46,960 bases of DNA from a bacterium (GTDB lineage Bacteria > Lernaellota > Lernaellaia > JACKCT01): contig JAIOHV010000206.1 of NCBI GenBank assembly GCA_019912885.1, positions 1 through 46,960 on the forward strand, read 5' to 3'. The notes beneath the pieces are model-generated. The model made no database searches. It was not told the origin of the DNA and saw only the letters and a list, made by a program, of their open reading frames with translations. This document shows, piece by piece, positions 1-46,960 of this stretch. Both the position numbers and the translations under genes were made by a program. Every line of letters begins with the position of its first letter. Positions within the stretch are counted from its first letter, which is position 1.

Positions 1-2
1 AT

Positions 3-179
3 CCGCCGCCGGTGCGCGCGGCCGCGAACGAGAGCGCGGCCCGCGCGAGCGCGGCGCTTGCCTCTCCGTATCTGGAGTCCGAGGACGACACGCGCCGCCG
101 GCGCGAACGCGCGGGAATTTCGCGCACGACCATCCGCCGCCGTCCGGCGCAAGGCGCGGCGGGGGACGAGGCGCCATGA
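3..179 (+). CDS. C-terminal tail of an upstream gene (partial)
   Basis: An open frame enters from the left edge and ends at a TGA at 177-179. That stop overlaps the ATG of the next gene as ATGA, the usual sign of translational coupling. Codon use fits the window, with mostly G or C at third positions. The visible tail is about 58 residues, rich in Ala and Arg, with a basic run (DTRRRRER) and no domain I can recognise. The body of the gene lies outside the window, so its function cannot be told. The other two forward frames are also open over part of this stretch, so the call rests mainly on the ATGA overlap and codon use. Confidence 0.5.
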   Translation, partial: PPPVRAAANESAARASAALASPYLESEDDTRRRRERAGISRTTIRRRPAQGAAGDEAP

Positions 180-715
180 AGATCCGTGCCGTCGCAAGCG
201 ACGTCACGCAGATCGAAACCGACGCCCTCGTCGTCTCGTTTTTCGAGGACGAGCGCCCCCTGAAAGGCCACACCGGCATGGCCGACTGGCGTCTGTGCGG
301 GCTGCTTTCCGGCTATATCATCGCGCGGCGCATCGACGGGCACCTGGGCGAGGCGATCCTGTTTCCCATGAACCACCGCATGAAGGTGCGCATGGTGCTG
401 GCGCTCGGCCTTGGCACGTCGGACCGCTTCGACGACCGCACCTTCACCGATGTCTGCCGCCGCCTGGCCGACGCCATGTTCAAACTCGAGATCCACGACT
501 TCGCGCTCGCGCTGCCGGGCTCGATCCTCGACGGCTTCGATGCCGCCGCCGCGTGCGCGCGCCTATGCGAGGAGATCGGCGACCGCTACCGCCGCGACCG
601 CGACATGATGCGCCTTCTGAACGTGCAGATCCTCGGCATCGGCCCGATCCTCAAGGAGATGAACCCCATCGTCGCCAAGTACGAGCACCGGTTCAACGAG
701 GAGTTGCGCTCGTAA
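176..715 (+). CDS. Stand-alone M17 leucyl aminopeptidase N-terminal (macro-like) domain protein
   Basis: A 179-residue protein resembling the N-terminal, non-catalytic domain of leucyl aminopeptidases (peptidase M17 N-terminal family). It opens with a beta-strand/Asp pattern (ASDVTQIETDALVVSFFED), continues with a Gly-rich central segment (ALGLGTSDRF) and a helical stretch (FTDVCRRLADAMFKLEIHDFA), and ends near residue 179. The metal-binding and catalytic C-terminal M17 domain is absent, so it is unlikely to be a peptidase. Related stand-alone domains may bind nucleotides or peptides, but the role is unknown. The start overlaps the stop of the upstream gene (ATGA), so the two are probably one operon. 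No signal peptide is seen, so it is probably cytoplasmic. The fold assignment is by pattern and is moderately sure. Confidence 0.7.
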   Translation: MKIRAVASDVTQIETDALVVSFFEDERPLKGHTGMADWRLCGLLSGYIIARRIDGHLGEAILFPMNHRMKVRMVLALGLGTSDRFDDRTFTDVCRRLADAMFKLEIHDFALALPGSILDGFDAAAACARLCEEIGDRYRRDRDMMRLLNVQILGIGPILKEMNPIVAKYEHRFNEELRS

Positions 716-902
716 CAGATTCCGGCGCGACGGTCGGCCCGAATCGTGATCCCGTCGGGTTTTCAGACAGTTCGCGCTTGACCCCTCCGACATCGTCATG
801 GCGTGCTGCCTTCCTGGGCGAGCGGCGCCGGTTCCCGCGCTTTTGCAAGCCCGAAAGCACCGGCGTAATTCCGGTATCGCCACAACCGGGAGGCCGGATA
901 CG
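716..902. other. Intergenic stretch with no clear gene
   Basis: Gap between the M17-N gene and the outer-membrane gene. Both strands stay open for long distances here, but third-position bias does not favour either frame. The sequence around 780-880 is G/C-rich with inverted segments (CGCCGG near 831 and CCGGCG near 861). It may be another dispersed repeat, but only one copy is present in the window. A GGGAGG Shine-Dalgarno at about 888-893 belongs to the next gene. Confidence 0.3.
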
Positions 903-2285
903 ATGCCAAAACGTCTTGTCGCCGCCGGCGCGGCGCTTCTTCTGAATCTCGCTCTCGCAATCGGTGCGCAAGCGCAAGTCGCCCAACGCCTGGCCGACGT
1001 CATCGACGGGCATCCGCATGAATCGGAACCGGAATCTGATTCGCCGGACGCGCACGGGGCGCATCCGCCGGGCCACGCGGAGCACGGCGACCGGATGACC
1101 GGCCCGCTCGGAATTTCGCGCGCGCGCATGGGATCGGGCACATCGTGGCTGCCCGATTCCTCGCCGATGTACGCGCTCATGACGGGCGCCGGAGACTGGG
1201 GATTCATGCTCCACGCGAACATCTTCGCGGGCTACGACCGCTTCGGCGGCCGGCGCGGCGACGAAAAACTCATCAGCACGAACTCCGCGATGGGAATGGC
1301 GTGGCGCCCGCTCGGCCCCGGCGAAATCATGTTTCGCACGATGCTGAGCGCGGAGCCCGTGACCGTCGGCCCGGAAGGGTACCCGTTGATCTTGCAGTCG
1401 GGCGAGACAAACGAGGGCGAGCCGCTGCACGATCGCCAGCATCCCCACGACCTGTTCATGGAATTGGCGGTGGATTGGACCGTACCGTTGACCGCGGATC
1501 TCGCTTTCGAAACGTACGTCGCGCCCGCGGGCGAACCGGCGCTCGGCCCCACCGCATTTCCTCATCGGGTCTCCGCGATGGCCGATCCGCTCGCGCCGAT
1601 AGGTCACCATTGGCAGGACTCGACGCACATCGCCTACGGAGTCGCGACGCTCGCGCTCTTCACGCGGGCGGTGAAGTTCGACGCGTCGTGGTTCAACGGG
1701 CGAGAGCCCGACGAGGATCGGTGGGGCATCGATGGGCGCACGCCGGACTCGTACGCCGGCCGGGTGACGTGGAACCCCGGCGAATCCTGGAGCCTTCAGT
1801 CGTCCTACGGCTATCTCGACAGCCCGGAGGCGCTCGAACCGGATATCGCCGTCCACCGCGTGACCGCCTCGGCTGCCGCCAACTACCGTATCGGCCGCGA
1901 AGGAAATTTCGCGGCGACGTTCGTCTTCGGCGAAAACGCATCGAGCGAAGGCACGGCGACGCCGTCGTTCTTGTTGGAGGCCACCTGGAGCGCGGGCGGT
2001 CGTCACGAGATGTTCGGCCGCGCGGAGTACGTCCAGAAGACGGGACACGATCTCGTGTTGGCCGAGCGGCTGTCGGAGACGCGATTTTCCACGGGCCAGA
2101 TTTCCTTGGGATACGTGTTCCGTTTCGGACCGTTCGAGTCTTTCGATCCGGGGATCGGCGTGCGAGGTTCGCTCGGACTCGTGGAGCCCGATCTGGAGAC
2201 TTATTACGGATCGACCTCGCCCGCGGGAGCGATGGTTTTTTTGAACCTCCGCCCGACGGCGCACCGAACGGAGAAACATTCCTGA
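903..2285 (+). CDS. Outer-membrane beta-barrel protein with conserved His-rich motif
   Basis: A 460-residue predicted outer-membrane protein. The start at 903 has GGGAGG about 9 bases upstream and gives a clean signal peptide (MPKRLVAAGAALLLNLALA, cleavage near AQA). An upstream in-frame ATG at 798 would bury this signal. After a His/Asp/Glu-rich linker (about residues 35-65) comes a barrel with alternating aromatic strands. A conserved block reads LHDRQHPHDLFMELA (about residues 180-195), and a His-rich loop reads GHHWQDSTH. The His clusters suggest metal binding; I recall similar proteins near copper-resistance genes, but that link is inference. The protein ends shortly after a typical strand (AMVFLNLRPT), so the terminal Phe of classic porins is not present. 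Exact function is unknown. Confidence 0.7.
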   Translation: MPKRLVAAGAALLLNLALAIGAQAQVAQRLADVIDGHPHESEPESDSPDAHGAHPPGHAEHGDRMTGPLGISRARMGSGTSWLPDSSPMYALMTGAGDWGFMLHANIFAGYDRFGGRRGDEKLISTNSAMGMAWRPLGPGEIMFRTMLSAEPVTVGPEGYPLILQSGETNEGEPLHDRQHPHDLFMELAVDWTVPLTADLAFETYVAPAGEPALGPTAFPHRVSAMADPLAPIGHHWQDSTHIAYGVATLALFTRAVKFDASWFNGREPDEDRWGIDGRTPDSYAGRVTWNPGESWSLQSSYGYLDSPEALEPDIAVHRVTASAAANYRIGREGNFAATFVFGENASSEGTATPSFLLEATWSAGGRHEMFGRAEYVQKTGHDLVLAERLSETRFSTGQISLGYVFRFGPFESFDPGIGVRGSLGLVEPDLETYYGSTSPAGAMVFLNLRPTAHRTEKHS

Positions 2286-2330
2286 GGCGGGGTTGCAAGC
2301 GGGCGGGTTCACGGGCGCCGTATGGCGAAA

Positions 2331-2404
2331 TCGGGGCGACTGGATTCGAACCAGCGACCCTCGGCTCCCAAAGCCGATGCGCTACCAGACTGCGCCACGC
2401 CCCG
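2331..2404 (-). tRNA. tRNA-Pro (anticodon UGG)
   Basis: Read on the minus strand, a 74-base cloverleaf is complete. The acceptor stem CGGGGCG pairs with CGCCCCG, followed by discriminator A. The D arm contains GCGCAGTCTGGTAGCGC. The anticodon stem TCGGC/GCCGA encloses loop TTTGGGA, giving anticodon TGG (UGG, proline). The T arm GCTGG-TTCGAAT-CCAGT is canonical. No CCA is encoded: the bases after the discriminator are TTTCGCC. It lies between an outer-membrane protein gene and an S9 peptidase gene and appears intact. Confidence 0.96.
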
Positions 2405-2505
2405 ACGCGCGCGGAATTTCGCATAGCTTTCGGCGATTGTCGATTTCGGAATTTTTCACCGCCCTTCGCCTTCGCTCAGGGTAAACTCCGGCGCGAAGGA
2501 TTTTG

Positions 2506-2594
2506 TTCACGCGGAGGGGCGGAGAACGCGGAGATGCGAAGGAACAAGGGATTCCTCCGTGGCCTCCGTGTCTTCTCCGTGCCCTCTGTGTACC
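2506..2594. repeat. Degenerate CACGGAG / CTCCGTG inverted word array
   Basis: Intergenic element made of degenerate 8-10-base words. Its left half reads in GCGGAGAACGCGGAGA form and its right half in the complementary CTCCGTGTCTTCTCCGTG form, separated by about 15 bases, so the whole can fold into a long imperfect hairpin. A sister element lies at 30233-30339. The flanking bases 2440-2490 (CCCTTCGCCTTCGCTCAGGG) look like another dispersed word. It sits immediately downstream of the S9 peptidase stop on the minus strand. Confidence 0.75.
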
Positions 2595-2605
2595 GTCGAA
2601 GGCGG

Positions 2606-4708
2606 TCAGTCCTTCAGCGCGAGCCACCGTTTCAGCCAGCCGAGCACCTCGGCATACCACACCTGCGCGTTCGCGGGCTGCATCACCCAGTGGCCCTCGT
2701 CGGGGAAATACAGCAGGCGGCTTGGCACGTCCATCGTTTGCAGCGCGGTGAACAGGCCAAAGCCCTCGGAGGTCGGACAGCGGTAGTCCTTCTCGCCGTG
2801 AATGACGAGCGTCGGCGTCTTGAAGTTCGCGACGTGCATGTGCGGCGAGTTCTTCACGAACGCGGCGCGCTTTTCGTGCGGCAGGCCGCCGTGCTCGTGT
2901 TCGTCGAACCACAGTTCGTCGGTCGTGTACGCCATCGTCTCGGCGAAGAAAACGCCGTCGTGCGATACCAGCGCCTGGAAGCGGTCCGAGTGGCCGAGGA
3001 TCCAGTTCACCATGTATCCGCCAAAACTCGCGCCCGCGGCGCCGAGGCGTTTCTTGTCGATGAAATCGTACGTCGCAAGGATGTGATCGACGCCCTTCAT
3101 GATGTCGTCGTAGCAGCGCCCGCCCCAGTCGCCGGAGATCTGGTCGGTGAACTTCTGCCCGTAACCCGTCGAGCCGCGCGGATTGACGAACGCGACCACC
3201 GCGCCGGTTGACGCGAACATCTGCGCGTTCCAGCGATAGTGCCAGTTGTCGCAGAACGCGCTCTGCGGCCCGCCGTGGATGAGGAGGATCAACGGATATT
3301 TCCTGCGCGCCGAGAAGCGCGGCGGGCGGATGAGGAAACCGTGCACCGGCGTGCCGCCCGCGCCCGCGTACCAGAACGGCTCGGCATCGTTCATCTCCAC
3401 GTTTTTCACCGCATCGGCATACCGCGTGAGGCGCACCGCCGACGCGCCCGCGTCGCGCGGAAGATTTTCCGGGGCCGGCGCGGATTTCAAAAACGGCTTG
3501 ATCCCCGCGCCCGGGCCGATCGCGTAAAAATCCGCGGGGCTCGTCGAGGTTTCGCGCGCGGCGAAAAGCATGTCCGTGTTCGGAAACGCGCGCACGAAGG
3601 TGTTGTAGGTGTCGAGCGTGAGTTGCGTGATCGTCTCGGTCGCCGGATCCATGCGGTAGATCGTCATGTAGCCGCGGTCGCACGCGAGAAAGACGATCGA
3701 CTCCTCGCCGTCCTCGTCGTACGTCACGAGGAACGCGCACGGGGCGCGGTCGAACTTTTCGGCGAGCGTTTGCGTCTGCCCGGTCCTGGGATCGTACACG
3801 CGGATGCGCGCGCGGTCGGCTTCGTAGCCCGGCACCTCCATGCCCATGTAGTAGAGCCGGCCGTCGCGGGCGAAGCGCGGATGAACGTCCGCGGCGGCGG
3901 ACACGGAGACGCAAGTCATGTCGCCTTTGCGTTTGCCGTTTTCGAGCGGCAGCAGAAAGATCGAGTTGTTCGTCGTCCGCGCGACGACGCGATCCGGATT
4001 CATCGAAAACGCGAGCGTCTTGCCGTCGGGCGAAATATCGAAATCGCGGTCGGTGCAAACAGCCGTGGGCGGCGCGTCGATATCCTCGCCGTCGAACAGG
4101 TCGTGCGACTTTTCGGTGCGCGTGTCCACGACGAACACGTGTTGCCGGGTGCGTTCGCTGAAGTGATCCCAGTGGCGAAACAGCAGGCCGTCATAGATGC
4201 GCGCGCTCGACTTTTCGTTCGGAAGGCCGAAAACCTTCGCGCTCGCGGGCGATTTGTTTTCCTCGCGTTTCTTGTCTTTTTTCGGATCGTAATCGGGCGA
4301 CACGATCGCGGAACGCACAAACGCGACGCGGCGGTTGTCGGGAAACCAAACGGGTGTCGAGACGCCGCCGTACCCGCTCGTGACGCGGCGCGCCTCTCCG
4401 CCTTTGGTCGGCAAAACCCAGAGCTGGCATCCGGTATCGTCGCGGTCGGAGGCAAAGGCGAGCTTCGTGCCGTCGGGCGACCACGCCGGCGCGCTGTGCG
4501 AACCGGGGCCGGGCGTCAGAAGGCGCGAGCGGCGCGACTTCACATCGAGCAGGTGGATCTTCGATTTCGATTTGTTGGTTTTCGCGTCGAGCGTCGTCAC
4601 GGTGTAGGCTACGTGCCGCCCGTCCGGCGAGATCGCCGGTGCGCCGATGCGGTCGATGCCGATCAGATCGTCGAAGGTGAGTGCTTTGATGCGTCGCGAT
4701 TTGGCCAT
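2606..4708 (-). CDS. S9 family prolyl oligopeptidase / acylaminoacyl-peptidase
   Basis: A 700-residue serine peptidase of the S9 (prolyl oligopeptidase) family. Residues 1-430 form the beta-propeller, with repeated SPDG motifs near 28, 78 and 227. Residues about 445-700 form the alpha/beta-hydrolase domain. The nucleophile is Ser561 in GASFGGY. The likely Asp is 641 (HGEKDYRCP) and the likely His is 673 (FPDEGHW). The oxyanion-side motif HGGPQ is at about 478. Length and architecture match bacterial S9C enzymes that remove dipeptides or N-acyl amino acids from peptides. No signal peptide is seen, so it is likely cytoplasmic. The start ATG at 4708 gives the typical N-terminus (ALTFDDLIGIDRIGAP). 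Its upstream region is occupied by a 36-bp tandem repeat. Confidence 0.93.
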   Translation of the reverse strand: MAKSRRIKALTFDDLIGIDRIGAPAISPDGRHVAYTVTTLDAKTNKSKSKIHLLDVKSRRSRLLTPGPGSHSAPAWSPDGTKLAFASDRDDTGCQLWVLPTKGGEARRVTSGYGGVSTPVWFPDNRRVAFVRSAIVSPDYDPKKDKKREENKSPASAKVFGLPNEKSSARIYDGLLFRHWDHFSERTRQHVFVVDTRTEKSHDLFDGEDIDAPPTAVCTDRDFDISPDGKTLAFSMNPDRVVARTTNNSIFLLPLENGKRKGDMTCVSVSAAADVHPRFARDGRLYYMGMEVPGYEADRARIRVYDPRTGQTQTLAEKFDRAPCAFLVTYDEDGEESIVFLACDRGYMTIYRMDPATETITQLTLDTYNTFVRAFPNTDMLFAARETSTSPADFYAIGPGAGIKPFLKSAPAPENLPRDAGASAVRLTRYADAVKNVEMNDAEPFWYAGAGGTPVHGFLIRPPRFSARRKYPLILLIHGGPQSAFCDNWHYRWNAQMFASTGAVVAFVNPRGSTGYGQKFTDQISGDWGGRCYDDIMKGVDHILATYDFIDKKRLGAAGASFGGYMVNWILGHSDRFQALVSHDGVFFAETMAYTTDELWFDEHEHGGLPHEKRAAFVKNSPHMHVANFKTPTLVIHGEKDYRCPTSEGFGLFTALQTMDVPSRLLYFPDEGHWVMQPANAQVWYAEVLGWLKRWLALKD

Positions 4709-4730
4709 GGTGTGCCTGTCCTTTTGCGAT

Positions 4731-4870
4731 GAGTCCCGCTCCCTGACGGTCGCGGTTCGTTCCCTCGAGTCCCGCTTCCTGACGGTCGCGGTTCGTTCCC
4801 TTGAGACCCGCTCCCTGACGGTCGCGGTTCGTTCCCTCGAGACCCGCTCCCTGACGGTCGCGGTTCGTTA
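4731..4870. repeat. 36-bp tandem repeat, about 3.9 copies
   Basis: Four head-to-tail units begin at 4731, 4767, 4803 and 4839. The first three are 36 bases and the last is truncated at about 32. The unit has the form GAGWCCCGCTYCCTGACGG followed by TCGCGGTTCGTTCCCTY. Copies differ at only a few positions. The last copy runs into the TAA stop of the histidine kinase gene (TAACGAACCGCGACC on the minus strand). The core CCGCT-CCTGACG-CGCGGTTC resembles the dispersed CCGCTTGCTGAC..GCGGCTC unit at 13179, 38226 and 40010. There are no spacers, so this is not CRISPR. Confidence 0.93.
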
Positions 4871-7711
4871 GGTCGTTTCCGTCGGGGCGCCGCGTGTCTG
4901 GCGCGACATGACGCGCGTCACGGCCGCGACGATGTCCTCCAGGCGGAACGGCTTGCGCACGATGTCATCGAATCCGTAATCGCGGTAGTTGGCGAGTACG
5001 GGGTCGGTCGAATAACCCGACGACACGATCGCCCGGGCCTGCGGGTGAAACGCGCGCAGCTTTTCGATCGCCTCGACGCCGCCCATTCCGCCGGCGATCG
5101 TCAGGTCGACGATGACGACGTCGTACGGCACGCCCGCGCCGGTCGCGTCGCGATACATCTTCAGCATCTCGCCGCCTTCGCGGGCGATGTTCACCTTGTA
5201 TCCCGCGTGCGCGAGAAGCGCGCGGCCGATGTCGGCCACGAGGCGTTCGTCGTCCATCAGCAGGATGCGTCCCTCGCCGGGCGCGGCCGTATGCGGCGGC
5301 AGCGGCTCATCCTCGGGCATGCCTTCCTCGCCCGCGAGAAGATAGATGTGAAACGTGGTGCCGACGTCCCGTTCGGAATCGACGCTGATGTATCCGCCGT
5401 GCCGCGTGATGATCGAATAACAGATCGAAAGCCCAAGGCCGGTGCCGTGCGTTTTCGTGGAGAAATACGGATCGAAGATGCGCGGCAGCACCTCGTCGGG
5501 AATGCCCGGGCCTTCGTCCTTGATGGAGATCTTCACGTACGGGGCGTCGCGCAGCGGAAACATCGCCTTGGCCGGCGGAAGGTTCGCCGCGTGCACGCGC
5601 AGCATGCCGCCCGCGTCCATCGCCTGCACGGCGTTCAGGGCGATGTTGTGCAGCACCTGGCCGATTTGCCCGGCGTCGATGACGACCGATTTCAGGTCTT
5701 CCTTGATCTCGTAAACGCACCCGATCGCCGATCCGGACAGCGCGAAGTCGATCGTCTCGCGTAGTACGGCCTCGATGCGCGTGGCGCGCTTGATCGGCGC
5801 GCCGCCCTTGGCGAAGGTGAGGAGCTGGTGCGTCAGGTCCTGCGCGCGCATGGCGGCCTTTTCCGCCTCGATGAGGCGCTCGGCGACCTTCTCGCCGCGC
5901 GGCGCGAGTGCGCGGGCCAGCGACACATTGCCGAGCACGCCGGTCAGCAGATTGTTGAAGTCGTGCGCGATGCCGCCGGCGAGCTGGCCGAGGGATTCGA
6001 GCTTCTGCGTGCGGATCAACTCCTCTTCCGCGCGCTTTTTGGCGGTGACGTCGCGGCCGATGATCTGAAACTCGCCGCTGGCCAGGGCGCGCGCACTGCC
6101 TTCCATCAGCACCGGTTCGCCGCTGTGCTTCCAGACACGCAACTCGCCGGCGATCGAGTGGCCGGCCAAAAGCTCGTCGATGCGATCTTTCAGTTCGGGC
6201 GCTTCGCCCGCCTCAATCAGGTCGGAGACGTGCATTCGCCGGAATTCGCCGCGCGAATATCCGAGCAGCTCGCACGCGTGATGGTTCGCCTCGGCGATAC
6301 GCCCCTTGGCGTCGACGAGGAGAATGCATTCCGCCGCCTGCTCGAACAGGGAGCGATAACGCTCCTCGCTTTGCTGAAGAGCCTCGGTGGCAAGGCGCGT
6401 GGCGGTGACGTCAAGAACCGTCATGATACGGCTGTGCGCCTGGCCGTCCCCGGCGCCAAGCGGCGTGGCGACGACAAGAACGTCGCGCACGGCGCCGCGC
6501 CGGCCGTGCAGCCGCATCTCCGCCGTCGTCGTTGCCGCGCCCGCGACACCCGGCGCGAGCGGCGCGTTGTCATTCCCGTCGGACTCCGCGAAATCGAAGA
6601 TCGTTTGCCCGGACAGTTCCGCGTCGTGCTCGATCTCGAGCATTCCCCGCATCGCGGGGTTGACGTAGATGGTGAATCCCTCCGGATCGACGTGCCAGAT
6701 GCCCATGGGGCTGGCCTCGGCCAACGCGCGGTATCGCTCCTCGCTGTGCGCGAGCGCCGCCTCGCCGAGTTTGCGTTCCATGGCTGTCGCGAGGATGTTC
6801 GCCACTGAGCGGAGAAAAGACGCGTCGGTATCCTTGTACAGGCGCCGCTTCTTCGCGTAAGCGCCAAGAGTCCCGAACGGCTGCATTCGCCCCGGGATGG
6901 CCGTCGCGATGCCGCTTTTCGCGCCGCTGGCAAGAAGGAGCCCGGAGGCGCGGAAGCGTTCGTCCGACACGAGGTTTTCGATGATGACCGGCTCCGAGCG
7001 CGCCATCGCGTAGGCCGCGAGCGACGGGAGTTCGGCGTCGATCGAATGCAAGCCGCCTTCGGCGGGCAGCGCCTGCTCGCCGAAGCCATGCGACGCCACA
7101 AGCCGCATGGAACGCCCGTCGGGCATCAGTTCGAGCACGCCCGCCACGTCGGCGCCGAGGCGCTCGCAAACGCTCGTGAGGGCCGCTTCGAACATTCGCT
7201 CCACGGACGTCCCGGCGAGCGCGAGGCGCCCGAGATCCGCCACGGCGCGTTGCTGATCGAAGCGCGCGTCGCGCTCGGATTCCGCGGCGCGCTCGTCGGT
7301 GCGCTCCTCGATCAGTTCCAGGATGCCGGTCCGGCGGCCGTTTCCGTCATAGAGCGCGCGGGCCCGTACGAAAAGGACACGTTCGCCGCGGCCGTCGCGC
7401 GGAACGGGAACCTCCGCGGACAGGCGTCCATTGTGACTGACAACACGAAACGGCAGCCTGTCGACGGCGTCGTGATCGCCCATACGCACGAGGTCCGCAA
7501 ACGTGATCGAGGCTACCGACGCGTACGGAACAAGGTGACCATGATCGCTCGTGCCCAGGACACGGCTTTCCGGGATGCCGGTGAGCCGTGTCATTTCGAT
7601 ATTCCATGCCGCGACCTTCCCGGCGTCGGTCAGGACGTACGCGGCGAAAGGCAAGGCGTTGACAATGGCGCCCGGAGTCGGGGAATCGGTCGATGTCGAT
7701 GGAGACGGCAT
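4868..7711 (-). CDS. Hybrid sensor histidine kinase (PAS-GAF-PAS-PAS-HisKA-HATPase-REC)
   Basis: About 947 residues from the ATG at 7711. A GTG at 7768 in the same frame would add 19 residues. Domains in order: PAS (about 15-135), GAF (about 165-320), two more PAS domains (about 330-450 and 455-575), HisKA with phospho-acceptor His in LAGGIAHDFNN, HATPase with N-box NAVQAM and G-boxes DEGPGIP and THGTGLGLS, then a C-terminal receiver with Asp in VIVDLT and Lys in VRKPFR. There are no transmembrane segments or signal peptide, so it is a soluble sensor. The PAS and GAF domains suggest a small-molecule or redox cue, but no cofactor residues are clear. No separate response regulator is adjacent. 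It is divergent from the gene at 7781 with about 70 bases between, so the two likely share a control region. Confidence 0.93.
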   Translation of the reverse strand: MPSPSTSTDSPTPGAIVNALPFAAYVLTDAGKVAAWNIEMTRLTGIPESRVLGTSDHGHLVPYASVASITFADLVRMGDHDAVDRLPFRVVSHNGRLSAEVPVPRDGRGERVLFVRARALYDGNGRRTGILELIEERTDERAAESERDARFDQQRAVADLGRLALAGTSVERMFEAALTSVCERLGADVAGVLELMPDGRSMRLVASHGFGEQALPAEGGLHSIDAELPSLAAYAMARSEPVIIENLVSDERFRASGLLLASGAKSGIATAIPGRMQPFGTLGAYAKKRRLYKDTDASFLRSVANILATAMERKLGEAALAHSEERYRALAEASPMGIWHVDPEGFTIYVNPAMRGMLEIEHDAELSGQTIFDFAESDGNDNAPLAPGVAGAATTTAEMRLHGRRGAVRDVLVVATPLGAGDGQAHSRIMTVLDVTATRLATEALQQSEERYRSLFEQAAECILLVDAKGRIAEANHHACELLGYSRGEFRRMHVSDLIEAGEAPELKDRIDELLAGHSIAGELRVWKHSGEPVLMEGSARALASGEFQIIGRDVTAKKRAEEELIRTQKLESLGQLAGGIAHDFNNLLTGVLGNVSLARALAPRGEKVAERLIEAEKAAMRAQDLTHQLLTFAKGGAPIKRATRIEAVLRETIDFALSGSAIGCVYEIKEDLKSVVIDAGQIGQVLHNIALNAVQAMDAGGMLRVHAANLPPAKAMFPLRDAPYVKISIKDEGPGIPDEVLPRIFDPYFSTKTHGTGLGLSICYSIITRHGGYISVDSERDVGTTFHIYLLAGEEGMPEDEPLPPHTAAPGEGRILLMDDERLVADIGRALLAHAGYKVNIAREGGEMLKMYRDATGAGVPYDVVIVDLTIAGGMGGVEAIEKLRAFHPQARAIVSSGYSTDPVLANYRDYGFDDIVRKPFRLEDIVAAVTRVMSRQTRGAPTETT

Positions 7712-7780
7712 GTTGGCAGGGAAGTATCCCGTATTGCCGACAAGGGGCACAAGAGGAAACCGTTTCACGGAGGTATTTGT

Positions 7781-8356
7781 ATGAAACGCGCATTACGACG
7801 CGGCACGGTTCGATGGGGCGGGGCGGCGATCGTCCTGGCAGCGGCGCTCATGATTCCGGCCGCCGCCGGCGCTCAGGATTTCGGCATCGGTATCGTACTG
7901 GGCGTGCCGACCGGCCTGACGTTCAAGGCGATGCTCGACGACTCGAGTGCGATCGACGCGGACCTCGCGTTTGATTTTCTGGACGGATTATTTTTGTTTA
8001 CCGGCGATTATCTTTATCACTTTTCGGACATGGCGCCCGCATCGGACGTCGTGGACATCCGCTTTTATCTTGGCGGTGGCGGCGTGATCGGCGTGGATGC
8101 CGACGAAGACGAGGACGATCCGCCGTGGGACGACGACGATGACGATCATCCGCGCCGCCGCGGCGATGACGACGACTGGGACGATGACGACGACGCCGAC
8201 GACCTCGGGCTCGGCGTTCGCTTCACCGGCGGCGTCAGCTTCATGTTCCAGAAGGTGCCGATCGAACTGTTCGCCGACATCTCGCCGGGCATGTGGGTTT
8301 ACCCCGAGACGGACTTCATGCTGATGGCGGTGCTCGGCGCGAGATGGTTTTTCTAG
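7781..8356 (+). CDS. Small outer-membrane protein with poly-Asp insertion
   Basis: A 191-residue exported protein. CGGAGG lies 7-8 bases before the ATG. The signal peptide is about residues 1-30 (ending AAAGAQD). The mature part looks like a small beta-barrel (GIGIVLGVPTGLTFKAML, VDIRFYLGGGGVIGV, LGVRFTGGVSFMF) and ends in aromatic ARWFF, as outer-membrane barrels often do. Between two predicted strands lies an acidic loop of about 35 residues rich in Asp, Trp and Arg (DEDEDDPPWDDDDDD, then RRRGDDDDWDDDDD). Such a loop would face outside and could bind divalent cations. It may belong to the wider group of small beta-barrels of unknown function. It is divergent from the sensor kinase and convergent with hslU. 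Confidence 0.75.
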   Translation: MKRALRRGTVRWGGAAIVLAAALMIPAAAGAQDFGIGIVLGVPTGLTFKAMLDDSSAIDADLAFDFLDGLFLFTGDYLYHFSDMAPASDVVDIRFYLGGGGVIGVDADEDEDDPPWDDDDDDHPRRRGDDDDWDDDDDADDLGLGVRFTGGVSFMFQKVPIELFADISPGMWVYPETDFMLMAVLGARWFF

Positions 8357-8360
8357 TGAC

Positions 8361-8420
8361 GAGTGACGAGTGACGAATGCATCACGCGCGCCCCTGCGTG
8401 ACATTCGACACTCGACACTC
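8361..8420. repeat. Long imperfect hairpin between convergent genes (GAGTGACGA words)
   Basis: Left arm 8361-8379 (GAGTGACGAGTGACGAATG) and right arm 8402-8420 (CATTCGACACTCGACACTC) are inverted copies matching at 17 of 19 positions. An inner stem TCACGC / GCGTGA (8382-8387, 8396-8401) extends the fold. The repeat starts right after the TAG stop of the small outer-membrane gene and lies before the end of hslU, so it may act as a bidirectional terminator or mRNA stabiliser. No T-run follows on either strand. Similar GAGTGACGAATGG words occur at about 11520. Confidence 0.8.
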
Positions 8421-8434
8421 CGCACTCGACAATG

Positions 8435-9946
8435 TCAGAGGATGTAGCGAGACAAATCCTCGTCCTTGGCGATATCGGTCAGGCGCGCGCGGACGTATTC
8501 GCGGTCGATGCGCACGTCTTTCTTGGTGAGGTCCGGCGCGTCGAACGACACCTCGTCGAGCAGGCGCTCGAGGATGGTGTGCAGGCGGCGCGCGCCGATG
8601 TTTTCCGTGCGCGTGTTGACGTCGGTGGCGATGCGCGCCAGCTCCTCGATCGACTCCGGCTGAAAATCGAGCGTGACGCCCTCGGTGGCCAGGAGCGCGA
8701 CGTACTGCTTGATGAGCGCATTTTTCGGCTCGGTCAGGATACGGACGAAATCCGTCTGCGTCAGGCTTTGCAACTCCACGCGGATCGGAAAACGCCCCTG
8801 CAATTCGGGGATGAGGTCGGACGGCTTGCTGACGTTGAACGCGCCCGCGGCGATGAACAGGATGTGATCGGTGCGGATCATGCCGTACTTCGTGGAGACG
8901 GTGCTGCCCTCGATGATCGGCAGCAGGTCGCGCTGCACGCCCTCGCGCGACACGTCCGGCCCGTGGCCCTTTTCGACCGCGCCGATCTTGTCGATTTCAT
9001 CCAGGAAGACGATGCCCGCGTCCTCGACGCGCGCGAGCGCGCCGTTGATGACCTGATCCATGTCGATGAGCTTGGCGGCCTCTTCCGACTCGATGATGTC
9101 CAGGGCCTCGGGCACCAGGACCTTTTTCTTCTTGGTCTTTTTCGGAAACATGTTGCCGAAAAGGTCCTTGAGGTTGATTTCCATGTCCTCCATGCCGCCG
9201 GCGAAAACCTCGACCATCGGCGAGCCCGAGCGGTCCGGAACGCGGATCTCGATCTCCGTTTCGTCGAACTTCCCGTCGCGCAACCACTGGCGCATCTTTT
9301 CGCGCGTGCGCTTGTAGCTTTCGAGCTGCTTTTGATACTCCTCGAGTTCCGGCGGCGCGGCCGTCGAGCCCGCGGGCGTCTCCGCCGGCGTCTCGGGAGC
9401 ATCCGGCTCGGCCGTTTCGCCTTCCTCGCCGCCGGGCTCGCGCGGATCCGCGGGCTTGGGCGTTTTCGGCGGAGGGGGAAGCAGGATGTCGAGCACGCGG
9501 TCTTCCGCGATGTCCGCGGCCTTGTCGGCCACAAGGTCCATCTCCTCGGCCTTCACCATGTTCACGGCAAGTTCGGTGAGATCGCGGATCATCGATTCCA
9601 CGTCGCGCCCGACGTAGCCGACCTCCGTGAACTTGCTGGCCTCGATCTTCAGGAACGGCGCGTTCGCCAGCCGCGCGAGCCGCCGCGCGATCTCCGTTTT
9701 GCCCACGCCGGTCGGCCCGATCATGATGATGTTCTTCGGCGCGATCTCCTCGCGCAATTCCTCGGGCACCTGCTGGCGGCGCCAGCGGTTGCGGAGCGCA
9801 ATCGCCACCGCGCGCTTGGCCTTGTCCTGGCCGATGATGTATTCGTCAAGCTCGGTGACGATCTGGCGCGGCGTGAGTTGCGCCTCGAAGTCGTCGTCGT
9901 AGCCCTCGATCGTTTCGGCGTTTTCGCCGTTATTCTCCGATGCCAT
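8435..9946 (-). CDS. hslU: HslU, ATPase subunit of the HslUV protease
   Basis: A 503-residue AAA+ unfoldase that feeds substrates to the HslV peptidase in the cytoplasm. The N-terminus has the HslU signature ([18 protein letters not shown]). Walker A is GPTGVGKTE at residues 77-85. The pore motif GYVGRD is near 110-115. Walker B and sensor region [12 protein letters not shown] is near 311-322. The C-terminus LSRYIL matches the tail that docks into HslV. The I-domain carries a low-complexity Pro/Glu/Ala-rich stretch at about 156-202 that makes the protein longer than typical HslU (about 440-460). hslV lies 21 bases upstream in the same direction. Confidence 0.97.
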
Positions 9947-9967
9947 GAATCGCTCCCCCCGGATTCG

Positions 9968-10519
9968 TCAGCCGATTTCGTCCACGACGATTTGCGCATT
10001 CGTGTAAATGCAGATATCCGCGGCGATGTGCATCGCCTCGGTCGCCACGTCTCTGGCGCTCATGTCCGTGTGCTTCACGAGCGCGCGCGCGGCGGCGAGC
10101 GCGTAGGCGCCGCCCGAACCGATCGCCGCCACGCCGTCGTCCGGCTGGATCACCTCGCCCCCGCCGGAGATGACGAACGTCGATTCGGCGTCCGCCGCGA
10201 TCAAAAGCGCATTCAACTGACGCAGGAACTTGTCACGCCGCCAGTCCTTCGCCAGTTCCACGGCCGCGCGCATGAGATTGCCCTGATACTGCTCGAGCTT
10301 GGCCTCGAGCTTCTCGTACAGGTTGAATGCGTCCGCCACCGCGCCCGCGAAGCCGACGAGCACCTTGTCGTCGTGCAGGCGGCGGATCTTTTTCGCGCCG
10401 TGTTTGATCACCTGCTCGCCCAGCGTCACCTGCCCATCGCCCGCGATGGCGACGCGGCCGTTTTTTCGGACGGCGACGATGGTCGTCGCGTGCGGATGGT
10501 TGTCGTGCGTTGTTTTCAT
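9968..10519 (-). CDS. hslV: HslV, peptidase subunit of the HslUV protease
   Basis: A 183-residue proteasome-like Ntn hydrolase. An 11-residue propeptide ([11 protein letters not shown]) precedes the catalytic Thr12 in TTIVAV. The motif [14 protein letters not shown] and Lys in [10 protein letters not shown] match the active-site region, and [15 protein letters not shown] is the conserved C-terminal motif. It forms hexameric rings with HslU for ATP-dependent protein degradation. Its ATG overlaps the xerC stop as ATGA, indicating translational coupling, and hslU follows after 21 bases. Confidence 0.97.
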
Positions 10520-11463
10520 CGTTGTCGATCCTCACGGCGGCGCGCACGCGGGTGCGCGCGCTCGTATTCCTCACGCAGGTGCTCCGGCGACAGGTGCGTG
10601 TAAACCTGCGTCGTGGACAGCGACGCATGCCCGAGCATCTCCTGAATCTCGCGCAGATTTGCGCCGCCTTCCAGCAGGTGCGTCGCAAAACTGTGACGCA
10701 GCTTATGCGGAGTCACGTTTCGCCCGGGCACGGTCGCCAGACCGTATTTGCGCGCCGCGTTGTACGCTGACTGCCGCGACAGGCGCGTGCCGCGCGCCGA
10801 CAAAAACAGCGGGCCGCCGCCCGCGTCGCCGTATTCCTTGCGGCGCTCGTCCACGGTCGCCGCGATGTATGCGGAAATCGCCTGCGCGGCGGGTCTGCCG
10901 ATCATCACCAGTCGCGGTTTTCGCCGCTTGCCCATCACGCGAAGCACACCCGTCTGAAGGTCCGCATCCGCGACATCGGCGCCCGTCGCCTCGGAGATGC
11001 GCGCGCCGGAGCTATAGAGCAGTTCGAGCAGCGCCAGGTTGCGCAGGCGGTGGCGATCGTCCGGTGCGCGATCGAGCAGGGCGGCGGTTTCATCCGCGGT
11101 CAGATACTCGGGCAGGCGTTTTTCCTTTTTCGGGCCGCGCACCAGCCGCGCGGGGTTTTCGTCCGCGAGGCCGCGCTTGCGTAAATAGTTGTAAAAACGG
11201 CGGATCGCCGAAAGTTTGCGGCGCACGCTCGACGGCGCGTCCTTGCCCGCACGGCTGGCGATAAACGCGCGCACGCCGAGCTTTCCTGCGCGCGCGAGGT
11301 TCGGCGGATCGCCCTTGATGAGCCCTTCGGCCGAAACGAACTCGGCAAACTGCGTCAGATCGCAGCGATACGCGTCGAGTGTCGTCACGGGCGCGTCCTT
11401 TTCGAGCCGAAGCTCTTCAAGGAACTTTCCGATGAGGGGGTGCGTTGGGGCGGGTGTGGACAA
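10516..11463 (-). CDS. xerC: Tyrosine recombinase XerC/CodV type
   Basis: About 315 residues from the TTG at 11463. Starts further upstream (a TTG at 11472, a GTG at 11592) are possible, because no strong Shine-Dalgarno decides. An N-terminal SAM-like core-binding domain ([18 protein letters not shown]) is followed by the catalytic domain. Catalytic residues are visible: Arg in [11 protein letters not shown], Lys in [31 protein letters not shown] and Tyr in VYTHLS. XerC with XerD resolves chromosome dimers at dif. Its position just before hslVU is the same as codV-clpQ-clpY of Bacillus. It is not linked to an integron or phage here. Confidence 0.93.
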
Positions 11464-11613
11464 AGCACGCAAAAGGTAAGGCCCGGTATGGGGAGTGTCA
11501 ACGAACGAATGTCGGGTTTCGAGTGACGAATGGCGAATTCCTTTGCAGCCAAGCCAAGGTGGCGGACGCCCGCGACGAATCGCGGGTGCCACACTTTTGC
11601 CCGAGGTACGAGG
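11464..11613. repeat. Intergenic dispersed-repeat segment between trmFO and xerC
   Basis: A 150-base gap that holds a GAGTGACGAATGGCGAATTC word (about 11520-11540, same family as the 8361 hairpin) and a segment with a perfect 6-bp stem CCCGCG / CGCGGG around an ACGAAT loop (11569-11586). AT-richer flanks contain TTTTGCCC and AGGTACGAGGTC words. No gene is convincing here; the reading frame through it on the minus strand is only an extension of xerC. Confidence 0.55.
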
Positions 11614-12966
11614 TCAAAGGTGTGCTTTGCTCGCTGATAGCTCGGCCTCGCCAAACAACCGCTCGCGCACCGTCGCCGCCCACGCGGTGCCCTCCGACAA
11701 CGCGCGTTCGGACTTTTTCGCCTTGCGGTCGGCCTTTTTGGCGCGGCCTTCGATCGCGGGCAATAGGCCGAAATTCGCGTTCATCGGCATGAACGGCCGC
11801 GCATCGGACGCGGTGACATGACGCAGCAGCGCACCAAGCATCGTCGCCGGGCCGGGCGCGGGAATCGTGACGCCGCGAAGCTGGGCCGCCGCGAAAAGCC
11901 CGGCGAGAAGACCGCACGCGCCGCTTTCCAGATAGCCCTCGACGCCCGTTATCTGGCCCGCCAGACGCACCAACGGCCGCGCGCGAAGGCGCAGCGTTTC
12001 ATCGAGCACGCGCGGTCCGTCGACGTAGGTGTTGCGGTGGATGACGCCAAGGCGATGAAACTGGGCGTTCGCGAGGCCGGGGATCATCCGCAGCACGCGC
12101 TTCTGGTCGCCGTGTTTCATGCGCGTCTGGAAGCCGACGATGCTCCAGCTCTCGCCGTCCGCGTCCTCGCGCCGGAGTTGCACGACCGCGTGCGGCCGCC
12201 GGCCGGTGCGCGGATCGACGAGGCCGACCGGGCGCATCGGCCCGAATGCGAGCGTCTTGTCGCCGCGCGCGGCCAGGTCTTCGATTGGCTGGCAGGCCTC
12301 GAACAGGCGCGCGCCCTCAAACTCGCGCGGCGTGACCTTCTCGGCCTCGCGCAGCGCGGCGAGAAACGCGGCGTACTGCTCTTCGGTCATGGGGCAGTTC
12401 AGGAAATCCGGCTCGCCCTTGTCCCAGCGTGAGGCGGCGTACACGACGGATCGGTCGATCGACTCGCCCGCGACGATGGGGCTTGTCGCATCGAAGAAAA
12501 ACAGGTGCTCGCTTCCCGTGACGCGTGCCAGGTCCGCCGCGAGATCGTCCGCGGTCAGGGGGCCGGTCGCGACGATGGCGGGGGAATCGGGCAGGCGATC
12601 CGGCTCGCCGGTTTCAATCGACACGCCAAAATCGGCAAGCCGCGCGCGAACGTGGTCGGACAGCGCGGCGCGATCGACGGCCAGCGATCCGCCGGCCGGC
12701 ACGGCCGCGTCGCGCCCCGCGTCGAGCAGGATGGAGCCGAGAAGGTCCATCTCGCGCTTGAGCAGCCCCGACCCCGTGTGCGGATCGAGCGATCCGAACG
12801 AGTTGGAGCACACCATCTCCGCCGGGCCGGGCAAATTATGGGCGGGCGAAAACGCGGCGGGTTTGCGCTCCACAAGACGCACGCGAATCCCCGCTCGCGC
12901 GCACGCCTGCGCGGCCTCGCTGCCAGCCATTCCCGCGCCGATGATGGTGATGTCGAAATCGCTCAT
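11614..12966 (-). CDS. trmFO: TrmFO, folate/FAD-dependent tRNA m5U54 methyltransferase
   Basis: 450 residues from the ATG at 12966; upstream starts lie inside a GC palindrome. The FAD-binding motif IIGAGMAGSEAA is at the N-terminus. The family motifs VCSNSFGSLDPHTGSGLLK, FFDATSPIV and QTRMKHGDQKRVLRMIPGL are all present, as is VEGYLESGACGLLAG near the C-terminus. The enzyme transfers a methylene from 5,10-methylene-THF to U54 of tRNA using FADH2. This is the folate route, distinct from SAM-dependent TrmA. The gene sits between topA and xerC in the same direction, the order known from Firmicutes. Confidence 0.96.
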   Translation of the reverse strand: MSDFDITIIGAGMAGSEAAQACARAGIRVRLVERKPAAFSPAHNLPGPAEMVCSNSFGSLDPHTGSGLLKREMDLLGSILLDAGRDAAVPAGGSLAVDRAALSDHVRARLADFGVSIETGEPDRLPDSPAIVATGPLTADDLAADLARVTGSEHLFFFDATSPIVAGESIDRSVVYAASRWDKGEPDFLNCPMTEEQYAAFLAALREAEKVTPREFEGARLFEACQPIEDLAARGDKTLAFGPMRPVGLVDPRTGRRPHAVVQLRREDADGESWSIVGFQTRMKHGDQKRVLRMIPGLANAQFHRLGVIHRNTYVDGPRVLDETLRLRARPLVRLAGQITGVEGYLESGACGLLAGLFAAAQLRGVTIPAPGPATMLGALLRHVTASDARPFMPMNANFGLLPAIEGRAKKADRKAKKSERALSEGTAWAATVRERLFGEAELSASKAHL

Positions 12967-13248
12967 GTCGTTCCCGCGACCGCGGGCGGCCCGCCCGCTT
13001 TGAAACAATCGCGTCTTCCCGGTGCGCTGTCAAAGATCACCGGCGTGTATTGCCGCGACGGCGTCACCCCGGGACCGCAGGTGTCCTCACCTGCTTATAA
13101 ACGCGCGCGCCGAAGGCGCGCTTCCGATTTGCGTTGGTGGTTCTTCCGCGAGGCCGTCTCAAGGGTCGGACGGGGAGGCCGCTTGCTGACCCGCCTTCGC
13201 CAAGGCTTCGGCGTGCCGGGCGCGCGCGGCTCTGTTCGTCGCTGTCCG
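12967..13248. repeat. Composite repeat region between topA and trmFO
   Basis: A 282-base gap filled by at least three dispersed repeat types. 12973-13000 is a GC palindrome (GACCGCGGGCGGCCCGCCCG). 13067-13099 is the CCCCGGGACCGCAGGTGTCC variant, whose reverse complement occurs at 29171 and 29531. 13179-13240 is a CCGCTTGCTGAC..GCGCGCGGCTCTGTTCGTCGC unit split by about 30 extra bases. No gene is supported. The palindrome ends 7 bases before the trmFO start codon. Confidence 0.8.
13098..13121 (-). terminator. Possible terminator downstream of topA
   Basis: On the minus strand GCGCGCC-TTC-GGCGCGC forms a perfect 7-bp stem with a three-base loop (13105-13121), followed by GCGTTTAT. The T-run is short and interrupted, so efficiency is doubtful. 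The position, after topA and before trmFO, fits. Confidence 0.4.
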
Positions 13249-15774
13249 CTAGCTTCCCGCTTCGCTCGCCGCGCGAGCCGTATCCGGCTTATTCGCCGCG
13301 CCTTCCTTGGGCATCGCGGGCGAATCGAAGATCGCCTCGCACTTCGGGCACTTCATCTCTTCGGGGCCCTTGCCGGGCGCGGGAGGCGTCGTCTCCTGCG
13401 TCCAGGGCGATTTGCACATCGGGCAGGGGATCGGAAGCGGGCGCTCGTTGAGCAGCAGTTCGCACTTGCCGCACGCCCAGAACGGTTTCTTGTTCGGGCC
13501 GCCGCGGCGCGGCAGGCGCTCGATGAGCGTGCCTTCGCAGCCGTCGATCGGGCAGGCAAAGCCCGTATCGAACGGCGCGGTGCCGCGGCACTTGGGATAG
13601 GTCGAGCAACTCCAGAAGTGCGAGCCGTATTTCGAGACGCGCAGCTTCATCGGCTTTTCGCACGTGGGGCAGGGCGGCTCGGCGCCCTTTTTGACCTCGT
13701 ACAACGGGTCCGGCTTTTTCTCCTTGAGCGACACCGTGTTCTTGCAGTCGGGGTATCCCGTGCACGCGAGATACGGGCCGAAACGTCCCTGGCGACGCAC
13801 CATGGGCTTGCCGCATTTGTCGCACGTGACGTCCGTCGTCTCGTCCTTGACGATGACGATCTCGCCGTTCTCGTCGCGGATGAAGTTCTTGGCGTTCTGG
13901 CAATCCGGGTATTTGGAACATGCGAGGAACGCACCGCTCTTGCCGAACTTGATTCCCATCGGGCTGCCGCACTTTTCGCACTTGATGTCCGTGAGCTGGC
14001 CCTTGAGCTTGAAATCCTTCAGATGTTCGTTCGCACTGGTCAGAAGGTTTTCGAACGGGCCGTAAAACGCCGTCAGCATGGCGTTCGGTTTGCGCGATCC
14101 GTCTTCGATCTCGTCGAGCTGCTCTTCCATGTTCGCGGTGAAACCCACTTCCATGATGGAGGGGAACGCATCGATGAGAAGCTGCGTCACCACCTCGCCC
14201 AAAGGGGTCGGACGAAGCAGGCCCTGCATCTTTTCGGCGTAGCCCTTCTCCACGATCGTGCCCATGATTGTCGCGTACGTGGACGGCCGGCCGATGCCCT
14301 GCTCCTCGAGCGCGCGGATGAGCGCGGCCTCGGAGTAGCGCGAAGGCGGCTGCGTGAACTTCTGCTCGGTCTTCACGTCCTTGCAGGTCAGCGCGTCGCC
14401 CGGCTTGACCTTCGGCAGCTCGACGGCCGTCGCGTGGTCGGTCGCGCGGCGGCCGGGGGTGTCGGACGCGTCGCCCGCGCTGTCGCGGCGATCGTATTCG
14501 TAAACGCCCTCGCGCGTCGCGGCGAGATGCCCGGCAAAGACCTCCTCGGTGCTCGTCGCGGCCAGCGTGTATTCCCCGCCGCACGCGGCCTCGATGGTCT
14601 TTTGCGCGAAGCGCGCGGGCGCCATCTGCGAGGCGAAAAAGCGGTTCCAAACCAGGCGGTAGAGCTTCATCTGCTCGGGCGAAAGCTTGCCCTCGACGGC
14701 TTTGGGCGGCAGGTCAAATCGCGTCGGGCGGATCGCCTCGTGCGCCTCCTGGGCGCGCTTGGCGCTTTTGTAGAAATTCGGTTTATCGGGCAGATACGCG
14801 GCGCCCCACGTCGCGCGGATGTATTCCGCCGCCGCTTGCTGCGCCTCCGGCGCGATGCGCACGGAGTCCGTACGCATGTAGGTGATGAGGCCCTCCGGCC
14901 CGTCGCCGCCGACGGACACGCCCTCGTAAAGCTGCTGCGCGATGGCCATCGTCTGGCGCGGCGACATGCGAAGCTGTCCGCTCGCCGCCTGCTGCATCGT
15001 GCTTGTGATGAACGGCGGCGCGGCCTTGCGCGACACTTCCTTGCTGTCGATGGACGCGACGACGATCTTGCCGCCAAGGAGCGCGGCCTTCACCTTGGCC
15101 GCGGCGTCGGCGTTGCCGACATCGGGCTTTTGGCCGTTGACTTTGGCCAGCCGCGCGGTGAATGGCGGCGGCACGTCGGCAGCAAGGTCCGCGGTGATGA
15201 CCCAATATTCGCGCGGGGTGAACGCGCGGATCTCCTCCTCGCGCTCCATCACGATGCGCACGGCCACCGACTGCACGCGCCCGGCCGAAAGGCCCGGTTT
15301 CACCTTGCGCCACAGGAACGGCGAAAGTTTGTATCCCACCAGGCGGTCGAGGATGCGGCGGGTCTGCTGGCTCTGGAACTTGTTTTCGTCGAGGTCGAGC
15401 GGGTGCGCCACGGCCTCCTGCACGGCACGGCGCGTGATCTCGTTGAACATAACGCGGCGGACGGGCTTGTCCTTGATGCCGAGCGCCTCGGCCAGATGCC
15501 AGGCGATGGCCTCGCCCTCGCGGTCCGGGTCGGGTCCGAGCAGGATGGTGTCCGCGTTTTTCGCCGCGGAGCGGAGCTCCTTGATGACCTTTTCCTTGCC
15601 CTTGATCGTGACGTATTTGACCGCGAATTCGTTTTCCGGCTCGACGCCGAGTTCCTTGACCGGCAGGTCGCGGATGTGGCCGACGCTCGCCTTCACGGTG
15701 AAGTCCTTGCCCAGGTATTTGTCCAGGGTGCGGGCCTTGGCGGGCGATTCGACGATCAAAAGCGTGCGGCTCAT
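13249..15774 (-). CDS. topA: DNA topoisomerase I
   Basis: An 841-residue type IA topoisomerase that relaxes negative supercoils. The Toprim domain begins LLIVESPAKA (catalytic Glu9), with the DPDRE motif at about 82-86. The active-site Tyr299 lies in GLITYMRTDS. A helical gate region follows (YSEAALIRALEEQGIGRPST). The C-terminus (about 575-800) holds four to five zinc-ribbon motifs (CEKCGSPMG, CDKCGKPM, CPTCEKPM, CGKC, CPMC). dprA ends inside the topA start (ATGA overlap), so the two are coupled. Confidence 0.98.
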   Translation of the reverse strand: MSRTLLIVESPAKARTLDKYLGKDFTVKASVGHIRDLPVKELGVEPENEFAVKYVTIKGKEKVIKELRSAAKNADTILLGPDPDREGEAIAWHLAEALGIKDKPVRRVMFNEITRRAVQEAVAHPLDLDENKFQSQQTRRILDRLVGYKLSPFLWRKVKPGLSAGRVQSVAVRIVMEREEEIRAFTPREYWVITADLAADVPPPFTARLAKVNGQKPDVGNADAAAKVKAALLGGKIVVASIDSKEVSRKAAPPFITSTMQQAASGQLRMSPRQTMAIAQQLYEGVSVGGDGPEGLITYMRTDSVRIAPEAQQAAAEYIRATWGAAYLPDKPNFYKSAKRAQEAHEAIRPTRFDLPPKAVEGKLSPEQMKLYRLVWNRFFASQMAPARFAQKTIEAACGGEYTLAATSTEEVFAGHLAATREGVYEYDRRDSAGDASDTPGRRATDHATAVELPKVKPGDALTCKDVKTEQKFTQPPSRYSEAALIRALEEQGIGRPSTYATIMGTIVEKGYAEKMQGLLRPTPLGEVVTQLLIDAFPSIMEVGFTANMEEQLDEIEDGSRKPNAMLTAFYGPFENLLTSANEHLKDFKLKGQLTDIKCEKCGSPMGIKFGKSGAFLACSKYPDCQNAKNFIRDENGEIVIVKDETTDVTCDKCGKPMVRRQGRFGPYLACTGYPDCKNTVSLKEKKPDPLYEVKKGAEPPCPTCEKPMKLRVSKYGSHFWSCSTYPKCRGTAPFDTGFACPIDGCEGTLIERLPRRGGPNKKPFWACGKCELLLNERPLPIPCPMCKSPWTQETTPPAPGKGPEEMKCPKCEAIFDSPAMPKEGAANKPDTARAASEAGS

Positions 15775-16931
15775 CGGGACTCCGGATTCAGCGTATAACG
15801 TTTTCCGGGATGCGCGGCGGCGGCGCCGCGGATCTCCAGGTCGAGCAAAAGCGCCGATAGTGCGGCGGCGGCAAGGCCCGTCGCGGCCGCGATTTCGTCC
15901 ACATGGCGCGGCTCACGGGTTAGGGCTTCTACCACAAGCGCGGCGTCACCTGTCAAGCCAAGGCGACGGATGACCTCGCCGGGTGACGGCGGCGACGGCA
16001 GCGCGAGCGACTCGCGGCGCGCGAATTCCGGCACGATCGCGCCGACCACGTCGAGCGCCTCGAATACCGGCGTCGCGCCGTCGCGGATCAGCCGATGCGG
16101 CCCCGCCGACATCGGCGCGTCGATCGGCCCGGGCACCCCGAAGATCGGCTTGCCCTGTTCGGCGCCGTATCGAACCGTAATCATCGTTCCGCTCTTGTCA
16201 CCCGCCTCCACGACAAGCACCCCCATCGAAAGGCCGGCGATGATGCGGTTGCGGATCGGGAAGTTTGCCGGCACGGGCGCCGTGCCGGGAAAAAACTCCG
16301 AAATCACCGCGCCTTGCGACGCGATCTTTCGCGAAAGCGAAGCGTTTTCCGCCGGATACGGCCTGTCGATGCCCGATCCCAACACCGCGATCGTTCGCCC
16401 GCCCGCGGCCTCGAGCGCCCCCGCGTGCGCGGCGGCATCGATGCCGTACGCAAGGCCCGAGACGATCGTGACGCCACATTCCGCGATCTGCCGCGAAAGG
16501 ACGCGCCCGATCCGCGTGCCGTATTCGGTCGGCTTGCGCGATCCGACAACCGACACCGAAAGGGCGTCCGCCGCCGTCCAGCTTCCTTGTATATAAAGGA
16601 TGGGCGGCGGCGGATCGATGGCCGCAAGCGGAACGGGATATTCGTCATCACCAATAACGACGACGCGCGCTCCGCAAAGACGCAGGGCGTTTTCGGCCTT
16701 GTCGACCTCGTCCCACGCCTGAAAGCCCGCGACGGCCTTCGCCGCGTCCTCGGCGATCCCCGCTTCGCGCAGATCGGACGCCGGGCGTTCGAGCACGGCG
16801 GCGGTGCCGCCGAATTCGCGGATCAGGCGCGCGACGGTTGCCGGGCCGATGCCGTTTTTTTCGCGAAAGGCGAGATACGACAGGGCGAGCGCGCCGCGCC
16901 TCTCCTTATCGCTCGCCCCGTCGCCCGTCAT
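15771..16931 (-). CDS. dprA: DprA/Smf DNA-processing protein
   Basis: A 386-residue DprA. An N-terminal helix-hairpin-helix-like segment (NGIGPATVARLIREFGG) precedes the Rossmann-like DNA-binding core with SVVGSRKPTEYG, SGLAYGIDAAAH, VLGSGIDRPYPAEN and SGTMITVRYGAEQGKP. The C-terminal 60 residues look like a winged helix (VVEALTREPRHVDEIAAATGL). DprA protects incoming single-stranded DNA and loads RecA during natural transformation. It lies 10 bases after the tldD-like gene and overlaps topA. No other competence genes are in the window. Confidence 0.96.
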   Translation of the reverse strand: MTGDGASDKERRGALALSYLAFREKNGIGPATVARLIREFGGTAAVLERPASDLREAGIAEDAAKAVAGFQAWDEVDKAENALRLCGARVVVIGDDEYPVPLAAIDPPPPILYIQGSWTAADALSVSVVGSRKPTEYGTRIGRVLSRQIAECGVTIVSGLAYGIDAAAHAGALEAAGGRTIAVLGSGIDRPYPAENASLSRKIASQGAVISEFFPGTAPVPANFPIRNRIIAGLSMGVLVVEAGDKSGTMITVRYGAEQGKPIFGVPGPIDAPMSAGPHRLIRDGATPVFEALDVVGAIVPEFARRESLALPSPPSPGEVIRRLGLTGDAALVVEALTREPRHVDEIAAATGLAAAALSALLLDLEIRGAAAAHPGKRYTLNPESR

Positions 16932-16941
16932 GAACGAATCG

Positions 16942-18771
16942 CTACCCGGCCACGGGCGGCGCGGTGTCGCCGGCGGGCGTGGGCGCGGGCGCGGCTTCCT
17001 CGCCGGATGGCGTCGTTACGGCGGGCGCCGTGGTGGCGAACGGCGGCGGAAGGATCGGCGGGCGTTTCAACTGCTGGCCCGTGCGCTGCAACTCGATCTC
17101 CGAGACGAGCGCCGGCGGCGCGATCGCCGATACCGGCACCATGCCGGACTCGGCGCCGCAGAACCCGTTGAACACGCCCGGCTCTTCGCCGGTCGCGATG
17201 ATCTTGCTGATCGACACGAGCGGCGTGCCGACAAGCTCCGCGCCGCGAACGAGCGTTTCCTTGCCGGTCGCCGGATCGACCTTGTAGATCAGCGTCGGCT
17301 TGTTGGCGAACGCCTGGAAGTTGACGCGCGAGGTGCTCGTCTCTCCCCCTTGCGATCGTTTGAGAATGAGTCCGTACGGTTTCCGCTGCCGCTTCACTTC
17401 CGCGATCAGCTCCTTTTTCAACTTGTCGAAGGGCATCGTGCGCGCGCTTTCGACGATGGTCACCGCCATGCGTCCCATCGGGTCGAAATGCCCGTTCGAG
17501 CGGCCGTGCCCGTTGGATTTCACAAACCCCGGGATCGGCGCGCGCGACATCAGGAAGTTTTGCAGCACGCCGTCCTTCACGAGCGTGACGCGCTCGGCCG
17601 GAACGCCTTCGCTGTCGAACGCGTAGTGGCCGTTCAATTCCTCACCGAACGCGGACTCCAGTGTCGGATCGTCGTAGATCGAAATGTACGGCGGCAGGAT
17701 GGGATCCTCGACCTTGCCCTTGAAGGTCTGGCCTTCCTGCGTGTCGCGCATGCGTTCGCCCTCGAGCCGGTGACCGATCGCCTCGTGGAAGAAGACGCCC
17801 GTCGTCTGCGCGTCCAGGATCGCCGGGCCGGTGTAGGGATCGATGATCGGCGCCTCGCGCAGCGCGAGAAGCTCGTCCACCATCAGGCGCGTCGCGCGGC
17901 GCAGATCGTCGAACGGATGCGCCATCTCGTCGGAGCCCGCGTAGCGCACGACGTTGTGCGTCAATTCCATGCCGTCCGGCGCATAGGCGCGCGCCCAGGC
18001 GTAGAAGGTCAAAAGTGCGTCGTCGTCGACGATCACCGCGCCCTCGGTGTTCACGAAGTAGCGCGTTTCGATTTCGGCGGTGACGCGGATTTCGTGCTCC
18101 ACGAGTCCCGGCTCGCTCGTCAATTCGTCGGAGAGCTTCTTCAGGAAGGTCGCCCAGCGCTCCTTGTCGAACGCGAGCGAGAGGTCCTTGCCGCGATGGA
18201 CGCGCGGCTCCTCGCGGGAGAAGTCGTCGTAGCTTTCCTCTTCGTTCGGCGGCGCGGCATAGATCGACTTGCCCTTTTTGGACATGAAGTTCGACAGCGC
18301 GTTTTTGTAAGCCTGGTCCGTGGCGAGCCAGAACTGCGCGCGGATCGCGTCCGCGTCGTCTTCGATCGGCCCGTCGTACCGGCGATAGACCTCCTGGAAA
18401 TCCATGTCCGGGTCGAAGCTCCAGCGAAAACCGCCTTTGCCGGAAGAGTCCATCTCGTAGTCGCCGACGCGCAGCTCGACGTAGAGATTGCGGTTGCTTC
18501 TCTCGTAATCGTTGAAAATCGCGCCAAACCGCGCGGACAGCGATTTCATGCGCGAGCTTTGCATGTGGTAGGCGACGAAATACGGCGATTCGTAGTTTTC
18601 GGTGCGAAGCGTGCGGGCGCGTTCGAGTTCGGCGCGCATCGCGGAGACGACGGCGTCCTTGTCCTCGGCGTGCGCCGGGTGCGCCGCGCCGGCAAAAAAC
18701 AGGGCGATCGCCACGGCCATCGCTCCGACAAGGCGCAAACAGCCAAACGTGGCCGAATGTGTGCCAATCAT
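16942..18771 (-). CDS. Exported TldD/PmbA family metallopeptidase
   Basis: 609 residues from the ATG at 18771, which is preceded by an AAGGAAAAAG purine run and opens a signal peptide (GAMAVAIALFFAGAAHPAHA). Longer starts lack this logic. The protein has the TldD zinc motif HEAIGH in GVFFHEAIGHRLEGE and later family motifs (HYAFDSEGVPAERV, FLMSRAPIPGF, KSNGHGRS). TldD/PmbA proteins cleave modified or unfolded peptides, usually in the cytoplasm, so the signal peptide marks a secreted subfamily. The C-terminal 40 residues are Pro/Ala-rich. It lacks a partner tldE/pmbA next to it. dprA follows after 10 bases. Confidence 0.9.
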   Translation of the reverse strand: MIGTHSATFGCLRLVGAMAVAIALFFAGAAHPAHAEDKDAVVSAMRAELERARTLRTENYESPYFVAYHMQSSRMKSLSARFGAIFNDYERSNRNLYVELRVGDYEMDSSGKGGFRWSFDPDMDFQEVYRRYDGPIEDDADAIRAQFWLATDQAYKNALSNFMSKKGKSIYAAPPNEEESYDDFSREEPRVHRGKDLSLAFDKERWATFLKKLSDELTSEPGLVEHEIRVTAEIETRYFVNTEGAVIVDDDALLTFYAWARAYAPDGMELTHNVVRYAGSDEMAHPFDDLRRATRLMVDELLALREAPIIDPYTGPAILDAQTTGVFFHEAIGHRLEGERMRDTQEGQTFKGKVEDPILPPYISIYDDPTLESAFGEELNGHYAFDSEGVPAERVTLVKDGVLQNFLMSRAPIPGFVKSNGHGRSNGHFDPMGRMAVTIVESARTMPFDKLKKELIAEVKRQRKPYGLILKRSQGGETSTSRVNFQAFANKPTLIYKVDPATGKETLVRGAELVGTPLVSISKIIATGEEPGVFNGFCGAESGMVPVSAIAPPALVSEIELQRTGQQLKRPPILPPPFATTAPAVTTPSGEEAAPAPTPAGDTAPPVAG

Positions 18772-19055
18772 GTCTTTTCTTTTTCCTTTTTCTCGACGCG
18801 GCGATGCCGCGTGCGCCGCGCCTGAAAACGCGGGGCGGTTCAGTTGGCCCGGACACCGGCGTTCCGTCAATAGTTCCCCCCGGCCCACCGCGAGCGCGGC
18901 CGCGACCGGCCAAAATCCGGCCGCCGCGCGGCATCGCGCATCATGCGGAGCCAATGTCCGACAGGGGGAGACGCGCGGGGCGAAGTCGCCGTAATATGCG
19001 CGCCATGACGGACGAACTTTATCACAATCCGGGGCGGCAAATACAGGCAACGGCC
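18772..19055. other. Divergent intergenic region
   Basis: 284 bases between the divergent tldD-like gene and the Asp-rich lipoprotein gene. It must hold promoters for both. An inverted GCGGCCG..CGGCCGC segment lies at about 18897-18934. A TTGACG reads on the minus strand at about 18866, but no convincing -10 box sits at the right distance. An in-frame ATG at 19005 is an alternative start for the lipoprotein. Confidence 0.4.
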
Positions 19056-21563
19056 ATGCGTGCCGCCGGTGTCGCGGTGGGATTCCTTACGCTCGTTTCG
19101 CTCGTTTTCGCGGCCGGATGCACCTGCGGCGACGACGATGACGATTCCGTGACCGGCGGCGACGACGACACGGCCATTGACGACGACGCGGATGACAACG
19201 ACGCGGACGATGATGATACCGCGTCGGACGACGACACCCTTGATGACGACTTCGACGACGATGCGGCGGATGACGACGCCGAGCCGTTGCCGCCGTTTTT
19301 GCGGGAGCGCCCACGCTTGACCGACTTTTCCTCGTGGGTCGGGCGTTACGACGCGGCAAATCCCAAACGGCTCGGCCAAATCGCGCCGCGCGGGCTTGGC
19401 AACGGGCGCGCGTTCGCGCTGGTCGCGTCGAGCGACCAGTTTCTCGAGATCCGGAATCACATCGGCCCAAACTACGAGAAGTACGAGCGTTTCTTCTCGG
19501 ACCTTCGCTTCCAGGCGTCGCGCGGCGAATCGCCCATAGGATTTCAGACGCAGGACGCCCGCCGTCCGCGCGGCACGGGCGTTGTCGTCATGAAGCTCGC
19601 GGGCCTGCAATTCGATCTCTGGGCGATTGATTTCGCGCCGGAAGGCGACGGGATCGACGGCACGGCGCTCGCCGACGCGATCGTGCGCGTGTTCGTCGTC
19701 TGGAACCGGTCGGACACGGTCATCGACGATCTGTCGATCGCGGCAAGTGCGCCCCTCGCCCAAAATATCTACGGCCGGCTCAACGAGACCATCGGCGCGG
19801 ACGGCCGGCAGATGGTTGCCGGTTGGATCGACGCGCCGGCGCAGGGCGGAAACGTCGACTGGATCGTCCCGCCGCTCGCGCCGGGGGAAGAAGCCGTCGC
19901 GGCGTTCGCGGTCGCTTACGCGAAGGGCGGCGATCCGCACGCGGTGTTCAACGCGGTGGACGAAGCGGACGCGGATGTCCTGCTGACCGCCACCCTCGAT
20001 TCGTGGAAAGGATTTTTCGCGGGCGGCGCGCGCGTCTCCACGAGCGACCCGCGCCTTTCGGACATCATCGAGGAGCAGATGGTCGTCAACCGCGTGCAGA
20101 CCTCGTTTACCGGCGGCGTCGGCGCGATGGGGGAATACAGCCGCACGTGGACGCGCGACATGATGGGCACGAGCGTCCTTTATCCGCTCGTGGGGCAGTT
20201 CGAGGCGTTTGGCCGCATGCTCGATTATGAGTGGCTCGCCATTTTGCAGCGCGGCGATATCGGCAACTCGTACGCGCTCGACATCGAATTGCCTTCGCTT
20301 CCCTCGGAGCCTGACTGGGACGCGTTGCCGCCGGGCACCGGGCGCAACGCGGGCGAGCAGCCAAGCTACATCGTGCTGCGCTATCGGGAATATTACCGCG
20401 CCACGGGTGACCTCGACCGGCTCGAGGAGCGCTACGGCCTGCTGCGGCGCGCGATTCTCGTGCAGACGCTGCACGAGGGCTGCTACATCGACTTCTCCGG
20501 CGACGAGACGTTTCGCCTATTGATGGCGGTCGCGTTCGGGCAGTGGCTGTTCGATGAGTTCGGCGACACGTATTACTCGGCGAACTCGTCGTTCCTCTAC
20601 GTCATCGCGGCGGAATTTCTCGCGGACATCGCCGACGAACTCGGTTACACCGCGGACGCCGACGAATATCGCGGATACGCGGACGCCGTGCGCGGCTGCC
20701 TCGAAAACACATATTGGCTTGCCGGCAAGGGGTACTACGCGACGCTCGTCGACAAGACGACGCTTCTGCCCAACGACATGCCGTACGAGGATGTGAATAC
20801 AATCCCGCTATGGATGGGTTACGAATCGAAGGTCGATCCCGATCGCGTCGCGGAAAATCTGCGCAACACCATCGACGCCCTCGCGGAGAAAGACGGCTTT
20901 TTCCATTCGCCGCTCGCGAGCTACTACAAGCCGCTTCTTGGCGCGCTCGGCATCAACGACGGGCTCGTCACGGGCATGACGTACGGTTACGTTCTTTCCG
21001 CGCTTGCGCGCATCGACGATCCGCGCGCCGAAGCCATGTTTCTGACGTACGACGATTTCTTCAACGATGCGGGCAACGTCAGCGAGGCGATGATCGTCGA
21101 CGACTTCTCGCGCCTGACGTATCTTCAGGAGCCTTTCGGACTTCTCGTCGATCTCACCGCGCGTTACCGCGCGTGGGAAGGCGGCATCGACGCGGCGGCG
21201 ATTCTGCAATATCTGTTGGGACTCACGCTGAACGCGCCCGAGGGACGCATCGCGATCGCGCCGCATCTGCCGGATGGCATCACGCAGGTCGGCATCGAGG
21301 ATGCACGCGCCGGCGATATTTCGTTCGACCTCGAAGTGGACGACGACGGCGCCACGCGAACCGTCGCGGTGAGCAACACGAGTGCGCCGCTTGGCGTCGA
21401 CGCGGTGGTGTCGGTGGAAGGCACGGTCGGCGCCGTTCGCGTCAATGGCGTGCCGGCTTCGCCGGCATCCGATACCGGCGACGGTCGCACGCGGTTGACG
21501 TTCGCGCCACTGTCCGCGGGACCGGGCGAGGATCTTCGGATCGAAATCGATTACACGAAATGA
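19056..21563 (+). CDS. Asp-rich lipoprotein with six-hairpin glycosidase-like domain
   Basis: 835 residues from the ATG at 19056 (an in-frame ATG at 19005 would add 17). The signal peptide ends in the lipobox FAAGC. A linker of about 55 residues made almost only of Asp with Thr, Ala and Ser (SDDDTLDDDFDDDAADDD) follows. The rest, from about residue 70, resembles (alpha/alpha)6 glycoside hydrolases: YSRTWTRDMMGTSVLYPLV, YIVLRYREYYRATGDLDRLE, MLDYEWLAILQRGDIG, and a C-terminal beta domain (RIAIAPHLPDGITQV, LRIEIDYTK). Candidate catalytic acids are the Asp in TWTRDM and later Glu residues, not assigned. The likely role is cell-surface carbohydrate hydrolysis; the substrate is unknown. Confidence 0.78.
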   Translation: MRAAGVAVGFLTLVSLVFAAGCTCGDDDDDSVTGGDDDTAIDDDADDNDADDDDTASDDDTLDDDFDDDAADDDAEPLPPFLRERPRLTDFSSWVGRYDAANPKRLGQIAPRGLGNGRAFALVASSDQFLEIRNHIGPNYEKYERFFSDLRFQASRGESPIGFQTQDARRPRGTGVVVMKLAGLQFDLWAIDFAPEGDGIDGTALADAIVRVFVVWNRSDTVIDDLSIAASAPLAQNIYGRLNETIGADGRQMVAGWIDAPAQGGNVDWIVPPLAPGEEAVAAFAVAYAKGGDPHAVFNAVDEADADVLLTATLDSWKGFFAGGARVSTSDPRLSDIIEEQMVVNRVQTSFTGGVGAMGEYSRTWTRDMMGTSVLYPLVGQFEAFGRMLDYEWLAILQRGDIGNSYALDIELPSLPSEPDWDALPPGTGRNAGEQPSYIVLRYREYYRATGDLDRLEERYGLLRRAILVQTLHEGCYIDFSGDETFRLLMAVAFGQWLFDEFGDTYYSANSSFLYVIAAEFLADIADELGYTADADEYRGYADAVRGCLENTYWLAGKGYYATLVDKTTLLPNDMPYEDVNTIPLWMGYESKVDPDRVAENLRNTIDALAEKDGFFHSPLASYYKPLLGALGINDGLVTGMTYGYVLSALARIDDPRAEAMFLTYDDFFNDAGNVSEAMIVDDFSRLTYLQEPFGLLVDLTARYRAWEGGIDAAAILQYLLGLTLNAPEGRIAIAPHLPDGITQVGIEDARAGDISFDLEVDDDGATRTVAVSNTSAPLGVDAVVSVEGTVGAVRVNGVPASPASDTGDGRTRLTFAPLSAGPGEDLRIEIDYTK

Positions 21564-21593
21564 GAACGGGGTTCAGGATTCACCGTGCGGCCT

Positions 21594-21648
21594 GTCCATG
21601 TCCATCCAGTCCATCAAGTCCATGATGTCCATGACGTCCGTGTCATCC
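21594..21648. repeat. GTCCATGATGTCCAT word array
   Basis: A 55-base array of degenerate 9-base words (TCCATCAAG, TCCATGATG, TCCATGACG) between the glycosidase-like lipoprotein and the adenosyltransferase. The complementary orientation (ATGGACATCATGGACATGATGG) occurs at 29896-29938. It reads through as Met-Asp repeats on the minus strand but is not a gene. Confidence 0.85.
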
Positions 21649-21702
21649 GGGCTTCGATCGCGCACGCAACGAGCGCGGATTTTCGATTGAAAGGTTTTAC
21701 CC

Positions 21703-22245
21703 ATGGCCAAATTTTCCATCACCACCAAACGCGGCGACGAGGGCCTGACGAGCCTGTATTCGGGCGAGCGCGTCCCGAAGGACGATCCGCGCCCGGACAC
21801 CTACGGCGACGTGGACGAGCTCGAAAGCGTCCTTGGCATCGCGCGCCTGCATGCGCGTATGGACTCGACGCGCGAGACATTGCTGTGGCTTCAGCGCTCG
21901 ATGTTCCCGATCAGCTCCGAGATCGCGACGACGGCCAAAAAGCTCGACAAACTGCCCGTGCGCGTGGACGAGGCGTTCGTTGCCGAGATGGACGCTCGCC
22001 GCGACGCGCTCGAGGAACGCATCGAGATGCCCAAGGGCTTTGTCGTCACGGGCGGCACGCTTTGCTCCGCGCATCTGGATCACGCGCGCACGGTCGCGCG
22101 GCGCTGCGAACGCAAGATCACGCGCCTTGTGCGCGACGGTTTGCTCGAAAACCGCCACGTGCTCGTGTGGTTCAACCGCCTCTCCGATTTTCTGTGGCTT
22201 CTCGCGCGCGAAGAGGGCGGCGATCCGACGATGGCAAAAGAGTAA
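21703..22245 (+). CDS. Cob(I)alamin adenosyltransferase (PduO-type ATR)
   Basis: A 180-residue PduO-type ATP:cob(I)alamin adenosyltransferase, which forms adenosylcobalamin. The N-terminal ATP-binding motif TKRGDEGLTSL and the following GDVDELESVLG match the family. The central RRCERKITRL and C-terminal NRLSDFLWLLAR are the other two signatures. Length is normal. A GAAAGG site lies before the ATG. It is probably cytoplasmic, acts in B12 salvage or assimilation, and supplies AdoCbl to mutases outside this window. No other cobalamin gene is adjacent. Confidence 0.95.
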   Translation: MAKFSITTKRGDEGLTSLYSGERVPKDDPRPDTYGDVDELESVLGIARLHARMDSTRETLLWLQRSMFPISSEIATTAKKLDKLPVRVDEAFVAEMDARRDALEERIEMPKGFVVTGGTLCSAHLDHARTVARRCERKITRLVRDGLLENRHVLVWFNRLSDFLWLLAREEGGDPTMAKE

Positions 22246-22277
22246 TTGGGAATTGGGAATTGGGAATGTGGAATGTC
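22246..22277. repeat. GGGAATTGGGAAT word array
   Basis: Repeats of TTGGGAA / TGGAATG starting directly on the TAA stop of the adenosyltransferase. The reverse-complement version (CATTCCGCATTCCAAATTCC) lies at 30350-30382. A partial GGGAATGCGGAATTGG copy lies at about 39934. Confidence 0.85.
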
Positions 22278-22298
22278 ATCGCAAGTCGCTCCTGTTGA

Positions 22299-24908
22299 AT
22301 GAGCGCATCCTCTGAGGCAACCGACGAAAGACGCGCGACGCTCGCGTACGCCGCCGCGCTTGCCGTGATGTGCGCGTTTTGCGTGTCGTGGATCCACGCG
22401 CGCACGGAGTCGCTTGCGTCGGGCAAGGACCGCTACCTCGTCGAGGACGCGGGCATCAGCGTCGTGTTCGCCAAATACATCGCCTCCGGCGAGGGCGCGG
22501 TGTATTACCCGGACGGCGAGCGCGTTGAGGGCTACTCCAACCCGTTATGGACCTTCGCGATCGCGGTCTTCGCGAAGATGGGCGTGGACCCGTTCGACGT
22601 GCCCCGGCCGCTTGGCCTTGCGTCGTCGGGCGTCGCAATGTTCTTCGCGGGCATGCTGTTCTTCTGGACGGTGGGCGGGCGGCTGCGTTTCGCGGGGCTC
22701 GCCATTCCGCCTTTCATCGCCGGCGCGGGCACGGTTGTCATCTGGTCGATCGCGGGCCTCGAGAACGGCCTGTTCGCCGCGACGCTCGTCGGCGCCGTCG
22801 CGTTATTCGCGCGCGAACGGGCCAATCCCGATGCGCGGCCGTTCTCCGGCGTCCTGTTTTTTCTCGCCGCGATCACGCGGCCGGAGGGCGTCGCGTACGG
22901 CGGCCTAGCGGGGCTTTTCGTCATCGCCACGGAAATCGTGCCGCGCCGAAAAATCGAACGCCGGCATATCGTGTTCGCGCTTTCGTTTCTCGCGCCGTAC
23001 GTCGTGTATCAGGCGATCCGCTATGCGTATTTCGCGTGGCCGCTGCCGAACACGTTCTACGGCAAGACCAGCGACGCGAACCTCGACGATCTGACAAACC
23101 TCAAGACGCACGGCTGGAACTACCTGCTCGACTACATCGACGCCTACGGCTACGCGATGGTGTTCGCGCTCGCGGCGATCGCGCCGGTCTGCCGCCGATT
23201 CGGACGCGGGGCGCTGTTCGCGTTCGGCGCGCTTTTGTTCGCATGCTTTTTTCCGGTGTACGCGCGCGGCGACTGGATGGAAGAGTGGCGCTTCTGTTCG
23301 ACCGTCACCTTCCTTCTCGTGCCGCTTGCCGCCATCGGCGCGGCGCGCCTCGGGTCACTTGCGAACCGCGTGGGACCGCCGCTCGATGACGAACCCCCGT
23401 CGCGGCGATGGCGCCGCCTCATCGCCGCCTTCGCCGTCACGCTCGGCGTTTTCGGCGTCGTTCTTTTTCCGCAGTTTCCGGCGACGAGAAAACACCTGAA
23501 CAAGTTCCTGCAAAAACCGATCGTCAACACGTACAAGCTCCAGACGCGCGGCGCGTATTTTCGCGAGATGGCCGACGCGATCGACCTTGTGCCCGGCTCG
23601 ATCCTCGACGTGGACATGGGCGGTATCGGCGCGGCAAGCGGGATGGTGATCTACGACGTGGGCAAGCTCTGCGACGTGCCGTTCGGCATCAACCAGTGGG
23701 ACGAGACGTTCGTCGACGATTACGTCTTTACGGAGACGCGCCCGGATTTCCTGCACGCGCGCGAGGGTTTTGGCCGGGGCAGCCACATCACGACGCACCC
23801 GCGTCTGCTCAAGGACTGGATCCTGCTTCCGCAAGATCGGCGCCTCGGGTGGGAGCGGCCGAACGGCAACTTCGTGCGCAAGGCGCTTGTTCTCGCGCCG
23901 CCGGACGAGGCGACGTTCGACCCGCTGCCCGTGGGCGGCGGCGTGGCGATCGTCAACGCGTCGGCATATCCGAACCCGGTGCGCGCGCGCGACACTGTGC
24001 GTTTTCGCATCGTGTGGCAGGCGATGCAAAAGCCCGCCGGCGATATCGCGGTCGAATACGCGCTCGTCGATCCCGAGGGCGCAACGCGCGCGAGCCAAAA
24101 GCGCCACCTGGCGCAGGATTGGTATCTGACAAGCGAGTGGCATCCCGGCGAGAAGGTCGTCGATCTGGTCAAGATGCGCGTGCCGAAAAGCGTGCCCGAG
24201 GGCGTGTGGTCGCTTGCCGTGCGCGTGCTCGACGAAGATGAGGCCGGCAAGCCGCCGCTCAAGCGGCCCGAACACCGCCGCATCATCGCCCCCGAGCCTG
24301 ATTGGAACGGCGTGCCGACCACGACACAACCGAATTTCGACTCAAACAACGCCGATCCCGATCAATCTTCAATCTTCAATCGTCAATCTTCAATTTCCGA
24401 CGTTCCCGGCGCCTCGTTCGCCGTATCGAAAGACGAAACCGCAACCGCCATCGCCGAGCACATCGCGAGCATTGCCGAACAAACGCGCCGCGATCCGTTC
24501 GTCGCGCGCGAGACGCTGCGTCTGCTAGACACGTACCGGCTGCGTCGCGCGGAAAGAGGGCGGGTTGCCGAGGCGAAAAAGGTGTTTGTCGACGGCGTCG
24601 CGAAGGCCGCGCGCGCGTATCGCGACGCCGGCGACGAGACGCGGGCGGCCGATCTCGTCGTGCTCGCCCGGCGTGTGAATCACCGCGATGCGGTTGTCAT
24701 CGGCGTCGCGCGCGATCTCTCGCGCCTTTCCTACAAGCGCGGCCGCGCGGCGCAAAAGGCGGATCGCCTCGACGAGGCATACGCGGAATATCGCGAAGCC
24801 CTGCGCCGCTCCCCACAAAACGCGTGGGCGCGCCGCCACGCCGAGGAAACGCGCCCGGCGGGCGTGCTGCGCCGAGGCAAGCGCGACCTGCCTTTCGTTG
24901 CGCCGTAG
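22299..24908 (+). CDS. Large GT-C-like polytopic membrane protein with C-terminal soluble region
   Basis: An 869-residue integral membrane protein. Residues 1-400 hold about 9-10 hydrophobic segments. The first periplasmic loop carries DAGISVVFAKYIASGEGAVY and GERVEGYSNPLWT, the loop pattern of GT-C glycosyltransferases similar to arabinosyl- and mannosyltransferase families; the Asp is the likely catalytic base. A soluble part of about 400-720 follows, then a tail of about 720-869 with helical TPR-like segments (ADRLDEAYAEYREALRRSPQNA). Probable role is transfer of a lipid-linked sugar to a surface glycan. The soluble part contains an in-frame repeat array (24361-24398). The start at 22299 has only a weak upstream site. 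Confidence 0.72.
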   Translation: MSASSEATDERRATLAYAAALAVMCAFCVSWIHARTESLASGKDRYLVEDAGISVVFAKYIASGEGAVYYPDGERVEGYSNPLWTFAIAVFAKMGVDPFDVPRPLGLASSGVAMFFAGMLFFWTVGGRLRFAGLAIPPFIAGAGTVVIWSIAGLENGLFAATLVGAVALFARERANPDARPFSGVLFFLAAITRPEGVAYGGLAGLFVIATEIVPRRKIERRHIVFALSFLAPYVVYQAIRYAYFAWPLPNTFYGKTSDANLDDLTNLKTHGWNYLLDYIDAYGYAMVFALAAIAPVCRRFGRGALFAFGALLFACFFPVYARGDWMEEWRFCSTVTFLLVPLAAIGAARLGSLANRVGPPLDDEPPSRRWRRLIAAFAVTLGVFGVVLFPQFPATRKHLNKFLQKPIVNTYKLQTRGAYFREMADAIDLVPGSILDVDMGGIGAASGMVIYDVGKLCDVPFGINQWDETFVDDYVFTETRPDFLHAREGFGRGSHITTHPRLLKDWILLPQDRRLGWERPNGNFVRKALVLAPPDEATFDPLPVGGGVAIVNASAYPNPVRARDTVRFRIVWQAMQKPAGDIAVEYALVDPEGATRASQKRHLAQDWYLTSEWHPGEKVVDLVKMRVPKSVPEGVWSLAVRVLDEDEAGKPPLKRPEHRRIIAPEPDWNGVPTTTQPNFDSNNADPDQSSIFNRQSSISDVPGASFAVSKDETATAIAEHIASIAEQTRRDPFVARETLRLLDTYRLRRAERGRVAEAKKVFVDGVAKAARAYRDAGDETRAADLVVLARRVNHRDAVVIGVARDLSRLSYKRGRAAQKADRLDEAYAEYREALRRSPQNAWARRHAEETRPAGVLRRGKRDLPFVAP
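24361..24398. repeat. CAATCTT word array inside a coding region
   Basis: About five units of TCAATCTTCAA / TCAATCGTCAA lie within the GT-C-like gene. Flanking sequence reads on in frame, so the repeat encodes SIFNRQSSIS. AT content is far above its surroundings. It looks like an intergenic-type word array that landed in the gene. Confidence 0.8.
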
Positions 24909-24912
24909 GATC

Positions 24913-26016
24913 TTATTTGGGCGCCGCCTCGGCTTCGGGCGGCGCCTCGGTATCTCCGGCGGGCGCATCGGCTCCTTGGGCCGGCGCCTCGGCAGCGGGT
25001 TCCGGCGCCTTCGGGAGCGCCGACGGCGGCGTGGTGCGCGGTCGGCCGATCTGCACGCTGTTCTTGATCGCGGGAACGGTACGCAGATAGTCGTAGATCG
25101 CGCCGAGGTCATCCTCGGTCATGCCCGCGTACATCAGCCAGGGCATGACGGTCTGGTAGCCCATCGCATCCGGCGGGAGCTTGGCGGCCTCGGGGCTGTC
25201 GAATCCCTTGAAACGCAGCACGAAGTCCTCCTTCGTCCAGCCGCCGATGCCCGTCTCCTCGTCCGGGGAGATGTTCGCCGAACGCACGTCCAGCCCCGAG
25301 CCCTTGAACTCGCGCCCGCCCGCGAACTCGCGGCCCGCGAGGATCTGCCCCTTGTCGTTCACCTGCGTATGGCATTCGACGCACCCCGCGATCGTCACGG
25401 TGTACTTGCCGTAATCCGCGTCGCCCGGTTTGGGCGTTTCGGGCCGCAGGTTCATCGGCTTTGGCATCGTGCGGACGATGATGTTCAGCGGAAAATCGAG
25501 CTCGCGCGGCGGCGCGGTGTATTCCTTCGGCGAGAGCGTGCGGATGTACGCGATCACCGCGCGGATGTCGTCCTCGGATGCCTGTGCGTAATACGGCCAG
25601 GGCATGATGGGAAACAGCGACGTGCCGTCCTTCGATACGCCGGACGTGACGGCACGCGCGATCTCGCCGTCGGACCAGTCGCCGATGCCGGCGGGCGTGA
25701 TGTTCTTCGAATAGATCTCGCCGGGGATGCCCATGTCGTGATTGAAGACCTCGCCGCCGCGCCCGGCGGTGCCCGGTTTCATCGGGCCGGAAAAGTAGTT
25801 CCACTCGCGCTCGCCGTGGCAATCCAGGCAGACCATGACGTGATTCGCGAGATATTGTCCGCGCGCGATCAACTCCGCGCTCGGCTCGACGTTCCACGCG
25901 GGAGGCGCGTCGACATCCGGGAAGCGCGTCATGAACATGCCCACCGCGGCCACGACGAGGATGACCGCGACGATGAAGACGCCTGCGCCCACGCGGGCCA
26001 ATTTGCCGGCCGCCAT
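24913..26016 (-). CDS. Membrane-anchored diheme c-type cytochrome
   Basis: 367 residues from the ATG at 26016, preceded by AGGAGG. An N-terminal anchor (VFIVAVILVVAAVGMFM) is followed by two cytochrome c domains. Heme motifs are CLDCH (about residue 67) and CVECH (about residue 210). Candidate distal Met ligands lie in FPIMPWPYY and QTVMPWLMYAGM. Each domain ends in the ELDFPL or YDYLRTVPA type helix. The C-terminal 45 residues are Ala/Pro/Glu-rich. It resembles diheme c-type subunits that pass electrons from periplasmic dehydrogenases, and it is probably periplasmic. It is divergent from the porin-like gene at 26242 and its 3' end is only 4 bases from the GT-C gene. Confidence 0.9.
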   Translation of the reverse strand: MAAGKLARVGAGVFIVAVILVVAAVGMFMTRFPDVDAPPAWNVEPSAELIARGQYLANHVMVCLDCHGEREWNYFSGPMKPGTAGRGGEVFNHDMGIPGEIYSKNITPAGIGDWSDGEIARAVTSGVSKDGTSLFPIMPWPYYAQASEDDIRAVIAYIRTLSPKEYTAPPRELDFPLNIIVRTMPKPMNLRPETPKPGDADYGKYTVTIAGCVECHTQVNDKGQILAGREFAGGREFKGSGLDVRSANISPDEETGIGGWTKEDFVLRFKGFDSPEAAKLPPDAMGYQTVMPWLMYAGMTEDDLGAIYDYLRTVPAIKNSVQIGRPRTTPPSALPKAPEPAAEAPAQGADAPAGDTEAPPEAEAAPK

Positions 26017-26241
26017 AAAATCTCCTCCTGCGCGCCCCCCGAGGCGGCGCGAAAAAACATGAAAAAAACAGAAACGCATTTTCGGGCAAAATCGCCCGTT
26101 CCGTAAAGAGAAAAATCGACCGCTCGCGGAATGCCCCGCGCCGCCGTGAGCTTCGGCGCTGCCCGTTGTTGCCCGCCGCCGCGATTTGACCTAAGACGGG
26201 AGGGCTTTCCGGGTCGTTTCTTCCTCATCGGAGCGGGACGT
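26017..26241. other. Divergent control region of cytochrome and porin genes
   Basis: 225 bases shared by the divergent cytochrome and porin-like genes. A hairpin CGGGC-AAAATC-GCCCG lies at about 26089-26104 with AT-rich flanks (AAAAAACATGAAAAAAACAG), where promoters could sit. No confident -35/-10 pair is found. AGGAGG before 26016 is the cytochrome Shine-Dalgarno. Confidence 0.4.
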
Positions 26242-27480
26242 ATGCCGCGCGATAACCGCACTCCTACGAACCGACGTGCTCCGTTCGCCCGCGCGGCGTT
26301 TCTGGCGTGCGTCGGTTTGTTGTTGTCCGCGACCGCCGCGCGCGCCGAATACGGCGACCCCGAAATCCGCCCGTGGGCGGAGGTGCTCGCGTTCTACGAG
26401 TACAACGTCTCGAATTATCCCGGCGACGATCCGCGATTCGAGCAGATCGACGAGAACCGCTTCGACCTGAACCGCGTGTGGTTCGGGCTCGACGCGAATC
26501 TCACGCAGACGTGGTTTGCGCGCGTGGTGCTCGCGGTCAAGCGCGCGGACGAGATTTCCGCCGAAACGGGCACGGTGCCAAGCGGCGAAGCGGACGATCC
26601 CGACACGCCCGAGGACGAATCGGAGCAACAGGTCGTGACCGATCTGTCGTCCGAACGGACGGGCGCGTACGAGGCGTACCTGACGTACGCGTATTTTTCG
26701 TACCGGCCGTTCCGCTGGTTCAATTTCGATTTCGGCATGATCCGCGGCGCGTACGTGGCGTCGATCTTCCGTCACTGGAAGCACCGCTACATCGAGGAGA
26801 ACCTCGTCTTCCGTAACCGCCTCATCCGCAGCGGCTACGGCGACCTGGGCGCCGCGATCGCGAGCGAAATCCCCGGCGGCTTCGGCGCATGGCGCGTCGC
26901 GGCGCTGAATGGGGAGGGCAAGCTCGCCGCGGAGCAGAACGCGGGCAAGGCGATCGAGGCGATGGCGTGGATCGCGCCGCTCGCGCCGATTCGCGCGTTC
27001 GAGGGATTCGAGATCATGGGCACGCTGCGCGAGGACACGGTGCAGCCCGACGCGCCCGAGGTTCAGGACAGCTTCCGCCAGCTTCTGGTCGGTTATCGCT
27101 ACAAACACGCGAGCGGCTACGGCTTCGGCCTTGGCGTCGAGGGCGTGCGCCGGCGGGTGCGTTTCGACGCGGGGCGCGACATCACGACGCACGCCGCGAT
27201 GGCGTTTGCCGACATCTTCTTCCCCGGCGGATTCGGCCTCGTGGGGCGATACGACTACCTCGATCCGGACATCGAAAACGATAAGGACACCGGGCAGGGG
27301 TACAACGACGAGCGCGACATGATCGTCGCCGCCGTATACGCGCAACCAATCAAGTTCGTGCGCCTTGCGATCGGCGGCCGACAGGAAGGAACCGCGGCGC
27401 GATACGTGGACTCGTCCGGCGATTCGAAGGAGTCCGAGCCGGACAGGTATCTGTTTTTTGCAACGGAGTTGAAATTTTGA
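26242..27480 (+). CDS. Porin-like outer-membrane protein
   Basis: 412 residues from the ATG at 26242, which gives a signal peptide (FLACVGLLLSATAARA). The mature protein shows alternating amphipathic strands (WFARVVLAVKRA, YEAYLTYAYFSYRPF, LLVGYRYKHASGYGFGLGV) and ends in the ELKF barrel terminus. An acidic loop (about 115-140, EADDPDTPEDESEQQ) interrupts the early part. It is similar in style to phosphate-selective porin or other 16-18-strand porins. It is divergent from a diheme cytochrome, so a role in electron transfer or in substrate entry for that pathway is possible. Its last codons fuse with the word array that follows. Confidence 0.75.
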   Translation: MPRDNRTPTNRRAPFARAAFLACVGLLLSATAARAEYGDPEIRPWAEVLAFYEYNVSNYPGDDPRFEQIDENRFDLNRVWFGLDANLTQTWFARVVLAVKRADEISAETGTVPSGEADDPDTPEDESEQQVVTDLSSERTGAYEAYLTYAYFSYRPFRWFNFDFGMIRGAYVASIFRHWKHRYIEENLVFRNRLIRSGYGDLGAAIASEIPGGFGAWRVAALNGEGKLAAEQNAGKAIEAMAWIAPLAPIRAFEGFEIMGTLREDTVQPDAPEVQDSFRQLLVGYRYKHASGYGFGLGVEGVRRRVRFDAGRDITTHAAMAFADIFFPGGFGLVGRYDYLDPDIENDKDTGQGYNDERDMIVAAVYAQPIKFVRLAIGGRQEGTAARYVDSSGDSKESEPDRYLFFATELKF

Positions 27481-27522
27481 ATTGGTTGAAGTTTTGAGTT
27501 GGGGAGTTTGGAAGTTGGGGAG
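27467..27522. repeat. GTTGAAGTTTTGAGTTGGGGAG word array
   Basis: Degenerate words (GTTGAAATTTTGA, GTTGAAGTTTTGA, GTTTGGAAGTTGGGGA) starting inside the last codons of the porin gene and running past the TGA stop. Low GC compared with the neighbours. Confidence 0.75.
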
Positions 27523-27586
27523 CCGCACGCGCCTCCTAACGCACGACGATATGGACCACAACCCTAGGGAGCCCGGTCTTGCGATG

Positions 27587-27622
27587 ACCTTCCAGGCTTC
27601 CGGACTTCCAGACTTTCAGACT
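27587..27622. repeat. CTTCCAGACTT word array
   Basis: Tandem words CTTCCAGGCTTCCGGACTTCC then AGACTTTCAGACT in the gap between the porin and the purine permease. Another low-GC word family. Confidence 0.7.
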
Positions 27623-27632
27623 ATGCGTTTCC

Positions 27633-27665
27633 GGGCACCGGCACGGGCACGGGCACGGAGACGGG
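27633..27665. repeat. GGGCAC microsatellite-like array
   Basis: Units of GGGCAC/GGCACC repeated about five times with drift, just upstream of the NCS2 permease start. Confidence 0.75.
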
Positions 27666-27678
27666 CGGTGAGCGTCAC

Positions 27679-29070
27679 ATGACCGACTTTCTCGAACGCG
27701 CCTTCCGCCTTTCCGCGAACAGCACGACCGTTCGCACGGAGGTTCTCGCCGGCGTGACGACGTTCATGACGATGGCCTACATCATCGTCGTGAACCCCGC
27801 GATCCTCGCCAGCGCGAACGGCGCGCGCATGGACTTCGGCGCGGTCATGGTCGCCACGTGCCTGGCGGCCGCGTTCGGCACGATCGTCATGGGCGTCGTC
27901 GCGCGCTACCCCATCGCGCTGGCGCCCGGCATGGGGCTGAACGCGTTTTTCAGCTACGAGATCTGCAACGCCGTCGCGCGCCTGCAAGCCGAGCACAAGG
28001 TCGCCGAGGGCGTGGAGCCGTGGCAGATCGCGCTTGGCATGGTGTTTATATCCGGCGTGATCTTCACGATTCTCACGACGCTTCGCATCCGCAAGATGGT
28101 GGTGAACGCCGTGCCCGGTTCGCTCAAGATCGCCATCGCCGCGGGCATCGGATTTTTCATCGCGGTCATCGGGCTCATGGAGGCGGGCGTCATCGTCGCG
28201 CATCCGGTGACGTTCGTGCAGCTTGGCGACGTTCTTTCCGCGCCGACGCTGCTGGCGATCTTCGGAGTCGCGCTCACCGCGGCGCTGCTGGCGCGCGGCG
28301 TGCGCGGCGCGATTCTCATCGGCCTTGTGGCGACGGGGCTTGGCGGCATTCCGCTTGGCATCGTCAGTTTTTCCGGCGGCGTCGTGTCCGCGCCGCCGAC
28401 GCTGTCGACGTTCGGCGAGCTGCGCATCGTCGACGCGCTCTCGTGGCCGTTTGTCGCGCCGATCCTGATGCTGCTTTTCGTCGACATGTTCGACACCATC
28501 GGCACGCTCGTCGGCGTGACGCACCAGGGCGGCATGCTGCGCAAGGGCGAGCTGCCGCGCGCTTCGCGCGCGCTCGCCTCCGACGCGATCGCGACGATGG
28601 GCGGCGCGGTGCTGGGCACGAGCACGGTGACAAGCTACGTCGAATCCGCGGCGGGCGTGTCCGCCGGCGGCCGCACCGGCCTTGCGAACGTGGTGACCGC
28701 CGCGCTGTTTCTGGTTGCGATCTTCTTTTCACCGATCGTCGCCATGTTCGGCGCGTCGGTGCCCTCGCCCGCGGACCCGAACGTCTTTCTGCGCCCCGTC
28801 ACCGCGCCGGCGCTCATCCTCGTCGGGTTTCTGATGATGCGCGGCTTGCGTAGTGTGGATTGGGACGACCTCACGGAATCGCTGCCCGTGTTCCTGACCA
28901 TCCTCGTCATGCCGCTGACGTTTTCGATCAGCCACGGCTTCGCGGCGGGGTTCGTCTCCTACGCGCTCGTCAAACTCGCGGCCGGGAAACGAAAGGACGT
29001 GCATCCGCTGGTGTGGGGACTGGCCGGGATTTTCGTCGCGCGGTACGTGTTCTTGCCGATTCATCTATAG
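27679..29070 (+). CDS. NCS2 family purine permease (AzgA/AdeP type)
   Basis: A 463-residue inner-membrane transporter of the nucleobase:cation symporter-2 family, AzgA branch, which imports adenine, guanine or hypoxanthine with protons. About 12-14 hydrophobic segments are visible. Family motifs: TTFMTMAYIIVVNP near the N-terminus, LAPGMGLNAFF in TM3, MLLFVDMFDTIGTLVGV, and GTSTVTSYVESAAGVSAGGRTG (re-entrant region). An ATG at 27679 follows a GGTGAG. Purine-biosynthesis genes purB and purF lie 2-4 kb further downstream, so purine supply may be a theme here. Confidence 0.94.
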   Translation: MTDFLERAFRLSANSTTVRTEVLAGVTTFMTMAYIIVVNPAILASANGARMDFGAVMVATCLAAAFGTIVMGVVARYPIALAPGMGLNAFFSYEICNAVARLQAEHKVAEGVEPWQIALGMVFISGVIFTILTTLRIRKMVVNAVPGSLKIAIAAGIGFFIAVIGLMEAGVIVAHPVTFVQLGDVLSAPTLLAIFGVALTAALLARGVRGAILIGLVATGLGGIPLGIVSFSGGVVSAPPTLSTFGELRIVDALSWPFVAPILMLLFVDMFDTIGTLVGVTHQGGMLRKGELPRASRALASDAIATMGGAVLGTSTVTSYVESAAGVSAGGRTGLANVVTAALFLVAIFFSPIVAMFGASVPSPADPNVFLRPVTAPALILVGFLMMRGLRSVDWDDLTESLPVFLTILVMPLTFSISHGFAAGFVSYALVKLAAGKRKDVHPLVWGLAGIFVARYVFLPIHL

Positions 29071-29126
29071 AAGGCTGAGGTGTTCGGTGTGCCGCGATGT
29101 CGATGCTGCGATGTCGGTGCCGCGAG

Positions 29127-29314
29127 CGTTCAGCGTTCCCAGGCGGGGAGACGAGACGGGGAATCGCAGCATAAGCAGGTGAGGACACCTGCGGTCCCGG
29201 GGAGGGGCCGGCGCGGGAAGACACTCGCGTGGTATTTGCTGGTGCGGCGGGAAGACGAGGCGGTGAATCGCAGCATAAGCAGGCGGGCCGCCCGCGGTCC
29301 CGGGGAATTGCGGT
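29127..29314. repeat. 188-bp direct repeat, copy 1
   Basis: Matches 29487-29674 at 187 of 188 positions; the one difference is T at 29225 against G at 29585. Internally it contains two related units of about 43 bases (29161-29203 and 29265-29307), each reading GAATCGCAGCATAAGCAGG then a small palindrome then GCGGTCCCGGGGA. The palindrome is GCAGGTG..CACCTGC in the first unit and GCGGGC..GCCCGC in the second. Confidence 0.95.
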
Positions 29315-29486
29315 AAAAGCAGGCGGGTCACCTGCGATGTCAGGGCCGCAAACGCAGCGCAGCGGAGTGCGCGGTCGCGTACGCGCCGGTGCAACGTGTT
29401 TCGTGTGTTGCGATGTCAGTGCCGCGAGCGGCAGCGAGCGGTTCGTACCGCCGTGCCACGGTGCGCGCTTTCAAATGCCGAACCGT

Positions 29487-29674
29487 CGTTCAGCGTTCCC
29501 AGGCGGGGAGACGAGACGGGGAATCGCAGCATAAGCAGGTGAGGACACCTGCGGTCCCGGGGAGGGGCCGGCGCGGGAAGACACGCGCGTGGTATTTGCT
29601 GGTGCGGCGGGAAGACGAGGCGGTGAATCGCAGCATAAGCAGGCGGGCCGCCCGCGGTCCCGGGGAATTGCGGT
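29487..29674. repeat. 188-bp direct repeat, copy 2
   Basis: Second copy, exactly 360 bases after the first, with a single substitution at 29585. The near identity points to recent duplication or gene-conversion, since the unique sequence between the copies is unrelated to either. Confidence 0.95.
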
Positions 29675-29895
29675 TTATATCGGGGCGGGTTCGACCGCGC
29701 ACTTCGCCGACCCGCTCGGCGCGGGCCGGCTTCGTTTGCGGCCCTGACATCGCCATGCCACGCGCCGTCGGGGGCTTTGGTCCGGCGCGATCGCGGACGG
29801 ATCGGCGATGAGCCAGCTTCGGCGCAAAGGCTCGATCAGCGGATTGGCCGGATGCTCGCGGAAGGTTCGCCAGCAGCCTCTCATGTGCGATGGCC

Positions 29896-29938
29896 GATGG
29901 ACAAAATGGACATCATGGACATGATGGACGGCATGGAC
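29896..29938. repeat. ATGGACATC word array
   Basis: Words ATGGACAAA, ATGGACATC, ATGGACATG, ATGGACGGC, ATGGAC in a 9-base rhythm. This is the reverse complement of the 21594-21648 array. Confidence 0.85.
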
Positions 29939-29969
29939 GCCGGCCTGCTTCCCGATTTTTAGCGAGCCT

Positions 29970-30230
29970 ATGCCGCGCCTCATCAAACGCAAGCACACCG
30001 CAAGCGCGCGCGTCGGCTGGACGCTTTTGGCGATCCACGTCGTCACGTGGTTTCCGGGCGTGCTCGTCATTCCGTTCATGGACATGCCCTGGGACCTGCC
30101 GCTTGGTTTCCGGCAACGCCTGGCGATGACGCTCGTCATCATCGGCGAAGTCTGCCTGTGGGCGGCCGTGCCGTTCCTCGCGCGCGAGATGATCGAGGCG
30201 ATCAGGGAGCGCTGCCGAGCGGAGGCGTGA
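29970..30230 (+). CDS. Small two-helix inner-membrane protein
   Basis: An 86-residue protein with two hydrophobic segments (about 14-36 and 51-70) joined by a loop MDMPWDLPLGFRQ, and a charged tail (REMIEAIRERCRAEA). The basic N-terminus (MPRLIKRKH) suggests a cytoplasmic start. It resembles the short two-helix proteins annotated as transporter suffix domain, but that match is from memory of the pattern. No good Shine-Dalgarno precedes the ATG. Its TGA stop is followed 3 bases later by an inverted-repeat element. Confidence 0.6.
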   Translation: MPRLIKRKHTASARVGWTLLAIHVVTWFPGVLVIPFMDMPWDLPLGFRQRLAMTLVIIGEVCLWAAVPFLAREMIEAIRERCRAEA

Positions 30231-30232
30231 TC

Positions 30233-30339
30233 CGGCGGTACACAGAGCGCACAGGGAAGCCACGGAGGGCACCGAGAATCGAACAAGAATAGGACCCCCG
30301 TGTTCTCCGTGTCTCCTCGGTGTTCTCCGTGTACCGCCG
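30233..30339. mobile_element. 107-bp inverted-repeat element with 11-bp perfect ends
   Basis: Terminal inverted repeat CGGCGGTACAC (30233-30243) and GTGTACCGCCG (30329-30339) match perfectly. Inside, the left half has CACAGAG/CACGGAGGGCAC words and the right half the complementary TTCTCCGTGT words, so the whole can fold into an imperfect hairpin. It encodes nothing. Size and ends are MITE-like, but no clear target-site duplication is seen. A degenerate relative without such ends is at 2506-2594. Confidence 0.65.
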
Positions 30340-30349
30340 AATTGCGATT

Positions 30350-30382
30350 CATTCCGCATTCCAAATTCCGCATTCCCAATTC
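30350..30382. repeat. CATTCCGCATTCC word array
   Basis: Reverse-complement orientation of the GGGAATTGGGAAT array at 22246, directly following the 107-bp element. Confidence 0.8.
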
Positions 30383-30470
30383 GGCCGCATCGTTGCCCCG
30401 GCCGCCCCATATCGGGTATACCTATCGCGTCCTTTGACCCCACCCCTTGCGTGCCGGGAAGAGCCAACTG

Positions 30471-31325
30471 GTGGCGACCTTTTCCATTCAGAGCCTCGCC
30501 AGCGGAAGCGGCGGAAACGCTTACGTCATCACGGCGGATTCCACGCGCCTTCTCGTCGATGCGGGCCTGTCCGCCAGGCAGATCACGCTGCGCCTCGCGA
30601 CGGCCGGCATCGCGCCGGAATCCATCGACGGCGTCCTTCTCACGCACGAGCATCACGACCACATCTGCGGCATTCCGGTGCTGTCCCGGCGATTTCGTTA
30701 CCGCACGTGGGCGATCGAGGAAGCCGCCACGTCGCCCTACCGACGCGGGCCGCGTCTTTGCGACGAGCCGGGCGTGGCGATCACGCCGATCTCCGCCTCG
30801 GAAGCTTTCACGATCGGCGGCATTTCGATCCGGCCGTTTTCGGTCAGCCACGACGCGATCGATCCGGTGATGTTCACGTTTGATTACGCCGGGCGGCGCA
30901 TCGCGCTTTGCACGGATCTCGGCATCGTGACGCGCCTGGTGCGCGAGCGCATCCGTGAGGCGAACGTGCTCGTCGTCGAGTCGAACCACGATGTCCAAAT
31001 GCTGGAGGACGGCCCGTACCCGCGTGACGTGAAGCGCCGCGTGCGGGGAAAATTCGGACACCTCTCCAACGAGGAGGCGCAGGAGCTGGTGCGCGACGTG
31101 GCGCATCCCGGCTTGCACACCGTCGTGCTCGGTCATCTTTCCGAAACGAACAACACGCCAAAAATCGCCGCGTCCGGCATGCGCCACGTGCTCGACGAGA
31201 TTCTTCCCGACTGCCGCCTGCTCGTCGCCGCGCAGCACGAGATCGGCGAGGCCGTTTTCGCCGAGCCCGCGCCCGCTCCCACGCATGCCGTGCCGGCGCT
31301 CGCCGCCACCGGGTCGTTGTTCTGA
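30471..31325 (+). CDS. MBL-fold metallo-hydrolase (WalJ/YycJ-like)
   Basis: 284 residues from the GTG at 30471, which gives the usual N-terminus (MATFSIQSLASGSGGNAYVI). A TTG at 30447 would add 8 residues. Zinc-binding motif THEHHDH is at about 62-68. Further metal ligands are likely His in SVSHDAID, Asp in ALCTDLG and His in VVLGHLSETNN. The pattern matches the RNase Z-like subgroup that includes YycJ/WalJ, linked to DNA repair or nuclease activity in Firmicutes. The C-terminal 30 residues are Ala/Pro-rich. purB starts 40 bases downstream in the same direction. Confidence 0.9.
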   Translation: MATFSIQSLASGSGGNAYVITADSTRLLVDAGLSARQITLRLATAGIAPESIDGVLLTHEHHDHICGIPVLSRRFRYRTWAIEEAATSPYRRGPRLCDEPGVAITPISASEAFTIGGISIRPFSVSHDAIDPVMFTFDYAGRRIALCTDLGIVTRLVRERIREANVLVVESNHDVQMLEDGPYPRDVKRRVRGKFGHLSNEEAQELVRDVAHPGLHTVVLGHLSETNNTPKIAASGMRHVLDEILPDCRLLVAAQHEIGEAVFAEPAPAPTHAVPALAATGSLF

Positions 31326-31365
31326 TGCGGTTGTTCGCCGCTCGCGCCCGGCCAGGGGCGCCCGC

Positions 31366-32670
31366 ATGATCCCGCGTTACACGCGCCCGGAGATGGCGCG
31401 AATCTGGTCCGACGAAAACCGCTTTGCCGCGTGGCTTGCCGTGGAGATCGCCGCTGCGGAGGCGATGGCGGCCGAGGGCCTCGTGCCGCGCGAGGCGGTG
31501 GAGACGATCAAGAAAAAGGCGAGTTTCGATCCCGCGCGCGTGCTCGAGATCGAAAAGGAAACGCGCCACGACGTAATCGCGTTTCTGACGAACGTCGCGG
31601 AGTCCGTCGGCGAGGACGCGCGCTGGCTGCACTGGGGCATGACAAGCTCCGACGTGCTCGACACCGCGTTCGCGATGCAGCTTGCCCAGGCTTGCGATCT
31701 GCTCGTCGCCGGCATCGACAAGTTCATGGCAACGCTCAAGACGCGTGCGTACGAGTTCAAGGACACGTTGCAGATGGGCCGCTCGCACGGCATCCACGCG
31801 GAACCCATCACCTTCGGCCACAAGCTCGCGATCTGGTACGACGAGATGCGGCGCAACCGCGAACGCCTTGTCGCCGCGCGCTCTCGCGTTGCCGTCGGCA
31901 AGATCTCCGGTGCGGTCGGCACCTTTGCGCACCTGCCGCCGTCGATCGAGGAAGCGGCGTGCCAATCGCTCGGCCTCGCGTTCGCGCCCGCGTCGAGCCA
32001 GATCGTGCAACGCGACCGGCACGCGGAGTTTTTCGCGCAGTGCGCCGTAGTCGCCGGCACGCTCGAAAAGATCGCGGTGGAAGTGCGTCATTTGCAGCGC
32101 ACCGAAGTGTATGAGGCCGAGGAAAAATTCCACGCGGGGCAGAAGGGCAGCTCGGCCATGCCCCACAAACGCAATCCGGTCCTCTCTGAAAACGTAAGCG
32201 GTCTTGCGCGGCTGGTGCGTTCGAATGCGATCGCGGCCTTCGAAAATCAGGCGCTTTGGCACGAACGGGACATCAGCCATTCGTCCGTGGAGCGCGTGAT
32301 CGGCCCGGATGCGACGATCACGCTGGATTTCATGCTCCACCGCGCAAACGAGATCGTCGGCGGACTGGTCGTGTATCCGGACAAAATGCGCGAGAATATG
32401 GAGCGGACGGGCGGGCTGTACGCCTCGCAGACGATTCTGCTTCATCTCGTGAAGCAGGGCGTGCGCCGCGAGGACGCCTACCGCATGGTGCAGCGGAACG
32501 CCATGAAGGTCTGGGAGACGGGCGCGGATTTCCTGACCGAGCTGCTTTCCGACAAGGACATCACCGGCCGCATCGACGAGGCGGCGATCCGCGCCGCGCT
32601 CGATCCGGCCATTCAGGTGCGTCACGTGGAGAAAATTTTTGAACGGGTATTCGAAAAACAGGATGGCTGA
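31366..32670 (+). CDS. purB: Adenylosuccinate lyase
   Basis: 434 residues from the ATG at 31366, with AGGGG upstream. PurB cleaves SAICAR to AICAR and adenylosuccinate to AMP, both with release of fumarate. Signatures: YTRPEMARIWSDENRF at the start, GMTSSDVLDTAFAMQL, GRSHGIHAEPITFG (His), and the fumarase-family loop GSSAMPHKRNPVLSEN with the catalytic Ser. Its end overlaps the start of purF by 8 bases, so the two are coupled. Confidence 0.98.
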   Translation: MIPRYTRPEMARIWSDENRFAAWLAVEIAAAEAMAAEGLVPREAVETIKKKASFDPARVLEIEKETRHDVIAFLTNVAESVGEDARWLHWGMTSSDVLDTAFAMQLAQACDLLVAGIDKFMATLKTRAYEFKDTLQMGRSHGIHAEPITFGHKLAIWYDEMRRNRERLVAARSRVAVGKISGAVGTFAHLPPSIEEAACQSLGLAFAPASSQIVQRDRHAEFFAQCAVVAGTLEKIAVEVRHLQRTEVYEAEEKFHAGQKGSSAMPHKRNPVLSENVSGLARLVRSNAIAAFENQALWHERDISHSSVERVIGPDATITLDFMLHRANEIVGGLVVYPDKMRENMERTGGLYASQTILLHLVKQGVRREDAYRMVQRNAMKVWETGADFLTELLSDKDITGRIDEAAIRAALDPAIQVRHVEKIFERVFEKQDG

Positions 32671-34087
32671 TCCGCACGACGAGCACTTCAAGGACGAGTG
32701 CGGCGTCGTCGGCATCTTCGGCAACGACGAGGCGGCGAACTTCGCCTATCTCGCCCTGCAGGCGTTGCAGCATCGCGGGCAGGAGTCCGCCGGTATCGTC
32801 AGCCACGACGGCGAGCGCAGCTACGTGCACCGCGACATGGGTCTTGTCGGCCACGTGTTCAACGAGGAAAACCTGTCGCGCCTCGTCGGCCACGCCGCCA
32901 TCGGCCACGTGCGCTACTCGACGACCGGCTCGTCGCACATCAAGAACGCGCAGCCCTTCGCGGTGGAATACGCGCGGGGGCCGATCGCCATCGCGCACAA
33001 CGGCAACCTGGTGAACGCGCAGGGCTTGCGCAACCGCCTGGAGTCCGAGGGCATCATCTTCCAGTCCACGACGGACACGGAGGTGGTGACGCACCTCATC
33101 GCGCGCGGACACGGCGATCCGGTGCAGCGCATCATCGCCGCGCTGGATCAGGTCGTCGGGGCGTACAGCATGGTGTTCCTGACCGAGAACCTGCTCATCG
33201 CCGCGCGCGACCCACGCGGCTGGCGGCCCTTGATGCTCGGCAAGAAGGACGGCGCGACCGTGGTCGCCAGCGAGTCCTGCGCGCTTGCGCTTCTCGAGGG
33301 CGAATACGAGCGCGAGGTGGAGCCGGGCGAGGTGCTCGTCATCGGCGAGCACGGCATGACCTCGTATTTCCCGTTCGCGGAAAAGCGCCGCGCGTCGTGC
33401 GTGTTCGAGTTCATCTACTTCGCTCGGCCGGACTCCAAGATTTTCGGCGAGCCGGTGTATCCGGTGCGCCTCGCGCTCGGCCGCAAGCTTGCCGAGGAGC
33501 ACCCGGCGGACGCGGATCTGGTCACGCCGGTGCCGGATTCGGGCATGGCCGCCGCGCTCGGCTATGCGGAGGCGAGCGGTGTGCCGTTTCAGCTTGGCCT
33601 CGTGCGCAGCCACTACCTTGGGCGCACGTTCATCGAACCGGAGCAGAACATCCGCCATTTCGGCGTGCGGCTGAAACTGTCGCCGAATCCGGCGGTGATC
33701 GAGGGCAAGCGCGTCATTTTGGTGGACGATTCCATCGTGCGCGGCACGACGATGCGCAAGATCGTGTCGATGATCCGCGAGGCGGGCGCCGCCGAGATCC
33801 ACGTGCGCATCAGCTCGCCGCCGATCGCGTGGCCGTGCTACTTCGGCATCGACACGCCGACGCGCGAGGAGCTTGTCGCGACGAAGATGACGACAGACGA
33901 GATCGCCGCGTTTCTTGGCGCGGACTCGCTTGGTTATCTCTCGATCGAGGGCATGCAGCAGTGCCTGCCGGCGGCGCCGGATACCTATTGTTACGCCTGC
34001 TTCGACGGCCGCTATCCCGACCAGCCGGAGCAGGAGGTCGCCACGCGCCAGCTTGCCCTGTTCGAGGCGGACGAAGCGCGCGCGTGA
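32663..34087 (+). CDS. purF: Amidophosphoribosyltransferase
   Basis: 474 residues from the ATG at 32663. The enzyme makes phosphoribosylamine from PRPP and glutamine, the first step of purine synthesis. A 12-residue propeptide precedes catalytic Cys13 (DECGVVGIFG). The PRPP loop is VILVDDSIVRGTT. Cys residues in RRASCVFEF, IAWPCYFG and the CYAC pair near the C-terminus match the four [4Fe-4S] ligands of the Bacillus-type enzyme, so an Fe-S form is likely. It overlaps purB by 8 bases and its TGA overlaps the GTG of the next gene. Confidence 0.97.
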   Translation: MADPHDEHFKDECGVVGIFGNDEAANFAYLALQALQHRGQESAGIVSHDGERSYVHRDMGLVGHVFNEENLSRLVGHAAIGHVRYSTTGSSHIKNAQPFAVEYARGPIAIAHNGNLVNAQGLRNRLESEGIIFQSTTDTEVVTHLIARGHGDPVQRIIAALDQVVGAYSMVFLTENLLIAARDPRGWRPLMLGKKDGATVVASESCALALLEGEYEREVEPGEVLVIGEHGMTSYFPFAEKRRASCVFEFIYFARPDSKIFGEPVYPVRLALGRKLAEEHPADADLVTPVPDSGMAAALGYAEASGVPFQLGLVRSHYLGRTFIEPEQNIRHFGVRLKLSPNPAVIEGKRVILVDDSIVRGTTMRKIVSMIREAGAAEIHVRISSPPIAWPCYFGIDTPTREELVATKMTTDEIAAFLGADSLGYLSIEGMQQCLPAAPDTYCYACFDGRYPDQPEQEVATRQLALFEADEARA

Positions 34088-35586
34088 CGCCGCCGTTTTT
34101 CTTCGAACCCGGTTTCTCCCGCCGATCGGTCCTGACGCTTTTTGTCGTCCTGACGACGATCTACTACGCCTCCGCCTTTCCCATCGCCGCGTCCAACGAA
34201 GGCGCCCACTACGCGCTCGCGCGGGCGATCGTGGAGGAAGGCACGTTCAAGATCGATACGTGGTTCGTCGATTTCACCGGCGGCGTCGATTTCGCAATCA
34301 AGGACGGGCACTACTATTCCGACCGGGCGCCGGGCGTGGCGTTCCTTCTCGTGCCGTTCCACGCGGTCGCCGTCCTCGTCGCGAAATTCGGCGGCTGGTT
34401 GCCCGACCACACGGGAAAACATTTCGCCACGGTGTTCGTTTCGTGGGCGGGCGCGCTTGTCGTGATCCTTCTGCTGCGCCTGCTTTTGCGGCAAGGACGC
34501 ACGCCCGCCGTCGCGTGGATTGTTGCGCTTGTTTTCGCGCTTGCGTCGATGCACTGGAAATTTTCCGCGCACCTGTACAACCACGCGTTCGAGGCGCTGT
34601 TTTTTCTTGCGCTCTGGTCGCTTCTCGGCGACGGCCTCGACTTCACGAAGTCCACGGCGCGCGAGCGCGCGTTTTTCGCGAGCCTCGCCTACATCGCCTG
34701 CATCGCGTTTCCCGCCGGCATGTTCTGGGTTCTGCTCCCGCTGGCGAACATGATGTTGCCGAACGGACGCACGCTACCGATCGTGCGCACGGACGGCGTG
34801 GGCGCCGGATTGGTATCGAGATATCGCGTGTCGCGTGACGCGGCCGAGTGGCGCGGGCTGGCGACGAACATCGGTTTCGCGGCGCTCGCGCTCGTGCCGG
34901 TCGCGATCTATCACACGGTCTGCTTCGGCGCGCCGTGGCGCACGTTCGGCCGCTGGCACAATCCGGAGCGCTTCGCGTTCTTCCACGAGCCGGGGATGAT
35001 GTTCGACACGCCCTGGCATGTCGGCATGAATCGTCTTTTGTTCGGCCTGCCGGATCCGTATCCCATCGGCCTGTTCTGGCTTCATCCCATTCTGATCTTC
35101 GCGTTCCTCGGCGCGTACTTCTACGCGCGCGAGCGTCCCGCGGCGGCGGCGATGCAGTTTGTGGCGATTTTCGCCTGGTCGTCGCTGTTCGCGAAGTTCC
35201 ACGAGTTCGACGGCGGCAGCTCCGGCGATCCGCGCTATCTCATGCTGACGCTGCCGATCCTTTTTCTACCGTTTGGCGCGTGGCTCGACAGCGTCAACGC
35301 GCGCGTTTCCGACGTGGGGATGCGCGCGCTGGCGCACCTGCCCGTCGCGCTTCTCGTCGCGGTCGGATTCTGGTTTTGCTTCGTGCACCTGGCCGAATAT
35401 TTCGGTCACGACTTCAACGTGCGCGAACACCTCGACCACTTCTCGCTCATCTCGCGCGATGGCGTCGCGGAGCTGTTCGGCCGCGCGTTCCCGTCCTGGC
35501 GCAAGACGCCGATTTATCTCGGCACGCTCGCGCCGATCGCCGCCGCATGGGCGATGATCCGCCTGCTGCGCGCCCAGCGGGGATAA
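34084..35586 (+). CDS. Polytopic membrane protein, GT39/ArnT-like
   Basis: 500 residues from a GTG that overlaps the purF stop (GTGA). About 9-11 hydrophobic segments run through the protein. The first extracytoplasmic loop has SNEGAHYALARAIVEEGTFK and KDGHYYSDRAPGVAFLLVP, the layout of lipid-linked-sugar mannosyl/arabinosyl transferases (GT-C fold, GT39/ArnT-like). The Glu in SNEG stands where the catalytic acid of the family usually lies. Function is inferred. Coupling to purine genes is likely incidental operon structure, but its translation would depend on purF. Confidence 0.75.
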   Translation: MTPPFFFEPGFSRRSVLTLFVVLTTIYYASAFPIAASNEGAHYALARAIVEEGTFKIDTWFVDFTGGVDFAIKDGHYYSDRAPGVAFLLVPFHAVAVLVAKFGGWLPDHTGKHFATVFVSWAGALVVILLLRLLLRQGRTPAVAWIVALVFALASMHWKFSAHLYNHAFEALFFLALWSLLGDGLDFTKSTARERAFFASLAYIACIAFPAGMFWVLLPLANMMLPNGRTLPIVRTDGVGAGLVSRYRVSRDAAEWRGLATNIGFAALALVPVAIYHTVCFGAPWRTFGRWHNPERFAFFHEPGMMFDTPWHVGMNRLLFGLPDPYPIGLFWLHPILIFAFLGAYFYARERPAAAAMQFVAIFAWSSLFAKFHEFDGGSSGDPRYLMLTLPILFLPFGAWLDSVNARVSDVGMRALAHLPVALLVAVGFWFCFVHLAEYFGHDFNVREHLDHFSLISRDGVAELFGRAFPSWRKTPIYLGTLAPIAAAWAMIRLLRAQRG

Positions 35587-35619
35587 GAATCGTTTATCGG
35601 GGGATCGGCGTCGCGCGCA

Positions 35620-35844
35620 TCACGACGCGGCGACTTTCGCGCCGACAAGATCGGTGGCGGTGATCGAGTTCAAGTCGGTCGCGGAATATTTTTCGCTCAC
35701 GCCGAGGACCTCGATGCCGATCAGGCGGCCCTTCCGATCGTAGTCCATATTGACGCCGATCTCGGCTTCTTCCGTCCGCGCGACCTTGGCATCCGTCAGC
35801 GCGATATAAAGCGCGTCCGCTTCGCGGTCGTATTCGATTTTCAT
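35620..35844 (-). CDS. DUF2283 family protein (possible antitoxin partner)
   Basis: A 74-residue protein that fits DUF2283: the start MKIEYDREADALYIALTDA and the middle GVNMDYDRKGRLIGIEVLG are the conserved motifs. Its ATG overlaps the stop of the upstream DUF4258 gene (ATGA), so the two are coupled. The pairing of DUF4258 with DUF2283 is common; a toxin-antitoxin role is suspected by organisation and not shown. The tail (TDLVGAKVAAS) is variable. Confidence 0.85.
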   Translation of the reverse strand: MKIEYDREADALYIALTDAKVARTEEAEIGVNMDYDRKGRLIGIEVLGVSEKYSATDLNSITATDLVGAKVAAS

Positions 35845-36074
35845 CGCCGCCTCCGTTTCCGCAACGCCGTCAAAACGACGATCTCGGCGCCTTCCTCAAT
35901 ATACACGACTCGAAGGTCGTGCGCGCCGGCCTGTTTCACCGCGATGCGACGCCCGCCCTGAACCTCGATCGAGTCCGGATTTTTGACCGCGTCGACGACG
36001 TCGGATTCGTCGATTCTCCGATGGCGCATGCGGCGCTTGCCATGCCGAACGATGCGAATTCGTTTTTGTTTCAT
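35841..36074 (-). CDS. DUF4258 family protein (possible toxin partner)
   Basis: 77 residues from the ATG at 36074; a TTG at 36098 would add 8. The pattern HGKRRMRHRRIDESDVVDAVKNP followed by DLRVVYIEEGAEIVVLTAL fits DUF4258, a small basic family with a RelE/BrnT-like size and layout. It is strongly basic at both ends (KQKRIRIVRHGKRRMRHRR, RKRRRR). It precedes and overlaps the DUF2283 gene. RNase or other toxin activity is inference. Confidence 0.82.
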   Translation of the reverse strand: MKQKRIRIVRHGKRRMRHRRIDESDVVDAVKNPDSIEVQGGRRIAVKQAGAHDLRVVYIEEGAEIVVLTALRKRRRR

Positions 36075-36083
36075 GTCGATGGG

Positions 36084-36107
36084 AAAAAGGCCGCGCAAAA
36101 CGCGGCC
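36084..36107 (-). terminator. Intrinsic terminator after the acyl-CoA synthetase gene
   Basis: On the minus strand GGCCGCG-TTTTG-CGCGGCC (36107 to 36089) is a perfect 7-bp stem, followed at once by TTTTT (36088-36084). It stands 31 bases after the acyl-CoA synthetase stop and just ahead of the DUF4258 start, separating the two units. Confidence 0.9.
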
Positions 36108-36137
36108 CTCTCGTTACGCGATCGTTTTCTCCCGGCG

Positions 36138-37940
36138 CTACGCGCTCTTTTTCTGCCCCTGCTTTTCCTTCCACGCCTTGTAGATGGGATCGGCCTCCTG
36201 AAGCTCGCGGCGCATGACCTTGCCGATGGCGTTTTTGGGCACCTCGTCGATGATCTCGACGTGCTTGGGCACCTTGTAGAACGTGATGTTTTCCTTGGCC
36301 CATTTCAGGATGTCGTTCTCGCTCACTTTGCCCTTTTTGTCCGGCGCGACGACGACCCAGGCCTTGATGCACTCCGGCGGGTTCTCGTCGTCCGGCAGGC
36401 CGGAGACCGCGACGTCGGTTACCGCCTCGTGCCCCAGGAGCAGCGTCTCGACCTCGGACGGGAAGACCGACCAGCCCTTGTTCTTGATCAGCATCTTCTT
36501 GCGGTCGTTGATCGTGATGCGGCCCTTCTCATCCATGAATCCGATGTCGCCGGTGAGAAGCCACCGCTTGCCGTCCATCTCGACGATCGTGTCGTCCGTG
36601 TCTTCCTTGCGGTTGAGGTACCCGAGCATCACCTGCGGTCCGGCGACGATGATCTCGCCGGACTTCGGCTTCTGCTCGCCGTTCGCATCCTGCTCCATTG
36701 TGCCCGGCTCAATCGTGATCTTCGGATCGCCCGCGTCGACAATGCGCCAGTCCGTGCCCGGCACCGGCATGCCGATCGTGCCGATCATCGACTCGCCCCA
36801 GAACGCGTGCGCGGAGACGATCGGGCTCGTCTCGGTCAGGCCGTATCCCTCGGCGAGCTTCGCGCCGGTCTTGGCCTCGAACGCCTCCTGAACCGGGCGG
36901 TGCAGCGGGCCCGCGCCGGAAACGCAAAGCGAGAGCTTGCCCTTGAGGTCGTAGTTGCCGATGCCGTCAAACTCCGCGACCTTCTTGAAGAGGATCTCCG
37001 CGCCCGGGAACATCGTCCCTTTGGGCGGGCCAACCTCGACGATCGTCTTGCACAGGTCGTCCATGTCCGGCGGCTTGGGGAACAGGATCTGCATCATCCC
37101 GAGCCGGACGCACATGTTCATGACGCACGTGTGCGCGAAGCTGTGGAACAGGGGCAAAATGCCGAGGATCGCCGCGCCCGCGCGCATCTTGAAAAGCCAA
37201 AGCGCGGCCTGATCGGAGTTCGCCACGATGTTGAAGTGCGAGAGCATCGCGGCCTTGGGCACGCCGGTCGTGCCGCCGGTCATGATGTAGGTCGCCACGT
37301 CGTCCGGATCGATGTCCACCTTCGGCGGTGACGCGGGCGATTTCATGAGCTGCGTGAAGTCCTTGGCGTTCGGCACGTCGGCCTTGGGGATCTTGCCGAG
37401 CAGCCCGCCGAGCGTTTTCTTGATCGGCGAGAGCTTCATCATGTCGGTGATGTTCGTCTTGACGTAGATCTTCACCGGCGACTTCTCGCGGATCGGCGCG
37501 ACGATCGGATCGTAGAGGATATCGAGCACCACCATGCCCTTGGCGCCGATGGTGTTGAGCTGGTGCAGCACCTCGCCGGGCTTGTACGTGGGATTGCAGC
37601 CCGAGACGATGACGCCAAGGCGCATGCACGCGTAGTAGCAGACGACGTACTGGAACGAGTTGGGCAGAAGCAGCGCGATGACGTCGCCCTTTTTGAAGCC
37701 CAGGTTCGCAAGGCCCGTCGCGACGCGGTCCGACATCTCGTCGAGTTCGCGATACTTCATGCGCACGCCCTGGAACCAGACGGCGTCCTGCTCGGGGTGT
37801 TCCCGGGTCGTGTCTCGCAGTACCTGCCCGAGCGGCTTGTGCACGAACGTGGCGTTTTTCGGCACCTCCGCCGGCCAACCGGCGCCCTCGGCGAACCACG
37901 GCCGGCTCTCGTCGACGAAATAGGGATTGTCGGTCGTCAT
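36138..37940 (-). CDS. Long-chain fatty acyl-CoA synthetase (AMP-forming)
   Basis: A 600-residue ANL-superfamily adenylating enzyme that activates fatty acids to acyl-CoA. Motifs: P-loop YIMTGGTTGVPKAAMLSH (about 223-240), the EGYGLTETSP motif (A5), the LTGDIGFMDEKGRI motif (A7-A8), and the catalytic Lys in KNAIGKVMRREL near the C-terminus. Length is in the FadD range and no signal peptide is seen, so it is cytoplasmic or peripheral to the membrane. GGGGGAATGACC precedes the ATG. A terminator follows at 36084-36107. Chain-length preference cannot be told. Confidence 0.94.
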   Translation of the reverse strand: MTTDNPYFVDESRPWFAEGAGWPAEVPKNATFVHKPLGQVLRDTTREHPEQDAVWFQGVRMKYRELDEMSDRVATGLANLGFKKGDVIALLLPNSFQYVVCYYACMRLGVIVSGCNPTYKPGEVLHQLNTIGAKGMVVLDILYDPIVAPIREKSPVKIYVKTNITDMMKLSPIKKTLGGLLGKIPKADVPNAKDFTQLMKSPASPPKVDIDPDDVATYIMTGGTTGVPKAAMLSHFNIVANSDQAALWLFKMRAGAAILGILPLFHSFAHTCVMNMCVRLGMMQILFPKPPDMDDLCKTIVEVGPPKGTMFPGAEILFKKVAEFDGIGNYDLKGKLSLCVSGAGPLHRPVQEAFEAKTGAKLAEGYGLTETSPIVSAHAFWGESMIGTIGMPVPGTDWRIVDAGDPKITIEPGTMEQDANGEQKPKSGEIIVAGPQVMLGYLNRKEDTDDTIVEMDGKRWLLTGDIGFMDEKGRITINDRKKMLIKNKGWSVFPSEVETLLLGHEAVTDVAVSGLPDDENPPECIKAWVVVAPDKKGKVSENDILKWAKENITFYKVPKHVEIIDEVPKNAIGKVMRRELQEADPIYKAWKEKQGQKKSA

Positions 37941-38655
37941 TGGTCATTCCCCCGGATCGGAGCGAACCCGGACGTACCTCGCGAAATCCGCGAGCACGCC
38001 GGATGCGTGCGTTGGCGTTTGTACGCGCTGCAAAAGCAACGGAAAAATCGAGCCGCAAATTTAGGCGGAGCGCACGCACGGGTCAAGGCGCGCGCGCCCG
38101 ACGGCGATGTCCGAGCCGCAAATGAAGCGAAGCGAAATGCGCGGGTTGTGATGTCGGCGCCGCGAGCGCCGGCACCCCGGGACCGCGGGCGGCCCGCCCG
38201 CTTCGATTGCGATTCCGCGACGTCAGAGCCGCGCGCGTCAGCAAGCGGTCGCCCGGTTCGAAGCCACGAGCAGCCGGTGTTAGGGAGAGCCGCCGTCCAC
38301 TCAACGCGCCGTCGCATACACATCGCGCCGCGATTTGGAACCACGGAAAGACTCACCCGCCGCATTTTTCTATTGCTTTGGCGGCACAGCCGTGTTAAAC
38401 ATTGTGGCCATGAGCGCATCCGTACCAATCACGAGCCTCTCTTCAGAAAAAGCCGCCAACCGACCGGCCCGCCAAGGACTGAAAGGCACCGATCTTATCG
38501 CAATTCTTATTGAAAGAGTTAGCGCAATTCTTAGCGGCGAAACAAGGGCCGCTGTAAATAAACCACAACAATAGTCACGGCAGTAAATAGCGGCATAATT
38601 GCGTTGAAATCGGGAATGAACTAGTAGCACGCGAATTATAAGAAAGGAGACAGCA
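37941..38655. other. Repeat-bearing gap at the left border of an AT-rich island
   Basis: GC-rich part (37941-38340) with repeats: GATGTCCGAGCCGCAAATG at 38106-38134, the GC palindrome CCCCGGGACCGCGGGCGGCC at 38175-38201, and GAGCCGCGCGC..CAAGCGG at 38226-38248. From about 38345 the base composition drops. A 54-codon open frame at 38410-38574 has no good ribosome site and is not called. Confidence 0.7.
38106..38248 (+). repeat. Left flank repeat modules of the AT-rich island
   Basis: Three modules in order: the GATGTC-CCGCAAA-GAAGCGAAGCG unit (38106-38134), the GGGACCGC palindrome (38175-38201), and GAGCCGCGCGCGTCAGCAAG followed by CGG (38226-38248). The first and third occur on the opposite strand on the right side of the island (40010-40032 and 40111-40140). 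Confidence 0.85.
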
Positions 38656-38850
38656 ATGCCACGTCAATTTGGAGGCGCGCTCGAGAGATTCGTCGGCAGT
38701 ATGGTCTACGGCTTTTGGGTAATTATCGGAACTGGAGTGTTTTTGTTCTTTCTGCCGGAAATCATGGAGGCCCTTGTTACAGTGGCGGGGTTCTTGCTTG
38801 GAGTGACAGTATTTTTCCTTGGTCTTGCAGCTGGAAGAGCAGGCGGATAA
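38656..38850 (+). CDS. Small hydrophobic protein of the AT-rich island
   Basis: A 64-residue protein with an excellent AAAGGAGA site 6-7 bases before the ATG. After an amphipathic start (PRQFGGALERFVGSMVYG) come two hydrophobic helices (about 18-33 and 38-58) that likely span the membrane. The tail is RAGG. It is not recognised. Codon use is less GC-biased than in neighbouring genes, which suggests recent acquisition. A membrane-acting peptide, a toxin or a simple small membrane protein are all possible. Confidence 0.55.
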   Translation: MPRQFGGALERFVGSMVYGFWVIIGTGVFLFFLPEIMEALVTVAGFLLGVTVFFLGLAAGRAGG

Positions 38851-38858
38851 GGAAGGAA

Positions 38859-38990
38859 ATGGAAAATGTCGTAAAAAAGCGATGTCGTATATTGAAAAAA
38901 AATGCGGGTTCCTGGGTAGGCGGCGATAGGCGGTCTTGCCCCAAGAGCGACGACAGGCGCGACGAATACGCAGCAAATACGGAGCATTAG
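38859..38990 (+). CDS. Possible 43-residue basic peptide
   Basis: An ATG at 38859 lies 8 bases after the stop of the small membrane gene, with AAGGA at a 5-base spacing. The 43 codons give a basic, Cys-containing peptide (VVKKRCRILKKNAGSWVGG, then DRRSCPKSDDRRDEY) with no known relatives. The reading could be chance, since it is short and codon evidence is weak. It is listed because position and ribosome site suit a coupled gene. Confidence 0.28.
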   Translation: MENVVKKRCRILKKNAGSWVGGDRRSCPKSDDRRDEYAANTEH

Positions 38991-39130
38991 TTATCCGGCG
39001 AGGAAAACTAATCAGAACGCGTAATGCACTGATTTTTACGTTTTGAAAAGGAAACTCAATAGGTCGCTCGGAGAAAGCGCAGGTAAAGCTGTCGTGCAGA
39101 AAAAATTGCCCACAACAAACGAGGTGACAA
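38991..39130. other. AT-rich gap in the island
   Basis: 140 bases of low GC with no clear gene. GAGGTG at 39121-39126 is the ribosome site of the next gene. A short frame from TTG at about 39043 is too short to support. Confidence 0.4.
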
Positions 39131-39583
39131 ATGCGAAGTCATTCTGAATCGAAAGTCGTGTGCCATTATCTTTGTCGCGCATTGGAGTTCTATCGCAGGT
39201 CTTGGAGAGTTCGAGCGAAAAGCAGGCGCGTACCAATGTCCTGGCATAATGAATTTCGTTATCTCTTTGCGCTACAAACGATTTTGCATAAACCGCGCCG
39301 ACCCGGAGATGGTTTTCCCGAGGATATAAACGGTAAGCGATTCGTCATTGACGGAAATGTTTTGCGTAACAAGGGACTGCCATATGGTGGCATCGTTTGT
39401 GTCCAAGAAATAAGGAACGAATACATAGCGATGCCTGTGCTCAGTGCTAAATCGTACGAGGGCGATTGGCTTGGAATTAGCCAAATTGCGGACTTGTTGA
39501 GCCTTGGATTCATAGTTGGCGTCGACGTAGTTATTCCAGGCGACGATCATTTTCCCCGCGAGAGGCAAAAAGAGATAAAATAG
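39131..39583 (+). CDS. Unrecognised 150-residue protein of the AT-rich island
   Basis: The ATG at 39131 follows GAGGTGA at good spacing; an internal ATG at 39236 is an alternative. The first 35 residues are basic (RALEFYRRSWRVRAKSRRV). The rest looks globular: MSWHNEFRYLFALQTILH, FPEDINGKRFVIDGNVLRN, EYIAMPVLSAKSYEGDWLG, and IVGVDVVIPGDDHFP. No family comes to mind. The base composition is clearly lower in GC than the rest of the window. The next frame begins 3 bases after its TAG, so the two may form an operon. Confidence 0.55.
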   Translation: MRSHSESKVVCHYLCRALEFYRRSWRVRAKSRRVPMSWHNEFRYLFALQTILHKPRRPGDGFPEDINGKRFVIDGNVLRNKGLPYGGIVCVQEIRNEYIAMPVLSAKSYEGDWLGISQIADLLSLGFIVGVDVVIPGDDHFPRERQKEIK

Positions 39584-39586
39584 CAA

Positions 39587-39862
39587 TTGGATAGAATTAG
39601 AAAAATAATTCTTGATGGCGAAGAAGTGTTGAAGGAAAAGAAAAAAATGCAAGGGCTTGCGAAAAGCTCTACTTCTATTGAAGAACGGCGCCGATTGACG
39701 GAGCAAGCACGAAATCTAGAAGAAGAATATCGTAACAATCGCGACGATGAGGAAGAATTGGACCAACAAATAATGGTGGCAATTAGCGAAGGAAATAAGT
39801 TACGCGTTGTGGCGTGGTGTGCTTGGATCGCTCGAGAGTCATTGTCGAGTAACAGCGATTAG
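39587..39862 (+). CDS. Unrecognised 91-residue helical protein of the AT-rich island
   Basis: Starts with a TTG 3 bases after the previous stop; AAAAAGAGA lies upstream. The protein is charged and almost all helical (KIILDGEEVLKEKKKMQG, RRLTEQARNLEEEYRNN, DDEEELDQQ), probably a coiled coil, and ends with WCAWIARESLSSNSD. No family is recognised. GC is near 35 percent in 39601-39660, in sharp contrast to its surroundings. The acidic-helical character and placement after a basic protein suit an antidote or partner protein, but this is inference. Confidence 0.5.
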   Translation: MDRIRKIILDGEEVLKEKKKMQGLAKSSTSIEERRRLTEQARNLEEEYRNNRDDEEELDQQIMVAISEGNKLRVVAWCAWIARESLSSNSD

Positions 39863-40009
39863 GCGGCGGCAAGCAGGGCGCGAAGCCGCGCACCGAAAAT
39901 TAGGACTGCGCGCGTCGATTCCCGTGTTCCGAGGGAATGCGGAATTGGTGTATCGCTAGAGGGGACGTATCGTCACTCGTGACGCCATCTCGTAACGCGA
40001 TCAGGAAGG

Positions 40010-40210
40010 CCGCTTGCTGACGCGCGCGGCTCCGTTCGTCGCAGCGTCCGCGCCTCCGCGCGTCCGCGCCTTCGCGCGAGCCATGCGATTCGCGAACGCA
40101 ACCGCGCGCTCCGCTTTGCTTCGCTTGCGGCCCTGACATCGCCGTGACTCCGCCATCCCGCGGCACCGCGTGAGGTTGTTCCGAAGCAGGCGGGACGCCC
40201 GCGCTCCCAG
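40010..40210 (-). repeat. Right flank repeat modules of the AT-rich island
   Basis: CCGCTTGCTGACGCGCGCGG then CTC at 40010-40032 is the exact reverse complement of the unit at 38226-38248. CGCTTTGCTTCGCTTGCGGC then CCTGACATC at 40111-40140 is the inverted form of the unit at 38106. GCAGGCGGGACGCCCGCGCT then CCCAG at 40186-40210 is a variant of the GGGACCGC palindrome. Confidence 0.88.
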
Positions 40211-40238
40211 GCGACGCGCTGCGTAAGACCGCTTTCGG

Positions 40239-40267
40239 TTGATTCTCGCGCGACGAACCGGGATAAT
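40239..40267 (+). promoter_or_regulatory. Sigma-70-type promoter of xseB-dxs-tlyA
   Basis: A -35 box TTGATT (40239-40244) and a -10 box GATAAT (40262-40267) are separated by 17 bases, ideal for a housekeeping promoter. Transcription would start near 40274, about 47 bases before the xseB start. Found by eye. Confidence 0.6.
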
Positions 40268-40320
40268 GCGCGCTTGACTGTTCCGCCCCGGTTTTGGGGA
40301 CGGAAGCGGCGGCGGGGAAC

Positions 40321-40650
40321 GTGAAACGAAACGCCAGGAAATCGGAAGCCGGCGGCTGCGACACGACGGCCGCGCGTGACGGCGAGACCTTTTCCGCGCG
40401 CATGGAGCGGCTCGAAAAGATCGTTGAACGCCTGGAGGGCGACGACGTGGGGCTCGAGGAGGCGCTCGCCGCCTTCGAGGAGGGTGTGAAGCTCTCGCGC
40501 GCCCTGTCCGAGAGCCTTTCCGGCGCGGAAAAGAAGATCGAAATCCTTTTGCGTCAGCCGGATGGAACGGTGGCGATCGAGCCGTTCGATCCCGGCCTTG
40601 ACGATGCCGATTTGCATGAGGGACATGAAACCGACGATGACGACACTTGA
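40321..40650 (+). CDS. xseB: Exodeoxyribonuclease VII small subunit
   Basis: 109 residues from the GTG at 40321, with a GGGG purine run upstream. The core ARMERLEKIVERLEGDD and GLEEALAAFEEGVKLSRALS match XseB (about 80 residues), including the KKIEILL helix end. The N-terminal 30 and C-terminal 25 residues are extra and charged. It forms with XseA the exonuclease VII that degrades single-stranded DNA. XseA is not in the window. Its 3' end overlaps the dxs start by 26 bases, so the two are co-transcribed. Confidence 0.93.
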   Translation: MKRNARKSEAGGCDTTAARDGETFSARMERLEKIVERLEGDDVGLEEALAAFEEGVKLSRALSESLSGAEKKIEILLRQPDGTVAIEPFDPGLDDADLHEGHETDDDDT

Positions 40651-42565
40651 AGCGACGCTGACCAAGGTCCGCACGAGGGACGCGGAGGTCCCGATCCTCC
40701 CGCGCATCCAGGACCCGGCCGACCTGCGCGCTCTGCCCGAAGACGCGCTCGAACAGGTCTGCCGTGAGGTCCGCGAATACCTCATCAACGTGGTCAGCCG
40801 GACCGGCGGGCATTTTTCGAGCAATCTCGGCTCCGTCGAGCTGACCGTGGCGCTGCACTACGTCTTCAACACGCCGTACGACAAGCTGATCTGGGACGTC
40901 GGCCACCAGGCGTATCCCCACAAGATCCTCTGCGGCCGGCGCGACCGCCTGCACTCCATCCGCCAGTTCGGCGGGCTTTCCGGCTTTCCGCACTACGACG
41001 AGTCCGAGCACGACATGTTCATGATCGGTCACGCCGGAACGAGCATCTCAAGCGCGATGGGTGTGTGCGAGGCGTGCTGGCTCGCCGGCGAGGACCGCAA
41101 GGTCGTCGCCGTCATCGGCGACGGCTCGCTGACCGCGGGCATGGCGTTCGAGGCGATGAACCACGCGGGGCACAGCAACCGCGCGCCGATTGTCGTTCTG
41201 AACGACAACGACATGAGCATCGATCCGAACGTCGGAGCGCTTTCCTCGTTCCTGTCGCGCCGGCGCATCGGTAAGACCGCCCAGTCGATCAAAAACGGTA
41301 TCCGCGCGTTTCTCGAGGCGATGGGCCCGATGGGCGAAAACGCCATCGGCGTCGCCAAGAAGCTCGAGGAACACACCGTCGGCCTCGTCTCGCCCGGCTC
41401 GCTGTTCGAGGCGCTGGGGTTCACGTACGTCGGCCCCATCGACGGCCACGACATCCACACGCTCGTGGACACCCTGCGCGCGGTGAAGAACACGGCCGGC
41501 CCGGTGCTCGTCCACGCGCTCACGGTGAAGGGCAAAGGCTACGCGCCCGCGGAGGCCGATCCGCTGAAGTACCACGGCATCTCGAAGTTCGATCCCGCGG
41601 TGGGCATCGTCAGCGCGCCGTCGAAAAAGACCGCCGCGCCGACCTACACGGATGTCTTCGCGGACGCGGTCGTGGACATGGCGCGAAAGGACACGTCCGT
41701 CGTCGGCATCAGCGCCGCGATGCTATCCGGCACGGGGCTCATCAAATTGATGAAGACCTTCCCCGACCGCTGCTACGACGTCGGCATCGCGGAGCAGCAC
41801 GCCGTCACCTTCTCCGCGGGCCTGGCCAAGATGGGCTTCAAGCCGATCGCCGCGATCTATTCGACCTTCCTGCAACGCGGGTTCGATCAGGTCGTGCACG
41901 ACGTGCTTTTGCAAAATCTGCCGGTCGTCTTCGCGCTCGATCGCGGCGGCCTCGCGGGCGCGGACGGCCCCTCGCACCACGGCGCTTTCGACATCGCCTA
42001 CCTGCGCGGCCTGCCGCGCATCGCCCTCATGGCCCCCAAGGACGAGGCCGAGTTGCGCGACATGGTGTATTCCGCGGTCGAATACCGCATGCCCGTTGCG
42101 CTACGTTACCCGCGCGGCAACGGCCCGGGCGCGGCCGTCGGCGCGGGATTCAACCTGCTGCCGTTCGGAAAGGGCGAGCTGCTTCGCGAGGGCGATGACC
42201 TTGTCATCGTCGCGTACGGCAACCGCGTCTACCCCGCGTTAACCGTCGCCGAGGCGCTCGCGAAGGAAGGCAAGAGCGTCGCGGTCATCAACGCGCGCTT
42301 CGCCAAGCCGCTCGACGCCGGCCTCATCCTGCCGTGGGCGAAAAAGACCCGCCGCGTCGTCACGGTGGAAGACGGTGCGCGCCGCGGCGGATTCGGAAGC
42401 GCGGTGCTCGAACTGCTCGCCGAAGACGATGCGACCGGCGTTCGCGTGCGCATGGTCGGCCTGCCGGACGAATTCGTCGAGCACGGAACGCAGCAAGAAC
42501 TGTGGACCAAATACGGTATCGACGAGGCGGGCATCGAAAAAGCCGTCCGCGAACTTCTGCGCTGA
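40625..42565 (+). CDS. dxs: 1-deoxy-D-xylulose-5-phosphate synthase
   Basis: 646 residues from the ATG at 40625 (GAGGGAC site); an ATG at 40637 is a close alternative. The enzyme joins pyruvate and glyceraldehyde 3-phosphate with TPP, the first step of the MEP isoprenoid route. Signatures: GGHFSSNLGSVELTVALHYV at the N-terminus, the TPP motif GDGSLTAGMAFEAMNHAGH with Asn partner, GPIDGHDIHTLVDTL, DVGIAEQHAVTFSAG (Glu) and DRGGLAGADGPSHHGAFD. Length is standard. It overlaps xseB, and tlyA follows 7 bases on. Confidence 0.98.
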   Translation: MKPTMTTLEATLTKVRTRDAEVPILPRIQDPADLRALPEDALEQVCREVREYLINVVSRTGGHFSSNLGSVELTVALHYVFNTPYDKLIWDVGHQAYPHKILCGRRDRLHSIRQFGGLSGFPHYDESEHDMFMIGHAGTSISSAMGVCEACWLAGEDRKVVAVIGDGSLTAGMAFEAMNHAGHSNRAPIVVLNDNDMSIDPNVGALSSFLSRRRIGKTAQSIKNGIRAFLEAMGPMGENAIGVAKKLEEHTVGLVSPGSLFEALGFTYVGPIDGHDIHTLVDTLRAVKNTAGPVLVHALTVKGKGYAPAEADPLKYHGISKFDPAVGIVSAPSKKTAAPTYTDVFADAVVDMARKDTSVVGISAAMLSGTGLIKLMKTFPDRCYDVGIAEQHAVTFSAGLAKMGFKPIAAIYSTFLQRGFDQVVHDVLLQNLPVVFALDRGGLAGADGPSHHGAFDIAYLRGLPRIALMAPKDEAELRDMVYSAVEYRMPVALRYPRGNGPGAAVGAGFNLLPFGKGELLREGDDLVIVAYGNRVYPALTVAEALAKEGKSVAVINARFAKPLDAGLILPWAKKTRRVVTVEDGARRGGFGSAVLELLAEDDATGVRVRMVGLPDEFVEHGTQQELWTKYGIDEAGIEKAVRELLR

Positions 42566-42572
42566 CGCGGAA

Positions 42573-43343
42573 TTGCCGACGCACGCACGCGATAGCAACC
42601 CCAAAAAATTCCGCCTTGATCGCGCCCTCGTCGAGCGCGGGTTCGCCCCCACGCGCGAGCGAGCCCAGGCGATGATCCTCGCCGGCATCGTGTTCGTCGG
42701 CGGCGAGCGCGCGGACAAGGCCGGGCGCGAGGTTTCGCCGGACGCGGCGATCGAAATTCGCGGCGACGCCAATCCCTACGTTTCGCGCGGCGGCCTGAAG
42801 CTTGAACCGGCCCTCGATCATTTCGGCATTAACGCAAACGGCCTGGTGATCCTGGACGTGGGCATCTCCACCGGCGGCTTCACCGATTGCCTGCTTGCCC
42901 GCGGCGCCGCTCGTGCGATCGGCGTGGACGTGGGTTATGGGCAAGTCGCCTGGTCGTTGCGAAGCGATCCGCGCGTGCGTCTGCTCGAGCGCACCAATGC
43001 CCGGACGATCACCCCGGAGGCGATCGGTGAGACGGTCGATCTCGCGGTTATCGACGTCAGCTTCATTTCCCTGCGCCTGGTGCTGCCCGCCGTCGCCGCT
43101 TGCGTAAAGGAGGACGGGCGGATCCTCGCGCTCGTCAAACCGCAGTTCGAGGCGGGCCGGGGGCGCGTCGGCTCCGGCGGCGTCGTGCGCGACGAGGCCG
43201 TGCGCGTGGACGCCATCGAATCGGTGCGACGGTTCGCGCGCGAAAACCTGCGCCTCTCGGATCGGGGCGCGTTCGACAGCCCCGTCGAAGGACCCAAGGG
43301 AAACCGCGAGTGTTTCGTCCTTTGGGAAAAATCGCCCGCGTAA
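42573..43343 (+). CDS. tlyA: TlyA family 2'-O-rRNA methyltransferase
   Basis: 256 residues from the TTG at 42573, 7 bases after the dxs stop. The S4 RNA-binding domain covers about 12-70 (FRLDRALVERGFAPTRERAQ). PYVSRGGLKLEPALD then leads into the FtsJ/RrmJ-like fold. The SAM-binding motif is ILDVGISTGGFTDCLLARGA, and GVDVGYGQVAW and LVKPQFEAGRG follow, including the Lys and Asp of the catalytic set. Family members methylate C1409 of 16S and sometimes C1920 of 23S rRNA. It is often found beside dxs and xseB, as here. A stronger start codon is not available. Confidence 0.94.
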   Translation: MPTHARDSNPKKFRLDRALVERGFAPTRERAQAMILAGIVFVGGERADKAGREVSPDAAIEIRGDANPYVSRGGLKLEPALDHFGINANGLVILDVGISTGGFTDCLLARGAARAIGVDVGYGQVAWSLRSDPRVRLLERTNARTITPEAIGETVDLAVIDVSFISLRLVLPAVAACVKEDGRILALVKPQFEAGRGRVGSGGVVRDEAVRVDAIESVRRFARENLRLSDRGAFDSPVEGPKGNRECFVLWEKSPA

Positions 43344-43368
43344 CAACCGTTTCGGACCGAAAATCATG

Positions 43369-43398
43369 TTGACGCCCGTTGATTCCCGCGCGTACTAT
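43369..43398 (+). promoter_or_regulatory. Sigma-70-type promoter of the small membrane gene
   Basis: A -35 box TTGACG (43369-43374) and a -10 box TACTAT (43393-43398) are separated by 18 bases. They lie about 30 bases upstream of the ATG at 43429. Found by eye. Confidence 0.6.
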
Positions 43399-43428
43399 GT
43401 AATGGATATAACATATCGGAGGTCAGCA

Positions 43429-43692
43429 ATGGCCGAAATGAACCTGCGGCAAACCCTGTCGGTGTGGTGGTCTTTCTTGTGGAGGGCGGCCCTCGCCAGC
43501 GCCGTCGCCGGAGCCATTCTGTCGTTTTTCGGCGGCGTGCTGATCGGCACCGTGACGCAATTTGAGGTCGCGCGAAAGGTCGGCATCGCGATCGGTTTGA
43601 TCGCGTCGATTCCGATCAGCGTCTGGGCGCTCGATTCGGCGCTCAAGAAAAAGTATCAGGGGTTTTCAATCACGCTGGTGCGCCATCCCTGA
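43429..43692 (+). CDS. Small two-helix membrane protein
   Basis: 87 residues from the ATG at 43429, with GGAGGT at good spacing. Two hydrophobic segments (about 20-38 and 47-65) are joined by a polar turn (TQFEVARKV), after a soluble N-terminus (AEMNLRQTLSVWWSFLWRA). The C-terminus is basic (KKKYQGFSITLVRHP). It is not recognised. It has its own promoter at 43369 and is convergent with the MepA-like gene. Confidence 0.72.
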   Translation: MAEMNLRQTLSVWWSFLWRAALASAVAGAILSFFGGVLIGTVTQFEVARKVGIAIGLIASIPISVWALDSALKKKYQGFSITLVRHP

Positions 43693-43701
43693 CGGCGCGG
43701 A

Positions 43702-44409
43702 TCAGTCAACGCACCAGTAGTCCGCCGGCGGGCAGTGGAAGCGGATGTGCATGTGATCGCGGTGGCCGGACGCGTGACGGATGACGCCCGCGCGCGTGCC
43801 GCGCTTGCGCGGAAATTGAAACCACGTGCTCAGCCGCTCGCCGGAAAACGCGAGACCGACGTGCCGGCGCAAGGCGTCGGCCAGCGTGCTGTCCAAAAAA
43901 ATGTACTGAACGCGGTCGGTCAAAAGCAGCGTCTCGATGAATAGCCACGTCGTTGCGACATCCAGGGTTTCGGGCGTCGCTGTTTTGAACGACGATTCAA
44001 ACTTTCCGTTCAATTTGTAGAGGGCGATATCGACGTCGCGGCCCGACTGATGGCTGCGGTGCGGCGAAAGCGGCCCGCCGCCGTCGATCGAGATATCGCC
44101 CATCAGAAGATCGGGCGCTCCCGGCGAGTTCGCCTGCGTTTCGACGATGGCGCGGGTGAGCAGCGCGACCGTTTCGTCCGTCCCGAAGACGCGGTCGGGG
44201 TTCGCGACGCGCACGCCGGGAAACGGCACGAAAAGGGCGCCGTCCACCAGGTGGCCGCCGTTGGGCCGGCGAATCGATCCGGTCGGCCGGGTGGGACGGA
44301 TTACGCCTTCGGGCTCGACGGCCGGCCGTGGCGCGCAAGCGGATGCGACGAGCGCGGCGCAAACGGCGGCGGTGAGCGAAAACCGGCGTCGGGTTGCCAA
44401 TCCGTTCAT
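43702..44409 (-). CDS. MepA-like penicillin-insensitive murein endopeptidase, lipoprotein
   Basis: 235 residues from the ATG at 44409, which gives a lipoprotein signal (AAVCAALVASAC). Zinc motif HRSHQSGRDVDIAL (about 116-130) and HRDHMHIRFHCP at the C-terminus match peptidase M74 (MepA), whose ligands are two His and one Asp. MepA cuts D-Ala-mDAP cross-links in the periplasm. The Cys residues near the C-terminus (HCP, WCVD) may form the family disulfide. It is lipid-anchored here, unlike soluble E. coli MepA. It is divergent from the HDOD gene by about 250 bases. No strong Shine-Dalgarno is seen. Confidence 0.88.
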   Translation of the reverse strand: MNGLATRRRFSLTAAVCAALVASACAPRPAVEPEGVIRPTRPTGSIRRPNGGHLVDGALFVPFPGVRVANPDRVFGTDETVALLTRAIVETQANSPGAPDLLMGDISIDGGGPLSPHRSHQSGRDVDIALYKLNGKFESSFKTATPETLDVATTWLFIETLLLTDRVQYIFLDSTLADALRRHVGLAFSGERLSTWFQFPRKRGTRAGVIRHASGHRDHMHIRFHCPPADYWCVD

Positions 44410-44658
44410 ATTATTGTCGTTTCGGTCGTTCGATCGCGCGGGTTTACCGATTGATCGCGCCGTTATCATACCTAAAGGAGATGTTGAGGATCAAGCTCGA
44501 ATCAAGTTGATTTCTTTCCAGAATTGCGTCACATATCGGGGGCGCTCCGTCACGGATCATGGCGGCCGCCCGCCGGCGCTGCTGGGTCGCTTGCGAAAGA
44601 TCGCGGCTCCGGCCACGATTGCGGTCGGCGATATCTCGTTCGCCCAAGGATAAAAAAA
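44410..44658. other. Intergenic region before the HDOD gene
   Basis: 249 bases, AT-rich at 44410-44540 and GC-rich after. Includes AAAGGAG at about 44474, not followed by a usable frame, and a structured GC stretch at 44560-44640. AAGGA at about 44647-44651 precedes the GTG start of the HDOD gene. Divergent promoters are expected but not resolved. Confidence 0.4.
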
Positions 44659-45552
44659 GTGACGCAAACGGATAACGAGATTCTTCGACATCTTGACAAG
44701 GTTCGCGATTTTCCCACGTTGCCGCGCGTGGTGACCCGGCTCAATGAGGCGGTCGCCAGCCCGCATACCTCGACCGCCGACGTCGCATGCATTCTACAGG
44801 ACGACCCGGCCGTTTCCGCCAAACTCCTGCGGCTCGTGAACTCGGCTTTTTATGCACGGGGTAACCGCTCGGAAATTACGTCGGTGCCGTTTGCGGTGGC
44901 GCGGTTGGGGTTTCGCGAAGTCCGTAACCTCGTCATGACGCTCTCCGTTTTCAGTCAGTTCCAGCAAAAAAGTTCGGTTCTGGATCTTCCGAATTTCTGG
45001 CGCCACAGCATTTCGGTGGCCGTGGCTTCGCGCGTCGTTCACGGGTTTGCCGTCAATTCCGGGGAGCACACACCGCCGGCGCCGGAGCCGGACGGCGAAT
45101 ACGCGTGCGGTCTTTTGCACGATATGGGCTTGCTTGTCCTGTCTCTCTATTTTCCCCAGAAGTTGCGCGACGTGCTGAAGCAACACGCTCAGTCCGGGTA
45201 TACGCTCCACGCCGTTGAGGAGGAGATGCTCGGCGTTACGCACGCAACCCTCGGCGGGTTCGTCGCCCGCATGTGGCAATTGCCGGAATTCGTGGCGATC
45301 GCGATCGAAAATCACCACACGCCCGATCAGGCGCCGGAATCCGCACGGCGATTGTCGTACGTCGTGCAACTGGCGGATTACGTTTGCAATCTTCATTGGC
45401 CGGCCCACACCGTGGAAGCCGCGCTTGGCGAAGAACAAAAGCATCTGGCCGCGGTGAAGGCGCTCGGTATCCGCGTCAAGCAGATTCCCGAAATCCTCGA
45501 TCTCGTCGGCGAGGAGGCGTCCCGCTCCCAGGTCATTGTCGCGCTCGGCTAA
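44659..45552 (+). CDS. HDOD domain protein
   Basis: 297 residues from the GTG at 44659 with AAGGA at spacing 7-8. The HDOD core is clear: FPTLPRVVTRLNEAVASP, ILQDDPAVSAKLLRLVNSAFY, and CGLLHDMGLLVL, followed by HATLGGFVARMWQLPEFVAIAI and ENHHTPDQAP. HDOD is the metal-less relative of HD domains; members act in stress and c-di-GMP-linked signalling, usually without enzyme activity. No output domain is fused here. No terminus or other motif points to a partner. Confidence 0.93.
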   Translation: MTQTDNEILRHLDKVRDFPTLPRVVTRLNEAVASPHTSTADVACILQDDPAVSAKLLRLVNSAFYARGNRSEITSVPFAVARLGFREVRNLVMTLSVFSQFQQKSSVLDLPNFWRHSISVAVASRVVHGFAVNSGEHTPPAPEPDGEYACGLLHDMGLLVLSLYFPQKLRDVLKQHAQSGYTLHAVEEEMLGVTHATLGGFVARMWQLPEFVAIAIENHHTPDQAPESARRLSYVVQLADYVCNLHWPAHTVEAALGEEQKHLAAVKALGIRVKQIPEILDLVGEEASRSQVIVALG

Positions 45553-45649
45553 ATGTCCCTCGGCGGCCGATTCCAGGCCGATTTTCGCGCTCCTCCCCCC
45601 GGCTTCGCATCATGCGGGCCGTGATTTCTCTTACTTGATAATTTTCCAT

Positions 45650-45678
45650 TTGCAATTTCTTGTGTTTGCCGCTATTTT
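45650..45678 (+). promoter_or_regulatory. Possible promoter of the Kelch gene
   Basis: TTGCAA (45650-45655) and TATTTT (45673-45678) lie 17 bases apart in an AT-rich stretch about 75 bases before the start. Each box matches consensus at 4 of 6 positions. Confidence 0.35.
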
Positions 45679-45753
45679 CACCCCTCGTTTCAACGCGTCA
45701 GAAAAATATACGACGGAAATTCGTGGAATTGAGCATCGCCCGGGGGGGAATCG

Positions 45754-46960
45754 ATGCGCCATCATTCGAACGACCGACCCGCGCGCCATCGTGGTGCGTC
45801 GCCGGCCGGATCCGGGAGCCGCCACGCGGCACTAAGGTCCGTCTCCGTTGCGATGATGCTCGCGCTCGTCCTGCTGTTTGCCGGTCACGCGCAGGCGGCG
45901 ATTCGATCGACGACGGGCACGGTCGTCGACTGGTTTGACGAATACGACAAGGGCGACGATTTCGACATTCCGGTCACGAGCGCGATCGACGGTCCGTGGA
46001 CCAATGGCATCCCCACGAATTATTATTACATGGACAACGCCACGGTTTCCAACGGCGTGTCGCTATACAATATTGAAGGCTTCGACTTTCTGGTCTATTA
46101 CTATTTCGGCGTATCGGGCGGCGTCGTCGAGCGGTTTAATGCCGGCGCATGGAATCTTGAGTCGCTGGCGCCGGACTTCCTGACGTACACCGTTCGCGCC
46201 GCCATCGCGGGCAACGAAGTTTTCGTCAGTGCGGGCGGTATCGACGGCGCCATGGCGCCGAGCGCGAACACCTTTTATCGATACAACATCGCGACAAATA
46301 CCTGGGACACGCGGGCGTCGGTGCCGGGCGGAAAGACGTGGGCGCCGCAGCTCGTTGCGCTCGACGGCTACATCTACATGGTCGGGGGCGGCGACCTTTC
46401 GAGCGGATTCGTGCCGTCAAACCAGTTATTGCGTTACGACCCCATCGGCAACACGTGGCTGGCGCGCGCGAACATGCCGGGTGCGCGCGGGTTTCATTGT
46501 GCGTTTCCGTACAATAGCCAGATCTACGTCGTAGGCGGCTTTGACGGCGCCAGCGCCCTTTCGACGGGATACATCTACAACCCGGGGACAAACACCTGGT
46601 CCGTCGACGCAACGAGCCTGCCCGCGGCTCGTTGGGGCGCGGCTTGCATGGGGTCCGGCGGCGGGGGGGAACGTTTCATCCTCGCGGCCGGCGTTGATTC
46701 GGGCGGATCGCTCGCAGCGAATTCCTATTTCCGGAACGCGGCCGCGGGCGGCGGCTGGTCTGATTTCGGCAACATGTTCCGTCCCGTCTACCGCACCTCG
46801 GGCGCGGTCATCGGTAATACGGCATACGTGGTGCAGGGCGCGGACGGGAATTATCCGTTCTACGCGTTCAACGACATCACGATCGTGCAGAACAGCCCAA
46901 TCCCGACGACCACAACGACGACGACAACGACGACGACCACAACGACGACGACCACAACGA
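45754..46960 (+). CDS. Secreted Kelch-repeat protein with poly-Thr linker (cut by window end)
   Basis: At least 402 codons from the ATG at 45754 (GGGGGGAA upstream); the open frame runs off the end. A long basic N-region precedes the signal segment (MMLALVLLFAGHAQA, about residues 34-48). Kelch-type blades follow: VFVSAGGIDG, FYRYNIATNTW, IYMVGGGDLSS, LLRYDPIGNTW, IYVVGGFDGAS, YIYNPGTNTW. They form a beta-propeller, used for binding. At the end a run of Thr codons (about 46908 on) starts a linker that leads to unseen C-terminal domains. It is probably surface-exposed. An internal ATG at 45853 is a later start. Confidence 0.85.
   Translation, partial: MRHHSNDRPARHRGASPAGSGSRHAALRSVSVAMMLALVLLFAGHAQAAIRSTTGTVVDWFDEYDKGDDFDIPVTSAIDGPWTNGIPTNYYYMDNATVSNGVSLYNIEGFDFLVYYYFGVSGGVVERFNAGAWNLESLAPDFLTYTVRAAIAGNEVFVSAGGIDGAMAPSANTFYRYNIATNTWDTRASVPGGKTWAPQLVALDGYIYMVGGGDLSSGFVPSNQLLRYDPIGNTWLARANMPGARGFHCAFPYNSQIYVVGGFDGASALSTGYIYNPGTNTWSVDATSLPAARWGAACMGSGGGGERFILAAGVDSGGSLAANSYFRNAAAGGGWSDFGNMFRPVYRTSGAVIGNTAYVVQGADGNYPFYAFNDITIVQNSPIPTTTTTTTTTTTTTTTTTT
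46908..46960 (+). repeat. Poly-Thr codon tract (ACG/ACC/ACA)
   Basis: Tandem threonine codons at the C-terminal end of the Kelch protein, running off the window. They encode a low-complexity extracellular linker and are liable to change length. Confidence 0.9.

Follow-up and report, generated by a model that had tools for sequence, protein, structure and literature searches.

A GATTGAA/TTCAATC heptamer array within a lineage-specific insert of a putative glycosyltransferase-like membrane protein

How does an array of short, AT-rich words come to be read as protein in the middle of a large membrane protein gene? The question is raised by positions 24361-24398 of the 46,960-nucleotide stretch of Lernaellota DNA analysed here (the window). 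An initial annotation of this DNA regarded the array as similar in style to intergenic arrays nearby and proposed that such arrays can insert or grow inside genes, adding low-complexity loops.

The array and its host gene

The array lies where it was first reported. Tandem Repeats Finder resolved about 4.7 copies of TCAATCT, with a period of 7, at 24362-24394 on the forward strand (92% matches, score 59), and an imperfect continuation extends as far as 24398; the reverse strand reads GATTGAA. Uninterrupted period-7 sequence reaches at most 20 bp, at 24362-24381. The 11-mer word first proposed for the array, TCAATCTTCAA, has to be replaced by this 7-bp unit, of which it spans roughly 1.5 copies. 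The array is in frame with an open reading frame (ORF) of 869 aa (22299-24908, + strand), in which it encodes approximately the peptide QSSIFNRQSSIS. It is read through with no frame change, as had been claimed: the frame is correct on both flanks, and the orthologue from G001, another genus of the same family, aligns at 46% identity in one single frame from query residue 10 to 856. Open frames and homology together indicate that the array is probably translated.

The host ORF encodes a membrane protein that is putatively glycosyltransferase-like. Its initial description as GT-C-like is plausible, not established: NCBIfam linked the protein, below threshold, to NF047440, a family of putative glycosyltransferases (LA_3751/LA_3752; E = 2.7e-5; 23.2 bits, with the cut-off at 200). 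A Pfam search returned no GT-C family, and its one hit, a TPR repeat close to the C-terminus, was likewise below threshold. At E ≤ 0.1, the host-protein alignment had no match among solved structures. The protein appears to comprise a helical N-terminal part, a β domain, a linker that contains the array and a C-terminal helical (TPR-like) part. A structure model placed strands at residues ~549-644, coil at 645-714 and helices at ~715-850, after the helical N-terminal part; the model is poor (mean pLDDT 45.8) and served only as weak support for the coil. The proposal that the array adds a low-complexity loop fits this predicted coil between two domains.

The likeness to the intergenic arrays of the window extends to the period of 7 and not to the word. 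Two other exact period-7 arrays occur in the window, AGTGACG at 8355 and AATTGGG at 22244; the word of the host-gene array is absent from both, yet recurs elsewhere in the genome. The AATTGGG array (22244-22267, + strand) begins on the stop codon of the upstream gene 21703-22245 and is of the usual gene-border kind. The AGTGACG array (8355-8376) forms a noncoding inverted pair, unstranded, with a GACACTC array (8400-8431), and 3 bp separate this pair (8355-8431) from the minus-strand gene 8435-9946, on the side of its stop codon.

A genome-wide family of heptamer arrays at gene borders

We searched the whole genome, G000 (4,816,049 bp in 230 contigs), for the word. The 18-mer TCAATCTTCAATCTTCAA occurs 17 times, against 0 for the reversed control, and is absent from the 59 other genomes among the 60 searched, 6 of which belong to the same family or class. 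The 13-mer GATTGAAGATTGA gave 44 matches (control 0), which make up 30 strict arrays. Alignment of the insert around the host-gene array against the genome gave 59 matches, one being the site itself; all the others but two touch the array part, and leaving out those two and merging overlaps yields 54 arrays. The GATTGAA/TTCAATC arrays thus share with known heptamer families a tandem 7-bp unit in many copies across the genome. The period itself stands out in 310,709 bp made up of the window and further stretches, several of them selected for holding the word: exact period-7 arrays with at least 12 matching positions number 26, compared with 1 in a Markov-resampled copy, and 22 of the 26 are below 50% GC. 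Other periods from 4 to 15 reach at most 14 arrays each, with periods 6, 9, 12 and 15 never below 50% GC.

The two strands of the word differ in coding potential. (GATTGAA)n contains TGA in all three frames, while (TTCAATC)n or (TCAATCT)n can be read through in each of them as SIFNLQS, and therefore a single orientation can code and the opposite one terminates a gene. Of the 30 strict arrays, 12 overlap a stop codon when read in the GATTGAA sense, 7 start 1-19 bp past one, 4 lie in ORFs and 7 lie elsewhere; the gene calls came from a home-made codon-score finder, whose errors these counts share. Arrays at a stop codon or up to 19 bp after one thus make up 19/30, against 6.1% for random intergenic placement. 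The 12 overlaps are partly self-made, since a frame that enters the array must stop there; the 7 arrays that follow a stop, unlike the overlaps, are not. Arrays of other words keep to this polarity: in 21 of 25 noncoding ones, as counted by hand, the purine-rich strand is directed away from the gene (p = 0.0009). The family is accordingly mostly noncoding, near ORF ends and of fixed strand polarity, and the array in the host gene is an exception.

Arrays of the family also tend to pair. Among the 54 arrays, neighbours less than 400 bp apart form 14 inward-facing inverted pairs and one outward pair, with none in the same orientation (p = 0.001), and the arrays of ten of the 14 inverted pairs are 77-110 bp apart. 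The lone outward pair is the 1-bp junction of a tandem duplication on contig C30, where an intergenic unit flanked by inverted GATTGAA/TTCAATC arrays (L070, 9746-10080) is duplicated head to tail. The array in the host gene is unpaired: no inverted partner was found inside the gene (score 7; 95% of the null at 8). Homology between the cores enclosed by paired arms was considered and rejected, the cores being mostly unrelated. Arm-to-arm matching at a finer level was likewise no better within pairs of the GATTGAA family than between loci (swapped partners did equally well in 12.8% of cases; 12 of the 14 pairs used), so the arms match by word only.

Inverted words at the two edges of an intergenic region are found beyond this one family. 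Edges matched in 16 of 164 intergenic regions of G000 (9.8%), in a sample partly selected for array hits, against 1.5% with swapped partners, and at several of these loci the words differ from GATTGAA. In the G000 stretches selected without an 18-mer hit, a subset that includes the window and with it the host-gene hit, the count was 3/49. The same comparison gave 6/73 (8.2%) in G002 against 0.1% for swapped partners, and was weak elsewhere (2/71 in G001, 1/58 in G003 and 1/57 in G004). A 9-mer, TTGCGATTC, often adjoins the inner edge of the right-hand array in intergenic regions of G000; in a 431-kb sample it has 20 noncoding and 5 coding occurrences (0.33 versus 0.013 per kb). Separately, an inverted element, CCTGAGCGAAGCGAAGGATC / GATCCTTCGCTTCGCTCAGG, recurs between genes in G000 (L058, 9439-9745; L107, 4688-4994), and a similar element is present in G001 (L047, 6002-6145). 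A text search of the literature for four intergenic words returned nothing related.

Heptamer arrays near gene ends are already known from several bacterial groups, and regulator binding or quadruplexes have been offered as reasons. In the portions of the report available to us, Geobacter metallireducens is described as carrying tandem hepta- and octanucleotide 'global regulator binding sites', multi-copy and paired on opposite strands at variable distance, with a heptanucleotide element that lies both inside and between genes; the roles proposed are those of IHF/HU sites or regulatory RNAs (PMC2700814). The arrays of G000 resemble these in their 7-8 bp tandem words, opposite-strand pairs, multiple copies and occasional position within genes. 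They differ in word and lineage; overlap with stop codons is unmentioned in those portions. In Xanthomonas and Nostoc, the heptamers GGGAATC and GGGGA(C/T)T are, according to excerpts of their description, dispersed genome-wide and mostly noncoding near ORF ends; they closely follow stops on the coding strand, in some cases with an overlap, and precede starts on the noncoding strand, and they form G-quadruplexes (PMC4692102). The arrays here are similarly dispersed, mostly noncoding and close to ORF ends; GATTGAA lacks a run of three G, and the positional habit in G000 therefore cannot rest on quadruplexes. An AT-rich word with this habit suggests that quadruplex formation is unnecessary for it.

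A parallel in strand asymmetry is the TAACTGA direct repeat of Beggiatoaceae and others, which, as far as the excerpted account goes, has stops in all frames one way and is open the other way, overlaps gene ends, and lies in its open orientation inside ORFs, mostly at protein ends (PMC4679880). The G000 family shares the stop/open asymmetry of a heptamer, the overlap with gene ends and the open orientation in ORFs. Its word is different, GATTGAA / TTCAATC, and whereas TAACTGA forms direct repeats mostly just upstream of starts, the G000 arrays mostly follow stops, often as inverted pairs. Borg tandem repeats, in the part of the report seen, occur between and inside genes and add flexible protein segments (PMC9879509), as the arrays of G000 appear to do; in-gene Borg units are there multiples of three and nearly all unique, unlike the unit of 7 with one word genome-wide in G000. 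We place the GATTGAA family among heptamer arrays of the known kind, with the host gene as a clear case of insertion.

The lineage-specific insert and its likely origin

The initial annotation had held that a repeat-less orthologue that keeps the peptide would speak against its proposal. The array peptide is absent from two family relatives and from six myxobacterial homologues, the latter aligned out of nine loci found. Between a conserved EG and a conserved VSK, 74 residues occur in G000 and about 26-27 in the G001 and G002 sequences, a net excess of ~48 residues (a count made by eye on the translations). Frameshifts interrupt the G002 homologue in its assembly, and it was compared in pieces only; at C12:659-3072 it is split over several frames, owing to sequencing errors or decay. 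The segment specific to this lineage corresponds to about 24249-24410 on the + strand (residues ~651-704), limits that are approximate, being read against distant relatives. Its codon score is -0.003, against 0.379 elsewhere in the gene, the lowest of all 54-codon windows in the host gene. GC content is 57%, compared with 67% elsewhere in the gene. Absence of the peptide from homologues, noncoding-like codon use and GC content together place the array within a noncoding-like, lineage-specific insert, of which it makes up about a quarter (~12 of ~48 residues net).

We consider it likely that the host-gene array is a family heptamer array brought into the interdomain linker together with ~144 bp of noncoding-like DNA. 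Because the array lies within a stretch that the relatives lack, noncoding repeat DNA is probably now part of the protein, and because all homologues examined lack the segment, insertion rather than loss would account for the difference. The starting material would have been GATTGAA/TTCAATC arrays, mostly noncoding and flush against gene ends, one of which would have entered, within ~144 bp (net) of such DNA, the linker between the β domain and the C-terminal helical domain. The insert could be tolerated because it adds, net, a whole number of codons to a permissive linker, and because TTCAATC on the coding strand contains no stop codon whichever frame is read. Tandem duplication or slippage in steps of 7 bp probably makes the arrays longer, and the protein probably functions unchanged apart from its longer flexible loop. 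That arrays come to lie in genes, as first proposed, is borne out by the absence of the segment from relatives and by other translated arrays; insertion or growth by the array itself is not demonstrated. Against our reading, the array is only about a quarter of the insert, and the arrival of the remainder is unaccounted for.

The whole insert could instead be a mobile element that carried the array in frame, of the Rickettsia-palindromic-element (RPE) or MITE kind, which we regard as unlikely. The net size of ~144 bp would be fitting, as would the frequent inverted pairing at 77-110 bp; the RPEs, in the available text of the report, are repeat DNA of ~150 bp known to insert in frame in protein genes (PMC10969869), similar in size and placement to the present insert. 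RPEs are, however, families of related whole elements, whereas in G000 the array part alone is repeated and the remainder of the insert is unique: the alignment search found no convincing second copy of it in the genome outside the array part, weak matches aside. Terminal inverted repeats or a palindrome are also lacking, given that the array has no inverted partner in the gene, and the predicted RNA fold of the insert is ordinary, no better than shuffles (z = 0.21). The mostly unrelated cores of paired arrays weigh against this alternative too. Mobility of a whole element is thus unsupported by both the genome search of the insert and the search for an inverted partner.

A phase-variation switch, in which the C-terminal domain would be switched off and on by frame changes whenever one 7-bp unit is gained or lost, seems less probable still. 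Seven is no multiple of three, and one of the alternative frames stops 54 codons past the start of the array, at 24526; the other runs to 25088. Against such a switch, only 20 bp of the array is perfect and the remainder is interrupted, which slows slippage, and most arrays of this word are noncoding.

Low-complexity linkers are present in prokaryotic proteins, and the segment might be ordinary coding sequence, a Ser/Gln/Asn linker repetitive by chance. We hold this to be very improbable: the word is identical to that of dozens of noncoding arrays with no control matches, the codon use is noncoding-like and every homologue examined lacks the segment. Misassembly at a repeat is equally improbable; the genome is metagenome-derived, in 230 contigs, and assemblers can be misled by repeats, but the perfect run of 20 bp is short relative to a read, the conserved protein sequence is in frame on both flanks and similar translated arrays occur in other genes.

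Translated arrays in other genes

All four strict arrays inside called ORFs (of 30) carry TTCAATC on the coding strand. The alignment search and further stretches added two more arrays of this sense within ORFs, and four of the resulting six cases were set against relatives: the host gene and those on contigs C126, C106 and C70. Two further ORF overlaps, on C193 and C151, are in the GATTGAA sense. In four genes other than the host, comparison with relatives puts the array peptide at a changed gene border: the linker of an ABC fusion, two N-termini and one C-terminal tail.

The ABC fusion on C126 is a single 797-aa ORF with ABC_tran and ABC2_membrane domains, whereas the ATPase and the permease are in separate frames in G001, G003 and G004. 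Its linker ends in array sequence (NLQSSIFNL) where the permease of the relatives starts; this start is MRSRI in G001 and G003, and in C126 the array runs into LRSRI. The same ORF bears a CTCAATC array in an N-terminal extension. On C106, a phosphomethylpyrimidine kinase has the N-terminus MRVNPQSSIFNLQ ahead of the part that aligns with relatives, which begins at query residue 21-31; in a second alignment, the G003 match begins at residue 3, at 32% identity. On C70, C6 and C102, the array lies just past the start and is followed by a hydrophobic stretch that, by eye, resembles a signal peptide, and relatives of the C70 protein match only from query residue 24-37. In-frame N-terminal arrays of this signal-peptide-like kind number three, at L142 4001-4029, L146 4005-4040 and L072 8366-8396. 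Finally, a lipid A acyltransferase-like protein on C203 ends in the array sequence KIEDRKSKIED, beyond its conserved end.

Translated arrays in G000 thus apparently include an interdomain insert, a gene fusion, N-termini (three before signal-peptide-like stretches) and a C-terminal tail, and its noncoding arrays show the known positional habit with an AT-rich word free of G-runs, in inverted pairs. Our best guess is that the noncoding arrays are gene-border DNA shaped by tandem duplication; possibly they have a role at RNA ends or as candidate protein-binding sites. More speculatively, and with considerable doubt, a general, word-independent process might, in unrelated bacteria, flank intergenic regions on either side with inverted 7-bp arrays that match each other and directly abut the stop and start codons, and genes that run into such borders might gain termini, signal-peptide n-regions, linkers and fusions. 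If so, the quadruplex explanation for the Xanthomonas and Nostoc heptamers would be incidental. With sister genomes, the origin of the arrays and the reshaping of gene borders become testable.

Two tandem repeats of other periods were seen in the window. A GC-rich repeat at 4731-4869 (36-bp unit, 3.9 copies, 95% matches) lies in the gap between the minus-strand genes 2606-4708 and 4868-7654; a GACCGTGAGGGAGCGG stretch, similar to it by eye, occurs in the N-terminal extension of the ABC fusion (L058, ~14270). At 46904-46960, four copies of a period-15 repeat, CGACGACCACAACGA, run off the end of the contig.
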